The translations under genes and the position numbers were made by a program. Below, piece after piece: positions 1 to 64,000 of a stretch of 64,000 nucleotides of DNA. Every line of letters starts with the position of its first letter. The first letter of the stretch is position 1. The stretch is from Salinimicrobium xinjiangense DSM 19287 (GTDB taxonomy: Bacteria > Bacteroidota > Bacteroidia > Flavobacteriales > Flavobacteriaceae), in NCBI RefSeq assembly GCF_000423585.1, contig NZ_AUIG01000023.1, forward strand, positions 1 through 64,000, written 5' to 3'. The notes beneath the pieces are model-generated. The model had not been told where the DNA came from, ran no database searches, and was given only the letters and a program-made list of their open reading frames with translations.

Positions 1-3000
1 AATACAACCTATTATTTCAGAGTGTTCGAATACAATGGAAGTGGTTCTAATACTTATTACCTAAAAGATAGTTTTGCAGAAGGTAGCGGTACTACGCTCT
101 CGAATCCCACTGTTCAATCCAGCAATGCTTTCCTTAGCAGTAGAAGTACGACTTCTTTAAATGTATCCTGGACAAAAGGAAACGGGAGTAATCGATTACT
201 CATAGGAAGAAAGGATGGGCCCGTAAATTTAGAGCCGGAAGATCTTGTCAACTATTATGCCTATAGTTCTTATGGATATTATTATTCGCAGATTGGAAGC
301 TCTGGAAATTATGTTCTTTATTCAGGAAATGGTAACAACGTAAATATCACCAATCTGGAGGCCGGTACGAATTATCACTTCGCGCTCTTTGAATACAATG
401 GAAACAGCGGAAAATTGTACCTGCGCCCAGGCTATGCCTTCGCGCTTGAAACTTTTGGAGAACGCCCTACCGTACAGGTGTCAAACGCTCAATTTAGTAA
501 TGTTGACTTTTCTTCTTTTGACGTAAGCATGACTGCTGGGAACGGTTCCCGCAGATTAGTTCTGGCAAGAGAAGGAGGACCGGTAAGTTCCGGGCCGGCA
601 GACTTTACTTCCTATCCGGCCAACAGTACTTTTAGTGAAGGTACAGAGATTGGCACCGGCAATTTTGTGGTCTATAATGACTTTGGAGAGAATTTTTCCC
701 TTAGCGGTCTTAACCCGGGGAAAAATTATCATTTCGCTTTTTACGAATATTCCATGTCTACAGACGGAGAGCTTTATATGGCTCCCGCATATACTGCATC
801 TCAGATAACTTTAGGGGCGCCTTCCCAAATAGCAACAAATTTTGCTGCTACCGCTTCCTGCACAACAAAACCCACCCTTACCTGGACTGCCGGGAACGGG
901 TCGGGAAGAATTGTAGTGATAAGTCCGGACGAACTTAATACGCTGCCGGTAAATCATTCCAGTTATTCAGCAAATCCCGTATATGGTACTGGAGATGCTT
1001 TGGGTAATGGATTCGTAGTCTATAATGGCTCCGGAGAGACTGTAACTTTGAATAGCCTTCAGGAATTTACAAATTATCAGGTAAATATCTTTGAGTATAA
1101 TGGAACAGCAGAGAGTCCCTACTTTAATACCACCCCATTAAAAGGTGATCTTGGTGACCAGATATCTCCTACCATTGATGCTGTAGCTGAACAGACGATT
1201 AGCGGCGATGAGGAATGTAGAGCAATTCTTGCCGATTATACCAGCCTGGCAATTGTAGCCGATAATTGTGATGCAAATCCTGTAGTAACTCAGCTTCCTG
1301 AATCTGGAACCACTATTACCGGTACCACGGCAGTAACATTAAAGGTTACAGATTCCTTTGGGAACAGCGAAGAAACCTCCTTTAATGTGGTATTACTGGA
1401 TGAGATAGCTCCTGTCATAGTTACTCCCGCACCAGTTATGATTACTGAAGATGAGAGTAGCAATTTCGTTCTTACTAATCCCGTTACATCAGATAATTGT
1501 GGGGTTGTATCAATAGTTCCTTTTGTAAATAATGAAGAGATCGATCCCAATACCTATAAATTCAATCTTGGAATTACTGTGGTAACCTGGGTCGCCACTG
1601 ATGCTGCAGGAAATGAAGCAACCGCCACTCAACAAATTGAAGTTATAGCGGGATGCGCAACTACTCTGACCTCGGTTTCCAGCTATCCTGTTGATGTTTT
1701 TGTTTCCCCGGAACAGGGTTCTTCAGTAACAGAATTCACTTTTAAAGTTAGTTATGCCGACGAATCCGGCTCTTTACCAGCTGCAGGTTATCCGAGGGTA
1801 GAACTCGATGCCAACGGTGATGGAGATGCTCTGGATCCTCTGGATTTGATCCAGGTCATGGAGCAGGGAGACTTAACAGACACAGATGTGACAGATGGAA
1901 AAGTTTACACGGTAACCATAAGTGGTTTGTCGCCTTTGCAATGGAAATCAAGAATAGTTGCAGAAAATTCAAGTGGTTGTATTATTAATACCTCCTTTGA
2001 TATGAAACCTTTTGTGTCTGATAATTTACTGGACATTGCAATTTATGCGAGTGATATTTCCTTTAGCAGGGACAATCCGGCTATTGGAGAACCAATTACG
2101 ATCTATGCAAGGATCAAGAATACCTCAGATTTTGCTGCAGAAAATTTTGTTGTATCTCTGTATGCTGAGGATGAAAAGCTTTCTACTCAAACAATTCCCC
2201 AAATAGCGGCACAGGGAAGTATTACACTGGAATGGGAACAAAGTTTCTCTACATCCGATTTTGTTCCAATTAAAGTTGTGATTGACGAAACCGATGTGCT
2301 TCAGGAAACTAATGAGTTGAATAACTTTGCAATTCGACCAATTATTGTGGGTGATTATGTTCTTCCCGGAGGAATAGAGATCACTGCTTCTTTGGCACCG
2401 CTTCAGGTTGAACCGAATAAGCCCATACGAATATCAGGGAACGCTGTATATTATGGAATAGAAGAAGGCGTCGATCCAGATGTGGCAGGTGCAACCGTGA
2501 AAGCCATTATCCTTGGAGGTATGTCTGGCCAAACCTATACCAGGTCTGACGGTACATATGATCTATACTTGACCGCACCAAACACTCCCGGATTCTACAC
2601 AGTCTCCGGAAATATTACAGATTACACGTTGTCCACTGAGTTTGGTCCGCTTTCTTTTGAAGTTATTGAGCCTGCTCCAATGCCTGACCTGGTAAGCAAC
2701 ATTACACTGAATAAAGCTACAATTCTACAGGGAGAACAGGTCTCAGGAACTGCAACTATAACTAACCGGGGTAATTTAATAGCAGAAAATTTTGTCTTTA
2801 AATATTATAACTGTGAAGAATTACTTGGGGAGGAAACTATTATTTCCCTTGAACCGGGAGCATCCCTGCAGTTTCCATTTACAGTTACAGTCAATTCAGT
2901 TTCAGATTGTTTAAATCCCGGAAATTGTCCCTTCGTAGCTTTTGCAGATTCAGGATATTCTACCGCGGAGAGTAATGAAAATAATAATGTGAGTCAGAGC

Positions 3001-6000
3001 AACTTAACCGTGCTTCCTGCCAAGCCCGACCTAACGCTGCAAAAGACCTATATTCCAACTTATCTAAAAATGGCCGAACCGGTAAGCTTTAATATTAGAG
3101 TTGACAATATTGGAGGAATACCTGCGGGTGCATTTTCGGTAAATGTTTATAGCGACGGTGCGCTTATACACACCGAAAATATCTCTGATCTTTCGGGCTG
3201 CGATAATTTTTCTTTCAACGTCAATTATACTTTCCCAGATCTTAACGATCATGTAATTACTGCTAATGTAGATGAAGCCGGACTCATAGATGAATTCAGG
3301 GAAACCAATAACACGTTTTCCAAAACGGTCAAGAACCTGGTCGTTATCACAGAGCCTAATTTGCAAATAGGAGTTTCAGACCTCAATGTTCTGCCTGTAT
3401 TACCAGGGGAAGGAGAAAACTTTGAAATTTCTGCTAATTTCCGCAACAACGGTACGGCAGATATTACCGGACCTTTTGATGTTGACTTCATAATCACGGA
3501 AGCGGGGATTAACAGGACCGAAACCCTGAGAATTTCAGAAAATGTAGCTGTGGGACAGGTGCTTAGCAGAAAGGTCACCACCAGCCTGGCAACTTATGGA
3601 AATCATAAATTACAGGTAAAACTGGATCCGCTAAATGAAATAACGGAGAAAAGCAAAGCAGATAATACGACGACTGCACCATTATGTCTGGATTTTAGGC
3701 CCTCAATTACCGGACCTGTCTGGAACGGTGGATTTTACCGGGATACGCAGCAGTATTTGACACTGATCCTTCAAAATATGGGATTATTTACTGCAGAGAA
3801 TGTCTCAGTGAAATTCTATCTGGACAATGAGGAAATAGCAGCAACAACAGTTGCAAAGATAGGACCTTATGGTAAGAGTTCGGGCTCAATAGGCATAAGT
3901 CTACCTTACATTTTTGAAAAAGATGGGGTTTTTGAATTAAGTGTACGGGTCGATGATCAAGATTCCTATACAGAATGTAATGAAGGTAATAACATCTTCA
4001 GTAAATCCATTGTAGTAAAACCTCCATTGCCAGACCTTAGGGTGATCTCAGAATATATTTCTCCTACAGAATTAAATCCGGATCTGGATGAGCCAATAAA
4101 CATATTCCTTTCTTTCGATAATGTTGGAATTATGCGATCTGATGCTTTTGTCGCACGTGTGAAGGTAGACGATGTACAACTGGGACAGGATGTTGCCGTA
4201 CCTGCCCTTAATCCGGGAGAAAACGGCACAATTGCTATCGCAGCACCTTATAGTAGTACCACAGGAGGAATTAGGATCATAAGAGGATTCGTGGACCCGG
4301 AAAACCTTATTATAGAGTCCAATGAAACCAATAATCAAGCGTCTCGGGCTATAATCGTTGGGGATGCGCCTAACCTGTTCTTTACGGGATTGGATATAGA
4401 TTTCAATTGTCCGGAAGATGGTGAGGAAGTAACTCTTACCGCTACTATCGAGAATGAAGGAGATATGGGAACAGAAGCAGAAATACAATTCTATTATATT
4501 GCCAGTTCTGATACAATTCCTATTGACCGCAAAAGCATATCTATTGGTGCAAATGCCATTGTATCTACAGGAATAAATTGGACGGCAGTAAGTAATACCT
4601 ACAGCATTTATGCAGAAATTCAAAACTCTACCCAACCCGAATATGATGTACTGGACAACAGCATAAGAAGCGAGTTCTGTACAGTAGAAATGTATGCGGT
4701 AACAGTAGGAGCAATTGGCCAGGGGATTGTAAAGAAAAACCCTGATTTGCGCAAATATGAAATTAATACAGAGGTTGAATTAAAAGCTGTGCCGGCACAA
4801 GGCTGGTACTTTAAAAACTGGACAGGAGCTATTACAGGTGATGCTAACCCCGCTGTACTAAATATTGATGGCAGTAAAGAAATTACTGCAATTTTTGAAC
4901 AAATTCCTGTGAGTGAATTTGCAGTTATTGTTGATGTCCAGGGTAATGGGAAGGTCACCAAAACACCTGACAAAGACACCTACTCCTTAAATGAGGAAAT
5001 CGCTCTGGAAGCAATTCCTGCGGAAGGTCAGGTGTTTATTCAATGGTTGGGAGATCTGGAATCTGCCAATCCTTTAGAAACCCTGTTGATGGATAGTAAT
5101 AAATCTGTTACCGCAGTTTTTGTTGAGGAGCTTAATGTAAACCATATTGTTACAAATTCGTCCTGTACAGATCTCGCGGATGGGAAAATTAATTTGACTG
5201 TCACCGGGGGAAACATTCCTTATAGTTATGATTGGGACAATGATGGTACCGGAGAGGAAGACTCAGAAGCTGATTTTAAAGATCTGGAGCATATAGCTGC
5301 AGGAATTTATACAGTAATTGTTACAGATGCCAATGGTTTAACAAAAACTGTTATTGCTGAAGTATTGGCTGAGGAAGCAGGTACAACATTTTATGCAGAT
5401 CTTGATGGAGACGGTTTAGGTGATCCTGAAAACAGTGCTACTGCTTGTTTACAACCGGATAAATATGTAGAGAATAATTTTGATTGTGATGACACCGATG
5501 CAGAGCTTTTAGGTGTAAAAACCTGGTACAGGGATCAGGACGTGGACGGTTTTGGAGATAATACTGAAACCACCTTGTCATGTACTCAACCTGAGGGTTA
5601 TGTATATAATAATAAAGATTGTGATGACACTACTCCTGAAGTTGGTCCTGCTACGGCATGGTATCCTGATGGGGACAATGATGGTTTTGGGGATAGTAAT
5701 AGTGAATCACTTTTTGCCTGTGATGCTCCTTCTACAGGGTACGTAGGTAATAATTTGGATTGTAATGATGAGGATGGCTCAACATATCCGGGAGCGGAAG
5801 AAGTTCCTGGAGATGGAATTGATCAGGATTGTGATGGAGCAGACAAGCCTGCACTTTCTATTATCGCACCGCAGGATATTTATCTATCTTCCTGTACCGC
5901 AGCAATAGATCTTGGAGAACCTGTTCTGGAAGGACAATCTGCCGAGGCCATAGTAACTAATGATGCACCTATTTCTTATGCTCCTGGAACAACAATTATA

Positions 6001-7098
6001 ACCTGGAAAATAGAAGATGGTGACCAAAGCGTAACGGACGAGCAGCTCGTAATTATTTCCAATGAGGATCCGGTGATAAATTCCATTACCGCTCCCGAGG
6101 ATCCGCAACCTATAACCCAGGAAATCCTTCTTACCGCCTCTTACTCCGATAACAATCTGGCTTCAGTCACCTGGAAATGGGGAGATGGCACTACAAAGGA
6201 AGGAAGCTTTAGTGAAGGAATCGCCACTGGAAGTCATCTCTACTCGCTGCCGGGAGTTTACACAATTGTTGTCACTCTAACAGACGACTGTGGTGCTAGT
6301 TCAACTTTGGAATATCAGTACGTGGTGATCTATGATCCTTCAGCCGGTTTTGTAACAGGAAGAGGATTCATTTACTCTCCCCCGGGAGCTTATTTGGCTG
6401 ATATTTTATTGGAAGGAGAAGCTAACTTCGGTTTCGTGTCGAAGTACAAAAAAGGAGCAAAGGTACCCGAAGGTCGTACACAGTTTGAATTTTTGGCGGG
6501 TGATTTCCATTTTGAAAGTACTTCTTATGAGTGGTTGACTGTAGCCGGAAGTAAGGGAATGTTCAAAGGAGAAGGAATTGTGGGTGGACAAGCAGAAATG
6601 TACGGATTCTTACTCTCTGCCATTGATGACGACACCTATGGTGATAAGTTCCGAATAAAAATATGGCATAAAATCTCGGAAGAAGTAATTTACGACAATG
6701 AAATAGGATTCGATGAGACAGCAGACCCTGTGACTTTACTCACAAAGGGTTCCATAAAGGTGCATACCACAAACGGCAAAAATAAAACCACTCAGGAAAG
6801 AGATAAATTAATAAGTGGTGAGTTTGAATCTAAAACACTTTCCGTTACCGCTTATCCTAACCCAATGGCTGGAGATGGTTTCTGGATTGATTTCTCCTCA
6901 GAATTTGGCGGACAGACTTTTCAGGTCCGAATGTTTGATTTTAACGGACGGTTACTGGTGGAAAAACAAATTGAGGTCAGTACCGGGGGAGGAGCACAAT
7001 TCTGGAATCTCGACCACAGTGGCTGGGACCAGGGAGTGTATATCCTCAAATTACAAGGACCTTCTAAAGAATATCAGATCCAGCTTATGAAGAATTAA
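1..7098 (+). CDS. giant T9SS-secreted multidomain adhesin, 5' end outside window
   Basis: The frame is open from base 1, so the N-terminus and signal peptide lie upstream; about 2,365 codons are visible. Domains by nucleotide: repeated Fn3-like beta modules ending in FEYNG-type strands (1-1150); HYR-like modules (1170-1650); a carboxypeptidase-regulatory-like module (about 2370-2670); about seven CARDB-like modules (2020-4680), recognisable by PDL starts and E.NN ends; two InlB-B-type repeats with a W.F..W core (4690-5135); an SprB-like module (5140-5380); three MopE-type DxDxDG / DCDD repeats, probably calcium-binding (5380-5850); a PKD module (6070-6340); a beta domain; and a type A sorting tail with YPNP and GVYILKL (6835-7095). 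The tail implies export by T9SS and cell-surface or secreted location. A role in adhesion or macromolecule binding is inferred from domain content. The downstream subtilase could be a partner, but they are separated by hairpins. Confidence 0.9.
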   Translation, partial: NTTYYFRVFEYNGSGSNTYYLKDSFAEGSGTTLSNPTVQSSNAFLSSRSTTSLNVSWTKGNGSNRLLIGRKDGPVNLEPEDLVNYYAYSSYGYYYSQIGSSGNYVLYSGNGNNVNITNLEAGTNYHFALFEYNGNSGKLYLRPGYAFALETFGERPTVQVSNAQFSNVDFSSFDVSMTAGNGSRRLVLAREGGPVSSGPADFTSYPANSTFSEGTEIGTGNFVVYNDFGENFSLSGLNPGKNYHFAFYEYSMSTDGELYMAPAYTASQITLGAPSQIATNFAATASCTTKPTLTWTAGNGSGRIVVISPDELNTLPVNHSSYSANPVYGTGDALGNGFVVYNGSGETVTLNSLQEFTNYQVNIFEYNGTAESPYFNTTPLKGDLGDQISPTIDAVAEQTISGDEECRAILADYTSLAIVADNCDANPVVTQLPESGTTITGTTAVTLKVTDSFGNSEETSFNVVLLDEIAPVIVTPAPVMITEDESSNFVLTNPVTSDNCGVVSIVPFVNNEEIDPNTYKFNLGITVVTWVATDAAGNEATATQQIEVIAGCATTLTSVSSYPVDVFVSPEQGSSVTEFTFKVSYADESGSLPAAGYPRVELDANGDGDALDPLDLIQVMEQGDLTDTDVTDGKVYTVTISGLSPLQWKSRIVAENSSGCIINTSFDMKPFVSDNLLDIAIYASDISFSRDNPAIGEPITIYARIKNTSDFAAENFVVSLYAEDEKLSTQTIPQIAAQGSITLEWEQSFSTSDFVPIKVVIDETDVLQETNELNNFAIRPIIVGDYVLPGGIEITASLAPLQVEPNKPIRISGNAVYYGIEEGVDPDVAGATVKAIILGGMSGQTYTRSDGTYDLYLTAPNTPGFYTVSGNITDYTLSTEFGPLSFEVIEPAPMPDLVSNITLNKATILQGEQVSGTATITNRGNLIAENFVFKYYNCEELLGEETIISLEPGASLQFPFTVTVNSVSDCLNPGNCPFVAFADSGYSTAESNENNNVSQSNLTVLPAKPDLTLQKTYIPTYLKMAEPVSFNIRVDNIGGIPAGAFSVNVYSDGALIHTENISDLSGCDNFSFNVNYTFPDLNDHVITANVDEAGLIDEFRETNNTFSKTVKNLVVITEPNLQIGVSDLNVLPVLPGEGENFEISANFRNNGTADITGPFDVDFIITEAGINRTETLRISENVAVGQVLSRKVTTSLATYGNHKLQVKLDPLNEITEKSKADNTTTAPLCLDFRPSITGPVWNGGFYRDTQQYLTLILQNMGLFTAENVSVKFYLDNEEIAATTVAKIGPYGKSSGSIGISLPYIFEKDGVFELSVRVDDQDSYTECNEGNNIFSKSIVVKPPLPDLRVISEYISPTELNPDLDEPINIFLSFDNVGIMRSDAFVARVKVDDVQLGQDVAVPALNPGENGTIAIAAPYSSTTGGIRIIRGFVDPENLIIESNETNNQASRAIIVGDAPNLFFTGLDIDFNCPEDGEEVTLTATIENEGDMGTEAEIQFYYIASSDTIPIDRKSISIGANAIVSTGINWTAVSNTYSIYAEIQNSTQPEYDVLDNSIRSEFCTVEMYAVTVGAIGQGIVKKNPDLRKYEINTEVELKAVPAQGWYFKNWTGAITGDANPAVLNIDGSKEITAIFEQIPVSEFAVIVDVQGNGKVTKTPDKDTYSLNEEIALEAIPAEGQVFIQWLGDLESANPLETLLMDSNKSVTAVFVEELNVNHIVTNSSCTDLADGKINLTVTGGNIPYSYDWDNDGTGEEDSEADFKDLEHIAAGIYTVIVTDANGLTKTVIAEVLAEEAGTTFYADLDGDGLGDPENSATACLQPDKYVENNFDCDDTDAELLGVKTWYRDQDVDGFGDNTETTLSCTQPEGYVYNNKDCDDTTPEVGPATAWYPDGDNDGFGDSNSESLFACDAPSTGYVGNNLDCNDEDGSTYPGAEEVPGDGIDQDCDGADKPALSIIAPQDIYLSSCTAAIDLGEPVLEGQSAEAIVTNDAPISYAPGTTIITWKIEDGDQSVTDEQLVIISNEDPVINSITAPEDPQPITQEILLTASYSDNNLASVTWKWGDGTTKEGSFSEGIATGSHLYSLPGVYTIVVTLTDDCGASSTLEYQYVVIYDPSAGFVTGRGFIYSPPGAYLADILLEGEANFGFVSKYKKGAKVPEGRTQFEFLAGDFHFESTSYEWLTVAGSKGMFKGEGIVGGQAEMYGFLLSAIDDDTYGDKFRIKIWHKISEEVIYDNEIGFDETADPVTLLTKGSIKVHTTNGKNKTTQERDKLISGEFESKTLSVTAYPNPMAGDGFWIDFSSEFGGQTFQVRMFDFNGRLLVEKQIEVSTGGGAQFWNLDHSGWDQGVYILKLQGPSKEYQIQLMKN

Positions 7099-7120
7099 CT
7101 TTTAGGTTGGCAGGAAAATT

Positions 7121-7178
7121 AAACCGGTTTCGGGAGGATCATTTATGGGGAAGGATGAAATTCCCGGAGCTGGTTTTT
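7121..7178 (+). terminator. hairpin 1 with U-tract after the adhesin gene
   Basis: Arm 7121-7135 (AAACCGGTTTCGGGA) pairs imperfectly with 7162-7176 and is followed by TT. It probably terminates the adhesin transcript. The loop carries GGGGAAGGATGAAATT, nearly the same as in hairpin 2 at 7244-7303, so this is one copy of a repeated structured element rather than an ordinary terminator. Confidence 0.55.
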
Positions 7179-7180
7179 AT

Positions 7181-7228
7181 ATCCCCCTAAAAGGTGATTG
7201 TGGGATTTCTGAAATGCAGTTATCTTTA
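7181..7228 (+). promoter_or_regulatory. putative promoter A with inverted-repeat operator
   Basis: The motif ATCCCCCTAAAAGGTGATTG (7181-7200) contains an imperfect inverted repeat (ATCCCC / GGTGAT) and ends in the TTG of a Bacteroidetes -33 box. Exactly 20 nt later lies TATCTTTA (7221-7228), a one-mismatch -7 box (TAnnTTTG). The predicted start near 7235 is just ahead of hairpin 2. Motif and spacing recur at 7351-7398. No regulator is identified. Confidence 0.5.
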
Positions 7229-7243
7229 TAGTAAGATTTTATT

Positions 7244-7303
7244 AAAACCGTTTTCAGTAAAAACATCTTTGGGGGAGGATGTAATTTCTGAAGACGGTTT
7301 TTT
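7244..7303 (+). ncRNA. hairpin 2: candidate small structured RNA or attenuator
   Basis: Arm 7244-7257 (AAAACCGTTTTCAG) pairs with 7288-7301 over 14 positions with a single G-U pair, then a T-run. The loop GGGGGAGGATGTAATT matches hairpin 1. Where the two hairpins differ in the stems the partner strand usually changes too, which suggests a conserved RNA fold. With promoter A this could be a transcript of about 70 nt, or a terminator ahead of the subtilase promoter. No known RNA family recognised. Confidence 0.35.
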
Positions 7304-7350
7304 CATTTGTAATATGTTCAGTCAACTACTTCGCTTTAAAAAGCATTTGT

Positions 7351-7398
7351 ATCACCCTTTTAGGTGATTGTCCTGCTTTGAACTTTAGTTTAACTTAG
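7351..7398 (+). promoter_or_regulatory. putative promoter B for the subtilase, with operator-like palindrome
   Basis: ATCACC-CTTTTA-GGTGAT (7351-7368) is a perfect 6-bp inverted repeat. It runs into TTG (7368-7370), followed after 20 nt by TAACTTAG (7391-7398), a one-mismatch -7 box. This is the second copy of the promoter A arrangement. A start near 7405 gives the subtilase gene a leader of about 90 nt. Confidence 0.5.
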
Positions 7399-7494
7399 AA
7401 GAACAAGAAAGGTAAAATAAATAGTATAGTTTAATTTTTCCTTATTTGTAATTCCCTGCTACTTATATTTTTAAATCTCATTAAATCCTTGGTC

Positions 7495-9573
7495 ATGGAG
7501 AATTTTAATTATTACCGTTTAAGAAACCTGTTATTCGTTTTTATCAGTCTTTTTTTGATTTATTCATGTAGTCTGGAGCCTTTAGAGCAGGAGGAAATAG
7601 AGACTATTGATCTTGTTGCCGACGACGTCGGCAATTCCGGGATCATAGAGGATCAATATGTAGTTCTTTTATCTGAAAAGCCGGGGAAAATGGACAGCCG
7701 GGCATTAGAAATACTGGAATCTATCGTTGCAGAGGTAAGGTCAACTCCCGGAGCCCGGATGAAAGGAGTTTATAAACATGCTTTAACCGGGTTTGCTGCG
7801 AAATTAACACCGGCTCAGGTGCAAAAATTTCAAAAAGATCCTCGAATACTTTCAATTACACCAGACAGGATCATTGAATTAGAAAGTATAGATGAAACAT
7901 CTGTCGTAACTGTTCAGGAGTATCCTTCCTGGGGTCTTGACAGAATAGATCAGCGGGAATCGCTGCTGAATAGAGCTTATTCATTTACAGCCACAGGAAG
8001 TGGTGTAAATGCATATATAGTAGATTCGGGGATAAGATATTCACATACCGAGTTTGAGGGTAGAGCCAAGCTGGGGGTAGATTTCGTACGTCTATATCCG
8101 GATGAGGAATATGATGTGGATGATCCTGAAATTGAGGATGGAGCAGATTGCAGCGGCCATGGAACTCATGTTGCAGGTACGGTAGGTGGAAAGAACTTCG
8201 GAGTTGCAAAAGCTGTCAATCTTATATCTGTACGTGTTTTTAGCTGTAGAGGAATTACCAGTGAATCCAGAGTTATTCAGGCTGTGGAATGGATCACAGC
8301 AAATGCAATTCAACCTGCCATAGTGAATATGAGCCTTGGTGGCAATGGATATGAACCTCTTGATGTAGCTATAGAAAACTCCATTGCAACCGGTATCAAT
8401 TATGTGCTTTCTGCCGGAAATTCCAACAGCAATGCCTGCGACTATAGTCCGGCGCGAACGCCTTCAGCAATTACAGTAGGGGCCAGTATGATCGATAATC
8501 AAAAAGCAAGTTTTTCAAACTTTGGAGATTGTCTGGATGTTTACGCCCCGGGAACCAAAATAGTTTCAGCATCCCATATTGATGATTCTTCTGTTCGCGA
8601 GTTAAACGGTACATCAATGGCAGCTCCTCACGTTTCTGGTTTAACAGCTCTTTATCTTGAAAAAAACACAGCTGCAACACCTGCACAGGTCCATACTGCA
8701 GTGTTAGAGAATGCGACAAAGGATGCCATTCAAAATGTACCCTCAGGTACCACTTCTTTGGTGCATAGTCTTTGGGAAACTGTGGAATTTACTCCGCCTT
8801 CTCCTCCAGATCTTATGTTGAAGGTTTACGGTTTTAAAGAAAAAAACATGAACACCATTTACCTGGTATGGCAACCAACCGAGGATCCTTACGTGAACAT
8901 TTACCGTAACGGTTCTTCTATTGGCGGCATGTATAAAAACACAGGAGAGTTTAAAATAGAAACCACCGGAAAAAACAGCGATACATTTCAGGTATGTGAG
9001 GTAAATTACAGCAATTGTTCAGCAGAAGTTGTGCCTGATTATGATGGAAGTGCAGATTTTGAACCTAACCAACCACCCATTGCCGATTTTACATATGAAA
9101 TTAACGATCTGGAAGTAACTTTTACAGATACCAGTACAGATGAAGATGGAACGATTATTAAATGGAGATTATATTTTGGTGACGGTTACTATACAACTAC
9201 AGGAAATTTTGTCTACACTTACAAAGAACCCGGAAATTATGTAGCGAAGTTAACTGTAACAGATAACCACGAACAGTCTAGCACGGTTTATAAAGAAATC
9301 ACAGTAGGCACAATAAGTCCATCTCCTGAGGAAATTGTTCTAAGCGCAACAGGATATAAGCAACAGGGCAAATGGAGAAGTGATCTATCCTGGACGCCTG
9401 CAGGAACCTCAGCAAAGGTTGACATTTTCAGGGATGGGAGTTTTTATGAAAGCACCGAAAATAACGGAACATATAAAGACATTACAAACTTTAAAGGAGG
9501 TGGTTCTCTTACTTATAAAGTTTGTGAAGCCGGAACTGCTAATTGTTCAAATGAAGTGACGGTTCAGTTCTAG
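7495..9573 (+). CDS. S8 family serine peptidase (subtilase), lipoprotein
   Basis: Protein of 692 aa starting at ATG 7495; a TTG two codons earlier is in frame but less likely. A hydrophobic segment ends in a lipobox-like LIYSC, so it is probably an outer-membrane lipoprotein. An inhibitor I9-type propeptide follows (roughly residues 50-130). The S8 catalytic domain shows the full triad: D177 (in YIVDSG), H222 (in GHGTHVAG) and S374 (in GTSMAAPH). The C-terminal half carries beta modules, including a PKD domain (about residues 520-600). Expected activity is extracellular protein degradation after self-processing. It has no sorting tail of its own, but a decayed one lies just downstream at 9601-9819, so the gene may once have been longer or may have lost a neighbour. 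Confidence 0.92.
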   Translation: MENFNYYRLRNLLFVFISLFLIYSCSLEPLEQEEIETIDLVADDVGNSGIIEDQYVVLLSEKPGKMDSRALEILESIVAEVRSTPGARMKGVYKHALTGFAAKLTPAQVQKFQKDPRILSITPDRIIELESIDETSVVTVQEYPSWGLDRIDQRESLLNRAYSFTATGSGVNAYIVDSGIRYSHTEFEGRAKLGVDFVRLYPDEEYDVDDPEIEDGADCSGHGTHVAGTVGGKNFGVAKAVNLISVRVFSCRGITSESRVIQAVEWITANAIQPAIVNMSLGGNGYEPLDVAIENSIATGINYVLSAGNSNSNACDYSPARTPSAITVGASMIDNQKASFSNFGDCLDVYAPGTKIVSASHIDDSSVRELNGTSMAAPHVSGLTALYLEKNTAATPAQVHTAVLENATKDAIQNVPSGTTSLVHSLWETVEFTPPSPPDLMLKVYGFKEKNMNTIYLVWQPTEDPYVNIYRNGSSIGGMYKNTGEFKIETTGKNSDTFQVCEVNYSNCSAEVVPDYDGSADFEPNQPPIADFTYEINDLEVTFTDTSTDEDGTIIKWRLYFGDGYYTTTGNFVYTYKEPGNYVAKLTVTDNHEQSSTVYKEITVGTISPSPEEIVLSATGYKQQGKWRSDLSWTPAGTSAKVDIFRDGSFYESTENNGTYKDITNFKGGGSLTYKVCEAGTANCSNEVTVQF

Positions 9574-9600
9574 TTAGAATAACTGAGGAAGGTTTAGGTA

Positions 9601-9819
9601 AAAATATTTAAAGCTGATAACCCGCTGTAACTTTAAGCCTGAAACTAAGTTGTTTATGATCTCAACGGCCGCTTATTAGCACAAAATAATTTCAATGTCC
9701 CACTGGGTGGAGCTAAATTATTCTGGGCAGTTGATACGGGAAGATGGTATCCGGGAGTATATATTTTGCAGCTGAGAAGCTCCGGTGAATCGCATCAGAT
9801 AAATCTGGTAGAGGAATAA
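9601..9819 (+). pseudogene. decayed T9SS C-terminal sorting domain
   Basis: From 9649 the frame reads VVYDLNGRLLAQ, continues through GGAKLFW and GVYILQL, and ends HQINLVEE at a TAA (9817-9819). This is the second half of a type A sorting tail and resembles the tail of the adhesin at 6835-7095. Upstream in the same frame KIFKADNPL (9601-9627) looks like the KIYPNPL start of such a tail, but stops at 9628, 9634, 9640 and 9646 break it. No start codon or parent domain is attached. It is either the lost tail of the subtilase or the remnant of a deleted neighbour. Confidence 0.75.
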
Positions 9820-9854
9820 AGGACTGGTACGCCGGCAATAATTATTGAAAGAAT

Positions 9855-9889
9855 AATGCTTCTGAAAAATATCATTTTTCAGAAGCATT
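9855..9889. terminator. bidirectional terminator hairpin
   Basis: A perfect 15-bp inverted repeat (AATGCTTCTGAAAAA, 9855-9869, with 9875-9889) and loop TATCA sit between convergent genes ending at 9573 and 9911. The A/T-rich outer ends suit termination in both directions. Confidence 0.85.
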
Positions 9890-9910
9890 GTTTTAAAGCT
9901 AATATCCGAA

Positions 9911-11188
9911 TTAGTTATTCTCTAATTTGCTCCTTATTTTTTCTATGGCGCTTTCAATGGATTCATCGGGTTCAATAATATTATTTTCTCCCCAGAAAGC
10001 GATATCTCCAAAGCCTGCGATATCATCATTCATAATGACCCTGCGGCTAATAAATGAATCATCTTTTTTTACTTTCCCCTCCGTATTCACCTTCCAGTCG
10101 GTCACTGCCAGTTCGCTGTTGACCCTGTAACGTGAGTTGAAGAGTTTACGCCTCCAGTTCACAACGAATTCCAGTTCGGTATGACCATAGCCAAAATACC
10201 AGCGGCCATCTTTTTGGCGGTAGGTGATGTCATAATTTACTTCCACAGGATAGACCCTGGTGCCGCCGGGTTTCTTCTTAACAAACAGATCTGTCGCTGC
10301 AGATCTGTTGTCTACATTTAAATTAAAAGAGGCTTTTACAAGGGTAAAGGTTTCAGCGTCAATAAATAATTTTCCGTAGTACCATGGTAATTCTTTCGTT
10401 AGCTCTTCAAAATTCACCACATATAAATATTGCTCATCAATCTTTGTAGGAGGATCAAAACTGAACCTAAAGTTAGACAGATCCCTTTCATTGAAAATAT
10501 GAGTCGGATTTTTCATGATGTCAATACTCAGTGGATTGTAAGGCCCCCCTCTTAATTTTAAAGCTAAAGTATCGAGCCGCTCATAATCGGCAGTTTTACG
10601 TGCTTTGACAAGGGAAATATCATCATCGGCATTGGAGTCGTAAGGCTGTTTGTGAATTTTCACTACAGCTTCAGAGAGGGAAACATTTTTCCTGCCTCTT
10701 CTAATCGATTCCCGGTAGAAACCTGTCATGGTAACAGGATCTGTAAAATAATTGGTAGCACGGTTCTTAAGCATATTTCTTACCAGAGCTTCGGGATCTG
10801 TATAAGTAAAAATAGCCACCTCGCTCAGTTGCTCCATTGATTCCTGTAGCTCGATCACTACGGGTTGTTGTTTAAAGAAACTCAATGGGAGGGTACGGCT
10901 TTGATAACCGAGGTGGGAGACAATGACATTTACATTATCCAGGTCGTCGGGGATCTTAAGAGAGAATTCTCCATCGTTATTAGTTACTGTAGAAATATTG
11001 GTGTTTTGCACCGAGAGATAGACGGCACTTAATGGATCCTGGTTTCTGCTGTTAACTACTTTGCCTTTATATTCTGTAAAATTGGCTGTGGGAGTTTGCT
11101 GGAGAGTTGCGGAACCTGCGGTAGACAAACTGAAGAACATTAACAGCACCACCAGGTTCCTGAGGTTAAATTGAACTGAATTTTTCAT
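9911..11188 (-). CDS. carboxypeptidase-like regulatory domain protein, secreted or periplasmic
   Basis: Protein of 425 aa with an N-terminal signal sequence (NLVVLLMFFSLSTAGSA). Residues about 38-115 form a CarboxypepD_reg-like beta-sandwich (YKGKVVNSRNQDPLSAVYLS ... HLGYQSRTLPL), as found at the start of TonB-dependent receptors. No TonB plug or barrel follows. The remaining 300 residues are a conserved Bacteroidetes beta-rich region of unknown function. It stands alone, transcribed away from the sensory operon. Confidence 0.8.
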   Translation of the reverse strand: MKNSVQFNLRNLVVLLMFFSLSTAGSATLQQTPTANFTEYKGKVVNSRNQDPLSAVYLSVQNTNISTVTNNDGEFSLKIPDDLDNVNVIVSHLGYQSRTLPLSFFKQQPVVIELQESMEQLSEVAIFTYTDPEALVRNMLKNRATNYFTDPVTMTGFYRESIRRGRKNVSLSEAVVKIHKQPYDSNADDDISLVKARKTADYERLDTLALKLRGGPYNPLSIDIMKNPTHIFNERDLSNFRFSFDPPTKIDEQYLYVVNFEELTKELPWYYGKLFIDAETFTLVKASFNLNVDNRSAATDLFVKKKPGGTRVYPVEVNYDITYRQKDGRWYFGYGHTELEFVVNWRRKLFNSRYRVNSELAVTDWKVNTEGKVKKDDSFISRRVIMNDDIAGFGDIAFWGENNIIEPDESIESAIEKIRSKLENN

Positions 11189-11324
11189 GGCACAGGGTAT
11201 TAAAATATCTGATTCCTAAGATACTGAATTTTAGACTTATTTCACAGGATTAAAGAAGTTTCCTACCATATGAGATTGATTGAGATCTGGAGAGGTACTT
11301 GTTGATAAATCAAGAATTATTATG

Positions 11325-11378
11325 GGGGAATTCCCCAGGTGGGGTTTTTGTGAGGTTTCTCACGAAATATTATCTTTA
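11325..11378 (+). promoter_or_regulatory. putative promoter C with GGGG/CCCC palindromes
   Basis: A perfect palindrome GGGGAATTCCCC (11325-11336) overlaps the inverted repeat CCCCAGGTGGGG (11333-11344). TTG follows at 11348-11350, then exactly 20 nt and TATCTTTA (11371-11378), the same -7 sequence and spacing as promoter A at 7181. The operator-like part is related only in its CCCC...GGGG layout, so shared regulation is uncertain. Confidence 0.4.
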
Positions 11379-11415
11379 TATAACTGATAATCAATAAATT
11401 CTAATTTATTTTTTC

Positions 11416-11483
11416 AGAAAGAGAGTAAGACCACTAACGTGCCTTTTAAAGGGGAAGAAGTCGCGTTATTCTTCTCTCTTTCT
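11416..11483 (+). ncRNA. extended hairpin in the long leader of the sensory operon
   Basis: Three nested stems can be drawn: AGAAAGAGAG (11416-11425) with CTCTCTTTCT (11474-11483), TAACG (11435-11439) with CGTTA (11464-11468), and CCTTT/AAAGG (11442-11446 with 11448-11452). It begins about 30 nt after the start predicted from promoter C. It could be a 5'-UTR regulatory structure or mRNA stabiliser. It does not match a riboswitch or 6S RNA that I recognise. Confidence 0.3.
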
Positions 11484-11803
11484 TCATTCCCATTCTCCAT
11501 TTGCAAAAAATAAATTCTGCAGGTGAAAGTTTAACATAGCACACTAAAAGAGGTGCATACTGGCAACTGTAGGACTTTATGATTAAATTTCCTACAAGCC
11601 GAATTTTACTTAACAGATCCTTAACAGCAAAAAATTGGGGATAGAATTAATTTCACGGCCAGAATTAATTTTTATTTTTTAATAAGCTCTTAATTTTCCT
11701 GGTTTCTGTTATGGGTAGTAAGACGGCTGGCTTTGTCTTTTGAAATTTAATTTTTCAGAAGGAATTCCTGACGTTTCCAATCTTTGACAGCCTCTGTTTT
11801 AAT

Positions 11804-14800
11804 ATGAGTAAGAACATCACAAAATCTCCGTCTTTACAATCTCCAATACCCCAAACTTCTTCCAGCGCAAGAATTGTTGCCGTTGGAGCCAGTGCAGGAG
11901 GACTGGAGGCGCTCAAGGCTTTTTTTGAAAATATTCCTGAAGGTTCTAAAAACTCTTATATAGTTATTCAACATCTTTCTCCGGATTATAAAAGTATGAT
12001 GGGCGAATTGCTATCCAGAAGCACCAGTTTGCCAATAATGGAGGTTGAAGATGGAATGGAAATTACCCAGGGTCATATTTATCTGATCCCGCCGGTAAGT
12101 AACCTTGTAATTAGAAATAATCGTTTATATCTTTCCGATAAACCTAAAAACCAAACTCTCAATCTGCCGATAGATATGTTTTTTGAGTCTTTGGCAAGGG
12201 AGCAGAAAGAGAAGGCTATTGGAATCATTCTTAGTGGTACCGGCAGTGACGGTACACGTGGAGCACGTGCTATAAAGGAAAACGATGGCATGATCATGGT
12301 GCAGGAACCCGCGGAAGCCCAGTTTGATGGAATGCCAAAAAGTGCTATAAACACAGGTCTGGTGGATTATGTACTACCTGTCAAAGAAATGGGTGAGGAG
12401 CTATTCAATTTTCTTTCGGCACCGGCGATATTTCACTTTAATGAGGGAGATGTGGCCTATGATCAATCTGAGTTGGTGAAGATTCTCAACTTTATTGATG
12501 AACAAACGGGACTTGATTTTCGGGAGTATAAAAGATCCACACTTGCCCGTCGCGTAGCCCGAAGGGTTAGTGTGTGTAAATGTCGTTCCCTGGCCGAATA
12601 TTACTCTTATCTTATAAATACTGAAGGTGAAGTCGATATTCTCTACCGCGAATTTCTTATAGGGGTCACAAAATTTTTTAGGGATAGCAAGGTTTGGGAA
12701 CTTCTGCGTAAAAAAGTAATTCCGCAAATAGTTAAGGAGAAGGAAAATGGCGAAATTCTGAAGATTTGGGACGTAGCCTGCAGTACCGGAGAGGAAGCTT
12801 ATTCTTACGCTATGTGCTTTTTTGAGGAGATCGAAAAACAGAAGAAGCAAATTCAACTTAAAATCTTTGCAACAGATATAGCAGAGAAACATTTACAGAT
12901 TGGGGGTAAGGGTTTATATCCTGAAAGTATTGCGGCAGATGTACCGGGGGACCTTCTTGCACAATACTTCGTTAGTAAACCCCATAAATATGAAGTGGTG
13001 GAGAAGCTTAGAAGTGCCGTTATCTTCTCCAGGCACAATGTAATTAAGAATCCTCCTTTCAGTAATATGGATCTTGTATCCTGCCGTAATCTTCTTATTT
13101 ATTTTCAACCGGCAATTCAAACCAAGGCCTTAAGTGTTTTACACTATAGCCTTAGACAGGATGGAATCCTGGTGCTGGGAACAAGTGAAAGTGTACATAC
13201 ACAACAAAATAATTTTATGGAGATAGATCGTAAATGGAAGATCTATCAAAATGTGCGGCCCACTAAAAGATTAGAGCCAGGCATTTCACATTCCCCGGCC
13301 CCTTCCCAAAAACCAGTCAAGAAATCTTTGGTGACGGAAAGGGGTACCTATCAGAATCAGGGAATGACTGCTTATACCAAACTTACCAGCGATTTTAATG
13401 AAACCGTACTGGATCATTTTAATGCCGCCACTGTTTATGTTGACTCGGAGTATAATATTTTGGAAGCGATAGGAGAATTCCGGAAGTACGCAAACCTTCC
13501 GGTTAGTGGATTTTCGACCAATCTTCTGGATATGTTGGGTACAGATCTTAAATATTTGGTACAGAACAGTCTTAAAAAGGCGAAAAAACTTCAGGAAAAA
13601 ATATATTATAAGGATGCCGTTTATACTCACAATGGCGAAAAAAAGGGAGTGGATATAATTGTAAAACCATTCCATCAGCAGCATCTTGATCCTGAGACCA
13701 ATTTCATGATCACTTTCCTTGAGAAAGGGTTGAATTTAAATGAAGTAGAGACTGTCGATAATATTACCCTTACAACCAGAACCAAAGAATATGTGTCCAA
13801 TCTTGAGGAGGAACTAAAGCAGACCAAAGAAGAGCTTCAAACTTCTCTTGAGGAGATAGAGACCAGTAATGAAGAATTACAGGCAGCAAATGAAGAGCTT
13901 TTGGCTTCCAACGAAGAATTACAAAGCACTAATGAGGAGCTGCAGAGCGTTAATGAGGAAATAAATACTGTAAATGCCGAGAACCTGCAAAAAATGGATG
14001 ATCTGGCGGCTTTAAATGCAGATATTAATAATCTTCTGGAAAGTACGCAGATTGGTACAATCTTTTTAGATTCCGGGTTGTGTATCAGGAAATTTACTCC
14101 TGCCATCAAGCAACATTTTAGTTTTCTCAATTCCGATATTGGAAGGCCTATCAGCCATTTTACAGGAAATATCGGAAAAAGTAATTTGGTGGAAAGATGT
14201 AAGAGAGTTTTGAAAACCGGAAGTACTCTTGAAAAATCGGTCACCTCAAAGGATGGGGTCCATTACCTGAGAAGGATATCTCCTTATGTGAACTCTGCCC
14301 AGGATGTGGATGGGGTGGTAATCACTTTTATTGATATTGAAAACCTTCAGAAGTCTAAGGAGAAGCTCCTGGCAAGTGAGAAAAGGTTCAAGAGTTTCTA
14401 CGAAGAAGATCCTGTAATGCACATAAGCGTGAATCCGCAGAATTATAAGATCCTTCACTGCAATAAAATGGCAATTAAGCTGCTGGGTTACAAATCCCGT
14501 GAAGAACTTACAGAAAAATCTATTTATGACCTCTACACAGAAGAATCTCAGGTTGAGGCCTTAAAATCAAATAAAGAATTTGCTGAAACAGGAAGTCTGG
14601 TAAACCTTGAACAAAGTATTCTTACCAAATCTGGCGAGAGTGTGCCGGTGATCCTTAACGCTACAGCCGAAAAAGATGAAGAGGGTCGGGTGATAACCAT
14701 TAGGTATACTTTTGTGGAAATAGGTGCTTTAAAAAGGGCAGAAGACCAGCTTAGAGAGCAAAAGGCAGACCTTGAACGGGCAAACCGGGACCTGGAGCAG

Positions 14801-15448
14801 TTTGTTTCTATATGTTCTCACGATTTGCAGGAACCCCTTTCCACAATAAAATTCGGTATTGATATTTTGGGTAAGATCTACGCTCCACAACTCGACGAGA
14901 AAGGGCAGAACTATGTGAATTATATCAAACAGGCATCGACGAGGCTATCAGAACAGATAAGGGCTCTTCTTGAACATTCCCGAATAGGTAGAAACGGTGA
15001 AAAGAAACTGGTAAATACCAGGGAAGTAGTAGAGGTAGTTAAATATGATCTGGGAAAAAGGATTAAAGATACCGGTGCCCGCATACATGCAGGGGAATTG
15101 CCCAAGATCATGGGATATGAAATTGAGCTCCGGTTACTTTTTCAGAATTTAATATCAAATGCAATAAAATATACGCCACCTGAAAGAAATCCTGAAGTGA
15201 GGATCTCTGCCTACCAGGAAGGGGAATACTGGATATTCTCTGTTGTTGATAACGGGATGGGAATTGCAAAAGAAGACCAGCAAAAAATATTTACCATTTT
15301 CAACCGTGTGAAAAACCATGATGGGTACGAGGGGACCGGTGTGGGACTGGCTCACGTGGAAAAAATTGTACAGCTGCACAATGGTACTATTTGGGTAGAT
15401 TCTCAGGAAGGAGTTGGAAGTTCTTTTTATTTTAAACTTAAGTCCTAA
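11804..15448 (+). CDS. CheB/CheR-domain PAS sensor histidine kinase
   Basis: Protein of 1,214 aa. Domains in order: CheB-type methylesterase (about 22-205; catalytic S30 in GASAGG, H57 in QHLSPD, D about 149 in GSDGTRG); CheR-type SAM methyltransferase (about 215-480, with WDVACSTGEEAYSYAM); a PAS-like region; a long coiled coil of repeated NEELQ units (about 655-745); PAS domains (about 750-975); HisKA with H1006 in CSHDLQEP; and a HATPase (DNGMGIA, GTGVGLA). CheB has no receiver domain and no chemoreceptors are nearby, so this belongs to the CheB-CheR-kinase hybrid family rather than a chemotaxis operon. First gene of a tight run; the phytochrome begins 8 nt after its stop, suggesting linked signalling. 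Confidence 0.93.
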   Translation: MSKNITKSPSLQSPIPQTSSSARIVAVGASAGGLEALKAFFENIPEGSKNSYIVIQHLSPDYKSMMGELLSRSTSLPIMEVEDGMEITQGHIYLIPPVSNLVIRNNRLYLSDKPKNQTLNLPIDMFFESLAREQKEKAIGIILSGTGSDGTRGARAIKENDGMIMVQEPAEAQFDGMPKSAINTGLVDYVLPVKEMGEELFNFLSAPAIFHFNEGDVAYDQSELVKILNFIDEQTGLDFREYKRSTLARRVARRVSVCKCRSLAEYYSYLINTEGEVDILYREFLIGVTKFFRDSKVWELLRKKVIPQIVKEKENGEILKIWDVACSTGEEAYSYAMCFFEEIEKQKKQIQLKIFATDIAEKHLQIGGKGLYPESIAADVPGDLLAQYFVSKPHKYEVVEKLRSAVIFSRHNVIKNPPFSNMDLVSCRNLLIYFQPAIQTKALSVLHYSLRQDGILVLGTSESVHTQQNNFMEIDRKWKIYQNVRPTKRLEPGISHSPAPSQKPVKKSLVTERGTYQNQGMTAYTKLTSDFNETVLDHFNAATVYVDSEYNILEAIGEFRKYANLPVSGFSTNLLDMLGTDLKYLVQNSLKKAKKLQEKIYYKDAVYTHNGEKKGVDIIVKPFHQQHLDPETNFMITFLEKGLNLNEVETVDNITLTTRTKEYVSNLEEELKQTKEELQTSLEEIETSNEELQAANEELLASNEELQSTNEELQSVNEEINTVNAENLQKMDDLAALNADINNLLESTQIGTIFLDSGLCIRKFTPAIKQHFSFLNSDIGRPISHFTGNIGKSNLVERCKRVLKTGSTLEKSVTSKDGVHYLRRISPYVNSAQDVDGVVITFIDIENLQKSKEKLLASEKRFKSFYEEDPVMHISVNPQNYKILHCNKMAIKLLGYKSREELTEKSIYDLYTEESQVEALKSNKEFAETGSLVNLEQSILTKSGESVPVILNATAEKDEEGRVITIRYTFVEIGALKRAEDQLREQKADLERANRDLEQFVSICSHDLQEPLSTIKFGIDILGKIYAPQLDEKGQNYVNYIKQASTRLSEQIRALLEHSRIGRNGEKKLVNTREVVEVVKYDLGKRIKDTGARIHAGELPKIMGYEIELRLLFQNLISNAIKYTPPERNPEVRISAYQEGEYWIFSVVDNGMGIAKEDQQKIFTIFNRVKNHDGYEGTGVGLAHVEKIVQLHNGTIWVDSQEGVGSSFYFKLKS

Positions 15449-15456
15449 AAAATCTA

Positions 15457-15984
15457 ATGTCTGCGGAGTCTACTGCTTATCCAGATCGGGTAAATCTCGA
15501 GAATTGTGAAAGGGAACCTATTCACTTCATAGGTAAAACGCAGGAATTCGGAGTGCTGATTGTCTGTGATCCGAAAAGTCTGAAAATTACTCAGGCAGGT
15601 GATAATGCCGGGCATTTTTTAGGAATCTCTGCAACGGATCTTCTAGGGAAAGAGCTTTCCTTTCTTATAGGTAGGGACCAGGCAACTAAATTAAACACCC
15701 TCCAGACAGAAAAGGTAGTAGTACCCCAGGAGGTGAGTGTGAATAACAGAAGGTTTCTGATGTTAGCCCACCATTCCAGGGCCAGCCTTTTGCTCGAATT
15801 TGAGCCTCTTGAAGACGTTTTGGATCCCCTGATCTTTCAAAATCATTTATCTTCTATTCTGCACACTTTTCAGCAAGCAGGATCTGTAAATGAATTATGC
15901 GAGGCAGCAGCGCTATTAACCAAAAAGATGCTGGGATATGACAGGGTGATGATCTACAGATTTGATTCCCAGTGGAATGGATAA
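15457..15984 (+). CDS. bacteriophytochrome N-terminal fragment (PAS plus start of GAF)
   Basis: This 175-aa product is what would be made if TAA 15982-15984 terminates translation. It contains the PAS domain with candidate chromophore cysteine C17 but only the first part of the GAF pocket (to YRFDSQWNG). It could not hold the chromophore in a normal pocket or signal by itself. Confidence 0.8.
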   Translation: MSAESTAYPDRVNLENCEREPIHFIGKTQEFGVLIVCDPKSLKITQAGDNAGHFLGISATDLLGKELSFLIGRDQATKLNTLQTEKVVVPQEVSVNNRRFLMLAHHSRASLLLEFEPLEDVLDPLIFQNHLSSILHTFQQAGSVNELCEAAALLTKKMLGYDRVMIYRFDSQWNG

Positions 15985-16011
15985 GTAATAGCCGAAGAAA
16001 AGGAGGAAGAC

Positions 16012-17694
16012 ATGGACTCCTGGCTTGGTTTGCATTATCCTGCGACCGATATTCCGGCACAGTCAAGAAAACTTTTCTTAGAACATAGGATAAGGGTCAT
16101 TACTGATGTTAACTATAAACCGGTTCCTGTTTTACCGGAGATATCTCCTCTTACCAAAGAGCCACTGGACCTGTCACGCTCCGGGCTTAGAGCTGTATCT
16201 CCAATCCATATAGAGTACTTGCAGAACATGGGAGTAGGAGCCTCTTTAACTTCTGCCATAGTGGTTAAAGGAAAATTATGGGGACTCATTGCCTGCCATC
16301 ATATAACTAAGAAATTTCCTCATTTTTACCAAAGGGAAAGCGTCAGGTTTCTGGCACATTTATTATCCGGCGAACTTGCTCTTTTTGAAACAACCGGCCA
16401 GATAAAAAGCTTTGAGCTTGCAGAGAACATAAGAAGACAGCTCGTGGCTCAAATGAAATACCACAAAGACCTTTTACATGCCTTAACCAGGGATAGTGTG
16501 CAATTTACCGACCTTATTAGTTGTGGAGGGGATGCCGTCTTTATAATGAACAAATGGGAATTAAAAGGAAATACTCCCAATGTTGAACAGCTAAAAAGTC
16601 TATTGTACAATTTTATAGAAAAACAGCCCAAAAGTATTTTTCTTACCACAAATCTTTCAGATCATTTTCCTGAAGCTAAAGCTTATCAGGCTAAGGCATC
16701 AGGCCTTCTCAGTCTGAGAATTGCAGAGAATAAGTACATATTCTGGTTTAAACCTGAAGAGGTACAGGTGGTGAATTGGGGTGGAAATCCAGGGAATAAA
16801 GCCTTCTACAACGAGGAGAAACAACGCCTGAGTCCGCGAAAGTCATTTGAAAAATGGAGCCAGAAGCTAACGGGAATTTCTCAGCCCTGGGGTGAGCTTG
16901 ATAAAAGTATTGCACGATCCCTCAGAGAGGATATAAGTCATTTTTTGCTGGCGCAACAGCGGGAAGAGATTGAGGCGCTAAATTCAAAATTAGTAGAGGC
17001 CAATAAAGAACTGGAGCTTTTTAGCTATGGGTTATCACACGACCTAAGAGCGCCGGTAAGAGGGATGGATGGTTATCTTTCCATTATTGAGGAAGATTAT
17101 GCAAAGGATTTAAATGATGAAGGAAAGCAAATGCTTCACATGACCCGTGCATTAACAGAGAAAATGAATAATCTCATCGATGATATTCTGGAATATTCCC
17201 GCCTTAGCCATTCTGAAGGAATAGAAATAAAAGAGGTCGAAACTTCAAAGTTGATTCGGGAAGTATTGGAATTCTTTCATTTAGAGCAAAGTTTTCCGAA
17301 TTCAGAAATAAAACTTCAGCCGCAAATGCCATCTATGTATGGGGATCGCAGGATGCTTTTTCAACTCTGGGCAAATTTGCTCAATAACGCGCTGAAATAT
17401 TCCGCCGAAACAGAAAAACCTCTAATAGAAGTAGGAACAACAGTAAAAAAAGGGAGTGAAGTATTTTATGTGAGGGATAATGGTATTGGTATTGATCCCG
17501 GTGATAAAGAAAGGATCTTTGAAACCTTCCAAAGAGCTGTAGGAAGCCGTTTCAAAGGAACGGGTATTGGTCTGGCTATTGTGAAAAAGATCGCGGAAAA
17601 ACATATGGGAGAGGTCTGGGTAGAAAGTATTCCCGGAGAAGGTTCCCAATTTTATTTTTATCTTGGAGATCTCCGTAAGCAGAAGGTGATATAA
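16012..17694 (+). CDS. bacteriophytochrome C-terminal fragment (GAF remainder, PHY, HisKA, HATPase)
   Basis: An in-frame ATG at 16012 (27 nt after the stop) could restart translation to give 560 aa: the rest of GAF from DSWLGLHYPATDIP, the PHY domain, and a complete kinase module. It has no obvious ribosome site of its own, although GGAGGAAG lies just upstream (about 16002-16009). It ends directly at the response regulator start (17694/17695). Confidence 0.8.
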   Translation: MDSWLGLHYPATDIPAQSRKLFLEHRIRVITDVNYKPVPVLPEISPLTKEPLDLSRSGLRAVSPIHIEYLQNMGVGASLTSAIVVKGKLWGLIACHHITKKFPHFYQRESVRFLAHLLSGELALFETTGQIKSFELAENIRRQLVAQMKYHKDLLHALTRDSVQFTDLISCGGDAVFIMNKWELKGNTPNVEQLKSLLYNFIEKQPKSIFLTTNLSDHFPEAKAYQAKASGLLSLRIAENKYIFWFKPEEVQVVNWGGNPGNKAFYNEEKQRLSPRKSFEKWSQKLTGISQPWGELDKSIARSLREDISHFLLAQQREEIEALNSKLVEANKELELFSYGLSHDLRAPVRGMDGYLSIIEEDYAKDLNDEGKQMLHMTRALTEKMNNLIDDILEYSRLSHSEGIEIKEVETSKLIREVLEFFHLEQSFPNSEIKLQPQMPSMYGDRRMLFQLWANLLNNALKYSAETEKPLIEVGTTVKKGSEVFYVRDNGIGIDPGDKERIFETFQRAVGSRFKGTGIGLAIVKKIAEKHMGEVWVESIPGEGSQFYFYLGDLRKQKVI

Positions 17695-18264
17695 ATGATT
17701 AAAGTTCCATTAAGAATATTATTAGTAGAAGATAATGAGGCCGATATTTTGATTACACGGCGCAGTATTCAAAAGCTTGTAGAAGCCCCGCTTATTGTGG
17801 TTGTTGAAGACCTTTCTTCCTGCCGGGAGAAACTGGTGAATTTTATCCCCGATCTGGTAATATCAGATTATAATTTACCTACCTGTACAGGACTGGATGT
17901 CCTGGAACTTGTTAAGGAAAAGGATCCGGCCTTGCCGCTTATCTTTCTTACCGGCACTGTTCATGATGAAGAACTGGCGGCGAACACTATTCTTGCCGGT
18001 GCCTCAGGATATATTCTTAAGAAGCATATGAATAAGCTGGAGGAAAAGCTGAAGCCATTACTAAAAAAGGTGGTGTTCAATATGGTAGCCAAAGATGAGG
18101 TAAGGGAGAGACTTCGTAAAAACAAGATTGCCATTAACCAGATCTATGATTATCTCGACAGCCTTAAAGCCGACAATAAAGAGCAAAGGGAGAATATCGG
18201 AAAGTTAAAGGACACGATAAGGGAATTCAATGAGGAGAAAGATGGAGATGATTCAAAGGCTTAA
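17695..18264 (+). CDS. single-domain response regulator
   Basis: Protein of 189 aa with one receiver domain: acidic pair in LLVEDNEAD, phospho-acceptor D58 in VISDYNLP, the threonine in FLTGT, and lysine in ILKKH. No DNA-binding output domain; the last 60 residues are helical and charged. Its ATG immediately follows the phytochrome stop codon, so it is the likely phosphoryl acceptor for that kinase or the CheB-CheR kinase. It overlaps the heme oxygenase start. Confidence 0.9.
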   Translation: MIKVPLRILLVEDNEADILITRRSIQKLVEAPLIVVVEDLSSCREKLVNFIPDLVISDYNLPTCTGLDVLELVKEKDPALPLIFLTGTVHDEELAANTILAGASGYILKKHMNKLEEKLKPLLKKVVFNMVAKDEVRERLRKNKIAINQIYDYLDSLKADNKEQRENIGKLKDTIREFNEEKDGDDSKA

Positions 18265-18802
18265 GGAGGAAACACGGGATCTACATGAACAGGTGGAGGA
18301 GCAGAATCTTGCAAGATTGATAATGGATTACAGTATTGATCTAAATACCTATAAGCAGCTTTTGCTTCAGAACTATATCGCTTATCAGGCTACCGAGAAT
18401 GCCATACAGAATTACCTTGCGGACTATAGCGGAAAAAAGCATATTCAGCTAAAACAGGATTTAGTACATCTGGGAGTTTCCCCGGAAAGACACTCCAAAA
18501 ATATCATTTTTGAATGTCATTCTAAAGCTGAAGCTCTTGGAGCTGCCTATGTGGTGGAGGGATCGACATTAGGAGGAATGCTTCTCGCAAAGAATATTGA
18601 CAAATGCAAACATCTTGTCTCTATAGACCGGCATCATTTCTTTAACGGGAATAAAGACAATCTAAAGGACTGGAAGCATTTCAAAAAAGAACTTGAGCAG
18701 TATACATTTTCTAACGCTGAAGAAAATGAAGCTGTAGAAAAAGCCAGGGATACCTTCAGATTTTTCCAGGAGGTTTTTAATCGGGAAATTATCTTAACAT
18801 AA
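18242..18802 (+). CDS. bphO: biliverdin-producing heme oxygenase
   Basis: Protein of 186 aa from ATG 18242; in-frame ATGs at 18230 and 18248 are alternatives. I chose 18242 because AGGAGA lies just upstream. The N-terminus RLKEETRDLHEQVEE carries the proximal heme-ligand histidine, and GAAYVVEGSTLGG is the distal-helix glycine-rich motif of bacterial heme oxygenases. It opens heme to biliverdin, carbon monoxide and iron. The start overlaps the response regulator's 3' end, the usual bphO-bphP operon pattern, so it supplies the phytochrome chromophore. With the phytochrome interrupted its present use is unclear. Confidence 0.9.
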   Translation: MEMIQRLKEETRDLHEQVEEQNLARLIMDYSIDLNTYKQLLLQNYIAYQATENAIQNYLADYSGKKHIQLKQDLVHLGVSPERHSKNIIFECHSKAEALGAAYVVEGSTLGGMLLAKNIDKCKHLVSIDRHHFFNGNKDNLKDWKHFKKELEQYTFSNAEENEAVEKARDTFRFFQEVFNREIILT

Positions 18803-18803
18803 T

Positions 18804-19433
18804 TCAAATTCCACTTTCGAATACCAGGGAAATTAACCGGGGTATATTTTCCTTTTCCCGGTCATCAAAATACTCATTAAGATCGAGTAGAGAGAACTTA
18901 TTATGTTTTGCAGCATTGAGGTAATCTGAAATGTGGTGCACATAAGCTTCGGGATTATGAACTCCTTCCTCAGTCTCAAATTTGGCCCTGCTGCCGGCAT
19001 ATTGCTTTCCCGGATGCAGTTCGCAAATGTAAAATTTTCCATTTCTCTTTAAAGCCCTGGCAGCTTCAGCAAAAATGAAATCCAAATCCTTGATGTGCTC
19101 GATAACAAGGCTGCAGGTGATTAGATTTGCCCATCCCGGTTTTACCGGCCAATCCACCTGGAGATCGGCTTCGGTAAAAGTGACATTTTCGGCAGTGATT
19201 TTTTTTCGGGCTATTTCGATCATTTTAGGGGAAATATCCAGGGCCGTAACAAAATCTGCCTTTTCAGAAAGCCAGCCTGTATTTTTTCCGGTTCCGCAAC
19301 CCAACTCGAGAATATTTCCATAATGAGGGTTTAAAAAAGTTTGCCTCAGCACCTTTCCTTCAAGATCACGGGTCTTGTTTTTCATGGAATCATAGGAATC
19401 TGCCCAGGCATTATATGAATCTCCAATCTTCAT
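18804..19433 (-). CDS. class I SAM-dependent methyltransferase
   Basis: Protein of 209 aa with motif I LELGCGTGKNTGWL, an acidic residue after the second strand (ALDIS), and motif LITCSLVIEHI, a Methyltransf_11-type small-molecule methyltransferase. Substrate not deducible. Its start overlaps the stop of the upstream STAS-like gene by 4 bp (19430-19433), so the two are co-transcribed. Convergent with the heme oxygenase at 18802, with no room for a terminator. Confidence 0.85.
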   Translation of the reverse strand: MKIGDSYNAWADSYDSMKNKTRDLEGKVLRQTFLNPHYGNILELGCGTGKNTGWLSEKADFVTALDISPKMIEIARKKITAENVTFTEADLQVDWPVKPGWANLITCSLVIEHIKDLDFIFAEAARALKRNGKFYICELHPGKQYAGSRAKFETEEGVHNPEAYVHHISDYLNAAKHNKFSLLDLNEYFDDREKENIPRLISLVFESGI

Positions 19434-19789
19434 AACTCTATTTTTTTGATCCAGTTTTTTGCCTCCTCATGTTCGCTGCTGTCAAAATATTTTAAAGTTG
19501 CACCTGTAAAGGGTTTCATAAGCTGCGTTAGTTGCTTTTCCCATTCCTTATTTCCTACCATGGCGATCCTTTCAAGATTTTCCTTGTTCCTGAAATTAAA
19601 TTTTAAATCTCTCCACATGGCACTGAGGCTCCAGCCTTCAAACTCCTTCATTTCAAAATACCATCTTACCTTCCCAAAACTTCTTATTTTCTCCTCAAGC
19701 AGGGGAATGAGCCGGTCATAATCCTCATCAGTCAATTTATCTTCGGCTATCGTGTAAATAAAATTGTGTTCCAGGTGTATCGAAAGCAT
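19430..19789 (-). CDS. STAS/SpoIIAA-like protein
   Basis: Protein of 119 aa if started at ATG 19789 (MLSIHLEHNFIYTIAEDKLT); a TTG 42 nt upstream would add residues that do not look like the family. The alternating strand-helix pattern and IRSFGKVRWYFEM ... GWSLSAMWRDLKF fit the SpoIIAA-like/STAS fold seen in small bacterial regulators or lipid-binding proteins. It overlaps the methyltransferase by 4 bp. Partner unknown. Confidence 0.75.
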   Translation of the reverse strand: MLSIHLEHNFIYTIAEDKLTDEDYDRLIPLLEEKIRSFGKVRWYFEMKEFEGWSLSAMWRDLKFNFRNKENLERIAMVGNKEWEKQLTQLMKPFTGATLKYFDSSEHEEAKNWIKKIEL

Positions 19790-19884
19790 TTTCTTTTTTC
19801 CCAATTTCGAAAGAAAAGTAGATTCTGCCAATAGTCCCTGTAGTTCCTGCGGTTAAGCTCTTGTTAATCTGTGCTTAAAAAATG

Positions 19885-20823
19885 TTAAGATGGTTTTGAG
19901 AATTGCTTCTCCACTATTTCTGTCACTGCCCTGTAGTATGGTGTAGCCTCAAAATGAAAGACACTTGCAAATTTACTGCTGTCAAAAATATAATCTCTGT
20001 CATTCTGGTAGAACATCTCTACTGTCTCGCGCATTACCGGCATAAACAACCCCATAATTCTAATCATCCATCTTGGTATTTCACGGTATTTAGCTGCTAC
20101 ACCCAATTCTGTTGCGATCATTTCTACCCATTCTTTTCCCGATGGAGGCTCTGCTGCAGTAGGTAAATGCCATATCTCCCCGAACGCTTTTTCCGAATTT
20201 CCTAGGAGAGCAGTGGCTTTTGCGGCATCCGGAACATAGGTAAAAGAATGGACCTTGTCTGCTTTTCCCAGCCAGTTAGCTTTTTTTCCCTGATGAAGTG
20301 GTTTGAAAACAGTCTCTGCCAAAATGCTGTTTTTCAAATCTTCGGCTGCGTAAAAATCGGCAGAGCGGGCAATTAATGCTTCAAGTTTTCCATTTTTTAC
20401 CCGCTGCATTAATTCAGCTGCGATCTCTGCCCGAATTTTTCCCTTTTTTGAGGGTGGGGCAATATTGGCTTCCTCGGTCATGTGTGGAATTTCATTCTTA
20501 TCGTACATATAGACATTGTCAAAAAATACCAGTTTGGCAGCATGTTTTTCGCAGGCATTCAATACATTATCCATGATCACCGGCCAGTCTTTTTCCCATA
20601 TTTTATGGTCATAAGGCAATCCTGCGGTGAGATAAACTACTTTTGACCCATTCACCGCATTTATAACTTCCTCGCTATTCAATAGATCAGCTTTTAGCAG
20701 CTCGTCGTCCTGGTTGACTTTTTCCGGATGGCGGCTTACAAGGCGAATGTTTGGAGTGAAACTTTTTAACTCCCGGGCCAGTGCATTTCCAACCGGACCC
20801 CCGGATCCTAATATTGTTTGCAT
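19885..20823 (-). CDS. NAD(P)-dependent epimerase/dehydratase family protein
   Basis: Protein of 312 aa from ATG 20823 (MQTILGSGGPVGNALAREL). The 18 extra codons upstream in the frame precede the Rossmann start and are not expected to be translated. The dinucleotide motif GSGGPVG replaces the usual GxxGxxG. FFDNVYMYDKNE and the later PTAAEPPSGKEW suggest an atypical extended SDR without a clear YxxxK. Stands alone; substrate unknown. Confidence 0.82.
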   Translation of the reverse strand: MQTILGSGGPVGNALARELKSFTPNIRLVSRHPEKVNQDDELLKADLLNSEEVINAVNGSKVVYLTAGLPYDHKIWEKDWPVIMDNVLNACEKHAAKLVFFDNVYMYDKNEIPHMTEEANIAPPSKKGKIRAEIAAELMQRVKNGKLEALIARSADFYAAEDLKNSILAETVFKPLHQGKKANWLGKADKVHSFTYVPDAAKATALLGNSEKAFGEIWHLPTAAEPPSGKEWVEMIATELGVAAKYREIPRWMIRIMGLFMPVMRETVEMFYQNDRDYIFDSSKFASVFHFEATPYYRAVTEIVEKQFSKPS

Positions 20824-21028
20824 GATGTTGATCTTTAGTGAAATAAATTTAATGGAATAAAAGAGATAAGAAATCATTTTTTGCCGGGTTCAAATACATG
20901 TTTATAAATTCCCCTCTTTGACATCTTTGTTTTATGATTCCTTTAAAAGAGCTTTTCTTTTAGCTTTGGTATCTTGATGAGAGTCAGTCAAAAAAAATTA
21001 TTACCGGCTGCGGACCAAAAAAAAAGCC

Positions 21029-21526
21029 ATGGCTATTGATGACAATTATCGCATTCCCGGTGGCACCAAAATCGGACACGTACACCTCAAGGTTTCCGAT
21101 CTTGAAATTGCCGTTATGTTTTATCACGGGCTCCTGGGATTTGAAGTGACTCAGAGAATAGGAGATTCTGCAGCTTTTCTATCGGCGGGTGGATATCATC
21201 ATCATATTGGCCTTAATACCTGGCACTCTAAAGGTGCACCCGATGCTTCCAAAAGGGGAGTAGGCCTTTATCATACGGCCATAGTATATGAAAACCGCAA
21301 AGAACTGGCCAGGATCCTGCAACGGCTGATCAAAGCCGAATATCCTCTAACCGGTGCAGCAGATCATGGGGTTTCTGAAGCTTTATATTTAAACGATCCC
21401 GATGGTAACGGAGTGGAGCTATATTATGATCGTCCAAAAGAAGATTGGCCGTTACATAGAGACGGCTCGCTGAATATGTACACCAAAGCGCTCCATATTG
21501 ACGATTTGCTGAGCGAATTGGAGTAA
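21029..21526 (+). CDS. VOC family protein (glyoxalase / extradiol dioxygenase-like)
   Basis: Protein of 165 aa. Paired beta-alpha-beta modules begin with KIGHVHLKVSDLEIAVMFYH; the metal-ligand pattern is visible (H in GHVHL, H in LYHTAI, E in NGVELYYD). This is the CatE-like catechol-2,3-dioxygenase branch of the vicinal oxygen chelate superfamily; reaction not assigned. TAGCTTTG at 20961-20968 fits a -7 box for this gene. Stands alone. Confidence 0.85.
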   Translation: MAIDDNYRIPGGTKIGHVHLKVSDLEIAVMFYHGLLGFEVTQRIGDSAAFLSAGGYHHHIGLNTWHSKGAPDASKRGVGLYHTAIVYENRKELARILQRLIKAEYPLTGAADHGVSEALYLNDPDGNGVELYYDRPKEDWPLHRDGSLNMYTKALHIDDLLSELE

Positions 21527-21602
21527 TAACTAATTCGCAAAATGGAGATGAAAAAAAATTATGACCCTCCTGTTCACAAATTTTTGATATAATGGGAATC
21601 AG

Positions 21603-22103
21603 TTAATTTCCTGTAGGATAACCTCTGTCTATCCAATCCACCTTAATATTATCACGAAGGTTAAGTAAGTGGTGATTTTTAAATCCCATGTCATTTAGCA
21701 GACTAAAAGCGGGACGCACGTTAGGACATATATCAAAAGGGCAACAGCCACAATAGAGGACTATTTCAGTATCTTTTGACATAGCTTCCAGTTCTTCTTT
21801 AAGATTTTGCAGGCCTTTTTTCTCTCCCGAGGCTCCTGTGTCTTTAGACCCGGGAATAATACCGCCCGCTCCAAGGCTAATGATCACGGGACTGTCGGTG
21901 GATGTTTTTATGACCTGGGCCAACTCCCGGGGTTCCATTAGCTGTTGCTCGGTCCACGGCTCTCCATTGGAATTTGTTTCAGTTTCTACAGGTGCATGAG
22001 AAGCAACTTCAGATTCATTTGCCTGAACTTTCTGAGATTTGTTATTGCAGCTGCTAAGAAAGACAATGCCTCCTAGAAGTGATAATAGAATCCATTTCTT
22101 CAT
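21603..22103 (-). CDS. rhodanese-like lipoprotein
   Basis: Protein of 166 aa with a lipoprotein signal (MKKWILLSLLGGIVFLSSC). After a polar linker comes a rhodanese-like fold: MEPRELAQVI, SPVIISLG and TEIVLYCGCCPFDICPNV, with the cysteine-rich active-site region. Three cysteines in CGCCPFDIC make a redox or sulfur-handling role plausible, but a sulfurtransferase activity is only inferred. Anchored in the envelope. Confidence 0.75.
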   Translation of the reverse strand: MKKWILLSLLGGIVFLSSCNNKSQKVQANESEVASHAPVETETNSNGEPWTEQQLMEPRELAQVIKTSTDSPVIISLGAGGIIPGSKDTGASGEKKGLQNLKEELEAMSKDTEIVLYCGCCPFDICPNVRPAFSLLNDMGFKNHHLLNLRDNIKVDWIDRGYPTGN

Positions 22104-22132
22104 GAGAATAATTTAGCCGCAAAAATAGCAAA

Positions 22133-22283
22133 CAATGATCAATGATCAATGTTAATGGTTCAGTATTCAGTAGTCATTGGTCGGTGATCAGTCACTTGGT
22201 AATTGGCAACAGGGAACTTGCAACCTTAAACTTTGAACTTTAACCCTTGAACCTTCAAATCTTGAACCTTTCACTTTGAACCA
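22133..22283. repeat. degenerate heptamer repeat tract 1
   Basis: The sequence reads with period 7. First GATCAAT, GATCAAT, GTTAATG, GTTCAGT and similar units; then units of the type TTGAACC and TTTGAAC. CTTAAACTTTGAACTTTA (22225-22242) recurs at 49980-49997, and the match continues to 29 nt with one mismatch. No gene is encoded here. It fills the gap between the rhodanese-like start and the 3' end of the histidine phosphatase gene. Confidence 0.7.
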
Positions 22284-22314
22284 AACATAGGTCGAATTTG
22301 CCCTTTTTGAGACC

Positions 22315-22830
22315 TTAGTTGATGTACCGTACCTCAGAAGTCTTCTCCCCATCAGGGTAAACAGTAACCATAAAAACGCTTCCGTATTCTTTTTCATCCA
22401 GATCCTGATATTTATTCTCTCCCAAAATCAGGTTGACAAAGGCCGGATTCGTGTTACTGTGACCTACTACAAGCACTGTTTTTCCCAGGGTTTTCTGCCG
22501 GAATTCAGGATCATTTAATTTCTTGGGATCGTAGAACTCTACATTTTTTTTCTGAGAATCTGCTATTTTGGAAGCTGTTGTACGCGTTCTGTTGAGATTG
22601 GTGGAAAAGATCATATCGAACTGTACATCTTCAAAATACGTTACCCATTCTGCGGCTCTTTTCAATCCCGCGTCTGAAAGTTCAGGATCCTTGTTTTGAG
22701 GATCACTTTCAGCCTTTTCGGCATGACGAATAAAAAAGTAAGTGGTAGTTTCCTGCACGGGAGGTTTATTTGCTGTATCCATTGATCCTAAAGATATTAA
22801 GGAAAGGAGAATAATAAAAAATGCCTTCAT
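22315..22830 (-). CDS. histidine phosphatase family protein, exported
   Basis: Protein of 171 aa with an N-terminal hydrophobic signal (FFIILLSLISLGS). The catalytic RHG-type motif is FIRHAEKAE, and the second histidine is in VVGHSNTNP, with STNLNRTRTTA between, so the phosphohistidine core is intact (SixA/phosphoglycerate mutase-like branch). Substrate unknown; export suggests a periplasmic phosphatase. It lies 3 nt downstream of the phytase-like gene, so the two form an operon. Confidence 0.85.
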   Translation of the reverse strand: MKAFFIILLSLISLGSMDTANKPPVQETTTYFFIRHAEKAESDPQNKDPELSDAGLKRAAEWVTYFEDVQFDMIFSTNLNRTRTTASKIADSQKKNVEFYDPKKLNDPEFRQKTLGKTVLVVGHSNTNPAFVNLILGENKYQDLDEKEYGSVFMVTVYPDGEKTSEVRYIN

Positions 22831-22833
22831 ACT

Positions 22834-23934
22834 TTACTTTTTAGGAATAAATTCCATCAAGATCACCTGGTTAAGTTGTTGCCCCATGGAATTAAAGTTA
22901 TTATCAGAAATAAGAATCAGGCTTTGGTTGCCATTGGACAGGACTGGTCCAAAAGTGATTCCTTCAATATTATCAATGATCTCCTGACTAAGGTAATCTT
23001 TTGCCCACTTAAAATCATAAAGCAAGGTTTTTTTAGCAGGATTATTAAAGGAAACTCTCAGGTTGTTTATGTCCAGAGTATTGGTGGCAAGGGTGGCATC
23101 TACATCAAAAATGCGTACGGTATTTCCTTTGCGCCCATGACCGGCGACAAAACCTCTTTCAATTACCAGGAATTTATTGGGAGCGTATTCCAGCAAGTCG
23201 GTCACTCCGTTCACGGCAAAATATAACCACGGGATCTTTGCAATGCGTTCTAATCTATAGGGGAATTGTTTTGTTGCAGTTCCTGAATTCTTATCGAAAT
23301 AGGTGATCCTTACCGGGGATTTGGTGGGATATAGTTTAGGTTTTGGACCATCTGTCTCCAGCGGGAGTTCCATTGCCGCCCATACTCCTTTGCCGTCGTA
23401 AGATGCTGCCAGGCCCTCGAAAGTTCCGTTATTTCTGGGTTTTCTTATACTTTCTGCCAGGAGATTCTCTGGCACTGAAAAAGAACGATCAAAATTTCCC
23501 TCTTTTGACACACTAAAGATCATTGGATCTTTATTGGATTTTATATTTCCTTCACTGCTTAGAAGGAAAGTTTCTTCTTTCGGCTGAAAAAGAACACCCT
23601 CAAGATCCAGATGTTGCTCTTTCAGAGAATTATGACTTTTTTCGAGAATGATGACATCAGTAATCCTGATGCTGTCTATTCTTTCTCCCGAAATATCAAA
23701 TTCTGCAGTATATATTCTAGCTGTTGCAGGGTGATCACTCACCATGTAGAAAGTTTCTTCGTGATAATCGATACCTGAAAGTCCACCTACTGCAGTTCCT
23801 TTCACTTCAAGGTCTTCGGGCAAATTGTAATCGTGCAGAAAGCGCACCTCAAGGTTCTGAGTGCTGCCGGTCCTGGTGCTTTTGCAGCCTATCATGGCAG
23901 AGGCAAGGAAAATAAGAAGAAGAAATTTTTTCAT
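22834..23934 (-). CDS. phytase-like (esterase-like) domain lipoprotein
   Basis: Protein of 366 aa with lipoprotein signal (MKKFLLLIFLASAMIGC). The body is a beta-propeller of the phytase-like/esterase-like family (VGGLSGIDYHEETFYMVSDH ... DLEGVLF ... FEGLAASYDG ... NIEGITFGP). Members are found in alkaline-phosphatase and phytase-linked proteins; the enzymatic reaction is not established. First gene of a two-gene operon with the histidine phosphatase, which hints at joint periplasmic phosphate-ester processing. Confidence 0.8.
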   Translation of the reverse strand: MKKFLLLIFLASAMIGCKSTRTGSTQNLEVRFLHDYNLPEDLEVKGTAVGGLSGIDYHEETFYMVSDHPATARIYTAEFDISGERIDSIRITDVIILEKSHNSLKEQHLDLEGVLFQPKEETFLLSSEGNIKSNKDPMIFSVSKEGNFDRSFSVPENLLAESIRKPRNNGTFEGLAASYDGKGVWAAMELPLETDGPKPKLYPTKSPVRITYFDKNSGTATKQFPYRLERIAKIPWLYFAVNGVTDLLEYAPNKFLVIERGFVAGHGRKGNTVRIFDVDATLATNTLDINNLRVSFNNPAKKTLLYDFKWAKDYLSQEIIDNIEGITFGPVLSNGNQSLILISDNNFNSMGQQLNQVILMEFIPKK

Positions 23935-24032
23935 GCCGATAAAAATAACAAAATCCTAAGAGCAAAATAACATAATTTAAGGGACGGGAAGAGGTTCTTT
24001 TGGTAATTTGGAGTAACTAAAAAACTAAAGCT

Positions 24033-24218
24033 ATGAATAATGATCAATTAGAAGGAAAATGGAAACAGATAAGAGGTGAGTTCAAACAAAAATATGGAGA
24101 TCTCACAGATGACGATGTAACTTATTCTGAAGGGAAGTTCGATGAAATGCTGGGACGCCTTCAGGAAAGGACAGGCCGCGACAAAGAAGAACTGAAGCGT
24201 GAGATCGACAGATGGTAA
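24033..24218 (+). CDS. CsbD family stress-response protein
   Basis: Protein of 61 aa matching the CsbD family along its length (NNDQLEGKWKQIRGEFKQKYGDLTDDD ... GRLQERTGRDKEEL). Small, charged and helical; in other bacteria it belongs to general stress regulons, with no known biochemical activity. Monocistronic, closed by a strong hairpin shared with clpB. Confidence 0.93.
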   Translation: MNNDQLEGKWKQIRGEFKQKYGDLTDDDVTYSEGKFDEMLGRLQERTGRDKEELKREIDRW

Positions 24219-24233
24219 AACCTTTTTAAATAG

Positions 24234-24265
24234 AAACGGCCCCGAAATTCGGGGCCGTTTTTTTT
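24234..24265. terminator. bidirectional terminator between csbD-like gene and clpB
   Basis: A 13-bp GC-rich inverted repeat (AAACGGCCCCGAA, 24234-24246, with 24248-24260) is followed by a run of eight T. The T-run runs into the clpB stop codon (24264-24266) on the other strand. Confidence 0.92.
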
Positions 24266-26867
24266 AACTCTCTGCTATTTCTTCCTGGTTCCTGAAGACC
24301 AGTTCATCATTAAAGGAGTCCAAAAGAATAATACTATCGGTATGAATATTTCCACCGAGAATTTCCTTTGACAGTTTATTCAGCACCTCTTTTTGGATGG
24401 TTCTCTTCACGGGTCGTGCACCATATTGAGGATCAAATCCCTTTTTAGCAAGATCAGCAATAGCTTCATCTGTTGCATCCAGTGTAATTCCCTGCTTGGC
24501 AAGCATTTTAGTAACTCCTTTTATCTGAAGTCCCACAATTTCCCTGATGTTCTTCTGCGTTAGCGGAGAGAACATCACGATATCATCGATCCTGTTGATG
24601 AATTCGGGCCGTACACTTTGCTTTAGTAAAGCAAGGACTTCAACTTTCGCACTTTCCATAGCTGTGTCAAGATCCTTCACCGTTTCAAATTTCTCCTGAA
24701 TAATGTGCGAACCAATATTCGAAGTCATTATTATAATAGTATTCCTAAAGTCTGCAAGCCTTCCTTTATTATCTGTTAATCGTCCTTCATCCAACACCTG
24801 CAGCAAAATGTTAAAGGTATCGGGATGCGCTTTTTCTATCTCATCAAGAAGTACCACAGAATAAGGCTTTCTTCTTACTGCTTCTGTTAATTGGCCGCCT
24901 TCTTCATAACCAATGTATCCCGGAGGTGCACCAACCAGCCTGCTCACGGCATGTCGCTCCTGGTATTCACTCATATCAATTCTGGTCATCGCAGTTTCTT
25001 CATCGAAAAGATACTCAGCAAGGGCTTTAGCCAATTCCGTTTTACCAACTCCGGTGGTACCAAGGAAAAGGAAAGAACCTATGGGTTTTTTCTGATCCTG
25101 TAGTCCGGCACGGCTTCGGCGGACGGCGTCACTCACAGCCTGGATAGCTTCTTCCTGACCTACTACTCTTCGATGTAGCTCATCTTCAAGCTTCAGTAGT
25201 TTTTCACGCTCGCTCTGCAGCATCTTGGTGACGGGAATTCCGGTCCATTTGGCAACCACTTCAGCAATATCCTCATTGGTGACTTCCTCCTTAATAAGAG
25301 ATTTCCCCTGCTGATTTTCTTCCAGTTGCTTCTGAAGGTCTGCCAAACGCTCCTGTTCTTCCTTGATCTTTCCGTAGCGAATCTCGGCTACCCTTCCATA
25401 ATTACCTTCCCTTTCTGCACGTTCTGCTTCCAGTTTATAGTCTTCTATATTTGCCTTGGAAGTCTGGATGTTATCCACTACTTCTTTTTCATTTTTCCAC
25501 TGGGCGTGGAGTTCATTCCGCTCATCCTTATAGTTGGCAAGGTCTGCGCGCAAGGCTTTTAATTTGTTTTCATCATTTTCCCGTTTTATAGCCTCCATTT
25601 CGATCTCCAGCTGCATGATCTTTCGGTCAAGTACATCCAGTTCTTCGGGCTTGGAGTTGATCTCCATTCGCAATCTTGAAGCCGCTTCATCCATAAGGTC
25701 AATTGCCTTATCGGGCAGGAACCGGTTAGTGATATACCGCTGTGATAATTCCACAGCCGAAATGATCGCCTCATCCTTGATACGAACCTTATGGTGAGTT
25801 TCATATTTTTCCTTAATTCCGCGAAGGATGGAAATTGCACTTTCGGTATCGGGTTCATCCACTATTACCTTTTGAAATCTTCTTTCCAGGGCTTTATCTT
25901 TCTCAAAATACTTCTGGTATTCATCTAAAGTGGTTGCTCCAATGGCTCTTAGTTCTCCGCGGGCAAGGGCAGGCTTTAAAATATTAGCTGCATCCATGGC
26001 GCCCTGTCCGCCACCGGCACCTACCAGGGTGTGGATCTCATCAATAAATAACACGATATTCCCTTCGCTTGAAGTAACCTCTTTTATAACAGCTTTTAAC
26101 CTCTCCTCGAATTCACCTTTATATTTTGCCCCGGCGATCAAAGCTCCCATATCTAAAGAATAGATCTGTTTATCCTTCAGGTTTTCGGGAATATCTCCTG
26201 CAATGATGCGGTGCGCCAAACCTTCGGCAATAGCTGTTTTACCAACTCCGGGCTCTCCTACCAGCATAGGATTGTTTTTTGTCCTTCTTGAAAGGATCTG
26301 TAAGACTCTTCGGATCTCCTCATCCCGGCCAATAACCGGATCCAGTTTGCCTTCTTCGGCCAGCTTGTTGAGGTGGTTTGCGTATTTATTTAATGAATTG
26401 TATGTTTCTTCAGCGCTCTGTGAAGTCACTTTTTCTCCTTTGCGAAGTTCTTCGATCGCCGCTTTTAAACCTTTTTCTGTCGCTCCCTGATCCTTCATGA
26501 TCTGCGCTACTTTACTGGAGGATCCAAAAATGGCTAAAATCAAATGCTCTACTGAAACGAATTCATCTCCCATTTTTTTAGCTACAGAAGAGGCATCGTT
26601 AAGAGTGCGGGAAGCTTCCCTTGAAAGCATAATATCACCACCGCTTACCTTGGGGAAACTTTGTAAGGTTTTGTCGAGGATCTGTTGAAACAGCCCTACA
26701 TTAATATTCAGCTTTTTTAAAAGGAAAGGAGTGACATTTTCCTCTACCAAAGTGATCGCTTTGAAAATATGCTCATTCTCTATTTGCTGATGTCCTAATT
26801 CCTGAGCCAGTTGCTGGGCCTGTTGGATGGCTTCCTGGCTTTTAATGGTAAAATTGTTCAAGTTCAT
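24264..26867 (-). CDS. clpB: ATP-dependent chaperone ClpB
   Basis: Protein of 867 aa, full family length. Order: Clp N-terminal double repeat (1-150), AAA+ domain 1 (Walker A GEPGVGKTA, Walker B VLFIDEIHTL), the ClpB-specific coiled-coil middle domain (about 400-530), AAA+ domain 2 (GTTGVGKTEL, VVLLDEIEKA) and C-terminal ClpB domain. No ClpP-binding loop expected. It is the cytoplasmic disaggregase that works with DnaK. Monocistronic; I see no CIRCE element upstream. Confidence 0.97.
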   Translation of the reverse strand: MNLNNFTIKSQEAIQQAQQLAQELGHQQIENEHIFKAITLVEENVTPFLLKKLNINVGLFQQILDKTLQSFPKVSGGDIMLSREASRTLNDASSVAKKMGDEFVSVEHLILAIFGSSSKVAQIMKDQGATEKGLKAAIEELRKGEKVTSQSAEETYNSLNKYANHLNKLAEEGKLDPVIGRDEEIRRVLQILSRRTKNNPMLVGEPGVGKTAIAEGLAHRIIAGDIPENLKDKQIYSLDMGALIAGAKYKGEFEERLKAVIKEVTSSEGNIVLFIDEIHTLVGAGGGQGAMDAANILKPALARGELRAIGATTLDEYQKYFEKDKALERRFQKVIVDEPDTESAISILRGIKEKYETHHKVRIKDEAIISAVELSQRYITNRFLPDKAIDLMDEAASRLRMEINSKPEELDVLDRKIMQLEIEMEAIKRENDENKLKALRADLANYKDERNELHAQWKNEKEVVDNIQTSKANIEDYKLEAERAEREGNYGRVAEIRYGKIKEEQERLADLQKQLEENQQGKSLIKEEVTNEDIAEVVAKWTGIPVTKMLQSEREKLLKLEDELHRRVVGQEEAIQAVSDAVRRSRAGLQDQKKPIGSFLFLGTTGVGKTELAKALAEYLFDEETAMTRIDMSEYQERHAVSRLVGAPPGYIGYEEGGQLTEAVRRKPYSVVLLDEIEKAHPDTFNILLQVLDEGRLTDNKGRLADFRNTIIIMTSNIGSHIIQEKFETVKDLDTAMESAKVEVLALLKQSVRPEFINRIDDIVMFSPLTQKNIREIVGLQIKGVTKMLAKQGITLDATDEAIADLAKKGFDPQYGARPVKRTIQKEVLNKLSKEILGGNIHTDSIILLDSFNDELVFRNQEEIAES

Positions 26868-27069
26868 AGTCGTTGTTGTTTGTTCTTTTCTTCTGAAGTA
26901 AGCAAAGCATGTACCAGTGGAGGGGAGCAGACAAAATGGCTTATAATATCGAAAAATAAATGACTTTTTGTCTCTTATAAAGATACTAAACTTCGATTTG
27001 GTTTTGTTCTATATCCGTGAAAAATTGTATTTTACATAGTCATAATTATGTATAACTAAAGACTCAAAA

Positions 27070-27468
27070 ATGGGATTATTTGATAAGGTTTTTAAAAGTG
27101 AAAGAGATATAGTTAAGAAGGAGATAGAGGAAGTGCCCTGGCATGCGCTTACTGAAAGCCGGCAACTGGAGGAGATTGAAAAAGAGTCAAATGACAAGCT
27201 CATTGGGATTTTCAAACACTCCACCCGCTGTGGTATTAGCAGGATGGTTTTGAACAGCTTTGAAAAAGAATATGACCTGGAAAAGGATAAGGAGGTAAAA
27301 CTTTATTTCCTTGATCTTATTGCCAACAGGAATATCTCTAATGAGGTTGCTGAAAGATTTGGAGTGAGACATGAAAGTCCGCAACTAATACTTCTGAAAG
27401 ATGGAAAGGTGGTACATCATGCTTCTCATCACTCTATTCATATGCAGGATGTAAAAGAGCGTGTTTAA
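27070..27468 (+). CDS. ytxJ: bacillithiol system redox-active protein YtxJ
   Basis: Protein of 132 aa with a thioredoxin-like fold. HSTRCGISRMVLNSFE has one cysteine at the position of the thioredoxin CxxC, matching the YtxJ/monothiol bacilliredoxin-like family. These proteins are thought to remove bacillithiol from mixed disulfides, so the organism probably makes bacillithiol (inference). RHESPQLILLKDG is the cis-Pro region. Divergent from clpB across about 200 bp. Confidence 0.88.
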   Translation: MGLFDKVFKSERDIVKKEIEEVPWHALTESRQLEEIEKESNDKLIGIFKHSTRCGISRMVLNSFEKEYDLEKDKEVKLYFLDLIANRNISNEVAERFGVRHESPQLILLKDGKVVHHASHHSIHMQDVKERV

Positions 27469-27599
27469 CTCATTTCTTATTCATTTATGTTAATCTTCTG
27501 AAATGCAGTTAAAAGTTTTATAATCAGGATGATATGCGGGATATATCTCTTTATATTAGTTACTGTAAAAATTAATTAATAACTAAAAAAACTTGTATT

Positions 27600-27803
27600 A
27601 TGGAAGAGAGAAGAGAAGACAGAAACAAACAAGACCGTCAGGAAGAGCAAAGGCGTAACCAACAGCAGGAAGAGAGAAGAAATCCTTCTCAACATGCAGC
27701 CGGGGATCGCGATAAGCAAAGACAGGAGGACGCAGAAAGAGAAAGAGACATGGAACGCGATAGGAACAAAGATGATCGCAGTAACAGGGAAGAAAGAATT
27801 TAA
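27600..27803 (+). CDS. small highly charged disordered protein
   Basis: Protein of 67 aa, almost entirely E, R, Q, N, D and K with hardly a hydrophobic residue (MEERREDRNKQDRQEEQRR at the start). It cannot form a normal hydrophobic core and is predicted intrinsically disordered. The clear ATG, isolated position and strong hairpin 20 nt after its stop support a real gene. Function unknown; similar small hydrophilic proteins are often stress-induced. Confidence 0.65.
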   Translation: MEERREDRNKQDRQEEQRRNQQQEERRNPSQHAAGDRDKQRQEDAERERDMERDRNKDDRSNREERI

Positions 27804-27822
27804 TCTTTTCCCCATGAAATAG

Positions 27823-27851
27823 AAAGAGCCGCTTCACAGCGGCTCTTTTAT
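27823..27851. terminator. terminator after the small charged protein
   Basis: An 11-bp perfect stem (AAAGAGCCGCT, 27823-27833, with 27838-27848), loop TCAC, then TTTT. It lies between convergent genes and can also serve fumarylacetoacetase. Confidence 0.9.
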
Positions 27852-27852
27852 T

Positions 27853-29142
27853 TTACTTCTTTTTAGGTTCAAAAACCGGAAGTAGTTTGGTACTAACTTC
27901 ACCAAAACCTATTCGATAATTTTCTTTTTGGCAAAAGCCCCTCATGATCACTGTATCATTATCCTCAATAAAGGAACGGGTATTTCCATCTTTCAGTCTT
28001 ACAGGTTTTTCTCCTTTCCATGAAAGTTCCAGCATGGAACCATAAGAATCTGGTGTTGGGCCCGAAATAGTTCCCGATCCCATCATATCTCCCGAAACAA
28101 CCGGACAGCCGTTGACGGTATGGTGAGCCAGTTGCTGACTCATATTCCAGTACATGTATTTGAAATTGCTTTCTGAAATTTTATTCTCTTCTCCATTCTC
28201 GGGTTGAAGAAAAACCTCCAGCTTAATGTCAAAACTTTTCTTGCCGGTGGTTTGGAGGTAAGGCAGGAGTTTTTTTTCAGGTTTTGGACTCTCTACCCTA
28301 AATGGCTCTAAAGCATCAAGGGTGACGATCCATGGAGAAATCGAAGAGGCGAAATTCTTCGCTAAAAATGGTCCCAATGGTACATATTCCCAGGTTTGAA
28401 TATCACGGGCACTCCAGTCATTGAACAGTACCAGACCAAAAATGTAATCTTCTGCTTCCTCAATGGGGATAGGTTCTCCCAGGTGATTTGCATCTGTAGT
28501 AATAAAAGCCATCTCCAATTCAAAATCCACTCTTTTTGAAGGACCAAAAACCGGCTCGTCAGAGTCTTTTGGTTTTGTTTGTCCCTGTGGCCGGTGTATT
28601 GGAATACCGCTCGGAATGATGGAAGAGCTTCTTCCATGGTACCCTACCGGGATGTGCAACCAGTTCGGCAACAGTGCATTATCAGGATCTCTAAACATGC
28701 TTCCCACATTGGTGGCGTGTTCTTTACTTGAATAAAAATCTGTATAATCACCCACCTGTACCGGCAGCTGCATTTCGATTTCATCAAGACTAAAAAGAAC
28801 TACTTTTCTATGCTCTTCATGATCCCGCAGTGTTTTATTATTTATATCAAAAATTTCTGCGATACGGTTTCTTACCAGTCTCCAGGTTTTTTTTCCATCA
28901 GAGATGAAATCATTGAGAGTATCCTGAAGGAAAATATCATCGGTCAATGGAATTCCTTCGAAATAGCCGAGTTGATGAAGGGCGCCAAGGTCAATAGCGG
29001 TATCTCCAATCCGGGTTCCAATGGTAATTATATCATCCCTGGTGAGAAATACGCCAAAGGGAATATTTTGAATAGGAAAATCAGAGTTTTCAGGTACTTC
29101 CAGCCATGTTTTTCGTGTAGGGTCGTTAGCTGTAATGGACAT
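27853..29142 (-). CDS. fahA: fumarylacetoacetase
   Basis: Protein of 429 aa from ATG 29142 (MSITANDPTRKTWLEVPE); 13 extra in-frame codons upstream are unlikely. Recognisable FAH features: N-terminal SH3-like domain with IPFGVFL, FYSSKEHATNVG, PVGYHGRSSSI, DFELEMAF, LFNDWSARDIQ and GTISGPTPDSYGSMLELSW. It cleaves fumarylacetoacetate to fumarate and acetoacetate, the last step of tyrosine/homogentisate breakdown. No other tyrosine-degradation gene is in the window. TATATTTG on the minus strand (29186-29179) is a good -7 box about 37 nt before the start. Divergent from glyA. Confidence 0.95.
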   Translation of the reverse strand: MSITANDPTRKTWLEVPENSDFPIQNIPFGVFLTRDDIITIGTRIGDTAIDLGALHQLGYFEGIPLTDDIFLQDTLNDFISDGKKTWRLVRNRIAEIFDINNKTLRDHEEHRKVVLFSLDEIEMQLPVQVGDYTDFYSSKEHATNVGSMFRDPDNALLPNWLHIPVGYHGRSSSIIPSGIPIHRPQGQTKPKDSDEPVFGPSKRVDFELEMAFITTDANHLGEPIPIEEAEDYIFGLVLFNDWSARDIQTWEYVPLGPFLAKNFASSISPWIVTLDALEPFRVESPKPEKKLLPYLQTTGKKSFDIKLEVFLQPENGEENKISESNFKYMYWNMSQQLAHHTVNGCPVVSGDMMGSGTISGPTPDSYGSMLELSWKGEKPVRLKDGNTRSFIEDNDTVIMRGFCQKENYRIGFGEVSTKLLPVFEPKKK

Positions 29143-29246
29143 AATAAATGTTGGTATTTTGTTAAAATCAATTCGAACCAAATATATTATTTTCTTACTA
29201 AGAACCGAATGTATTTGCTATTTTTGAGTATTATTTAACGAAAAAA

Positions 29247-30527
29247 ATGCACATGCAAAGGGATAACGAATTATTTGATCTAATACAAGCAGAAAAAGAA
29301 AGACAACTAAATGGTTTAGAGCTTATTGCCAGTGAAAATTTTGTAAGTGAACAGGTGCTGGAAGCAGCAGGTTCTGTACTCACTAATAAATATGCCGAAG
29401 GTTATCCAGGAAAAAGATACTATGGGGGCTGTGAAGTAGTCGATGAGGTAGAAAATCTTGCGATTGAAAGGCTAAAAGAGCTTTTTAATGCAGAATATGC
29501 CAATGTACAGCCTCATTCCGGTTCACAGGCTAACACTGCAGTGTTTCATGCCTGTATGAAGCCCGGAAACAAATTCCTTGGCTTTGACCTATCTCACGGC
29601 GGACATTTAACTCACGGTTCTCCGGTTAATTTCTCAGGAAAGCTTTACCAGCCGGTATTTTACGGCGTGGATAAGGAAACAGGTCTTATCGATTATGATG
29701 AGGTTCAAAAAATAGCCGAAAAAGAGGAGCCAAAGATGATCATCGCAGGCGCTTCAGCATATTCCAGGGAGATAGATTACAAGCGGTTTAGGGAAATAGC
29801 CGATAGTGTAGGCGCTATTCTCTTTGCAGATATTGCACACCCGGCGGGATTAATTGCAAAAGGGCTTTTGAGCGATCCAATTCCACACTGCCATGTGGTT
29901 TCTTCTACTACTCATAAAACCCTGCGTGGACCGCGAGGCGGCATCATCATGATGGGGAAAGATTTTGATAATCCTTTTGGTGAAACATTAAAGAATGGAA
30001 ATCCGAAGAAAATGTCGGCTTTACTGAACAGCGGAGTTTTCCCCGGAAATCAAGGGGGACCTCTGGAGCATATTATAGCTGCCAAAGCAGTGGCTTTTGG
30101 AGAAGCGCTTACAGATGAATTCCTGCACTATACTGTACAGGTGAAAAAGAATGCCAAAGCCATGGCTGAAGCATTTATGAAAAAAGATTACCACGTGATC
30201 TCCGGCGGGACAGATAATCATATGATGTTGATCGATCTGCGGAACAAAAATATCTCCGGAAAAGAAGCTGAAGAAGCTCTTGGAAAGGCCGATATTACGG
30301 TGAACAAGAATATGGTTCCCTTTGACGACAAATCTCCTTTTGTAACTTCCGGAATCCGGATTGGCACTCCTGCAGTTACCACTCGTGGTTTAAAAGAAGA
30401 AGACATGAAAACTGTTGTTGATCTTGTGGACAGGGTGATCACCAACCATCAAAACGAGGATGAGCTCGAAGCTATAGGAAATGAGGTGCTTGAATTAATG
30501 CAGGGCAGACCCCTTTTTCAAATGTAA
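29247..30527 (+). CDS. glyA: serine hydroxymethyltransferase
   Basis: Protein of 426 aa (ATG 29247; ATG 29253 also possible). Family motifs are intact: [27 protein letters not shown], the PLP lysine in [13 protein letters not shown], and [11 protein letters not shown]. It interconverts serine and glycine using tetrahydrofolate, feeding one-carbon metabolism in the cytoplasm. TATTTTTG (29219-29226) is a matching -7 box about 20 nt upstream. Divergent from fahA; followed by a palindrome and terminator. Confidence 0.97.
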
Positions 30528-30560
30528 TGTCTTAATAAGTCTTGACTCTTGGCTCTTGTA

Positions 30561-30582
30561 GCCTGCCTGCCGGCAGGCAGGC
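30561..30582. repeat. 22-bp perfect GC-rich palindrome
   Basis: Two CCTGCC-type units and their mirror form a perfect palindrome centred on CCGGCAGG at 30569-30576. It follows 7-bp-period sequence (CTTGACT, CTTGGCT) after glyA. It resembles the dispersed palindromes often seen between genes in Flavobacteriia (from memory, not searched). Confidence 0.8.
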
Positions 30583-30608
30583 GAAGCGATCTTGTCTATT
30601 AAAAAAAC

Positions 30609-30652
30609 AGCTGCCTAAGGTCTCAAAAAAGGGATTTTCGGCAGCTTTTTTT
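30609..30652. terminator. terminator after glyA
   Basis: Stem AGCTGCC (30609-30615) with GGCAGCT (30640-30646), flanked by A7 and T7, between convergent glyA and the beta-helix lipoprotein gene. Confidence 0.75.
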
Positions 30653-32162
30653 ATTCCTTGATTTTTACAAATTCATGTGCTCCCAGATCGGGGGAAATGG
30701 TGCGGTTATGTCCGAAAAGATCGGTAGGTACCTGTTTTGCCACTTCGGAATCCCCAAAGTCTATGGCTGCTGAATTTTCCTGTAACCTGAGATCATTTTC
30801 TTTCGGATCAAGGAACATTGGCTCCTGGTTTAGCCGGATATTATCGTATATCATATTGTTTCCGAAATCATAAAAAGGCTCTGGCTCATTGCTTCCCGTA
30901 AATTTTAAAAGACCGTGGCTAAAAAAGATATCCAGAGATACATTTTCATCATGGTTAAAACCCAGTTCCCTGCTCTCATTTCCGAAAATGATGGAATTAT
31001 AAAAGGAAGCTTCCAGGGGAGCAGGTCCCTCATCAGAAAAATTTTGCAGGAAGAGGGCAGGATATTCTCTAAAGCCCTGTTGCCAGTAATTAACAATAGT
31101 GGAATGGATAAAGCTGTGTTTTCCTCCCGTTAAATGTAAAGAGGCTTGTCCGCTGCGGTTGATGACTAGATTTTCTGCCCAGATTTCTGCATTTTCTGCC
31201 CTGATCCCCGAGATGGCCGAGTTGTATATCTGTACATTTTTTAGAGTTAGTGGAGTAGGGGATGCTGCAGTTCCTTCCACCAGAATTCCCACTGTGGCAT
31301 TCTTTATTGTAGCATATTCAAAAATGTGATTTTTGCTGCCCTTTCTTAACCAGATACTTCCCCATTGTCCCGGGAGGTTTTTGTAAATATTTTCCAGTCT
31401 GTCTCCACGGAAGATCACCTCGTTTTCCATTTTTTGAGGATCTTCACTTAATTTTCCCTGCACCTGGAGAGAAGCATTATTAGAAACTATGATCCCACTG
31501 TTCTTATGAAAGTAAATCCTTGCACCGGCTTCTACCTTTAATGTCATATTTTCGGGTACAGCTGCATATCCATAGATCACGTAAGGTTTACCGGCAGTAA
31601 AATTAAGCTGTCCCTCCTGGAGATAGAATCCGGGTACCAGCTGAAGATTTCCGTTTTCATCTTCTCCCACCGGTACCTGTTCCGGTAAGCCTTCAGCATT
31701 TTTTGAAGGAAACATAAAAACAGCATCTTTGACCAGCGTCACTAAAGGTATTTCCTGAAGATGGGTGGCAGACTTGAATTGAAGTTTATCTATATAAAGG
31801 AATTCCTGCTCTTCGGAATTATTTGAACCAACAGTAGTTTCAATAAAGATGTAAATACTATCACGAGCCAGGACCTCTATATTCTCAAAGCTTTTGCCGG
31901 GAATGCCGTCGACATTAAGTCGGTAATGGGAGTTCTCTCCATTTTCCAGAGTGATTTCGGGAATAAAGATGTCTTCCCTGCCGGTATTGTAAACTTTTAA
32001 GGAATAAGTGGAGGTGCTAAGGTTTGAGAAAACGGTGTCGAGAAATACAGTGTCTTTGGAAAATTCGAGCTGCCCCATAAATTCATCCGCTTCAAAATCA
32101 CTCCGGCAGGAGCTCCAGAGCACCAGAAGGAACAATAAGAGGGAACCCGCTGCAACTCTCAT
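30651..32162 (-). CDS. right-handed beta-helix lipoprotein
   Basis: Protein of 503 aa with lipoprotein signal (LLLFLLVLWSSC). The first 160 residues are beta-sandwich-like; from about residue 200 come repeating short strands (RIYFHKNSGIIVSNNASLQV, VEGTAASPTPLTLKNVQIYN) typical of parallel beta-helix proteins, and it ends LFGHNRTISPDLGAHEF, as in many Bacteroidetes choice-of-anchor/beta-helix surface proteins. No catalytic motif seen. Last gene of a three-gene operon; its ATG overlaps the thioesterase stop (ATGA, 32159-32162). Confidence 0.8.
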   Translation of the reverse strand: MRVAAGSLLLFLLVLWSSCRSDFEADEFMGQLEFSKDTVFLDTVFSNLSTSTYSLKVYNTGREDIFIPEITLENGENSHYRLNVDGIPGKSFENIEVLARDSIYIFIETTVGSNNSEEQEFLYIDKLQFKSATHLQEIPLVTLVKDAVFMFPSKNAEGLPEQVPVGEDENGNLQLVPGFYLQEGQLNFTAGKPYVIYGYAAVPENMTLKVEAGARIYFHKNSGIIVSNNASLQVQGKLSEDPQKMENEVIFRGDRLENIYKNLPGQWGSIWLRKGSKNHIFEYATIKNATVGILVEGTAASPTPLTLKNVQIYNSAISGIRAENAEIWAENLVINRSGQASLHLTGGKHSFIHSTIVNYWQQGFREYPALFLQNFSDEGPAPLEASFYNSIIFGNESRELGFNHDENVSLDIFFSHGLLKFTGSNEPEPFYDFGNNMIYDNIRLNQEPMFLDPKENDLRLQENSAAIDFGDSEVAKQVPTDLFGHNRTISPDLGAHEFVKIKE

Positions 32163-32566
32163 TTTTTATGGAAAACCGTCCGAAGGTCTTCAGTGATTTT
32201 TGTCGGGCGTTTGGAATCGGCATCCAGCAGGCACCACATCGATTTGGCGGCCACCAAAATTTCCCCTGTCCCGGCATTCTTAATGTTTACAAATCTTTCT
32301 GATGTAACAAAAGTAGTCTCACCCACATATGTTTCGACCAGGATGTCATCTCCTAAAAAAGCCTGCTTTTTATAGTCAATCTCATGTCTTATCACAACCC
32401 AGATAAAATCTTTTTTCAACTGCTCTGTGGCTCTCACTTCCCAATGTTCTTTGGCTATGTCCTGAATCCATTGCACATAGCGCACGTTGTTAACGTGATG
32501 AAGATCATCAAGATCATCTTTTGTTACTTTTAGTTTGTGAGTATAAGTTTCTGCAGGTACTACCAT
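32159..32566 (-). CDS. acyl-CoA thioesterase, hot-dog fold (YbgC/FadM type)
   Basis: Protein of 135 aa. DDLDDLHHVNNVRYVQWIQD is the 4HBT active-site region of the YbgC/FadM class, and IDYKKQAFLGDDILVETYV is the second strand-helix unit. It hydrolyses acyl-CoA thioesters; chain-length preference is unknown. Sandwiched between glutaminyl cyclase (1 nt gap) and the beta-helix lipoprotein (4-bp overlap), so it is translationally coupled to both. A link to menaquinone as a DHNA-CoA thioesterase is possible because that enzyme is also hot-dog fold, but nothing here shows it. Confidence 0.87.
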   Translation of the reverse strand: MVVPAETYTHKLKVTKDDLDDLHHVNNVRYVQWIQDIAKEHWEVRATEQLKKDFIWVVIRHEIDYKKQAFLGDDILVETYVGETTFVTSERFVNIKNAGTGEILVAAKSMWCLLDADSKRPTKITEDLRTVFHKK

Positions 32567-32567
32567 G

Positions 32568-33623
32568 CTATTTCTCTTTTATGATTACTTCAAAAAGCGT
32601 ATCCCAGTCCTTTCCGGTAACATATAATTTTTTAGTGTCTTTGTGATAGGCGATACCGTTAAGCACATCGTTTAAAGGATCAAGATCTGCAGTATTTCCC
32701 AGTTGATCTCTTAGTCCGGAAAAATCTATGATGCCTTCAATGGCTCCGTTTTCAGGATTTATTATTGCTACTCCATCCTTCTGGTAAGTATTCGCATAAA
32801 TTTTTCCTTCTACCCATTCCAGTTCATTTAATTGAGTGGCAATGGTACGGTGGGTAAGAGTCTGAATAAATCCTTCTTCTGCCTGGGTTTGAGCATTTAG
32901 GAACCAGATCTTTTCGGTGCCGTCACTCTTATAAATTCTGCTTCCGTCATTAGTTAGACCCCAGCCTTCTTTACTTTCCCCGTATTGAAATTCACCTGTC
33001 TTTTCGAAGCTATCTACATCATAAATAAAGCCTTTGCCTTTTTTCCAGGTCAGCAAATAGATCTTGTCATTGAGTATGGTAATTCCTTCAGCAAAAAATT
33101 CTGAAGAAATATCCACCTTTTCAAGCACCTCTCCCGTTTGAAGATCTACTTTTCTTAAAGAAGATCTTCCATATTGGCCTGTACTTTCATAAAGTTCATT
33201 TTTATAGAACTCCAGGCCCTGGGTATAGGCATCGGGTGCATGGGGATAGGTGTTGATCACTTCATAAGTGTATGCCACCGGCGCTGTATCATTGAAAAGT
33301 GTGATTTCCTGTTGTTTTTCTTTAGAAGCTCCACCGGAATAAATGAGGGCTCTGAGGTCCCATTTCCCGAGCTTTTCATTTCTGAATGTATAATTGAGAC
33401 TTTCATTACCAACAGTTTTTTCAAGGCGCTGTTCTCCCAGGAAGTAAACTACAGAATCTTTTGGGCCTGTCACCTGCGCCTGCAGATTTTCCCCAAGCTT
33501 GAATTCTCTCTTATTTTCGTTTATTTCGAGTACATAACTGGTCTCCGGCTCATCGGAATCGTTTCCACATGAATAGGAAAGAACACCTAAAACAAACAAA
33601 AAGAGGAGGTTATAATTCTTCAT
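32568..33623 (-). CDS. glutaminyl-peptide cyclotransferase family lipoprotein
   Basis: Protein of 351 aa with lipoprotein signal (LLFLFVLGVLSYSC). An Ig-like N-terminal part (about 25-115) precedes a five-bladed propeller of the plant/bacterial glutaminyl cyclase family (AYTQGLEFYKNELYESTGQY, SSLRKVDLQTGEVL, FAEGITILNDKIYLLTW, LNGIAYHKDTKKLYVTGKDW). It would convert N-terminal glutamine to pyroglutamate in exported proteins. Head of a three-gene operon. Confidence 0.88.
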   Translation of the reverse strand: MKNYNLLFLFVLGVLSYSCGNDSDEPETSYVLEINENKREFKLGENLQAQVTGPKDSVVYFLGEQRLEKTVGNESLNYTFRNEKLGKWDLRALIYSGGASKEKQQEITLFNDTAPVAYTYEVINTYPHAPDAYTQGLEFYKNELYESTGQYGRSSLRKVDLQTGEVLEKVDISSEFFAEGITILNDKIYLLTWKKGKGFIYDVDSFEKTGEFQYGESKEGWGLTNDGSRIYKSDGTEKIWFLNAQTQAEEGFIQTLTHRTIATQLNELEWVEGKIYANTYQKDGVAIINPENGAIEGIIDFSGLRDQLGNTADLDPLNDVLNGIAYHKDTKKLYVTGKDWDTLFEVIIKEK

Positions 33624-33677
33624 TTTTTCACTACAATTTTATTCGAGCTAAATTAACTAATTCGGTTTAGAAAATAC

Positions 33678-33707
33678 TTGCAAAAAGTATGAAAGGTTGT
33701 ATATTTG
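33678..33707 (+). promoter_or_regulatory. promoter of the SRP RNA gene
   Basis: TTG (33678-33680), 19 nt, then TATATTTG (33700-33707), a full match to the Bacteroidetes -7 box. The G of the -7 box is 5 nt from the first base of the predicted RNA. Confidence 0.8.
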
Positions 33708-33711
33708 CCCC

Positions 33712-33806
33712 GGCAAGTCCCACACAACCAGCTCCTGCTGAACTCCCCCAGGGCGGGAACGCAGCAAGGGTAGGCGGTCGTAGCGGTGTGATGTGGGTAG
33801 CTTGCC
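33712..33806 (+). ncRNA. ffs: signal recognition particle RNA (bacterial small type)
   Basis: A 95-nt element with closing stem GGCAAG (33712-33717) / CTTGCC (33801-33806), an inner stem around CCACAC / GTGTGATGTGG, and the conserved Ffh-binding apical region with AGGGCGGGAACGCAGCAAGG. A TTTTTT run follows at 33809-33814. It scaffolds Ffh for co-translational targeting to the membrane. Strand is fixed by promoter and T-run. Exact ends are estimated from pairing. Confidence 0.92.
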
Positions 33807-33848
33807 ATTTTTTGTTTCCATAAGTCAGATTTATTGCATCTTTGCAGC

Positions 33849-34661
33849 ATGACAGAAACAGCTTCAAAAGTGGTCCTTATTACCGGGGCATCTTCAGGAA
33901 TTGGAAAAGCCATTGCCGAATTCCTTCAATCAAAGAATTTTATCGTTTTTGGAACCAGCAGAAATCCTTCTAACCAGGAATCTTCGTTTCCTCTTGTGGC
34001 TCTTGATGTCACAAAACCTGAAACTATTAAATCTGCAGTTGAGGAAGTAATCGCTTCCGCAGGAAAGATCGACGTACTGGTAAATAATGCAGGTATAGGG
34101 ATCACGGGCCCAATAGAGGAGACGCCAGATGAGGAGATCAAGAAGGCTTTTAACACGAATTATTTTGGTCCAATCAATGTTATAAAAGCTGTGCTGCCCG
34201 AAATGCGCAGGAATAAAGAAGGACTCATCATTAACGTTACCTCTATTGCAGGTTATATGGGACTTCCTTACCGCGGAATATATTCAGCTTCAAAGGGGGC
34301 TTTAGAACTTACCACAGAGGCTTTTCGTATGGAATTGAAAGACTTTAATATCAAGATGACCAATATTGCCCCCGGAGATTTCGCAACAAATATAGCGGCC
34401 GGAAGATATCATGCTCCTGTAACTGAAGGTTCTCCCTATGAAAAACCTTACGGCAATACACTTAAGATCATGAACCAGCACGTAGATGAAGGCAAGGATC
34501 CTCTGTTAATGGCACGGGCGGTTTTGAAGATCATCCGGGAAAAAGAACCCAGAGCACATTACAAAGTGGGGGAACCTCTTCAAAAATTTTCAATCGCCCT
34601 TAAAAGAATTCTGCCCGACAAAGTTTATGAGAGATTGCTCTTAAAGCATTATAAATTGTAA
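33849..34661 (+). CDS. SDR family oxidoreductase
   Basis: Protein of 270 aa from ATG 33849; the upstream TTG in frame lies too close to the SRP RNA. Classical SDR motifs: TGASSGIGKAIAE, NNAGIG, the catalytic S in INVTSIAGYMG and YSASKGA (YxxxK). The C-terminal extension resembles long-chain or broad-specificity members. Substrate unknown. Immediately downstream of ffs; same strand as the transaldolase but separated by 63 nt. Confidence 0.9.
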   Translation: MTETASKVVLITGASSGIGKAIAEFLQSKNFIVFGTSRNPSNQESSFPLVALDVTKPETIKSAVEEVIASAGKIDVLVNNAGIGITGPIEETPDEEIKKAFNTNYFGPINVIKAVLPEMRRNKEGLIINVTSIAGYMGLPYRGIYSASKGALELTTEAFRMELKDFNIKMTNIAPGDFATNIAAGRYHAPVTEGSPYEKPYGNTLKIMNQHVDEGKDPLLMARAVLKIIREKEPRAHYKVGEPLQKFSIALKRILPDKVYERLLLKHYKL

Positions 34662-34724
34662 TTTTGCCGAAGTGCAAAAAATATACTTTTTCACCAACAT
34701 TTTAATTATTTATAACAACACACT

Positions 34725-35378
34725 ATGAAATTTTTTATTGATACAGCAAATCTTGACCAGATCAAAGAAGCCCAGGATCTGGGAGTTCTTGACGGGGTAA
34801 CTACCAATCCATCCTTAATGGCTAAAGAAGGGATCACCGGGAAGGAGAACATTCTAGAACATTATAAAAAGATCTGTGAGATCACAACAGGAGATGTGAG
34901 TGCCGAAGTAATTGCTACTACCTTTGATGAGATCGTAAAGGAAGGGGAGGAGTTAGCTTCGCTTCACGATCAAATTATAGTTAAGGTGCCAATGATCAAA
35001 GAAGGTATCAAAGCGATAAAATATTTTAGTGATAAAGGAATAAAAACTAACTGTACCCTGGTGTTTTCTGCGGGACAGGCACTGCTTGCTGCTAAAGCCG
35101 GGGCTACCTATGTTTCTCCATTTATTGGAAGACTCGACGATATTTCTACAGATGGTTTAAATCTTATCATGGAGATCCGTCAGATCTATGATAACTATGG
35201 TTTTGATACTCAGATTCTGGCAGCTTCAGTAAGACATACAATGCACGTGATCGACTGTGCTAAGATTGGTGCAGATGTCATGACTGGACCGTTGTCGTCC
35301 ATTACCGGACTCTTGAACCACCCGTTAACAGATATAGGGTTGGAGAAATTCCTGGCAGATCACAAGAAGGGAAATTAA
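34725..35378 (+). CDS. fsa: fructose-6-phosphate aldolase / transaldolase (Fsa-TalC type)
   Basis: Protein of 217 aa, the length of the short FSA/TalC subfamily. [34 protein letters not shown], the Schiff-base lysine in IIVKVPM, and [31 protein letters not shown] are diagnostic (TIM barrel). In Bacteroidetes this family usually acts as the housekeeping transaldolase of the pentose phosphate pathway; aldolase versus transaldolase cannot be told from sequence alone. Confidence 0.93.
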
Positions 35379-35433
35379 ATTCTTAAAGGCCAGCCATTAA
35401 AACAAGTCTTTTTTCTTCGGAAGAAAGGCTTTT

Positions 35434-36882
35434 TTACTGGTTGATAAATTCCAGGATCTTGGTTTCAAATTGAGAAGAACCGAGATAAATATCTCCGGAT
35501 ACCACCTCTCCCGAAGAATTAATAAACAGCACTTTATCCAGGTAATAGTCAAAAAATTGCTTATTTATTCTGGTAGGGGCAAGCTGATAGGCAAATTCGG
35601 GATCATAGAAATTATTTCTCACTGCTACTCTCCATGCAGGCTCTTCGGAGACATCAAGGTTGACACCAATAAAATCTATTTCGGGATATTTCTTCCTGTA
35701 CTTCGCTATATCCTGATGCTCCTCAACATGTCCCAATTTATAAACCGACCACAAATAAATAATGGAAGGTTTTTTTATAATTGAGTCCATAGTAACAAAT
35801 TGACCATCCATATTGAGCAATCTTACATTGCCGAGGCTTGTTCCCGGGAGATAAGCAAGCTGAATGCTTCCCAATTGCCGCATCTCGTCCAGATCCTCCT
35901 CGGGAAGATCCTGGTTTTTTAATTCGTTCAGGATCGAGATAATATTTTCCCTGCTGGAAGCCGAAACGATTCCTCTTATTGCGATTTTTCTTAGTAAATC
36001 TTTTCGCAACGTAGGTAATTGGACCAGTTCCCCGGCCTTTCTTATTCTACTGTTAACATTTTCGACGTTAGAAAGATTTGAACAGTCATCGCTATCTAAA
36101 CCACTGCTGCCACACCAGGACAAAGAATAATTTATAAGGTAATTCTCCAGAAATCTTTTATAGCCCGGGCTACACTGGAGGTTTTCAGAGTTGAAATTGG
36201 CGTCATCTCTGTAAGAGTGGAAATTCTCCGGGAACTGTTTGGAATATTCTTTATAGTACTTGGACACCAGATAACTATAACGTTCCTTAAGGTCATTATT
36301 TTCATACTTTATAACCTCTTTTGCAAGAGCAACAAAGTCATTTGAAAATTTATTCTTTTCAGCTACGCGCTGAAGATGATCGAGCCTTGATTGATGAATG
36401 GAATCTGCTTTTTTCTCGAAAAGGCCCGGATTATATTCCTGAAAATTGAGAAGTAGATCTGAATTTGCTTCATCATGCAAATACATTTCGGCCATGAAAT
36501 TATTTCGTGCTCTGCCTTTGCCACTAAAATGCAGGGATTCATCAAATGCCAGAGTATTGGCTCTCAACAAGAGGCTATCGCCGGGTGAGATATAGATATT
36601 TTGCGTCTCCGGTTTGTGTAAAAGAAGGTACAAGCCTTGTTCTGCATTCTCAATTTTATAACTGAATTTGTTTTTATTATTAAGCTTTACCGTATCCAGA
36701 ACAACCCCCTTACGCTTTATTATAACATGATTAATGGTGGGGTTAATAATTTCCCCGCCAATATAGGCATAGGAAGGTGTAGGATCTGAGAAATTTCCGC
36801 AGCTGTAATAAAAGATTACAGTGCTCAGCAAAAGCAGTGCTGACGCAGCACTAAAGTACTTATTTAATCCTAACTTTCTCAA
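35434..36882 (-). CDS. TlpA/thioredoxin-like lipoprotein without CxxC
   Basis: Protein of 482 aa with lipoprotein signal (LLLLSTVIFYYSC). N-terminal DUF4369-like beta domain (GGEIINPTINHVIIKRKGVV), a long helical middle, and a C-terminal thioredoxin-like fold (about 350-482). Where TlpA-type proteins have WxxC..C, this one reads IYLWSVYKLGHVEEH with no cysteines, so it cannot be a conventional thiol oxidoreductase. It may have turned into a binding or structural protein in the envelope. Monocistronic. Confidence 0.8.
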   Translation of the reverse strand: MRKLGLNKYFSAASALLLLSTVIFYYSCGNFSDPTPSYAYIGGEIINPTINHVIIKRKGVVLDTVKLNNKNKFSYKIENAEQGLYLLLHKPETQNIYISPGDSLLLRANTLAFDESLHFSGKGRARNNFMAEMYLHDEANSDLLLNFQEYNPGLFEKKADSIHQSRLDHLQRVAEKNKFSNDFVALAKEVIKYENNDLKERYSYLVSKYYKEYSKQFPENFHSYRDDANFNSENLQCSPGYKRFLENYLINYSLSWCGSSGLDSDDCSNLSNVENVNSRIRKAGELVQLPTLRKDLLRKIAIRGIVSASSRENIISILNELKNQDLPEEDLDEMRQLGSIQLAYLPGTSLGNVRLLNMDGQFVTMDSIIKKPSIIYLWSVYKLGHVEEHQDIAKYRKKYPEIDFIGVNLDVSEEPAWRVAVRNNFYDPEFAYQLAPTRINKQFFDYYLDKVLFINSSGEVVSGDIYLGSSQFETKILEFINQ

Positions 36883-36961
36883 TGGTTTGGAGGGCCAAAT
36901 TTACGGGAAAGCAAATGTAGATTTGAAGCCTTCATTACTATGTTAACTCATCGTTAAATAG

Positions 36962-38662
<1,701 letters not shown>

Positions 38663-38682
38663 AGCTTAAAATAAGCACTTTT

Positions 38683-38718
38683 AAGGAGGTTCTGAAAATG
38701 CATTTTTGGGACCTCTTT
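38683..38718. terminator. terminator hairpin after the ABC-F gene
   Basis: An A/G-rich arm (38683-38699) pairs with 38702-38718 over most of its length using several G-U pairs; TTTAT follows. The arm overlaps the last codon of the convergent small membrane protein. Confidence 0.65.
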
Positions 38719-38920
38719 ATATTTGTGGTGGTCTGTTTCTGAAGAACTTGTACAGGTCAAAAGCTCCAAGGATAATGAATCCAATGGCTATGATGATCCT
38801 GAAAGTGGTGTATTCAGCTCCATTGATAAAAGTAAAGATCCTGTAGCCACCGTAGCCTAAAAAGGCGATGCCCAAAAATAAATTTAAATAATTTCGACCC
38901 GAGGCAGTGCTCATTTTCAT
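38717..38920 (-). CDS. small two-helix membrane protein
   Basis: Protein of 67 aa with two transmembrane segments (LNLFLGIAFLGYGGYRIFTF and IIIAIGFIILGAFDLYKF) and a charged tail. Family not recognised beyond hypothetical Bacteroidetes proteins. Its ATG overlaps the stop of the DUF2007 gene (ATGA, 38917-38920), so the pair is translated together and may act together. Confidence 0.78.
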   Translation of the reverse strand: MKMSTASGRNYLNLFLGIAFLGYGGYRIFTFINGAEYTTFRIIIAIGFIILGAFDLYKFFRNRPPQI

Positions 38921-39156
38921 TTTTTCTCTTCGGGAAATGTTTCCTGTGTGATCTTAAGTGCTTTATCAAAATGTGAAGTTTTGGCAAATAACAGGACCTG
39001 CCCGGGAAGCCCTCCTCCAAATCCCGCTCTTAAGCCGGAATCAAAGTCGTTTCTTACCCTGGTGGGTATACCTTCTTCTGCCAAAAGATTTTGTAAATGC
39101 TGGACGTTCACTTCACTTCCGGTATAAACTCTTTTGTATTCCTCTTCTTCGTTCAT
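38917..39156 (-). CDS. DUF2007 domain protein
   Basis: Protein of 79 aa. YKRVYTGSEVNVQHLQNLLAEEGIPTRVRNDF ... PGQVLLFAKTSHFDKALKI matches the DUF2007 'putative signal-transducing protein' family, a small ferredoxin-like fold related to PII-like regulators. Ligand unknown. First gene of a two-gene operon with the membrane protein. Confidence 0.85.
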   Translation of the reverse strand: MNEEEEYKRVYTGSEVNVQHLQNLLAEEGIPTRVRNDFDSGLRAGFGGGLPGQVLLFAKTSHFDKALKITQETFPEEKK

Positions 39157-39227
39157 ATTTCAAGATTTGTTTTAAAATTAATGAGAATCTGATTTCTCAG
39201 GCTGCATTTAAACTGAAATTAACACTT

Positions 39228-39962
39228 TCAGGCATTATAAAATTTACTGTTCCAGTTTCCTGAACTAAAATTCTTTCCGAGACTAATTCCGTAGAAAAAG
39301 ATCAAAGCTATAAGGGACTTAAAGGTATACATAAAGAGAATAAGAAATTGAGAAGTCTCCTGAAATTGCGAAAAGAAAACCTCCCTTATTCCGAAGGTGA
39401 GAAAGAAACTTGCAAAAAAGGAAAAAATGATCAGATTTTCTAGGTTTCGCAAGGGCCACATGGCGATCTTTCTAAGTGGATGAATATCTGTTCCCCATTT
39501 GTGCAGCAGGTAGTAATAGTTGTTTCCTATTGGCGCAAACAGCATTGGATCGTCTGCATTCTCCAATCTAAAATATTTTGCAGGGGCAAGGATAGTGAAT
39601 CCATTCAATACAATATCATGTTGTTTTTCGGTACTGCTGACTGCTTCCAGCGCTTCACCCGGTATTTCGCCCTTAAAATATTTCGTGCTGAGAAACCGCA
39701 GGCGGTATTGTATACAAATCTTTTTGATCTGAGATATGTGATAGATCCTTCCGCTTTCAAGCAAGTCAAAATTAAAAGCATTGTTATGAATTTCTTCGGG
39801 ATCTTCCCTGTTTATCCGATGAAGGACTTCCTGTTGAGAACCGGCTTTTCTGAGGATTTCACGCACTTCTTCTAGTAGCGCCTCCTGCTTCATTTCCTTT
39901 TTTCTCAGGTTTTCGAGTTTTTTCTGAAGGTTTATTCTGTCTGTCAGCATCTTCTTTTGCAT
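39228..39962 (-). CDS. hypothetical membrane protein with N-terminal coiled coil
   Basis: Protein of 244 aa. Residues 1-55 are a K/E-rich coiled coil; 70-165 a soluble alpha/beta region (SGRIYHISQIKKICIQYRLR, FTILAPAKYFRLEN); then two transmembrane helices (about 180-200 and 210-232). I do not recognise the family. Topology suggests a cytoplasmic N-terminal domain tethered to the inner membrane. Monocistronic. Confidence 0.72.
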   Translation of the reverse strand: MQKKMLTDRINLQKKLENLRKKEMKQEALLEEVREILRKAGSQQEVLHRINREDPEEIHNNAFNFDLLESGRIYHISQIKKICIQYRLRFLSTKYFKGEIPGEALEAVSSTEKQHDIVLNGFTILAPAKYFRLENADDPMLFAPIGNNYYYLLHKWGTDIHPLRKIAMWPLRNLENLIIFSFFASFFLTFGIREVFFSQFQETSQFLILFMYTFKSLIALIFFYGISLGKNFSSGNWNSKFYNA

Positions 39963-40147
39963 TTAAGCTAATAAAACTAGACAATAACTATAAAACAAAC
40001 AAAACTCCGATTTTTGGCTTTTTATTAAATATTCATACTGTTAATTTTAAGATTGCAGGGTTAAAATAACTTTAAACCCTCCTATGACCAAAAGGAATAG
40101 GCGGGGAAATCTTATCTTGAGGAGGTAATTCAAAAACAAAAAGAAAG

Positions 40148-40732
40148 ATGAGATTTTTTAAACACTTTTTAAGCCTCAGTATTTTAACGGGATTTCTTGT
40201 TGCAAGCTGTGGTCCAAAAGTAGACGCAGATAAAAAAGTTGCAAGTATGAGCAGCTATAACAGCTACGCATTTCTCCCCAACCAGGATACCATACAAACC
40301 TCAAATTATGACAACGCCCGGGTTAATGAAGTCGTGATTGATGAGATAAGGACCAATATGCAGGAAAAGAATTATCGCCTGGATCGCAACCAACCCGATC
40401 TACTGGTATATTATCACCTGATGATGGATGAGGAAAATGCAGTAAATGCGAATCCCGTTTATACCAATTACAGTTACTACAGGCCAGGGCACTATGTAGG
40501 ACCTTACTACCGCAATTACGCCTATAATAATTACTTTACCGTTCCTCGTATTGTAGGGACCAAGGTACAGCAAATATCGTATAAGGAAGGAACTTTGGTT
40601 ATTGACCTGATTGACCGTAGAACCAATGAGATCGTCTGGAGAGGTACTGCTGAAGATGTGATTGAGCGTAACAACCTGGAAGCTGAATTAAGGACGTACA
40701 TAGACGCAATTTTTGAGAGGTTGCCAAAGTAG
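40148..40732 (+). CDS. DUF4136 domain lipoprotein
   Basis: Protein of 194 aa with lipoprotein signal (SLSILTGFLVASC). The DUF4136 pattern is clear (SYAFLPNQDTIQ, VVIDEIRTNMQEKNYRLDRNQPDLLVYYH, YKEGTLVIDLIDRRTNEIVWRGTAED) with a tyrosine-rich insertion (about 105-140). Function unknown. Purine-rich GAGGAGG lies about 20 nt upstream of the ATG. Monocistronic. Confidence 0.88.
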   Translation: MRFFKHFLSLSILTGFLVASCGPKVDADKKVASMSSYNSYAFLPNQDTIQTSNYDNARVNEVVIDEIRTNMQEKNYRLDRNQPDLLVYYHLMMDEENAVNANPVYTNYSYYRPGHYVGPYYRNYAYNNYFTVPRIVGTKVQQISYKEGTLVIDLIDRRTNEIVWRGTAEDVIERNNLEAELRTYIDAIFERLPK

Positions 40733-40770
40733 AAGTCCAAATTAATACAAAAAAAAACTGCTTTAAAATA

Positions 40771-40800
40771 AAAGAGGCTGTTCGATAGAACAGCCTCTTT
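40771..40800. terminator. bidirectional terminator
   Basis: A perfect 13-bp stem (AAAGAGGCTGTTC, 40771-40783, with 40788-40800), loop GATA, then TTTTTATATTT. It lies between the convergent DUF4136 gene and pheT. Confidence 0.93.
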
Positions 40801-40820
40801 TTATATTTATCTAATTATAT

Positions 40821-43247
40821 TTATCTAAGCTCGGCTCCCAATTGCTTTTCCAGGTTTTGCTGAAGCTTATTCATGATCTTGTCAATTTGCTTATCTGTAA
40901 GCGTCTTTTTTTCATCCCGAAGAATAAAGCTTACGGCATAACTCTTTTTGCCCTGTGGCAGGTTTGCACCTTCATATACATCAAAAAGGTTTACCTCTTT
41001 TAAAATATCCTTTTCAGTGCGGAATGCAATGTCATATATCTCTTCGAATTTAACCTCATTCTCAAGCAGTAGTGCAAAATCTCTTCGTACTGACTGGAAT
41101 TTGGAAATCTCAGTGAATTTATTCTGTTGATTGCGGGAAGTTTCCACTACCAGGTCCCAATTGAAATCGGCATATAATACTTCCTGCCCGATATCAAAAT
41201 TCTTTAGGATCTTCTTTTTAACCACTCCAAATTCAACCAGCCGTGTCTTATTGAAACTCAGGGAAACACCTTCAGAAAAAATGTCATTTTTGACAGGTGA
41301 GGTCTTTAAATTCCTAATCCCAAGTCTTTCAAGCACACTGGTTACTACTCCTTTTAGGTAAAAGAAATCCCCCGGCTTATTCGCAGCAGTCCACGCTTCC
41401 CGGCTACGGTTTCCGGAAATAAAAATGGAAAGATGTTTGTTTTCCTGCCTTCCACCCGAATAGTTATGATAAGTTTTTCCAAATTCAAAGAATTTAAGAT
41501 CAGAGCGTTTTCTGTTGAGGTTATAACTTACTGCTTCCAGTCCAGAGAACAACAGAGACTGCCTTAGAACAGAGAGTTCCTGGCTTAGGGGATTGAGCAT
41601 CTTTACAGCCTGCTCTTCCTTTAAATTTTCGCTTAGACCCAAATGTGCCGGACTGGTAAGAGAGTTGGCCATAGTTTCGAAAAACCCTTGTCCCACAAGT
41701 TGTCCTGCTATTAAATTCTGAATTTTATAATCTTCAAACCTTCCGGAGTTTGCTACAGATGCATTGATCTTTTCCCCAAACTCTATATTGTTGTAACCGT
41801 AAACTCTTAAGATCTCTTCAATTACATCTGCTTCTCTTTTGACGTCTACACGATAAGCCGGAATGGTTAATCCCATTCCCGTTTCGGTAACATTATTCAC
41901 TCTTATTTCCAGAGAGGCAAGAATAGATTTAATAGTCTCCTTAGAAAGATTTTGCCCGATGAGGGTATTGATCTTGTCAAAGGTGAGAAATACAGGAAAA
42001 TCCTCAATCTTCTTGGGATAGTAATCATCGATATCACTCGCAACACTTCCACCAGCCAGTTCCTGAATAAGCAGCACTGCGCGTTTTAAAGCATATTCTG
42101 TGATATTTGGATCAATGCCTCTTTCATATCTAAAGGATGCATCGGTATTCAGGCCGTGCCGTTTGGCTGTTTTTCTTACGGTCACAGGATTAAAGTAGGC
42201 ACTTTCTATAAACAGGCTTTTAGTTCCTGAAGTTACTCCGCTTCCAATTCCTCCAAAAACTCCGGCAATAGCAAGAGGCTTCTCTGCATCACAGATCATA
42301 AGATCCTCTTCATGGAGTTCACGTTCCACGTCGTCAAGACTTGTAAATTTCGTTCCTGCAGGTAACGTCTTAACGTTAATTTCATTACCAGTAATCCTGT
42401 CGGCATCAAAGGCGTGGAGTGGCTGCCCCAACTCGTGCATTACGTAGTTGGTAATATCCACCACATTGTTTTTTGGTGTTATACCTATAGCCTTAAGCCT
42501 ATTCTGTAACCATTTAGGGGATTCAGCAATTTCTACTCCTGTAATGGTAACTCCGCAGTAGCGAGGCGCCATTTCGGGGTTATGGATCTTAACCGGAATT
42601 CTTTTGCTGCGGCTGTCCACATGGAAACTACTAACAGAAGGGGTGATCAATTCTTGATTTTCTCCCTGTTGCTGTAGACCGGCTTTTAAATCACGGGCAA
42701 CACCCCAGTGGCTCATAGCATCTGCCCTGTTAGGCGTAAGTCCAATTTCGAAGACATGGTCATCTTCAATTTCAAAAAGATCGGCTGCCGGAGTTCCGGG
42801 AGTGAGATCGCTATCCAGTACCATAATGCCTTCATGGCTTTGCCCCAGGCCAAGTTCATCTTCAGCGCAGATCATCCCATGACTGCTTTCCCCGCGAATC
42901 TTACTTTTTTTGATCTCCCAGGGAGAGCCTTTTTCATCATATAAGGTCGTGCCCACAGTTGCAACAGGTACTTTTTGTCCCGCAGCAACATTTGGAGCTC
43001 CACAAACGATCTGCACAGGTTCTCCGTTTCCGAGGTTCACTGTGGTCACTTTAAGCCGATCTGCATTAGGATGCCGTTCGCAGGTGAGCACTTCCCCCAC
43101 AATAATTCCGCGAAGGCTTCCTTTTACACTTTGAAATTCCTGAATGCCTTCAACTTCAAGTCCCAGATCTGTAAGCAATTCTCCCGTTTCTTTGGGACTG
43201 CGGCTGACTTTAATGAACTGTCTAAGCCAGTTATATGAAATTTTCAT
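40821..43247 (-). CDS. pheT: phenylalanine--tRNA ligase beta subunit
   Basis: Protein of 808 aa from ATG 43247 (MKISYNWLRQFIKVSRS); 24 extra in-frame codons upstream are not conserved-looking. Order: N-terminal tRNA-binding OB domain (about 40-155), B3/B4 editing domain, B5 domain, catalytic-like core (GLEAVSYNLNRKRSDLKFFEFG) and C-terminal ferredoxin-fold anticodon-binding domain (SKFQSVRRDFALLLENEVKF). It pairs with PheS to charge tRNA-Phe. pheS is not adjacent, as is common in Bacteroidetes. Confidence 0.97.
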   Translation of the reverse strand: MKISYNWLRQFIKVSRSPKETGELLTDLGLEVEGIQEFQSVKGSLRGIIVGEVLTCERHPNADRLKVTTVNLGNGEPVQIVCGAPNVAAGQKVPVATVGTTLYDEKGSPWEIKKSKIRGESSHGMICAEDELGLGQSHEGIMVLDSDLTPGTPAADLFEIEDDHVFEIGLTPNRADAMSHWGVARDLKAGLQQQGENQELITPSVSSFHVDSRSKRIPVKIHNPEMAPRYCGVTITGVEIAESPKWLQNRLKAIGITPKNNVVDITNYVMHELGQPLHAFDADRITGNEINVKTLPAGTKFTSLDDVERELHEEDLMICDAEKPLAIAGVFGGIGSGVTSGTKSLFIESAYFNPVTVRKTAKRHGLNTDASFRYERGIDPNITEYALKRAVLLIQELAGGSVASDIDDYYPKKIEDFPVFLTFDKINTLIGQNLSKETIKSILASLEIRVNNVTETGMGLTIPAYRVDVKREADVIEEILRVYGYNNIEFGEKINASVANSGRFEDYKIQNLIAGQLVGQGFFETMANSLTSPAHLGLSENLKEEQAVKMLNPLSQELSVLRQSLLFSGLEAVSYNLNRKRSDLKFFEFGKTYHNYSGGRQENKHLSIFISGNRSREAWTAANKPGDFFYLKGVVTSVLERLGIRNLKTSPVKNDIFSEGVSLSFNKTRLVEFGVVKKKILKNFDIGQEVLYADFNWDLVVETSRNQQNKFTEISKFQSVRRDFALLLENEVKFEEIYDIAFRTEKDILKEVNLFDVYEGANLPQGKKSYAVSFILRDEKKTLTDKQIDKIMNKLQQNLEKQLGAELR

Positions 43248-43304
43248 TGAATCAAATTTTCCAGCCGCAAAGATAGTATTACGAATGGTTTTAGCATAAT
43301 AAAA

Positions 43305-43332
43305 AAGGAAGGAGAACAAATCCTCCTTCCTT
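43305..43332 (-). terminator. terminator after the DUF1579-like gene
   Basis: On the minus strand, stem AAGGAAGGAG / CTCCTTCCTT with an 8-nt loop is followed by TTTTT, directly after the gene ending at 43353 and before pheT. Confidence 0.88.
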
Positions 43333-43352
43333 GGGTATGAACAAAAATACGT

Positions 43353-44264
43353 TTATTTGGTCATGTTCATTGCATAAACCCGTTGCCATTGATCACTATC
43401 ATCTTTTTCAAAGATGACCCAATCCATTTCACTGTCTGAGATTTTCTTTATTTCATGTTTTAAGTCTAATTTCTTTCCTTCCATAGTGGTGTAAGAATCT
43501 GTAAATTCATAATGATTATCACCCGCAGGTTTCATTTTCATGTGGGAAACCTCTATGCCTCTTAACCTGTTTGGATTAAAATAGGCTACGTCAAATTCGT
43601 CATCAATTGCATCATAGGTAATGATCCTTATCCCATCAGGTTCGTTCTGCTCGTTATAGTGATGAAGAAAAATAGAATTAGTTTCTTCATTGAATTCAAT
43701 TTTATCTTTTCCCTTCATTTTTTGGACTTCCTTACCATTTTCATAGGCTGTGGCATCTATATTCCAGTCTCCAAGAAGAAAATCCATTTGTTTGTGCTTC
43801 TTGTCGATCTTTGCCATTTTACTTCTGGTTTGAGGGTATAGAGAGTTCTTTTCCCACTCATCTTTGGAATCCTTAGAAATCTCAGCCGACTTTTTAAAGT
43901 ATTCTTTAGCTTCTTTCTCGTTTCCTTTTTTAACCAGGTAATCACCGTAAGAGTCATAGGGATTGGCTGCTTTTGGATACTCCTCCATATTAAGTCGAAA
44001 TATCCTCTCTGCGGCATCGAGATCTTCGTCCTCATTCATGATCCGGTATGCTACTGCATTCAATTCTGCCTGTGATAATTCGTAGTCGCCTTTTTTCTTA
44101 TGCTCCCGGTATTTAGCTATGGCATTTTCTACTCCATTGGACTTATATGCCGTGTAGATGTCTTCCTGTATGGAAGTGCTTGTTTTTTCCTGCGCATATC
44201 CTCCTGCAACAAACAGGATAAGCAGCAGAATAGTGGATGCGGTGGTAAATACTTTCTTTCTCAT
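43353..44264 (-). CDS. secreted TPR-DUF1579-like protein
   Basis: Protein of 303 aa with a cleavable signal (LLLILFVAGGYAQ). Residues about 30-130 are helical TPR-like repeats (AERIFRLNMEEYPKAANPYD, GNEKEAKEYFKKSAEIS). Residues 155-300 (MDFLLGDWNIDATAYENG ... ITYDAIDDEFDVAYFNPN ... WVIFEKDDSDQWQRVYAMNM) resemble the DUF1579/lipocalin-like 'LLGDW' family. Function unknown; periplasmic. Monocistronic. Confidence 0.78.
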   Translation of the reverse strand: MRKKVFTTASTILLLILFVAGGYAQEKTSTSIQEDIYTAYKSNGVENAIAKYREHKKKGDYELSQAELNAVAYRIMNEDEDLDAAERIFRLNMEEYPKAANPYDSYGDYLVKKGNEKEAKEYFKKSAEISKDSKDEWEKNSLYPQTRSKMAKIDKKHKQMDFLLGDWNIDATAYENGKEVQKMKGKDKIEFNEETNSIFLHHYNEQNEPDGIRIITYDAIDDEFDVAYFNPNRLRGIEVSHMKMKPAGDNHYEFTDSYTTMEGKKLDLKHEIKKISDSEMDWVIFEKDDSDQWQRVYAMNMTK

Positions 44265-44372
44265 AACTTCCTAAATTTTAACTTATTACATTTTAAATTT
44301 ACTGAATTTTAAGATGTTTGTTATTAGAAAATCATATAAGTATTTAAAAACGGGGGAAAACCCTTAAATGAA

Positions 44373-44397
44373 AAAAGGCCCCGGAGTGGGGCCTTTT
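44373..44397 (-). terminator. terminator after the 44418-45215 lipoprotein gene
   Basis: On the minus strand, AAAAGGCCCC / GGGGCCTTTT with loop ACTCC, then TTTTTT. Confidence 0.9.
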
Positions 44398-44417
44398 CAT
44401 TTTTTAAAAGGTCTCAG

Positions 44418-45215
44418 TTATTGGCATTCTATTTCCTCTGTTGATCCAAGAGTAACTTCTTCATCATCAATTTTTCTTTTGGCTGACCAGTCACCTATGC
44501 CGTTACCTCCGGTAAACTCAATTGTAATGGTGACCACTTGGCAAGCTCCTACATATCCTTCCCACCTAGTTACAGAAGACTCACTGTTCAGAACTGAGGG
44601 ATGATCTAAATTGCGAGTTAATACGTCGTCACTAGTAGCATTTGTTATGGAAGTCCCATTAGTAAGACCACCCTGAATAACTATAGGTCCCTCTTCTTCA
44701 GCTGTAAAGGTAAGGGTCAAGAGTCCATTTTCTTCACAGGAAAAATCTGCAATAAGTTCATTTGTGCAACCACAATTGTCTACAGTCACAGAAAACTGGG
44801 TTGTCCCCCCACTTCCGATCTTATACTGCAGATGATAAGTTCCCGCTTGGTCGAAAGTATAATTTACGTCGACAGGTCCAGCTCCTGGGTATTGTGTATT
44901 GATAACATCATAATAGTAACTCTCCTCTACTTCTGTTGTTTGCGGATCATCACCTTCAACTAAAAGTTGCAGGAAAATATGAGTTGCCTGCTCTTTTCCT
45001 TGAGGATTTGTGTTTTGAGGAAAATTAAAAGTAAAAGTTGCTTCCTCACCCGCACAAAAGGATTCAGGGATATCAAATGACTCTCCTGCGTTCTGAACTG
45101 TAGATTTGTTCTTTCCGGTTACAGCAGCATCTAAAGATGTAAGTTCATCCTGAATGGGCTCTGCACTACAAGCTGCCAATGTCGCAGCTACAAATAATAA
45201 ATAAATTTTTTTCAT
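44418..45215 (-). CDS. hypothetical lipoprotein with Ig-like regions
   Basis: Protein of 265 aa with lipoprotein signal (IYLLFVAATLAAC). The remainder is beta-rich and acidic, with two Ig-like stretches (AGEEATFTFNFPQNTNPQ and FDQAGTYHLQYKIGSGG) and paired cysteines (DNCGCTNELIADFSC). No family recognised. Probably surface-exposed. Flanked by its own terminator and a 113-bp upstream gap. Confidence 0.75.
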   Translation of the reverse strand: MKKIYLLFVAATLAACSAEPIQDELTSLDAAVTGKNKSTVQNAGESFDIPESFCAGEEATFTFNFPQNTNPQGKEQATHIFLQLLVEGDDPQTTEVEESYYYDVINTQYPGAGPVDVNYTFDQAGTYHLQYKIGSGGTTQFSVTVDNCGCTNELIADFSCEENGLLTLTFTAEEEGPIVIQGGLTNGTSITNATSDDVLTRNLDHPSVLNSESSVTRWEGYVGACQVVTITIEFTGGNGIGDWSAKRKIDDEEVTLGSTEEIECQ

Positions 45216-45328
45216 AATAATTGGTAGTTTTGGTTAAATTAGAAAGCTAATCTAAGCCAAAAAACCCTTCGCAAATCACTGGGAACCAGTTATTCGACAA
45301 GATTGTAAGAATAATCGACGTGTGGGGA

Positions 45329-47434
45329 TTAACTGATATAATTCCAGATGTTTTTCTCCTTCACCAATTGGGAATAGGTGAATTTCACTACCCGGTTTTT
45401 CTCCATTTCCAGGTTGGGATCTTCTTTCAGGAGTTGTAGTGCGTAGTATCTGGCCGTTTTAAGAATGTCATTATCTTTTACAATATCGGCAATCTTGAGA
45501 TTGAGGATTCCGCTTTGTTGGGTGCCCATAAGATCACCGGGGCCGCGGAGTTTCAGGTCTACTTCCGCGATCTCGAATCCGTCGCTGGTCCGGACCATGG
45601 TCTCCAATCGGGTCTTGCTGTCATTTGACAATTTATGCCCTGTCATAAGGATGCAATAACTTTGTTCGGCACCACGGCCTACACGGCCTCTCAACTGGTG
45701 CAGCTGGGAAAGGCCAAAGCGCTCGGCACTCTCTATGATCATGACGCTGGCATTGGGGACATTTACTCCAACCTCGATCACGGTAGTAGCCACCATGATC
45801 TGGGTCTCCCCCTTTACAAACCTGTCCATTTCGTAATCTTTATCGGCAGGTTTCATTTGCCCATGAACAATAGAGATCTGGAATTCGGGCATCGGAAATT
45901 CCCGGGCTATACTTTCATAGCCGTCCATCAGGTCCTTGTAATCCAGGGCTTCAGACTCCTGAATTAGTGGATATACTACATATACCTGTCTTCCTTTCTT
46001 GATTTCGTCCCGAATGAACTTAAATACTTTTAACCTGTTACTGTCATACCTATGAACAGTTCTGATCTCCTTTCTTCCCGGCGGCAGTTCGTCAATTACC
46101 GAAACATCCAGGTCTCCGTACAGGCTCATCGCTAATGTTCTGGGAATAGGGGTGGCGGTCATCACCAGTACATGTGGTGGCAAATGGTTTTTCTTCCACA
46201 GCCGGGCTCGCTGAGCTACTCCAAACCGATGCTGTTCATCTATAATGGCCAGTCCCAAATTGCTGAATTTAACCTTTTCCTCTAACAGGGCGTGGGTTCC
46301 AATCAATAAATGAAGTTCGCCGCTTTCTAAAGCTGCATGAATTTCTCTTCTTTCTGAGGTCTTTGTAGAACCTGTCAACAGGCGGACCTTGATGCCCAAA
46401 TCGTTCACCAGTTCTGAAATTCCGTTATAGTGCTGTATTGCAAGGATCTCTGTAGGAGCCATAAGACAAGCCTGAAATCCGTTGTCTAACGCGAGCAAAA
46501 CGCTCATTAAAGCCACAATGGTCTTTCCCGAACCTACGTCTCCCTGTAACAGCCGGTTCATTTGGGCACCGGTGCCAAGGTCGTGTCTTATTTCCTTTAT
46601 TACTCTTTTTTGCGCATTGGTCAACTCAAAAGGAAGATGATTTTCGTAAAAGTCACTGAAGTGGGAACCTACGGCTTCAAAAAGAAATCCTTTGATCTTT
46701 TGCTTCCGGATGAGGTTTTTCATCAAAAGCTGCAGCTGAATGTAGAAAAGCTCTTCAAATTTTAATCTGAATTCCGCTTTTGCCAGCAGCTCCTGGTTCT
46801 TTGGAAAATGTGCATTAAAAAGGGCTTCAGCTTTGGGTAAAAGATGCAACTCTTCCCTCAAACCTTCCGGCAGGGGATCTATGAATTTCCCCCCACTTTC
46901 AGAAAAAAGTTGCTGTACACACCGACTAATTACCCGGTTTGTAATTCCGGATTTTCCGAGTTTTTCCGTAGAAGGATAAACAGGTTGCATTGCCGGACGC
47001 AGGCTTTTTTTATACTCCTCTACCAGCTCCATCTCCGGATGCGGCATACTAAAGAGCCCGTTGTACCAGCTGGTCTTTCCGAAGATAATATAAGGAGTGT
47101 TGATCTTAAGGTTTTCGCGGATCCATTTTTGTCCCCGAAACCATACCAGTTCCATTTTGCCTGTATCATCCACAAAGTCAGCCACCAGGCGCTTGCCTTT
47201 CTTCTGCTCCACAGTTCGCAGGTGTACGATCTTACCTACAACCTGTACTTCAGCAGAATTGCGCTCCAGTTGCGCGATCTTATAAAAACGGGTTTTATCC
47301 AGGTATCGATTGGGAAAAAAGTTAAGCAGGTCGCCATAGGTGTGGACTCCAATTTCCTTGCGCAGAATATCTGCCCGGTTGGGCCCAATACCTTTGAGGT
47401 AATCAATGGGTGTCTGCAGCAGGTTGGGATTCAT
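45329..47434 (-). CDS. recG: ATP-dependent DNA helicase RecG
   Basis: Protein of 701 aa, family length. N-terminal wedge/OB domain (about 60-160), then helicase lobe with Walker A LLQGDVGSGKTIVAL, DEQH box IIDEQHRFG, motif TATPIPRTLAMSLYGDLDVS, and C-terminal lobe with VATTVIEVGVNVPNA and QLRGRVGRG. It remodels stalled forks and Holliday junctions. Divergent from the M1 peptidase gene across 76 bp. Confidence 0.97.
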   Translation of the reverse strand: MNPNLLQTPIDYLKGIGPNRADILRKEIGVHTYGDLLNFFPNRYLDKTRFYKIAQLERNSAEVQVVGKIVHLRTVEQKKGKRLVADFVDDTGKMELVWFRGQKWIRENLKINTPYIIFGKTSWYNGLFSMPHPEMELVEEYKKSLRPAMQPVYPSTEKLGKSGITNRVISRCVQQLFSESGGKFIDPLPEGLREELHLLPKAEALFNAHFPKNQELLAKAEFRLKFEELFYIQLQLLMKNLIRKQKIKGFLFEAVGSHFSDFYENHLPFELTNAQKRVIKEIRHDLGTGAQMNRLLQGDVGSGKTIVALMSVLLALDNGFQACLMAPTEILAIQHYNGISELVNDLGIKVRLLTGSTKTSERREIHAALESGELHLLIGTHALLEEKVKFSNLGLAIIDEQHRFGVAQRARLWKKNHLPPHVLVMTATPIPRTLAMSLYGDLDVSVIDELPPGRKEIRTVHRYDSNRLKVFKFIRDEIKKGRQVYVVYPLIQESEALDYKDLMDGYESIAREFPMPEFQISIVHGQMKPADKDYEMDRFVKGETQIMVATTVIEVGVNVPNASVMIIESAERFGLSQLHQLRGRVGRGAEQSYCILMTGHKLSNDSKTRLETMVRTSDGFEIAEVDLKLRGPGDLMGTQQSGILNLKIADIVKDNDILKTARYYALQLLKEDPNLEMEKNRVVKFTYSQLVKEKNIWNYIS

Positions 47435-47510
47435 GGAAACGAAGATAAAAAAAAGCCTTTTAGGAAGCTGAGTTTTTAAAAGTTTGGAACAGGTAACCTA
47501 TATTTGAATA

Positions 47511-49544
47511 ATGAAAGCCCACAATTTTTTGACATTTTTGACGCTGTATACCTTAGGAGTGTCTGCACAGCAAACTTCTGCTGTTGATTTTACTCACCTA
47601 CGGGCTGAAGTAACGATTGATCCTTTGAAACAAGCAGTTGCAGGTGATCTTCTTTTCACTTTCGACGTACTGACAAAAACCGACTCCATTTTTATAGATG
47701 CTCAAAAAATGAACTTTTCAGAAGTATTTCTGAACGGAGAAGAAGTGAAGTACGGTAACGATGAAAAAAGATTCTGGCTCACCGGAAAATTTTCGCCGGC
47801 AAAAGAGCAGCAGCTTAGCATGAGATACACTGCTGAGCCGAAGCAAACCATGTATTTCATCAGGACCAGTCCGCAGGAAGAGGCAGCGGAATTTCAGGTT
47901 TGGACACAGGGGCAGGGGAAAAATACGTCTCACTGGCTTCCCAGCTTCGATGATCCTGCAGAAAAACTGGAGTTTGATATCGCCTACATTTATCCTTCAG
48001 GCAAATGGATTATTGGCAACGGCGAATTAGAGGCACATCAAGAGAGAAAGGATTCTCTTGCGCTGTGGCAGTTCAACATGGATAAGCCCATGAGCAGTTA
48101 TCTTGTGGCAATGGCAGCAGGTGATTTCGAGAATGAGACCAGGTATTCGAAAAGCGGAATTACCATGGAGTTTTATTTTCCTCCGGGTTTAGAGGTAAGG
48201 GTAGAACCCACTTACCGACACAGCGAATTTCTTATGGATTTCTTTGAAGAGGAAACAGGTTTTGCCTATCCCTGGAATAATTACAAGCAGATCCCCGTTC
48301 AGGATTTTCTTTATGCGGGGATGGAAAACACCGGCACTACTATTTTTTCAGATATTTTCCTGATTGACTCCATTGGTTATAATGACCAGAATTATATAAA
48401 TATTAATGCACATGAATTAGCTCATCAATGGTTCGGGAATCTGATAACAGCTGCTTCGCCTGAAGATCACTGGCTGCAGGAAGGTTTCGCAACCTATTAC
48501 GCTCTTCTTGCTGAAAAAGAAATTTTTGGAGATGATTACTACTACCGGAAATTATTCAAAACGGCCGAAGAGCTCAAACAACTCAGTGACTCAGGTAAAG
48601 GACAAGCTTTGGTAGGCCGCAATGGAAGTTCGCTCACCTACTATCAGAAAGGAGCCTGGGCTCTGCATATTCTCAATGAAACCATTGGAAAATCGGCCTT
48701 TGATCTGGGAGTAAAAAATTACCTTGAGAAGTATCAATTCGCTACGGCTTCGACCGCGCAGTTCTTAGCCGAAATGGAATTGGCAAGTGGAAAAGATCTT
48801 TCAGCTTTTGAAAAAAACTGGTTAAGGCAATCTGCTTTCCAGGGAACAGAAGCCCTGGAATCTCTCAAAAAGTCTCCTTTCATTCAAAAATATTTGGAGC
48901 TGGCGGCTGCCAAGCCTTTTCCTGTTTCAGATAAAAGAAATTTGCTGCGGAATGCTTTTCGTTTTCCGGTGAATGATTACCTGGGGCAGGAAGCGGTATT
49001 GCAATTAGCTCTGGAAGATCCTGTTGAGGTGGCCGACCTTTACAAAAAGGCTTTTTCAAGCGGAAATCTTTTTACCCGGCAGGCTATTGCCTTTTCCTTA
49101 CAGCAGATTCCGCCGCAATTAAAATCTGAATATGAAGGTTTGCTTAAAGATGATTCTTATCTCACCCGGGAAATGGCTTTATATAACCTGTGGATGAATT
49201 TTCCGGAAGACAGGATGGAATATTTGAACTCACTACAAGGAATTGAAGGTCTGCCCGACAAGAATATTGAAACTCTTTGGCTGGCGCTTAGTCTCGCCAC
49301 AGCCGAAGTTCCTGCTGCGTCAAAAAGGCGATATTTTAAGAAGCTTTCAGAATATACAGCACCTTATCAAAAATTCCAGGTAAGAGAAAAGGCTTTTGGC
49401 TATTTGTATCAGCTCAATGCTTTTGATGAGAATACAATCCAAAACCTTCAGGAAGCTACACTGCATCATAACAGCCGTTTTCGTGCATTTTCACGCGAAT
49501 TGCTCAAAAAGCTTCAGGAGCAAGGGTTAGTTAGTGGTCAGTGA
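47511..49544 (+). CDS. M1 family metallopeptidase (aminopeptidase N-like), exported
   Basis: Protein of 677 aa with a signal peptide (FLTFLTLYTLGVSAQQ). Catalytic zinc site H301-E302-x-x-H305 (HELAHQW) with E324 in WLQEGF, and a GxMEN-type motif in YAGMENTGTTIF. Aminopeptidase acting on exported or environmental peptides. TATATTTG (47499-47506) is a perfect -7 box so close to the ATG that the message may be almost leaderless. The last four codons and stop (VSGQ-TGA) already lie in the 7-bp repeat tract that follows. Confidence 0.94.
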   Translation: MKAHNFLTFLTLYTLGVSAQQTSAVDFTHLRAEVTIDPLKQAVAGDLLFTFDVLTKTDSIFIDAQKMNFSEVFLNGEEVKYGNDEKRFWLTGKFSPAKEQQLSMRYTAEPKQTMYFIRTSPQEEAAEFQVWTQGQGKNTSHWLPSFDDPAEKLEFDIAYIYPSGKWIIGNGELEAHQERKDSLALWQFNMDKPMSSYLVAMAAGDFENETRYSKSGITMEFYFPPGLEVRVEPTYRHSEFLMDFFEEETGFAYPWNNYKQIPVQDFLYAGMENTGTTIFSDIFLIDSIGYNDQNYININAHELAHQWFGNLITAASPEDHWLQEGFATYYALLAEKEIFGDDYYYRKLFKTAEELKQLSDSGKGQALVGRNGSSLTYYQKGAWALHILNETIGKSAFDLGVKNYLEKYQFATASTAQFLAEMELASGKDLSAFEKNWLRQSAFQGTEALESLKKSPFIQKYLELAAAKPFPVSDKRNLLRNAFRFPVNDYLGQEAVLQLALEDPVEVADLYKKAFSSGNLFTRQAIAFSLQQIPPQLKSEYEGLLKDDSYLTREMALYNLWMNFPEDRMEYLNSLQGIEGLPDKNIETLWLALSLATAEVPAASKRRYFKKLSEYTAPYQKFQVREKAFGYLYQLNAFDENTIQNLQEATLHHNSRFRAFSRELLKKLQEQGLVSGQ

Positions 49545-50010
49545 TCGGTGATCAGTGGTCAGAAGAAGTCTGCAGTGCGCAGTAAGTAGTAGGCAGTATT
49601 TCCCGAATTTCCAAATTACAAGCACCAAATTCCAAAAAGAGATTTGAGAATGTGTTGATTTGAAAATTTGAGAATGAAAAGAATGAGAAGAATAGGCTGT
49701 TTGTTATGATGTCTATTGAAATCTGCGGAAATCAGCGAGATCAGCGGGAAACATCTCCATACAGTTTTTCTTATAGAGAAAATTTTCCAGATTTCACACT
49801 AAGCAAAATAAGAAGAATTAAGAACACAAAGAAATTAATGCACAGTGGAAAGTGGACAGAGGGCAGAGGGCAGTTAAAACTCACAACACGGAACACGCAA
49901 CACGGAACACGCAACGCAACGCGCAACCTGGAACCTGCAACCGCACCTGAAACCCGCCACCTGCAACCAAACCACAGACCTTAAACTTTGAACTTTAAAC
50001 CTTGAACCCG
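49530..50010. repeat. degenerate heptamer repeat tract 2
   Basis: About 480 bp, mostly of period-7 units that change type along the tract: GTGATCA/GTGGTCA (49530-49565); GCAGTAA-like (about 49568-49600); GAGGGCA (about 49850-49870); ACACGGA/ACACGCA, with the 14-mer ACACGGAACACGCA twice (49890-49920); ACCTGGA/ACCTGCA; and finally ACTTTGA (to 50008), which recurs at 22225-22253. In the middle, TCTGCGGAAATCAGCGAGATC is also repetitive. A 92-codon ORF at 49706-49984 follows the repeats and is not taken as a gene. Confidence 0.75.
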
Positions 50011-50012
50011 GT

Positions 50013-50534
50013 TTACCATAAATTCTTCACTTCCTTCTTGATATAACCCAGTCCTGTTTCACTTGGCGGTTGTTGATCGATAAGAGAGGTCAAAATTTGC
50101 TGCCTTAATGCATCTGCGGTTTCAATTTCTTCTTTGGCTGCAGTCTTACGTATGTTATTGATCGTTGCGTTCTTGGATGCCTTTATGACATTCCAGCATT
50201 CGTCTGTGATATATATCTGCTGCGCAAGGTTGTGCTCGAATTCCTGCTCAATCGTTTTGATAAGCAGCGTAGCGTAATCTTCCTTGTTATTTCTAACGGG
50301 TTTAATCCTTACCAAAAGATTACCGGGGGCAATTCGCTCGAGGAACAACGCCATACGTTCATAAGCCTGCAACCTAACAGGTAATGCATGTTTCTGGGCC
50401 TCCTTGTGAAGAAGGAATCTCCGCCGGCGTTCTTCGTTTCGGGTGTGAAGGTTAAAAAAATAGAAGGCAATGACGCCTACAACTACTGCCGGTAATAAAT
50501 AGAACAGCAACTGTAAAATAGAATCTTCTGTCAT
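50013..50534 (-). CDS. hypothetical protein with one N-terminal transmembrane helix
   Basis: Protein of 173 aa. One transmembrane segment (LQLLFYLLPAVVVGVIAFYF), then a basic stretch (NEERRRRFLLHKEAQKHALP) and an alpha-helical cytoplasmic domain (LQAYERMALFLERIAPGNLL ... DECWNVIKASKNATINNIRK). Family name unknown to me, though the pattern is common in Flavobacteria. It lies 7 nt downstream of the glutamate-synthase-like gene, so probably in the same transcript. Confidence 0.78.
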   Translation of the reverse strand: MTEDSILQLLFYLLPAVVVGVIAFYFFNLHTRNEERRRRFLLHKEAQKHALPVRLQAYERMALFLERIAPGNLLVRIKPVRNNKEDYATLLIKTIEQEFEHNLAQQIYITDECWNVIKASKNATINNIRKTAAKEEIETADALRQQILTSLIDQQPPSETGLGYIKKEVKNLW

Positions 50535-50541
50535 AGGTTTA

Positions 50542-52161
50542 CTATTGTTCTGAGACCGAAGTATCTTCGGTTTCCACTTCTTTTACGTCGGTTTCTTCTC
50601 CTTTTCTGTATGAGCCCCCTAAGTTAGGACATCCTGCCAAAGTAGCAACAGAATCGAAAGGAACTTTTGTTTTGTTGTACATAAAGGTCTTGGCCAGTGT
50701 TTTCGCAATAAACCTGTCTCCGAGATTAATTTCTACGTCATCCATGGTGAACTGGCACGGGTGTTCATAGCCGCAGGCATGGGTGATCTCCAGGAGCTCT
50801 TTCCTGAAATTGGTGAAATAATAATTGACTCTTTCAGACTTATCCTTAACATTTATTCCTGCCTGCAGCCATCTGTTCTGAGTCGCAACTCCCGTAGGGC
50901 AGGTATTGGTATGGCAGGATTTGGCCTGTATGCAGCCAATACTGAGCATGGCCTCCCTTGCAACACTTATACAATCGGCACCCATGGCGAATGCCATAGC
51001 AGCTTTGGCAGGAAAGCCCAGTTTGGCACTACCTATAAACACTATTCTGTTGGTGAGATCCCTGGCCTGGAATATTTTATAGACATCTGTAAATCCATAA
51101 GTCCATGGGAGCGCCACATGATCGGCAAAACTTGGTGGTGCAGCACCCGTTCCTCCTTCGCCGCCATCAATGGCCAGGAAATCGGGTCCCCGGTCAGTTT
51201 CGGCCATTATAGTTGCCAATTCCTCCCACTCATCCAGTTTTCCGATAGCTGCTTTCACACCAACAGGTAACCCGGTACTTTCGGCTATATCTTCTATGAA
51301 GTCAACCATCTCCTGCATGTTGCTGAAAGTGCTGTGGGAAGGAGGGGAAAGAACGTCCTTCCCCATGGGAACATGTCTTATTTCTGAGATCTCTTTGGTG
51401 ATTTTTGATGCCGGAAGCACTCCGCCTTTCCCAGGTTTTGCTCCTTGCGAAAGCTTCACCTCAATTGCTCTGATCTGCGGATTGTCTTCCACAAGCTTCA
51501 CCAGTTTGTCCATAGAGAAGGTTCCATCCGGATTTCGTATTCCGAAATAACCGGTACCTATTTGAAAAATTACATCGGCACCCTTTTTATGGTAAGGGGA
51601 TAATCCGCCTTCTCCTGTGTTGTGAAAGGCGTATGCTTTTTTGCAGCCTTTATTTAAGGATTCAATAGCTCTTGCCGAAAGGGAGCCAAAGCTCATGGCC
51701 GAGACATTAATTACAGATGCCGGTCTGTACGGTCTGCGTCTTTTGTGGTATTCTCCCATTACTTTGGCGCAGGCGAGGAAGTAAGGATCCTTTCGGTTAA
51801 TATGATCTGTAGGCATGCGATACGGGATGACCGCATTATTGATAAAGACGTAGTTTACTTCATAGATGTCCTGATCTGTACCAAAACCTTCATAATTATT
51901 CTCGTTCTTAGAAGAAGCATAAACCCATCCCCTTTCAATCCGGTTAAAAGGTTTTTCTTCCCGGTTTCCGGCCACGATGTACTGGCGTAGCTCGGGACCA
52001 ATACTTTCAAGCATATACCTGAAATGTCCCACCAGGGGAAAATTGTGCAGAATGGTGTGCTTTTTATTTATAAAGACATCGTAGATTATGACAAACGCCA
52101 GGAAAATGATGATCCACATCCACCAGGAAATATCTCCTAAAAAGCTAAGAATATTATCCAT
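50542..52161 (-). CDS. FMN-binding glutamate synthase family protein
   Basis: Protein of 539 aa. N-terminal transmembrane helix (WWMWIIIFLAFVIIYDVF), then the GltB-type FMN barrel: NTGEGGLSPYHKKGADVIFQ, EVKLSQGAKPGKGGVLP, LAIDGGEGGTGAAPPSF and the Fe-S cysteines in CIQAKSCHTNTCPTGVATQ. It lacks the glutaminase and GXGXG domains of full GltB, so it is a stand-alone synthase-domain protein whose reaction is unproven; the membrane helix is typical of this subgroup. First gene of a likely two-gene operon. Confidence 0.9.
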   Translation of the reverse strand: MDNILSFLGDISWWMWIIIFLAFVIIYDVFINKKHTILHNFPLVGHFRYMLESIGPELRQYIVAGNREEKPFNRIERGWVYASSKNENNYEGFGTDQDIYEVNYVFINNAVIPYRMPTDHINRKDPYFLACAKVMGEYHKRRRPYRPASVINVSAMSFGSLSARAIESLNKGCKKAYAFHNTGEGGLSPYHKKGADVIFQIGTGYFGIRNPDGTFSMDKLVKLVEDNPQIRAIEVKLSQGAKPGKGGVLPASKITKEISEIRHVPMGKDVLSPPSHSTFSNMQEMVDFIEDIAESTGLPVGVKAAIGKLDEWEELATIMAETDRGPDFLAIDGGEGGTGAAPPSFADHVALPWTYGFTDVYKIFQARDLTNRIVFIGSAKLGFPAKAAMAFAMGADCISVAREAMLSIGCIQAKSCHTNTCPTGVATQNRWLQAGINVKDKSERVNYYFTNFRKELLEITHACGYEHPCQFTMDDVEINLGDRFIAKTLAKTFMYNKTKVPFDSVATLAGCPNLGGSYRKGEETDVKEVETEDTSVSEQ

Positions 52162-52339
52162 AGTTAATTTTTTGACTTAAAAATAGAAGTTACTTTATAA
52201 TGCAGCTGTTTCAAAATAATTTCATTTAAAAAAAATATAAGATAGCAGGCCGCTGTGTTATTGAGTCTGAAAAGATATGAGCAACAGGTTTAGTTTTTGG
52301 TCCATTTTAGTTATTTTCACCCCTTAAAAGAAGTTTATA

Positions 52340-54661
52340 TTGGAATCTTATTTAGCCGAATTAAATGATGCGCAGAGAGCTCCCGTTCTTCAGAAAGATG
52401 GAGCCATGATCGTGATTGCCGGCGCAGGATCCGGAAAGACCCGGGTACTTACTTACAGGATCGCTTATCTTATGAGTCAGGGTGTCGACGCCTTTAATAT
52501 TCTCGCTTTGACCTTTACCAATAAGGCGGCAAGGGAGATGAAGACGCGTATTGCCAAAATTGTAGGTAATAGTGAAGCCAAGAATCTCTGGATGGGAACC
52601 TTTCACTCCATCTTTGCCAAGATGTTGAGGTTTGAAGCAGATAAACTCGGCTATCCTTCCAATTTTACAATTTACGACACACAGGATTCCCAAAGGCTCA
52701 TCTCGGCCATCATAAAGGAAATGGGATTGGATAAGGATGTTTATAAATACAAACAAGTTTACTCCAGGATCTCTTCCTATAAGAACAGCCTGATCACGGT
52801 GAAGGCATATTTTCAAAATCCCGAATTAATGGAAGCCGATGCCATGTCTAAAAAGCCAAGGCTGGGGGAGATCTACAAAGAGTACGTAGATCGCTGTTTT
52901 AAGGCGGGAGCAATGGATTTTGACGACCTGCTGCTTAAAACAAACGAACTTCTTAACAGATTTCCCGATGTGCTTCAGAAGTATCAGAACCGCTTCAGGT
53001 ATATACTTGTTGATGAGTACCAGGATACAAATCATTCCCAGTACCTAATTGTAAAAGCACTTTCAGATAAATTTCAGAATATCTGTGTGGTAGGTGATGA
53101 TGCTCAGAGTATCTACGCCTTCCGGGGAGCAAACATCAATAACATCCTGAACTTCCAGAAGGATTATGATGATGTACAAATGTACCGCCTGGAGCAGAAT
53201 TACCGGTCGACCAAAAATATTGTAGAGGCTGCAAATTCCATTATAGAAAAAAATAAGACCCGCCTGGAAAAGGTAGTATGGACGGCAAATGACGAAGGTC
53301 CAAAGATCGTAGTCAACCGTCTGCTCACCGATGGGGAAGAGGGACGTTTTGTAGCAAGTTCCATTTTTGACAACAAGATGGAAAAGCAAATGAAGAATGG
53401 AGACTTTGCTATTCTTTACCGCACCAATGCCCAAAGCCGGGCAATGGAGGATGCCCTGCGGAAAAAAGATATTGCTTATCGCATTTATGGGGGACTTTCC
53501 TTTTACCAGAGAAAAGAGATCAAGGATGTACTTTCTTATTTAAGATTGTTGATCAATCCAAAGGATGAAGAGGCGCTAAAGCGGGTGATAAATTATCCCG
53601 CCCGTGGGATTGGACAAACTACCATTGACCGTCTTACGATAGCAGCAAATCATTATAAAAGATCAATTTTTGAGATCATTGAAAATCTTGATAAAATTGA
53701 TTTGAAGATCAACCGGGGAACTAAAAATAAACTGGAGAACTTTGCCAACATGATCAAAAGTTTCCAGATCATGAACGAGACGGCAGATGCTTTTACTATA
53801 GCCGAAACTGTAGCCAAGAAAACAGGTCTTTTACAGGAACTTAAAAAAGACGGAACTCCCGAAGGTATAGCACGAATTGAAAATATAGAGGAGCTTCTTA
53901 ACGGGATCAGAGATTTCGTAGAAGGACAAAAAGAACTGGCAGATACGACCGGCTCCCTTACCGAATTTCTTGAAGATGTAGCCCTGGCGACAGATATGGA
54001 TAAGGAAACGGGAGACGAAGACCACGTAGCGCTAATGACTATTCACCTCGCTAAAGGGCTCGAATTTCCTTATGTGTATATTGTAGGAATGGAGGAAGAC
54101 CTTTTCCCTTCGGCTATGAGTATGAACACCCGCTCGGAGCTCGAAGAGGAGCGACGCCTTTTTTATGTGGCACTAACCAGAGCAGAGAAGCAGGCCTTTC
54201 TTACCTATACCCAGTCCCGTTATCGCTGGGGCAAACTTGTAGATGCCGAGCCCAGCCGCTTTATTGAAGAAATAGAACCAAAGTTTCTTGATTATATGAT
54301 TCCTCAGGATGATTATAAATACAAGCCCCTAATTGATACTGATATTTTTGGAGAGGTGGATAAAAGTAAATTTCGCCAAACGAAGCCTGTTAATGGCACA
54401 CCGCCTCCCTCACATAAACCCACAGATGAACAATTGCGCAAACTCCGGAAATTAAGGCCGGCCGGTGCACCTGAAGCACCTTCTGCAGCTCCCTCTGTTA
54501 AACTGGAGAGAGGAGATGAGGTCGAGCACATGCGTTTTGGAAAAGGAAAGGTGTTAAATATTGAAGGTGTAGGGCAGGACAAAAAGGCCGAAATTGATTT
54601 TGAGAATGGTGGTATTAAGAAGCTATTGCTCAAATTTGCCAAATTAAAGATCCTGTCCTGA
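52340..54661 (+). CDS. uvrD: UvrD/PcrA-type ATP-dependent DNA helicase
   Basis: Protein of 773 aa. SF1A motifs intact: Walker A VIAGAGSGKTRVLTYR, LTFTNKAAREMKTR, DEYQDTNHSQY, GDDAQSIYAFRGA, LEQNYRS, MTIHLAKGLEFPYV and YVALTRAEK, with a C-terminal tudor-like tail (GDEVEHMRFGKGKVLNIEG). The best start is TTG 52340: a stop lies in frame at 52325-52327 and no ATG lies between, while the protein begins ESYLAELNDAQRAPV as family members do. Role in nucleotide excision and mismatch repair. Confidence 0.95.
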   Translation: MESYLAELNDAQRAPVLQKDGAMIVIAGAGSGKTRVLTYRIAYLMSQGVDAFNILALTFTNKAAREMKTRIAKIVGNSEAKNLWMGTFHSIFAKMLRFEADKLGYPSNFTIYDTQDSQRLISAIIKEMGLDKDVYKYKQVYSRISSYKNSLITVKAYFQNPELMEADAMSKKPRLGEIYKEYVDRCFKAGAMDFDDLLLKTNELLNRFPDVLQKYQNRFRYILVDEYQDTNHSQYLIVKALSDKFQNICVVGDDAQSIYAFRGANINNILNFQKDYDDVQMYRLEQNYRSTKNIVEAANSIIEKNKTRLEKVVWTANDEGPKIVVNRLLTDGEEGRFVASSIFDNKMEKQMKNGDFAILYRTNAQSRAMEDALRKKDIAYRIYGGLSFYQRKEIKDVLSYLRLLINPKDEEALKRVINYPARGIGQTTIDRLTIAANHYKRSIFEIIENLDKIDLKINRGTKNKLENFANMIKSFQIMNETADAFTIAETVAKKTGLLQELKKDGTPEGIARIENIEELLNGIRDFVEGQKELADTTGSLTEFLEDVALATDMDKETGDEDHVALMTIHLAKGLEFPYVYIVGMEEDLFPSAMSMNTRSELEEERRLFYVALTRAEKQAFLTYTQSRYRWGKLVDAEPSRFIEEIEPKFLDYMIPQDDYKYKPLIDTDIFGEVDKSKFRQTKPVNGTPPPSHKPTDEQLRKLRKLRPAGAPEAPSAAPSVKLERGDEVEHMRFGKGKVLNIEGVGQDKKAEIDFENGGIKKLLLKFAKLKILS

Positions 54662-54721
54662 GGTTAAGTAATTGTTATTCTTTAGGTTAGCTGCTGCCTT
54701 GTCTTTATCTTTAAAAGAAAA

Positions 54722-54934
54722 ATGATTAGAGAAGGCACAGAGGTTAAATGGAAATGGGGCAAAGGGACAGCAACGGGAAAGGTACAGAATACCTTTGACC
54801 ATGAAGTCACTCACACTATCAAAGGCACCCGTGTCACCCGTAAGGGAAAACCTGAGAATAAGGCCCTTTATATCAAACAGGATAATGGTAACGAAGTTTT
54901 GAAGCTGGAAAGCGAAGTGGAAAGAACTGACTGA
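54722..54934 (+). CDS. DUF2945 (hypervirulence-associated TUDOR) protein
   Basis: Protein of 70 aa; IREGTEVKWKWGKGTATGKVQ ... ENKALYIKQDNGNEVLKLESEV fits the DUF2945/HVA TUDOR family, a small SH3-like barrel of unknown function. It follows uvrD after 60 nt on the same strand; the link may be only positional. Confidence 0.87.
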   Translation: MIREGTEVKWKWGKGTATGKVQNTFDHEVTHTIKGTRVTRKGKPENKALYIKQDNGNEVLKLESEVERTD

Positions 54935-55004
54935 TTTTTATTAGAAAGAATTGTTATAAGCCTTTGAAATTTCGTAATTTTTGATGCATTTAAATCAATG
55001 AATT

Positions 55005-55625
55005 ATGGCAGAACTTATCAGGATTTATGAAGAAAATCCCAATCCGCGAGAAATAAAAAGAGTAGTTGACGCCCTGAGAGACGGGGCAGTGATCATTTAT
55101 CCCACAGACACAGTTTATGGTCTGGGCTGCGATATCACCAATAATAGTGCACTCGAAAGAATAGCTCATCTAAGAGGAGTAAAACTGGAGAAGGCCAATT
55201 TTTCCTTCATCTGTGAAAATTTGAGTAATCTCTCCGATTATGTGAGGCAAATAGATAACCAGACTTTCAAGATCCTTAAAAGGAATCTGCCAGGGCCATA
55301 TACTTTTGTGCTACCTGGAAATAATAATCTTCCCTCTGTATTTAAGAAGAAAAAAACGGTCGGAATAAGAGTTCCCGATAATAATATATGTCGGGCTCTT
55401 GTCTCCGGATTAGGTAATCCAATTGTTTCCACCTCAATAAAAGACGACGATGAAGTCCTTGAATACACAACAGACCCGGAACTTATCCTTGAAAAATGGG
55501 ATAAGCTGGTCGATATAGTCATTGACGGAGGTTACGGAGATAATATTCCTTCTACCGTAATTGATCTCACTACTGCCGAGCCCGAGGTTATCCGTGAAGG
55601 AAAGGGCAGTTTAGAAATATTGTAG
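55005..55625 (+). CDS. L-threonylcarbamoyladenylate synthase (Sua5/YciO/YrdC family)
   Basis: Protein of 206 aa, single YrdC domain (RDGAVIIYPTDTVYGLGCDI, KRNLPGPYTFVLPG, VGIRVPDN, PSTVIDLTTAEPEVIREGKG). It makes threonylcarbamoyl-AMP for t6A37 of tRNAs, though it could be the YciO paralogue. The C-terminal 15 nt overlap the convergent HExxH lipoprotein gene (55611-55625). Confidence 0.9.
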   Translation: MAELIRIYEENPNPREIKRVVDALRDGAVIIYPTDTVYGLGCDITNNSALERIAHLRGVKLEKANFSFICENLSNLSDYVRQIDNQTFKILKRNLPGPYTFVLPGNNNLPSVFKKKKTVGIRVPDNNICRALVSGLGNPIVSTSIKDDDEVLEYTTDPELILEKWDKLVDIVIDGGYGDNIPSTVIDLTTAEPEVIREGKGSLEIL

Positions 55626-56735
55626 TTCTCTAACTGTTTCGGGTAAGACTTTAAGGAGAAAATAGTCATGTAATTCCTGAGGAGAAAGGATCTGTCCCTT
55701 CTTTTTTGCAGCTTCTGCTAATAAATATCCTTCAAAAGAGGCTTGTTTTCTTTGGAGAGGAGTTCCATGGTGTTGTTCGAATTCAAAAGAGCAGTCTCCG
55801 GCCTGGTAAAAAAGTTCAAAGAATTCTTCTGCACGCTTCCAGTTAAAGGTTGCACCTCTTTTATGTGTCATGTAATAACCTGAAAAGAAATCGGCTTCCA
55901 GCTCGAGCATACGGGTTCTTTCTGCCGCGTCCATTTGGTTATCTGATGGATACCAGGAGTTCATAAAGTGAAACTGAATTTGGTGTGCCCATTCGTGTGT
56001 GACTATACCCGTCCAGACAATATCGTTCTGCAGTCCTGTTTCGGCAAATAGCTTAATAAGGCCATCCCCAACTACAATTTTTCCGTTTTGGGCAGCAAAT
56101 CCATCGCTTGAGATAAAGGGAGATCTTATTAACTCCGGGAATTTTTGGTTGAGAGCAATTATCGCATCTGCAAGTCGGTAAGCTTCTTCTTTGGATTCCA
56201 TGTCATTTATGGAGTACCAGTAAATATCGGCAAGACTCTCCCGATCCTCGAGGGTTTGATTATGTTGTCCCAAAATATTTATTTCCCGGTCTATATTCCA
56301 GAATCTCTCCAGGTCCCTTTCCAGCTTTCCCACGAATTGCGTGTGTATACTGTTGCTACCATAATAGTCACTGCCGATACCTAATTTAGCTGCCTGCCGG
56401 TTGAGGTATTTATAATGTGCCAGGTGATCTAGAGCTTCAGGGTTTGCAAGCAGTTTCTCGAAATAACGGCCGCTCACTTCCGCTAATTTTGTAGCTCCAC
56501 ATTCTGTAGGGGAAATAGCATTCAGCAATAGATCCTGCAGGTTTTCATTATGAGAGAAATCTTCCGGAGTTGTTATAAGAACGGCTTTTGATGGCTCATC
56601 CGGAATTTTCGCAAGTAAGCTTTCAACGGTAAATACAGTCTCTACCGCAGGATTTTCCAGATGTTCAGGTTCACAGGCTGTTCCCAAAAAGATCAACAGC
56701 ACCGGCAACAGAATTTTTGTGCAGATACGTAACAT
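55611..56735 (-). CDS. putative zinc-metallopeptidase lipoprotein (HExxH)
   Basis: Protein of 374 aa with lipoprotein signal (LLPVLLIFLGTAC). Around residue 245, THEWAHQIQFHF gives an HExxH zinc motif, followed by RMLELEADFFSGYYMTHKRG with a candidate third ligand, and HHGTPLQRKQASFEGYLLA further on. This arrangement resembles neutral zinc metallopeptidases of the YpfJ kind, but the overall family is not recognised, so proteolysis is inferred from the motif alone. Convergent with, and overlapping, the Sua5-family gene. Confidence 0.8.
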   Translation of the reverse strand: MLRICTKILLPVLLIFLGTACEPEHLENPAVETVFTVESLLAKIPDEPSKAVLITTPEDFSHNENLQDLLLNAISPTECGATKLAEVSGRYFEKLLANPEALDHLAHYKYLNRQAAKLGIGSDYYGSNSIHTQFVGKLERDLERFWNIDREINILGQHNQTLEDRESLADIYWYSINDMESKEEAYRLADAIIALNQKFPELIRSPFISSDGFAAQNGKIVVGDGLIKLFAETGLQNDIVWTGIVTHEWAHQIQFHFMNSWYPSDNQMDAAERTRMLELEADFFSGYYMTHKRGATFNWKRAEEFFELFYQAGDCSFEFEQHHGTPLQRKQASFEGYLLAEAAKKKGQILSPQELHDYFLLKVLPETVRELQYF

Positions 56736-56863
56736 AGCAGGTTTTTTTAAGTATTGGGTAGGGTGCTGTAAAAATAAGGGAAGGAAATGCTTTAAGAGTG
56801 TAGTTAACTGAATATTAACATGTTAAAGTTGTAGGAAAGGCTGAAGGAATATGTGGAAATAAA

Positions 56864-56887
56864 AAAGCCCGGCGCAGGCCGGGCTTT
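56864..56887 (-). terminator. terminator after the OmpA-family gene
   Basis: On the minus strand, AAAGCCCGGC / GCCGGGCTTT with loop CTGC, then TTTATT. Confidence 0.92.
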
Positions 56888-56907
56888 AAAAAATCTTTAG
56901 GTTCTGC

Positions 56908-57741
56908 TTATTTTGCAGACTCCATACCTTCTTCAATAAGGTTGTAGAACTGGTCAAGCTTTGGAAGGATCACAATACGCGTTCTTCTGTTCTTGGCTCT
57001 ACCTTCTGCAGTCTCGTTAGTTGCAACCGGCACATAATAACTTCTACCTGCGGCAGTCATTCTTTGTGGCGCTACACCATGGTCTTCCTGAAGTACACGA
57101 ACTACAGAAGTAGCTCTCTTCACAGAAAGATCCCAGTTGTCCTGAAGAACTGCATTTCTAATAGGCTTGTCATCTGTATGACCTTCTACCATAAATTCAA
57201 TATCAGGACGGTTCTTAACTACAGCAGCAACTTTTCCAAGTACCTCTTTAGCACGTTGAGTTACATTATACTTTCCGCTTTCGAAAAGAAGTTTGTCAGA
57301 AATAGAAACATATACTACACCTTTTTCTACATTGATCTGGATGTCTTCATCGCTCATATTTCCAAGCACACCTTTAAGACTTGTTACCAAAGCAAGGGTT
57401 ACAGAATCTTTCTTAGTGATAGCATCCTGCATACGCTGGATCTTCATATCCTTTTCCTTAATACTTTCAAGTGAACGTTCAAGGTTTTCAGCTTCTTTCT
57501 TAGATAAAGTAGCAAGGTCTCCAACATTGTTCAATAAAGCAGTATTTTGGTTGCTCAATTGGCCAATCTGCTGGTTTAATCTTTCTTTTTCGTCAAGACA
57601 AGAATTAAGCTTCACTGTAGCAGTGTTTAGCTTATCCTGAGTCTCTCTTTGTTGAGCTTCCAACTCGGCATATTTCTTCGATGATACACATGAAGAAAAT
57701 AGGAGGGCAGCGGTGGCCGATAAAAGCATGAATTTTTTCAT
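56908..57741 (-). CDS. OmpA family lipoprotein
   Basis: Protein of 277 aa with lipoprotein signal (LLSATAALLFSSC). A long coiled coil (residues 22-115) is followed by an OmpA/MotB peptidoglycan-binding domain (LLFESGKYNVTQRAKEVLGK, FMVEGHTDDKPI, LSVKRATSVVRVLQ, RTRIVILPKLDQF). It anchors the outer membrane to peptidoglycan. Monocistronic. Confidence 0.92.
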   Translation of the reverse strand: MKKFMLLSATAALLFSSCVSSKKYAELEAQQRETQDKLNTATVKLNSCLDEKERLNQQIGQLSNQNTALLNNVGDLATLSKKEAENLERSLESIKEKDMKIQRMQDAITKKDSVTLALVTSLKGVLGNMSDEDIQINVEKGVVYVSISDKLLFESGKYNVTQRAKEVLGKVAAVVKNRPDIEFMVEGHTDDKPIRNAVLQDNWDLSVKRATSVVRVLQEDHGVAPQRMTAAGRSYYVPVATNETAEGRAKNRRTRIVILPKLDQFYNLIEEGMESAK

Positions 57742-57832
57742 AATTCCTAATTGTTGTGATTAAATGTTAAACGTGTCAAAAATACAAAATCTGAGGTCTC
57801 TGCGAAATTTTATTGCATCTAAATAAAAGATT

Positions 57833-58825
57833 TTAAAGCTTTGAAAACTTCTTAATTCCCTTCAGATAATACGCCCCTACAACGGTAGTTTGGTGGTAAT
57901 ATTTTTCATTATTCTGAAATTTTTCCCTTTTTTTCCACATTTTTTTCAGGTGTCTGTAGAAGCTGAAATGAGCGCGAATGATTGCCGCTGTATGTGAGGG
58001 GGTTAGGAGCAGGAGCAGCCTTATCCCTGCTGCTGCATCCAGAATGAGTCGAAAAAGAATTTTTGTTAAAAGTCCTTTTTTGGGAGCGTTCTTCACAAGG
58101 GTAAAAAGACTGTTCCGAAAGTTTAAAAATGTTTTACGGGGATGCATATTATTTAATGTGCCGCCACCAAGATGATAAACCGTCGAATTGCCTGCCGCCT
58201 TGACTTTTTTTCTGTGGTTAAAAAGACGCCAGCACAGATCGATCTCTTCCTGGTGTGCAAAAAAATCTTCATCAAAACCGCCCGCATCCATAAAATCCTT
58301 CTTCCTTATCGCCATACATGCACCTGTTGCCCAAAAAACATCTACAATGTCATCATATTGTCCCCTGTCCTTTTCCAGAGTGTCAAAAATTCGTCCGCGA
58401 CAATAGGGATATCCAAAAGCATCAATAAATCCCCCGGCCGCTCCTGCATATTCAAAGTGATCTTTTCTGCGATAATCCAGGATCTTTGGCTGTACTGCAG
58501 CAACATTTTTATCCTTTTCAAACTCTTTCAGTAAAGGAGGAAGCCAGTTGGGAGTTACTTCTACATCGCTGTTGAGAAGAACAAAGATATCTTCCTCAAG
58601 ATGTTGTAAGGCATCGTTATATCCCTTTGCAAATCCGCCATTAATTTTGTTCTGAATGATCTTTACCTGCGGAAAACGATTTTCGAGAAAGGCAACAGAA
58701 TCATCTGTTGAAGCATTGTCGGCTACATAGACTTCAGCTTCTGCTGAATTCTTTACTACCGAAGGCAGAAATTCTTCAAGGAGAGCTTTTCCATTCCAGT
58801 TTAATATGACTACTGCTACTTTCAC
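57833..58825 (-). CDS. glycosyltransferase family 2
   Basis: Protein of 330 aa. GT-A fold: VAVVILNWNGKALLEEFLPS, VYVADNASTDDSVAFLE, VLLNSDVEVTPNW (DxD-like) and AGGFDEDFFAHQEEIDLCWR. This is the rhamnosyl/galactofuranosyl-like branch acting on surface polysaccharides; donor and acceptor unknown. C-terminal hydrophobic helices suggest membrane association. No other polysaccharide gene is adjacent. Confidence 0.9.
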   Translation of the reverse strand: MKVAVVILNWNGKALLEEFLPSVVKNSAEAEVYVADNASTDDSVAFLENRFPQVKIIQNKINGGFAKGYNDALQHLEEDIFVLLNSDVEVTPNWLPPLLKEFEKDKNVAAVQPKILDYRRKDHFEYAGAAGGFIDAFGYPYCRGRIFDTLEKDRGQYDDIVDVFWATGACMAIRKKDFMDAGGFDEDFFAHQEEIDLCWRLFNHRKKVKAAGNSTVYHLGGGTLNNMHPRKTFLNFRNSLFTLVKNAPKKGLLTKILFRLILDAAAGIRLLLLLTPSHTAAIIRAHFSFYRHLKKMWKKREKFQNNEKYYHQTTVVGAYYLKGIKKFSKL

Positions 58826-58896
58826 AGCTGCAAATTAAGTTAAAATTGAAGTAACCCGGGAATATTGGAAGCACAAGGTGTCAAAAAAGGCATTTT

Positions 58897-59340
58897 TCAG
58901 GCCCACTCCGGAATGTCCTTTAGAAAATGATATTGTTCCGCTTCGTAGTCCAGCTGACAAAAATAATGCTGCAGTCCATTGGTCACCATAAGGAACTGCG
59001 CTCTTAGAGCCAGGTTGTAACGGGCAATCTGGTCAAAGGTGTCCTGGGTAATGGGTACAGAGGCCGCTTTACATTCGACGATGAGATGAATTGAACCATC
59101 GGGATTATATGCAATCACGTCATATCTTTTAACCAGGTCGTGGATCTTAAGCTGCTTTTCCACATTCAGCAAACTTTTGGGGAAATTCTTTTCCTTCAGG
59201 AGGAAATGAACCACGTGCTGGCGCACCCATTCTTCGGGAGTAAGCAAAATAAATTTTTTCCGAAGCTCGTCAAAAACGGCTATTTTATTTTCGCTATTTT
59301 TGAGCCTGAAAGAGTACCGGGGAAAATTGAGTGAATGCAT
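58897..59340 (-). CDS. solitary HsdR N-terminal-type nuclease domain protein
   Basis: Protein of 147 aa from ATG 59340 (MHSLNFPRYSFRLKNSEN); upstream in-frame codons lie in the promoter gap to holA. PF13588-like type I restriction HsdR N-terminal PD-(D/E)xK domain: TPEEWVRQHVVHFLL, KRYDVIAYNPDGSIHLIVECKA (D...ExK). It has no helicase part and no hsdM/hsdS is near, so it is not a restriction system by itself. Role unknown, perhaps repair. Divergent from holA by 65 bp. Confidence 0.85.
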   Translation of the reverse strand: MHSLNFPRYSFRLKNSENKIAVFDELRKKFILLTPEEWVRQHVVHFLLKEKNFPKSLLNVEKQLKIHDLVKRYDVIAYNPDGSIHLIVECKAASVPITQDTFDQIARYNLALRAQFLMVTNGLQHYFCQLDYEAEQYHFLKDIPEWA

Positions 59341-59405
59341 GCTCAAAAGTAAAATTTTTTCAGAAGAAAAATCCCTGTATTTAACCTTCAGGAAAACCAC
59401 AGTAA

Positions 59406-60410
59406 ATGGATGACGTAAAAAGTATAGTATCTGCCATTAAAAAAGGAGAGGTTAAACCTATCTATTTTCTAATGGGGGAGGAACCTTATTTTATTGATAA
59501 AATTTCCGACTATATTGAAGATCACCTGTTGCAGGAGGAAGAAAAAGGATTCAACCAGATGGTCCTTTACGGGCGGGATGTTACAATAGATGATATTGTG
59601 GGAAACGCCAAACGTTATCCGATGATGGCCGAGCGGCAGGTGATCATTGTGAAGGAAGCCCAGGATCTCTCCCGAAGCATTGAGCAGCTTACCTCTTATG
59701 CCGAAAATCCGCAGCCAACTACTGTGCTTGTTGTCAACTATAAGTATAAAAAACTGGATAAGCGAAAAAAGCTGCACAAGGCTATAGCTAAATCAGGTGT
59801 TATTTATGATAACAAACGTCTTTACGATAACCAGGTGGTGGACTGGATTCAAAAAGAGATGCACTCCCGGGGCTTTCAGATTTCACCTAAGGCTGCCCAG
59901 ATGCTACTGGAATTTCTTGGAAATGAACTGGGAAAAATTGATAACGAGCTGCGAAAACTGCAGCTTATTGTCCCAAAAGGCACCACAATAACTCCGGAGC
60001 TTATTGAGGAAAATATCGGGATAAGCAAAGACTTCAACAATTTTGAGTTGAGAAAGGCCATAGGAATGAAAGATAGCCTGAAGGCTCACAGGATCATCAA
60101 TTATTTTTCACAAAACGAAAAGGACAATCCCATGGTGGTTACCGTGGCGCTTCTCTTTAGCTTCTTTTCACAGTTGCAGCAATACCATGCACTTGCCGAT
60201 CAATCTAAGGGGAATGTAGCAAAGGTCTTAAAGGTGAATCCCTATTTTGTTAGCGATTATGTTTCGGCGGCAAAGAATTATAACATGAAAAAGGTTAGCA
60301 GCATCATTTCATTTTTGAGAGAAGCCGATGTAAAAGGCAAGGGAGTAGGGGCTGCAAATGTACCGCAGGGGGATCTCCTAAAAGAATTACTCGTAAAAAT
60401 TATGCGTTAA
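59406..60410 (+). CDS. holA: DNA polymerase III subunit delta
   Basis: Protein of 334 aa, matching clamp-loader delta: KGEVKPIYFLMGEEPYFIDK, AERQVIIVKEAQDL, a three-domain layout, and a C-terminal collar domain. It opens the sliding clamp with delta-prime and tau/gamma. Its stop overlaps the menA start (TAATG at 60408-60412). Confidence 0.93.
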   Translation: MDDVKSIVSAIKKGEVKPIYFLMGEEPYFIDKISDYIEDHLLQEEEKGFNQMVLYGRDVTIDDIVGNAKRYPMMAERQVIIVKEAQDLSRSIEQLTSYAENPQPTTVLVVNYKYKKLDKRKKLHKAIAKSGVIYDNKRLYDNQVVDWIQKEMHSRGFQISPKAAQMLLEFLGNELGKIDNELRKLQLIVPKGTTITPELIEENIGISKDFNNFELRKAIGMKDSLKAHRIINYFSQNEKDNPMVVTVALLFSFFSQLQQYHALADQSKGNVAKVLKVNPYFVSDYVSAAKNYNMKKVSSIISFLREADVKGKGVGAANVPQGDLLKELLVKIMR

Positions 60411-61312
60411 TGGCAAATTTAGATTCCTGGTTAAGCGCCGCAAGGTTGCGCACCCTTCCGCTCTCAATTTCGGGCATTCTGGTAGGAAGTTCGATAGCAG
60501 CAGCACATGATGATTTCCACGCCGTGATCTTTGCTTTGGCAATAGCTACTACCCTCGGTTTGCAGATCCTTTCAAATTTCGCCAATGACTACGGGGATTT
60601 TGTAAAAGGAACAGATAATGAAGAACGGGTAGGGCCAAAGCGAACCATGCAAAGTGGCCTCATTAGCCGTGGAGAAATGTACTGGGGTATGGTGGGCACC
60701 GGAATCCTCACATTTATGTTTGCTGTAGCTCTTATTTATGTTGCCTTTGGAGCAAAAAGTATTTTTTACGGACTGTTATTTCTTTTTCTGGGAATAGCTG
60801 CTATTGTGGCTGCCGTTAAGTACACAGTGGGCGATTCTGCCTATGGTTACCGCGGACTCGGAGATGTGTTTGTTTTTCTGTTTTTTGGAATGGTGGGGGT
60901 TTATGGATGTTATTTCCTTTATACCCTGGAATGGGATTGGAGAGTACTTTTGCCTGCTGCCGGAATTGGATTTTTAAGTGCCGGGGTTCTTAATCTGAAT
61001 AATATGCGGGACAGAGCTGCCGATGAAAAAGCCGGAAAGAATACCCTGGCAGTGAAAATGGGAGAGGAGAATGCCAAACAGTACCATTACATTTTAATTC
61101 TGGCTGCTTTTTCAAGTCTCATCCTGTATTCAGCTTTTTCCTTTACCGGAATTGATGACCTGCTTTATCTAATAGCTTTTGTGCCTTTACTCTTCCATCT
61201 AAAACGAGTGATGGAAAATGACAATCCCGTATTACTTGATCCCGAACTAAAAAAGCTTGCCCTGAGTACCTTTTTACTGGCAATACTTTTTGCTGTGGGA
61301 CAAATATTATAA
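60410..61312 (+). CDS. menA: 1,4-dihydroxy-2-naphthoate polyprenyltransferase
   Basis: Protein of 300 aa, UbiA superfamily with 8-9 transmembrane helices. First acidic motif NFANDYGDFVKGTDN, second NNMRDRAADEKAGK, both typical of MenA; GDVFVFLFFGMVGVYGCYF between. It prenylates DHNA to demethylmenaquinone in the inner membrane. Translationally coupled to holA by a TAATG overlap. menC is two genes downstream. Confidence 0.95.
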   Translation: MANLDSWLSAARLRTLPLSISGILVGSSIAAAHDDFHAVIFALAIATTLGLQILSNFANDYGDFVKGTDNEERVGPKRTMQSGLISRGEMYWGMVGTGILTFMFAVALIYVAFGAKSIFYGLLFLFLGIAAIVAAVKYTVGDSAYGYRGLGDVFVFLFFGMVGVYGCYFLYTLEWDWRVLLPAAGIGFLSAGVLNLNNMRDRAADEKAGKNTLAVKMGEENAKQYHYILILAAFSSLILYSAFSFTGIDDLLYLIAFVPLLFHLKRVMENDNPVLLDPELKKLALSTFLLAILFAVGQIL

Positions 61313-61383
61313 GGTCCAAAAATGGCATTTTTGCCCGTTCTTTTTGACCGGGATTTTGTATTTTGTTTTGAAAATTCAACATC

Positions 61384-62064
61384 ATGAAAATTACTCATTA
61401 CGCACACAGCACTTTTTCAATTGAAGTTAAAGGAATTCACCTGCTGGTAGATCCTTTTATAACCGGTAATGAAAAAGTAAAGCAAAAAGTAAATATTGAT
61501 GATCTCAAGGCAGATTACATCCTGTTAACGCATGCTCACCAGGACCATACTCTTGATGCTGAAGCCATTGCCAAAAGGACCGGCGCGGTTATTATCAGTA
61601 ATTTCGAAATAGCGACCCATTATGAGAATAAAGGACTGGAAGTCCATCCACTGAATCACGGCGGAAAGTGGTCATTTGATTTCGGAACAGTAAAATATGT
61701 CAATGCTATCCATACCAGTTCCTTTCCGGACGGAAGCTATGGTGGACAACCCGGCGGATTTGTAATTGAAGGGGAGCATAAGAATATCTATATAGCCGGT
61801 GATACCGCACTCACAATGGATATGAAATTGATCCCAATGCACACCAAACTGGATCTTGCAATCCTGCCAATAGGCGATAATTTTACCATGGGAGTAGATG
61901 ATGCTATCCTGGCCAGCGATTTTGTAGAGTGTGATAAGGTTTTGGGTTGTCACTATGATACTTTTGGCTATATAGAAATAGACCATGAAGAGGCAAAGCG
62001 AAAATTTTATGAGAAAGGTAAAGACCTCATGCTTCTGGAAGTGGGAGAAAGTATAGAATTGTAA
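61384..62064 (+). CDS. UPF0173 metal-dependent hydrolase (metallo-beta-lactamase fold)
   Basis: Protein of 226 aa. Metallo-beta-lactamase-like site LLTHAHQDHTLDAEAI (HxHxDH), HPLNHGGKW and YIAGDTALT; matches the UPF0173 (YtkL-like) family. Reaction not established. It sits between menA and menC on the same strand, 9 nt before menC, so it is likely in the menaquinone operon; a hydrolase or thioesterase step is conceivable but unproven. Confidence 0.9.
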   Translation: MKITHYAHSTFSIEVKGIHLLVDPFITGNEKVKQKVNIDDLKADYILLTHAHQDHTLDAEAIAKRTGAVIISNFEIATHYENKGLEVHPLNHGGKWSFDFGTVKYVNAIHTSSFPDGSYGGQPGGFVIEGEHKNIYIAGDTALTMDMKLIPMHTKLDLAILPIGDNFTMGVDDAILASDFVECDKVLGCHYDTFGYIEIDHEEAKRKFYEKGKDLMLLEVGESIEL

Positions 62065-62073
62065 TTAAAATAA

Positions 62074-63108
62074 GTGCAGGCAAATTACCACCAATACATC
62101 CTCAATTTTAAACGCCCAAGTGGCACATCAAGAGGGGTTCTTACTCAAAAGGAATCCTGGTTTATAATTCTGGAGCAAAATGGTCGCACCGGAATAGGAG
62201 AGTGTGGCATTTTAAGAAGTCTCAGTTATGATGACAGGCCCGGCTATGAAGAGAAGTTGAAATGGGTTTGTGATCATATTGAGTTGGGGCCGAAACAGCT
62301 TTGGGAGGAACTCCGGGATTTTCCCAGCATTCAGTTTGGGGTGGAAATGGCTTTCAGATCATTGGAGACCCGGGATCCATTCCTGCTGTTTCCTTCGGAA
62401 TTTACCCGTGGCAAAGATTCCATTCCCATTAATGGGCTTGTGTGGATGGGAGAGGAGCAATTTATGAAGCAACAGATCCTGGAAAAGATAGATCAGGGTT
62501 TTGATTGTATAAAACTGAAAATAGGCGCGATAGATTTTGAAACCGAAATGAACCTCCTCAAATTTATTAGAAAAGAATTTGGTGCAGCCGAAATGGAGGT
62601 AAGGGTAGATGCAAATGGCGCTTTTGCACCCTGTCAAGCTATGGAGAAACTGAAGCGGCTGAGTGATCTGTCTCTTCACAGCATAGAGCAACCCATAAAA
62701 GCCGGACAGCCGGAGGAAATGGCAGCCCTGTGTGAAGACACACCTTTACCTATTGCGCTTGATGAGGAATTAATTGGGATTACAAATAAAAGAGAAAAAG
62801 AAGATCTTTTACGAACTATCAAACCTCAGTACCTAATTTTTAAACCAAGTTTAATAGGAGGGTTTAAGGGAACTGAGGAGTGGATTGAGACTGCTGCCGG
62901 TCAAAATACCGGCTGGTGGATAACCAGTGCCCTTGAGAGCAATGTAGGTTTGAATGCAATAGCACAATACACGTACACCTTAAAGAACAATATGCCCCAG
63001 GGATTGGGAACCGGAGGTTTATATACCAACAATTTTGAAGCTCCTTTAAAAGTTGCTTCAGGGCAGTTATGGTACAGACCGTCCAAAAAATGGATTTTTA
63101 ACCTATAG
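62074..63108 (+). CDS. menC: o-succinylbenzoate synthase
   Basis: Protein of 344 aa, enolase superfamily. Start is GTG 62074, 9 nt after the previous stop. Muconate-lactonizing/OSBS features: INGLVWMG, IKLKIG (KxK base), VRVDANGAF, SIEQPI and ALDEEL (metal ligands D, E, D), and LIFKPSLIGG. It dehydrates SHCHC to o-succinylbenzoate in menaquinone synthesis. Co-directional with menA; 8 nt before the CPBP gene. Confidence 0.92.
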   Translation: MQANYHQYILNFKRPSGTSRGVLTQKESWFIILEQNGRTGIGECGILRSLSYDDRPGYEEKLKWVCDHIELGPKQLWEELRDFPSIQFGVEMAFRSLETRDPFLLFPSEFTRGKDSIPINGLVWMGEEQFMKQQILEKIDQGFDCIKLKIGAIDFETEMNLLKFIRKEFGAAEMEVRVDANGAFAPCQAMEKLKRLSDLSLHSIEQPIKAGQPEEMAALCEDTPLPIALDEELIGITNKREKEDLLRTIKPQYLIFKPSLIGGFKGTEEWIETAAGQNTGWWITSALESNVGLNAIAQYTYTLKNNMPQGLGTGGLYTNNFEAPLKVASGQLWYRPSKKWIFNL

Positions 63109-63116
63109 AATTTACA

Positions 63117-64000
63117 ATGTTCATACAACAAGCCTACAAAGCAAAAACCGAGTGGTGGCGATATTTGATCGGGATCGTTGTTATTTTTCTTGCCTGGCAA
63201 CTTTTTGGTGCTTTGCCTTTTATGGCAGCAATATTTCTTGAAGCAGGTCCCGAGGTTCTTACCCTAACTCAGGAAGAGATGATGCAGGTCCTGGAATCAA
63301 ATCTTGCTTTCTTCCTGTTATTACTGTCTTTTGCTGTAGGCCTGGCGGCACTTTTTGTCGTGATAAAATTCCTGCACAATCAGTCCATCAAAGATGCGAC
63401 CACAACCCGAAAGAAGGTCGATTGGGGTAGATTTTTATTTGGATTCAGTATCATCGCCGTATTCACCATAGTGACCACCCTGGTCGATTATAACCTGCGA
63501 CCCGAAGATTTTTTATGGAATTTCCAGACCGTACCATTTCTCATACTGGCGGCTATTGCATTGATCATGGTTCCGCTCCAAACAAGTTTTGAAGAATATC
63601 TCTTTCGGGGATATTTATTGCAGGGTCTCGGCGTTCTTGCCGGAAACCGCTGGTTTCCGTTAATTATTACTTCAGTGATCTTTGGAAGTCTCCACCTTTG
63701 GAATCCCGAAGTTGAAAAACTGGGATATATAATAATGGTTTATTACATAGGTACGGGTCTGCTTCTGGGCATCATGACCCTTATGGATGAAGGTCTCGAA
63801 CTCGCCCTTGGGTTTCATGCCGGTAACAACCTGGTAGGAGCATTATTAGTAACCGCCGACTGGACAGCATTTGAGACTAATTCTGTACTTAAAGACGTTT
63901 CTGAACCTTCTGCGGGACTGGATATCCTTTTACCGGTATTAATAGTTTACCCAATATTTCTTTTTCTAATGGCAAAAACCTATCGTTGGACCAACTGGAA
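63117..64000 (+). CDS. CPBP family intramembrane glutamic endopeptidase, 3' end outside window
   Basis: The ATG at 63117 opens a frame still open at 64000 (294 codons). Several transmembrane helices. All three CPBP/Abi motifs are present: E159-E160 and R164 in FEEYLFRGY, H193 in GSLHLW, and H234/N238 in FHAGNNL. Type II CAAX-like membrane protease. Just 8 nt after menC, so in the same transcript. Its biological substrate is unknown; related proteins process prenylated or membrane peptides or give bacteriocin self-immunity. Confidence 0.9.
   Translation, partial: MFIQQAYKAKTEWWRYLIGIVVIFLAWQLFGALPFMAAIFLEAGPEVLTLTQEEMMQVLESNLAFFLLLLSFAVGLAALFVVIKFLHNQSIKDATTTRKKVDWGRFLFGFSIIAVFTIVTTLVDYNLRPEDFLWNFQTVPFLILAAIALIMVPLQTSFEEYLFRGYLLQGLGVLAGNRWFPLIITSVIFGSLHLWNPEVEKLGYIIMVYYIGTGLLLGIMTLMDEGLELALGFHAGNNLVGALLVTADWTAFETNSVLKDVSEPSAGLDILLPVLIVYPIFLFLMAKTYRWTNW

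Follow-up and report, generated by a model that had tools for sequence, protein, structure and literature searches.

A nonsense codon interrupts the only bacteriophytochrome histidine kinase gene detected in the genome of Salinimicrobium xinjiangense DSM 19287

The window analyzed here is the whole stretch of positions 1 to 64,000 on the forward strand of contig NZ_AUIG01000023.1 (assembly GCF_000423585.1) of S. xinjiangense DSM 19287. It contains a cluster of four genes encoding, in order, a CheB/CheR/PAS/histidine kinase (HK) fusion protein, a phytochrome, a response regulator (RR) and a heme oxygenase (Table 1). Heme oxygenase produces biliverdin, the pigment of phytochromes. The phytochrome frame runs from the ATG at 15457 to the terminal stop at 17692-17694, and a TAA in the same frame, at codon 176, splits it into 175 codons and 569 codons. 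The bacteriophytochrome is therefore not encoded in one continuous frame. The 745-codon frame has no second stop and no frameshift, and translation through the stop gives RFDSQWNG*VIAEEKEED.

Table 1. Positions of the phytochrome cluster genes and of the features within the interrupted frame, numbered from the first base of the window.
Feature	Positions	Strand	Domains and remarks
CheB/CheR/PAS/histidine kinase fusion, 1214 aa	11804..15448	+	Pfam CheB_methylest, CheR, PAS_10, PAS_9, HisKA, HATPase_c
5' piece of the bacteriophytochrome frame (175 codons and TAA)	15457..15984	+	Cys17, PAS_2, start of GAF
Nonsense TAA in the GAF motif WNG-x-VIAE	15982..15984	+	Stop column compared with 33 uninterrupted relatives
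3' piece in the same frame (569 codons)	15985..17694	+	Remainder of GAF, PHY, HisKA, HATPase_c
First ATG 3' of the stop, preceded by AAGGAGGAAGAC	16012..16014	+	Restart here conceivable but unlikely; its product would have 560 aa
Response regulator, single receiver domain	17695..18264	+	Pfam Response_reg; directly abuts the phytochrome frame
Heme oxygenase	18230..18802	+	Pfam Heme_oxygenase

The read-through frame has the domains of a bacteriophytochrome HK, with Pfam PAS_2 (residues 17-117) on the 5' side of the stop and GAF, PHY, HisKA and HATPase_c on its 3' side. The N-terminal cysteine, the residue that binds biliverdin in bacteriophytochromes, is Cys17, in NCEREPIH. The GAF region, with its DIP motif and conserved histidines, contains YPATDIP at 194, SPIHIEYLQNMG at 248 and CHH at 280. 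The PHY domain (Pfam score 153.2 bits) has the PRxSF motif of the tongue as PRKSFEKW at 460, and the kinase core, covered by HisKA and HATPase_c and including the phospho-acceptor His and the ATP-binding boxes, has SHDLRAP at 527, NNALKYS at 643, DNGIGID at 674 and GTGIGLAI at 701. A sequence-only reading of the same DNA had described a lone in-frame nonsense codon in a bacteriophytochrome whose key motifs are intact; the translation and the Pfam domains on both sides of the stop confirm this, and all of the motifs searched for are present in the read-through frame. The best sequence match to a solved structure is 8uph_A, a chain named bacteriophytochrome (2.4e-123, residues 12-737). The frame resembles such PAS-GAF-PHY-HisKA-HATPase bacteriophytochromes in domain order and motifs along its whole length, but unlike them it is interrupted, and as it stands it encodes no full-length protein. 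Since the read-through frame scores 350.6 bits against a cut-off of 1040 for the NCBIfam equivalog NF041576 (BphP), the protein is called a phytochrome by its domains and not a BphP equivalog.

The cluster is conserved in the genus. The order CheB/CheR-kinase, phytochrome, RR and heme oxygenase is kept in 10 of the 11 other genus genomes (G001-G011), and the difference here is that the phytochrome frame is whole in all 11 of them. Orthologs of the RR are found in 10 of the 11 relatives and those of the heme oxygenase in every one. In the S. xinjiangense cluster these two genes and that of the CheB/CheR-kinase are open and of full or near-full length compared with the relatives; for the RR and the heme oxygenase this agrees with the sequence-only reading. 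The CheB/CheR-kinase fusion also has a full or near-full length ortholog in 10 of the 11 relatives, and it stands first in the cluster in 10 of them. From this conserved arrangement, the CheB/CheR-kinase and phytochrome cluster appears to be a shared light-signalling unit. In the remaining genome for the fusion protein, G007 (75% complete; cluster at G007:C149), only an 88-codon remnant of the CheB/CheR-kinase is present and the RR has no match, while the phytochrome and the heme oxygenase are whole. A BLUF gene adjoins the heme oxygenase in G007. BLUF proteins are blue-light sensors, a different kind of light sensor from the phytochromes. The S. xinjiangense genome (G000) has three BLUF matches, at G000:C13:67613-67873, C2:261256-261498 and C9:53635-53892, which is the highest number in any of the 12 genus genomes.

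The PHY domain has exactly one match per genome in all 12 genus genomes. The frame with the stop is the only phytochrome found in its genome, where no second, compensating phytochrome was found. An alignment of the whole frame with the 11 other genus copies runs through the stop at 46-65% identity, so that the frame corresponds to a single homologous protein, and the 3' piece alone is 48-69% identical to them. In the wider family, 25 of 397 genomes were matched at E <= 1e-100, at 26 places, 4 of which are in the genus. Together with the 11 genus copies, the 22 copies from elsewhere in the family made 33 for comparison; none has an internal stop, and the disabling change is absent from all of them. 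Four candidate internal stops were set aside: in the copies of G154 and G338 a single TAA is the natural gene end, and in those of G002 and G007 the stops lie at or beyond the gene end. A search for close strains in another contig collection returned only two distant loci, 36% and 24% identical, and among the matches listed from plasmid records (at least 5000) all have less than 60% identity.

The sequence-only reading placed the stop at a Glu codon and derived it from GAA. Of the 33 uninterrupted relatives, 25 have Glu at the position of the stop, three have Lys, two have Gln, and Ile, Val and Ser occur once each. Judged by this column, the lost residue was probably Glu, but the position tolerates change and is not invariant. 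The relatives use eight different codons there (GAA, GAG, AAG, AAA, CAA, AGT, ATT and GTT), so the ancestral codon cannot be told and the change from GAA in particular does not follow.

The main rival to a real mutation is a base error in the assembly or consensus, in which case the codon is a sense codon in the organism and the phytochrome is intact there. Such an error is unlikely here but has to be taken seriously. The rest of the gene looks functional, the other 11 genus genomes all have the phytochrome whole, and in a 45-contig draft an error of this kind would look identical to a real stop. Single-base errors are uncommon in short-read drafts. Several comparisons within the genome also argue against an error. 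The ORFs of the window were compared with those of syntenic stretches in three relatives (E <= 1e-20, identity >= 40%); the comparison covered the parts outside about 22-50 kb, where no match occurred. For 22 window genes there were sense-frame matches to syntenic genes in one to three relatives; 21 of the 22 are free of internal stops, the exception being the phytochrome. Another 11 matches fell outside the frames of the listed genes: eight contain stops, each of them in another frame of a listed gene, and the remaining three are free of stops, one of these being the gene at 55611-56735. Elsewhere in the genome, 27 further kinase-domain matches also lack internal stops.

Among 21 TonB-receptor barrel matches in the genome, one has an internal stop. 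This TonB-dependent receptor (G000:C2:96500-102000, frame 97862-100147) has a TAG and a TGA in an otherwise open frame of 762 codons. The two stops align with Glu (eight copies) or Asp (one) and with Phe (eight) or Trp (one) in the copies of nine relatives. Its best genus match is 48% identical (G009), and the other genus matches are 32-34% identical. By its sequence it is an ordinary pseudogene, which means that this assembly does contain genes broken by nonsense codons. Two stops in one gene are more easily explained by a real pseudogene than by base errors, and the presence of this receptor gene also counts against an error in the phytochrome. On these sequence comparisons the assembly is not visibly error-rich, and in our judgement a real nonsense mutation is favored over an assembly error. 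The sequence-only reading had named very recent loss and sequencing error among its options, and a single stop in an otherwise intact gene with an intact RR and heme oxygenase beside it fits either of these.

The age of the lesion can be bounded from the absence of others. A random substitution in this gene creates a stop with a probability of 0.044. Without a second lesion, a gene evolving neutrally would have taken up at most about 68 substitutions (3.0% of the gene) at the 95% level when indels are ignored, or about 22 (1.0%) at an assumed ratio of 0.1 indel per substitution. Recency rests on this absence of further lesions because even the nearest relatives examined share no more than 62-65% of residues along the full protein. 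Of 193 columns without variation among the other 11 genomes, 4 are changed in the broken copy. The same measure gives 11 of 200 for G001, 13 of 202 for G002, 5 of 194 for G007 and 42 of 231 for G009, and the other genomes range from 0 to 42 differences. The broken copy thus shows little sign of decay at otherwise invariant columns, as far as its sequence goes. When the three most distant species are left out, the broken copy is the most changed of the nine closer ones (24 of 316), followed by G007 (19 of 311). Its branch is 0.369 long in the phytochrome tree and 0.229 in the four-protein tree, a 1.6-fold ratio that is tied with G001 for the highest. Both the 24 changes and the 1.6-fold ratio fit the long branch of this copy; these are weak signs, and they leave room for mild relaxation.

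Selection on the gene was estimated with a branch model on the FastTree tree of four concatenated proteins, in which one inner support is 0.402; the phytochrome-only tree puts the species elsewhere, with a support of 0.571. Omega is 0.058 on the branch of the broken copy and 0.114 in the background (2dlnL 9.6). Taken apart, the 5' piece has an omega of 0.088 against a background of 0.165, and the 3' piece 0.051 against 0.098. Relaxed selection is not detected by omega on this branch, whose synonymous sites have reached saturation (t = 7.4). Because of the saturation, the test excludes only an old loss; it neither dates a recent one nor shows continuing function. Across the 12 terminal branches, omega lies between 0.058, the value for the broken copy, and 0.179. 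That this copy has the minimum probably comes in part from the saturation and is not read as extra constraint. The only clearly raised omega is on the phytochrome branch of G007 (0.179 against 0.103, 2dlnL 10.1).

Another explanation is a protein made in two pieces, in which translation restarts at 16012 and the PAS fragment cooperates with the GAF-PHY-kinase fragment, or the latter acts as a light-blind kinase. The restart ATG lies 27 bases 3' of the stop with AAGGAGG before it at a suitable distance, and neither piece is under relaxed selection by the omega values above, but this selection signal mostly predates the stop. The cut falls inside the GAF domain and parts the cysteine from the pocket, and none of the 33 other copies is split. 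The purine stretch is also what the Lys-Glu-Glu-Asp codons spell, with similar codons in whole copies, and AAGGAGG occurs 16 times in the window on both strands together. An ATG is present in the column of 16012 in 6 of the 11 genus relatives. Ten other plus-strand starts in the window have no AGGAGG, and three of them have weaker purine stretches (AAGGTG, AAGGG and AGGAA). According to a study of Bacteroidia, to which this organism presumably belongs, ribosomes of this group do not recognize Shine-Dalgarno sequences, except for rpsU (PMC9976891), which argues against a restart guided by such a sequence. A restart at 16012 driven by the GGAGG-like stretch is therefore unlikely, and a restarted product would lack Cys17 along with PAS_2 and the first part of GAF. 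We regard the two-piece protein as very unlikely. That the stop is real and maintained in the species, as part of a natural split phytochrome whose two separately translated pieces reassemble or act independently of light, is highly improbable.

Programmed or suppressed read-through of the TAA would yield some full-length protein, and the sole point for it is the open, conserved frame to either side of the stop. It is scarcely credible, since TAA is also the ordinary terminal stop of the same gene and the internal stop is unique to one copy among 34. A suppressor tRNA, a check proposed in the sequence-only reading, was not found: of the 40 tRNA genes recovered and read with ARAGORN, not one has an anticodon that reads a stop, in a search that scored 150 of 206 first-look candidates and gave a set without a tRNA-Ile. 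The tRNA-Leu with anticodon taa was considered and rejected as a suppressor, as it reads UUA and not UAA. Local RNA folding is unremarkable, with a stability around the stop that is not above that of shuffled sequences (z = -0.82). Promoter-like sites are not in excess between 15300 and 18900, where both strands together have four and shuffled sequences average 7.4. Phase variation, which the sequence-only reading had also raised, finds no support at the site, as no suppressor tRNA was found and the search around the stop found no tandem or inverted repeats near it. That search returned two 12-base direct matches, each in two copies hundreds of bases apart, and neither touches the stop.

The explanation we consider quite probable is that the sole bacteriophytochrome HK gene found in this genome has been disabled by one recent nonsense substitution. 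We infer a genuine change in the DNA of the organism, a complete loss of function and a very recent event. Translation would stop after 175 residues, inside GAF. The stub would keep the pigment-binding cysteine and the PAS domain, but would have no complete pigment pocket, no PHY domain and no kinase. The strain would have lost phytochrome signalling, with the RR and heme oxygenase genes still open.

A precedent is the bphP1 gene of the laboratory strain Rhodopseudomonas palustris CGA009, where one lesion has likewise disrupted a phytochrome gene. It is frame-shifted in CGA009 and whole in another strain, and laboratory selection was suggested (PMC6899989). That case differs in being a frameshift and not a nonsense change, in its output domain and its organism, and in that only there does a strain comparison exist. 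By analogy, the loss in S. xinjiangense may perhaps have arisen during isolation or laboratory culture. The literature on broken bacteriophytochromes and on phytochromes of the Flavobacteriaceae, in the portions available, contained no description of this gene.

The case is most likely an ordinary strain-level loss of a light sensor, and not a new system or kind of gene, and it leaves knowledge of phytochromes and of translation unchanged. If the stop is real, this strain would be without its only known red-light sensor, of which every other genus genome examined has a whole copy. It should then not be taken as a phytochrome reference, and it would offer a natural loss-of-function line for asking what role the phytochrome has in these bacteria.
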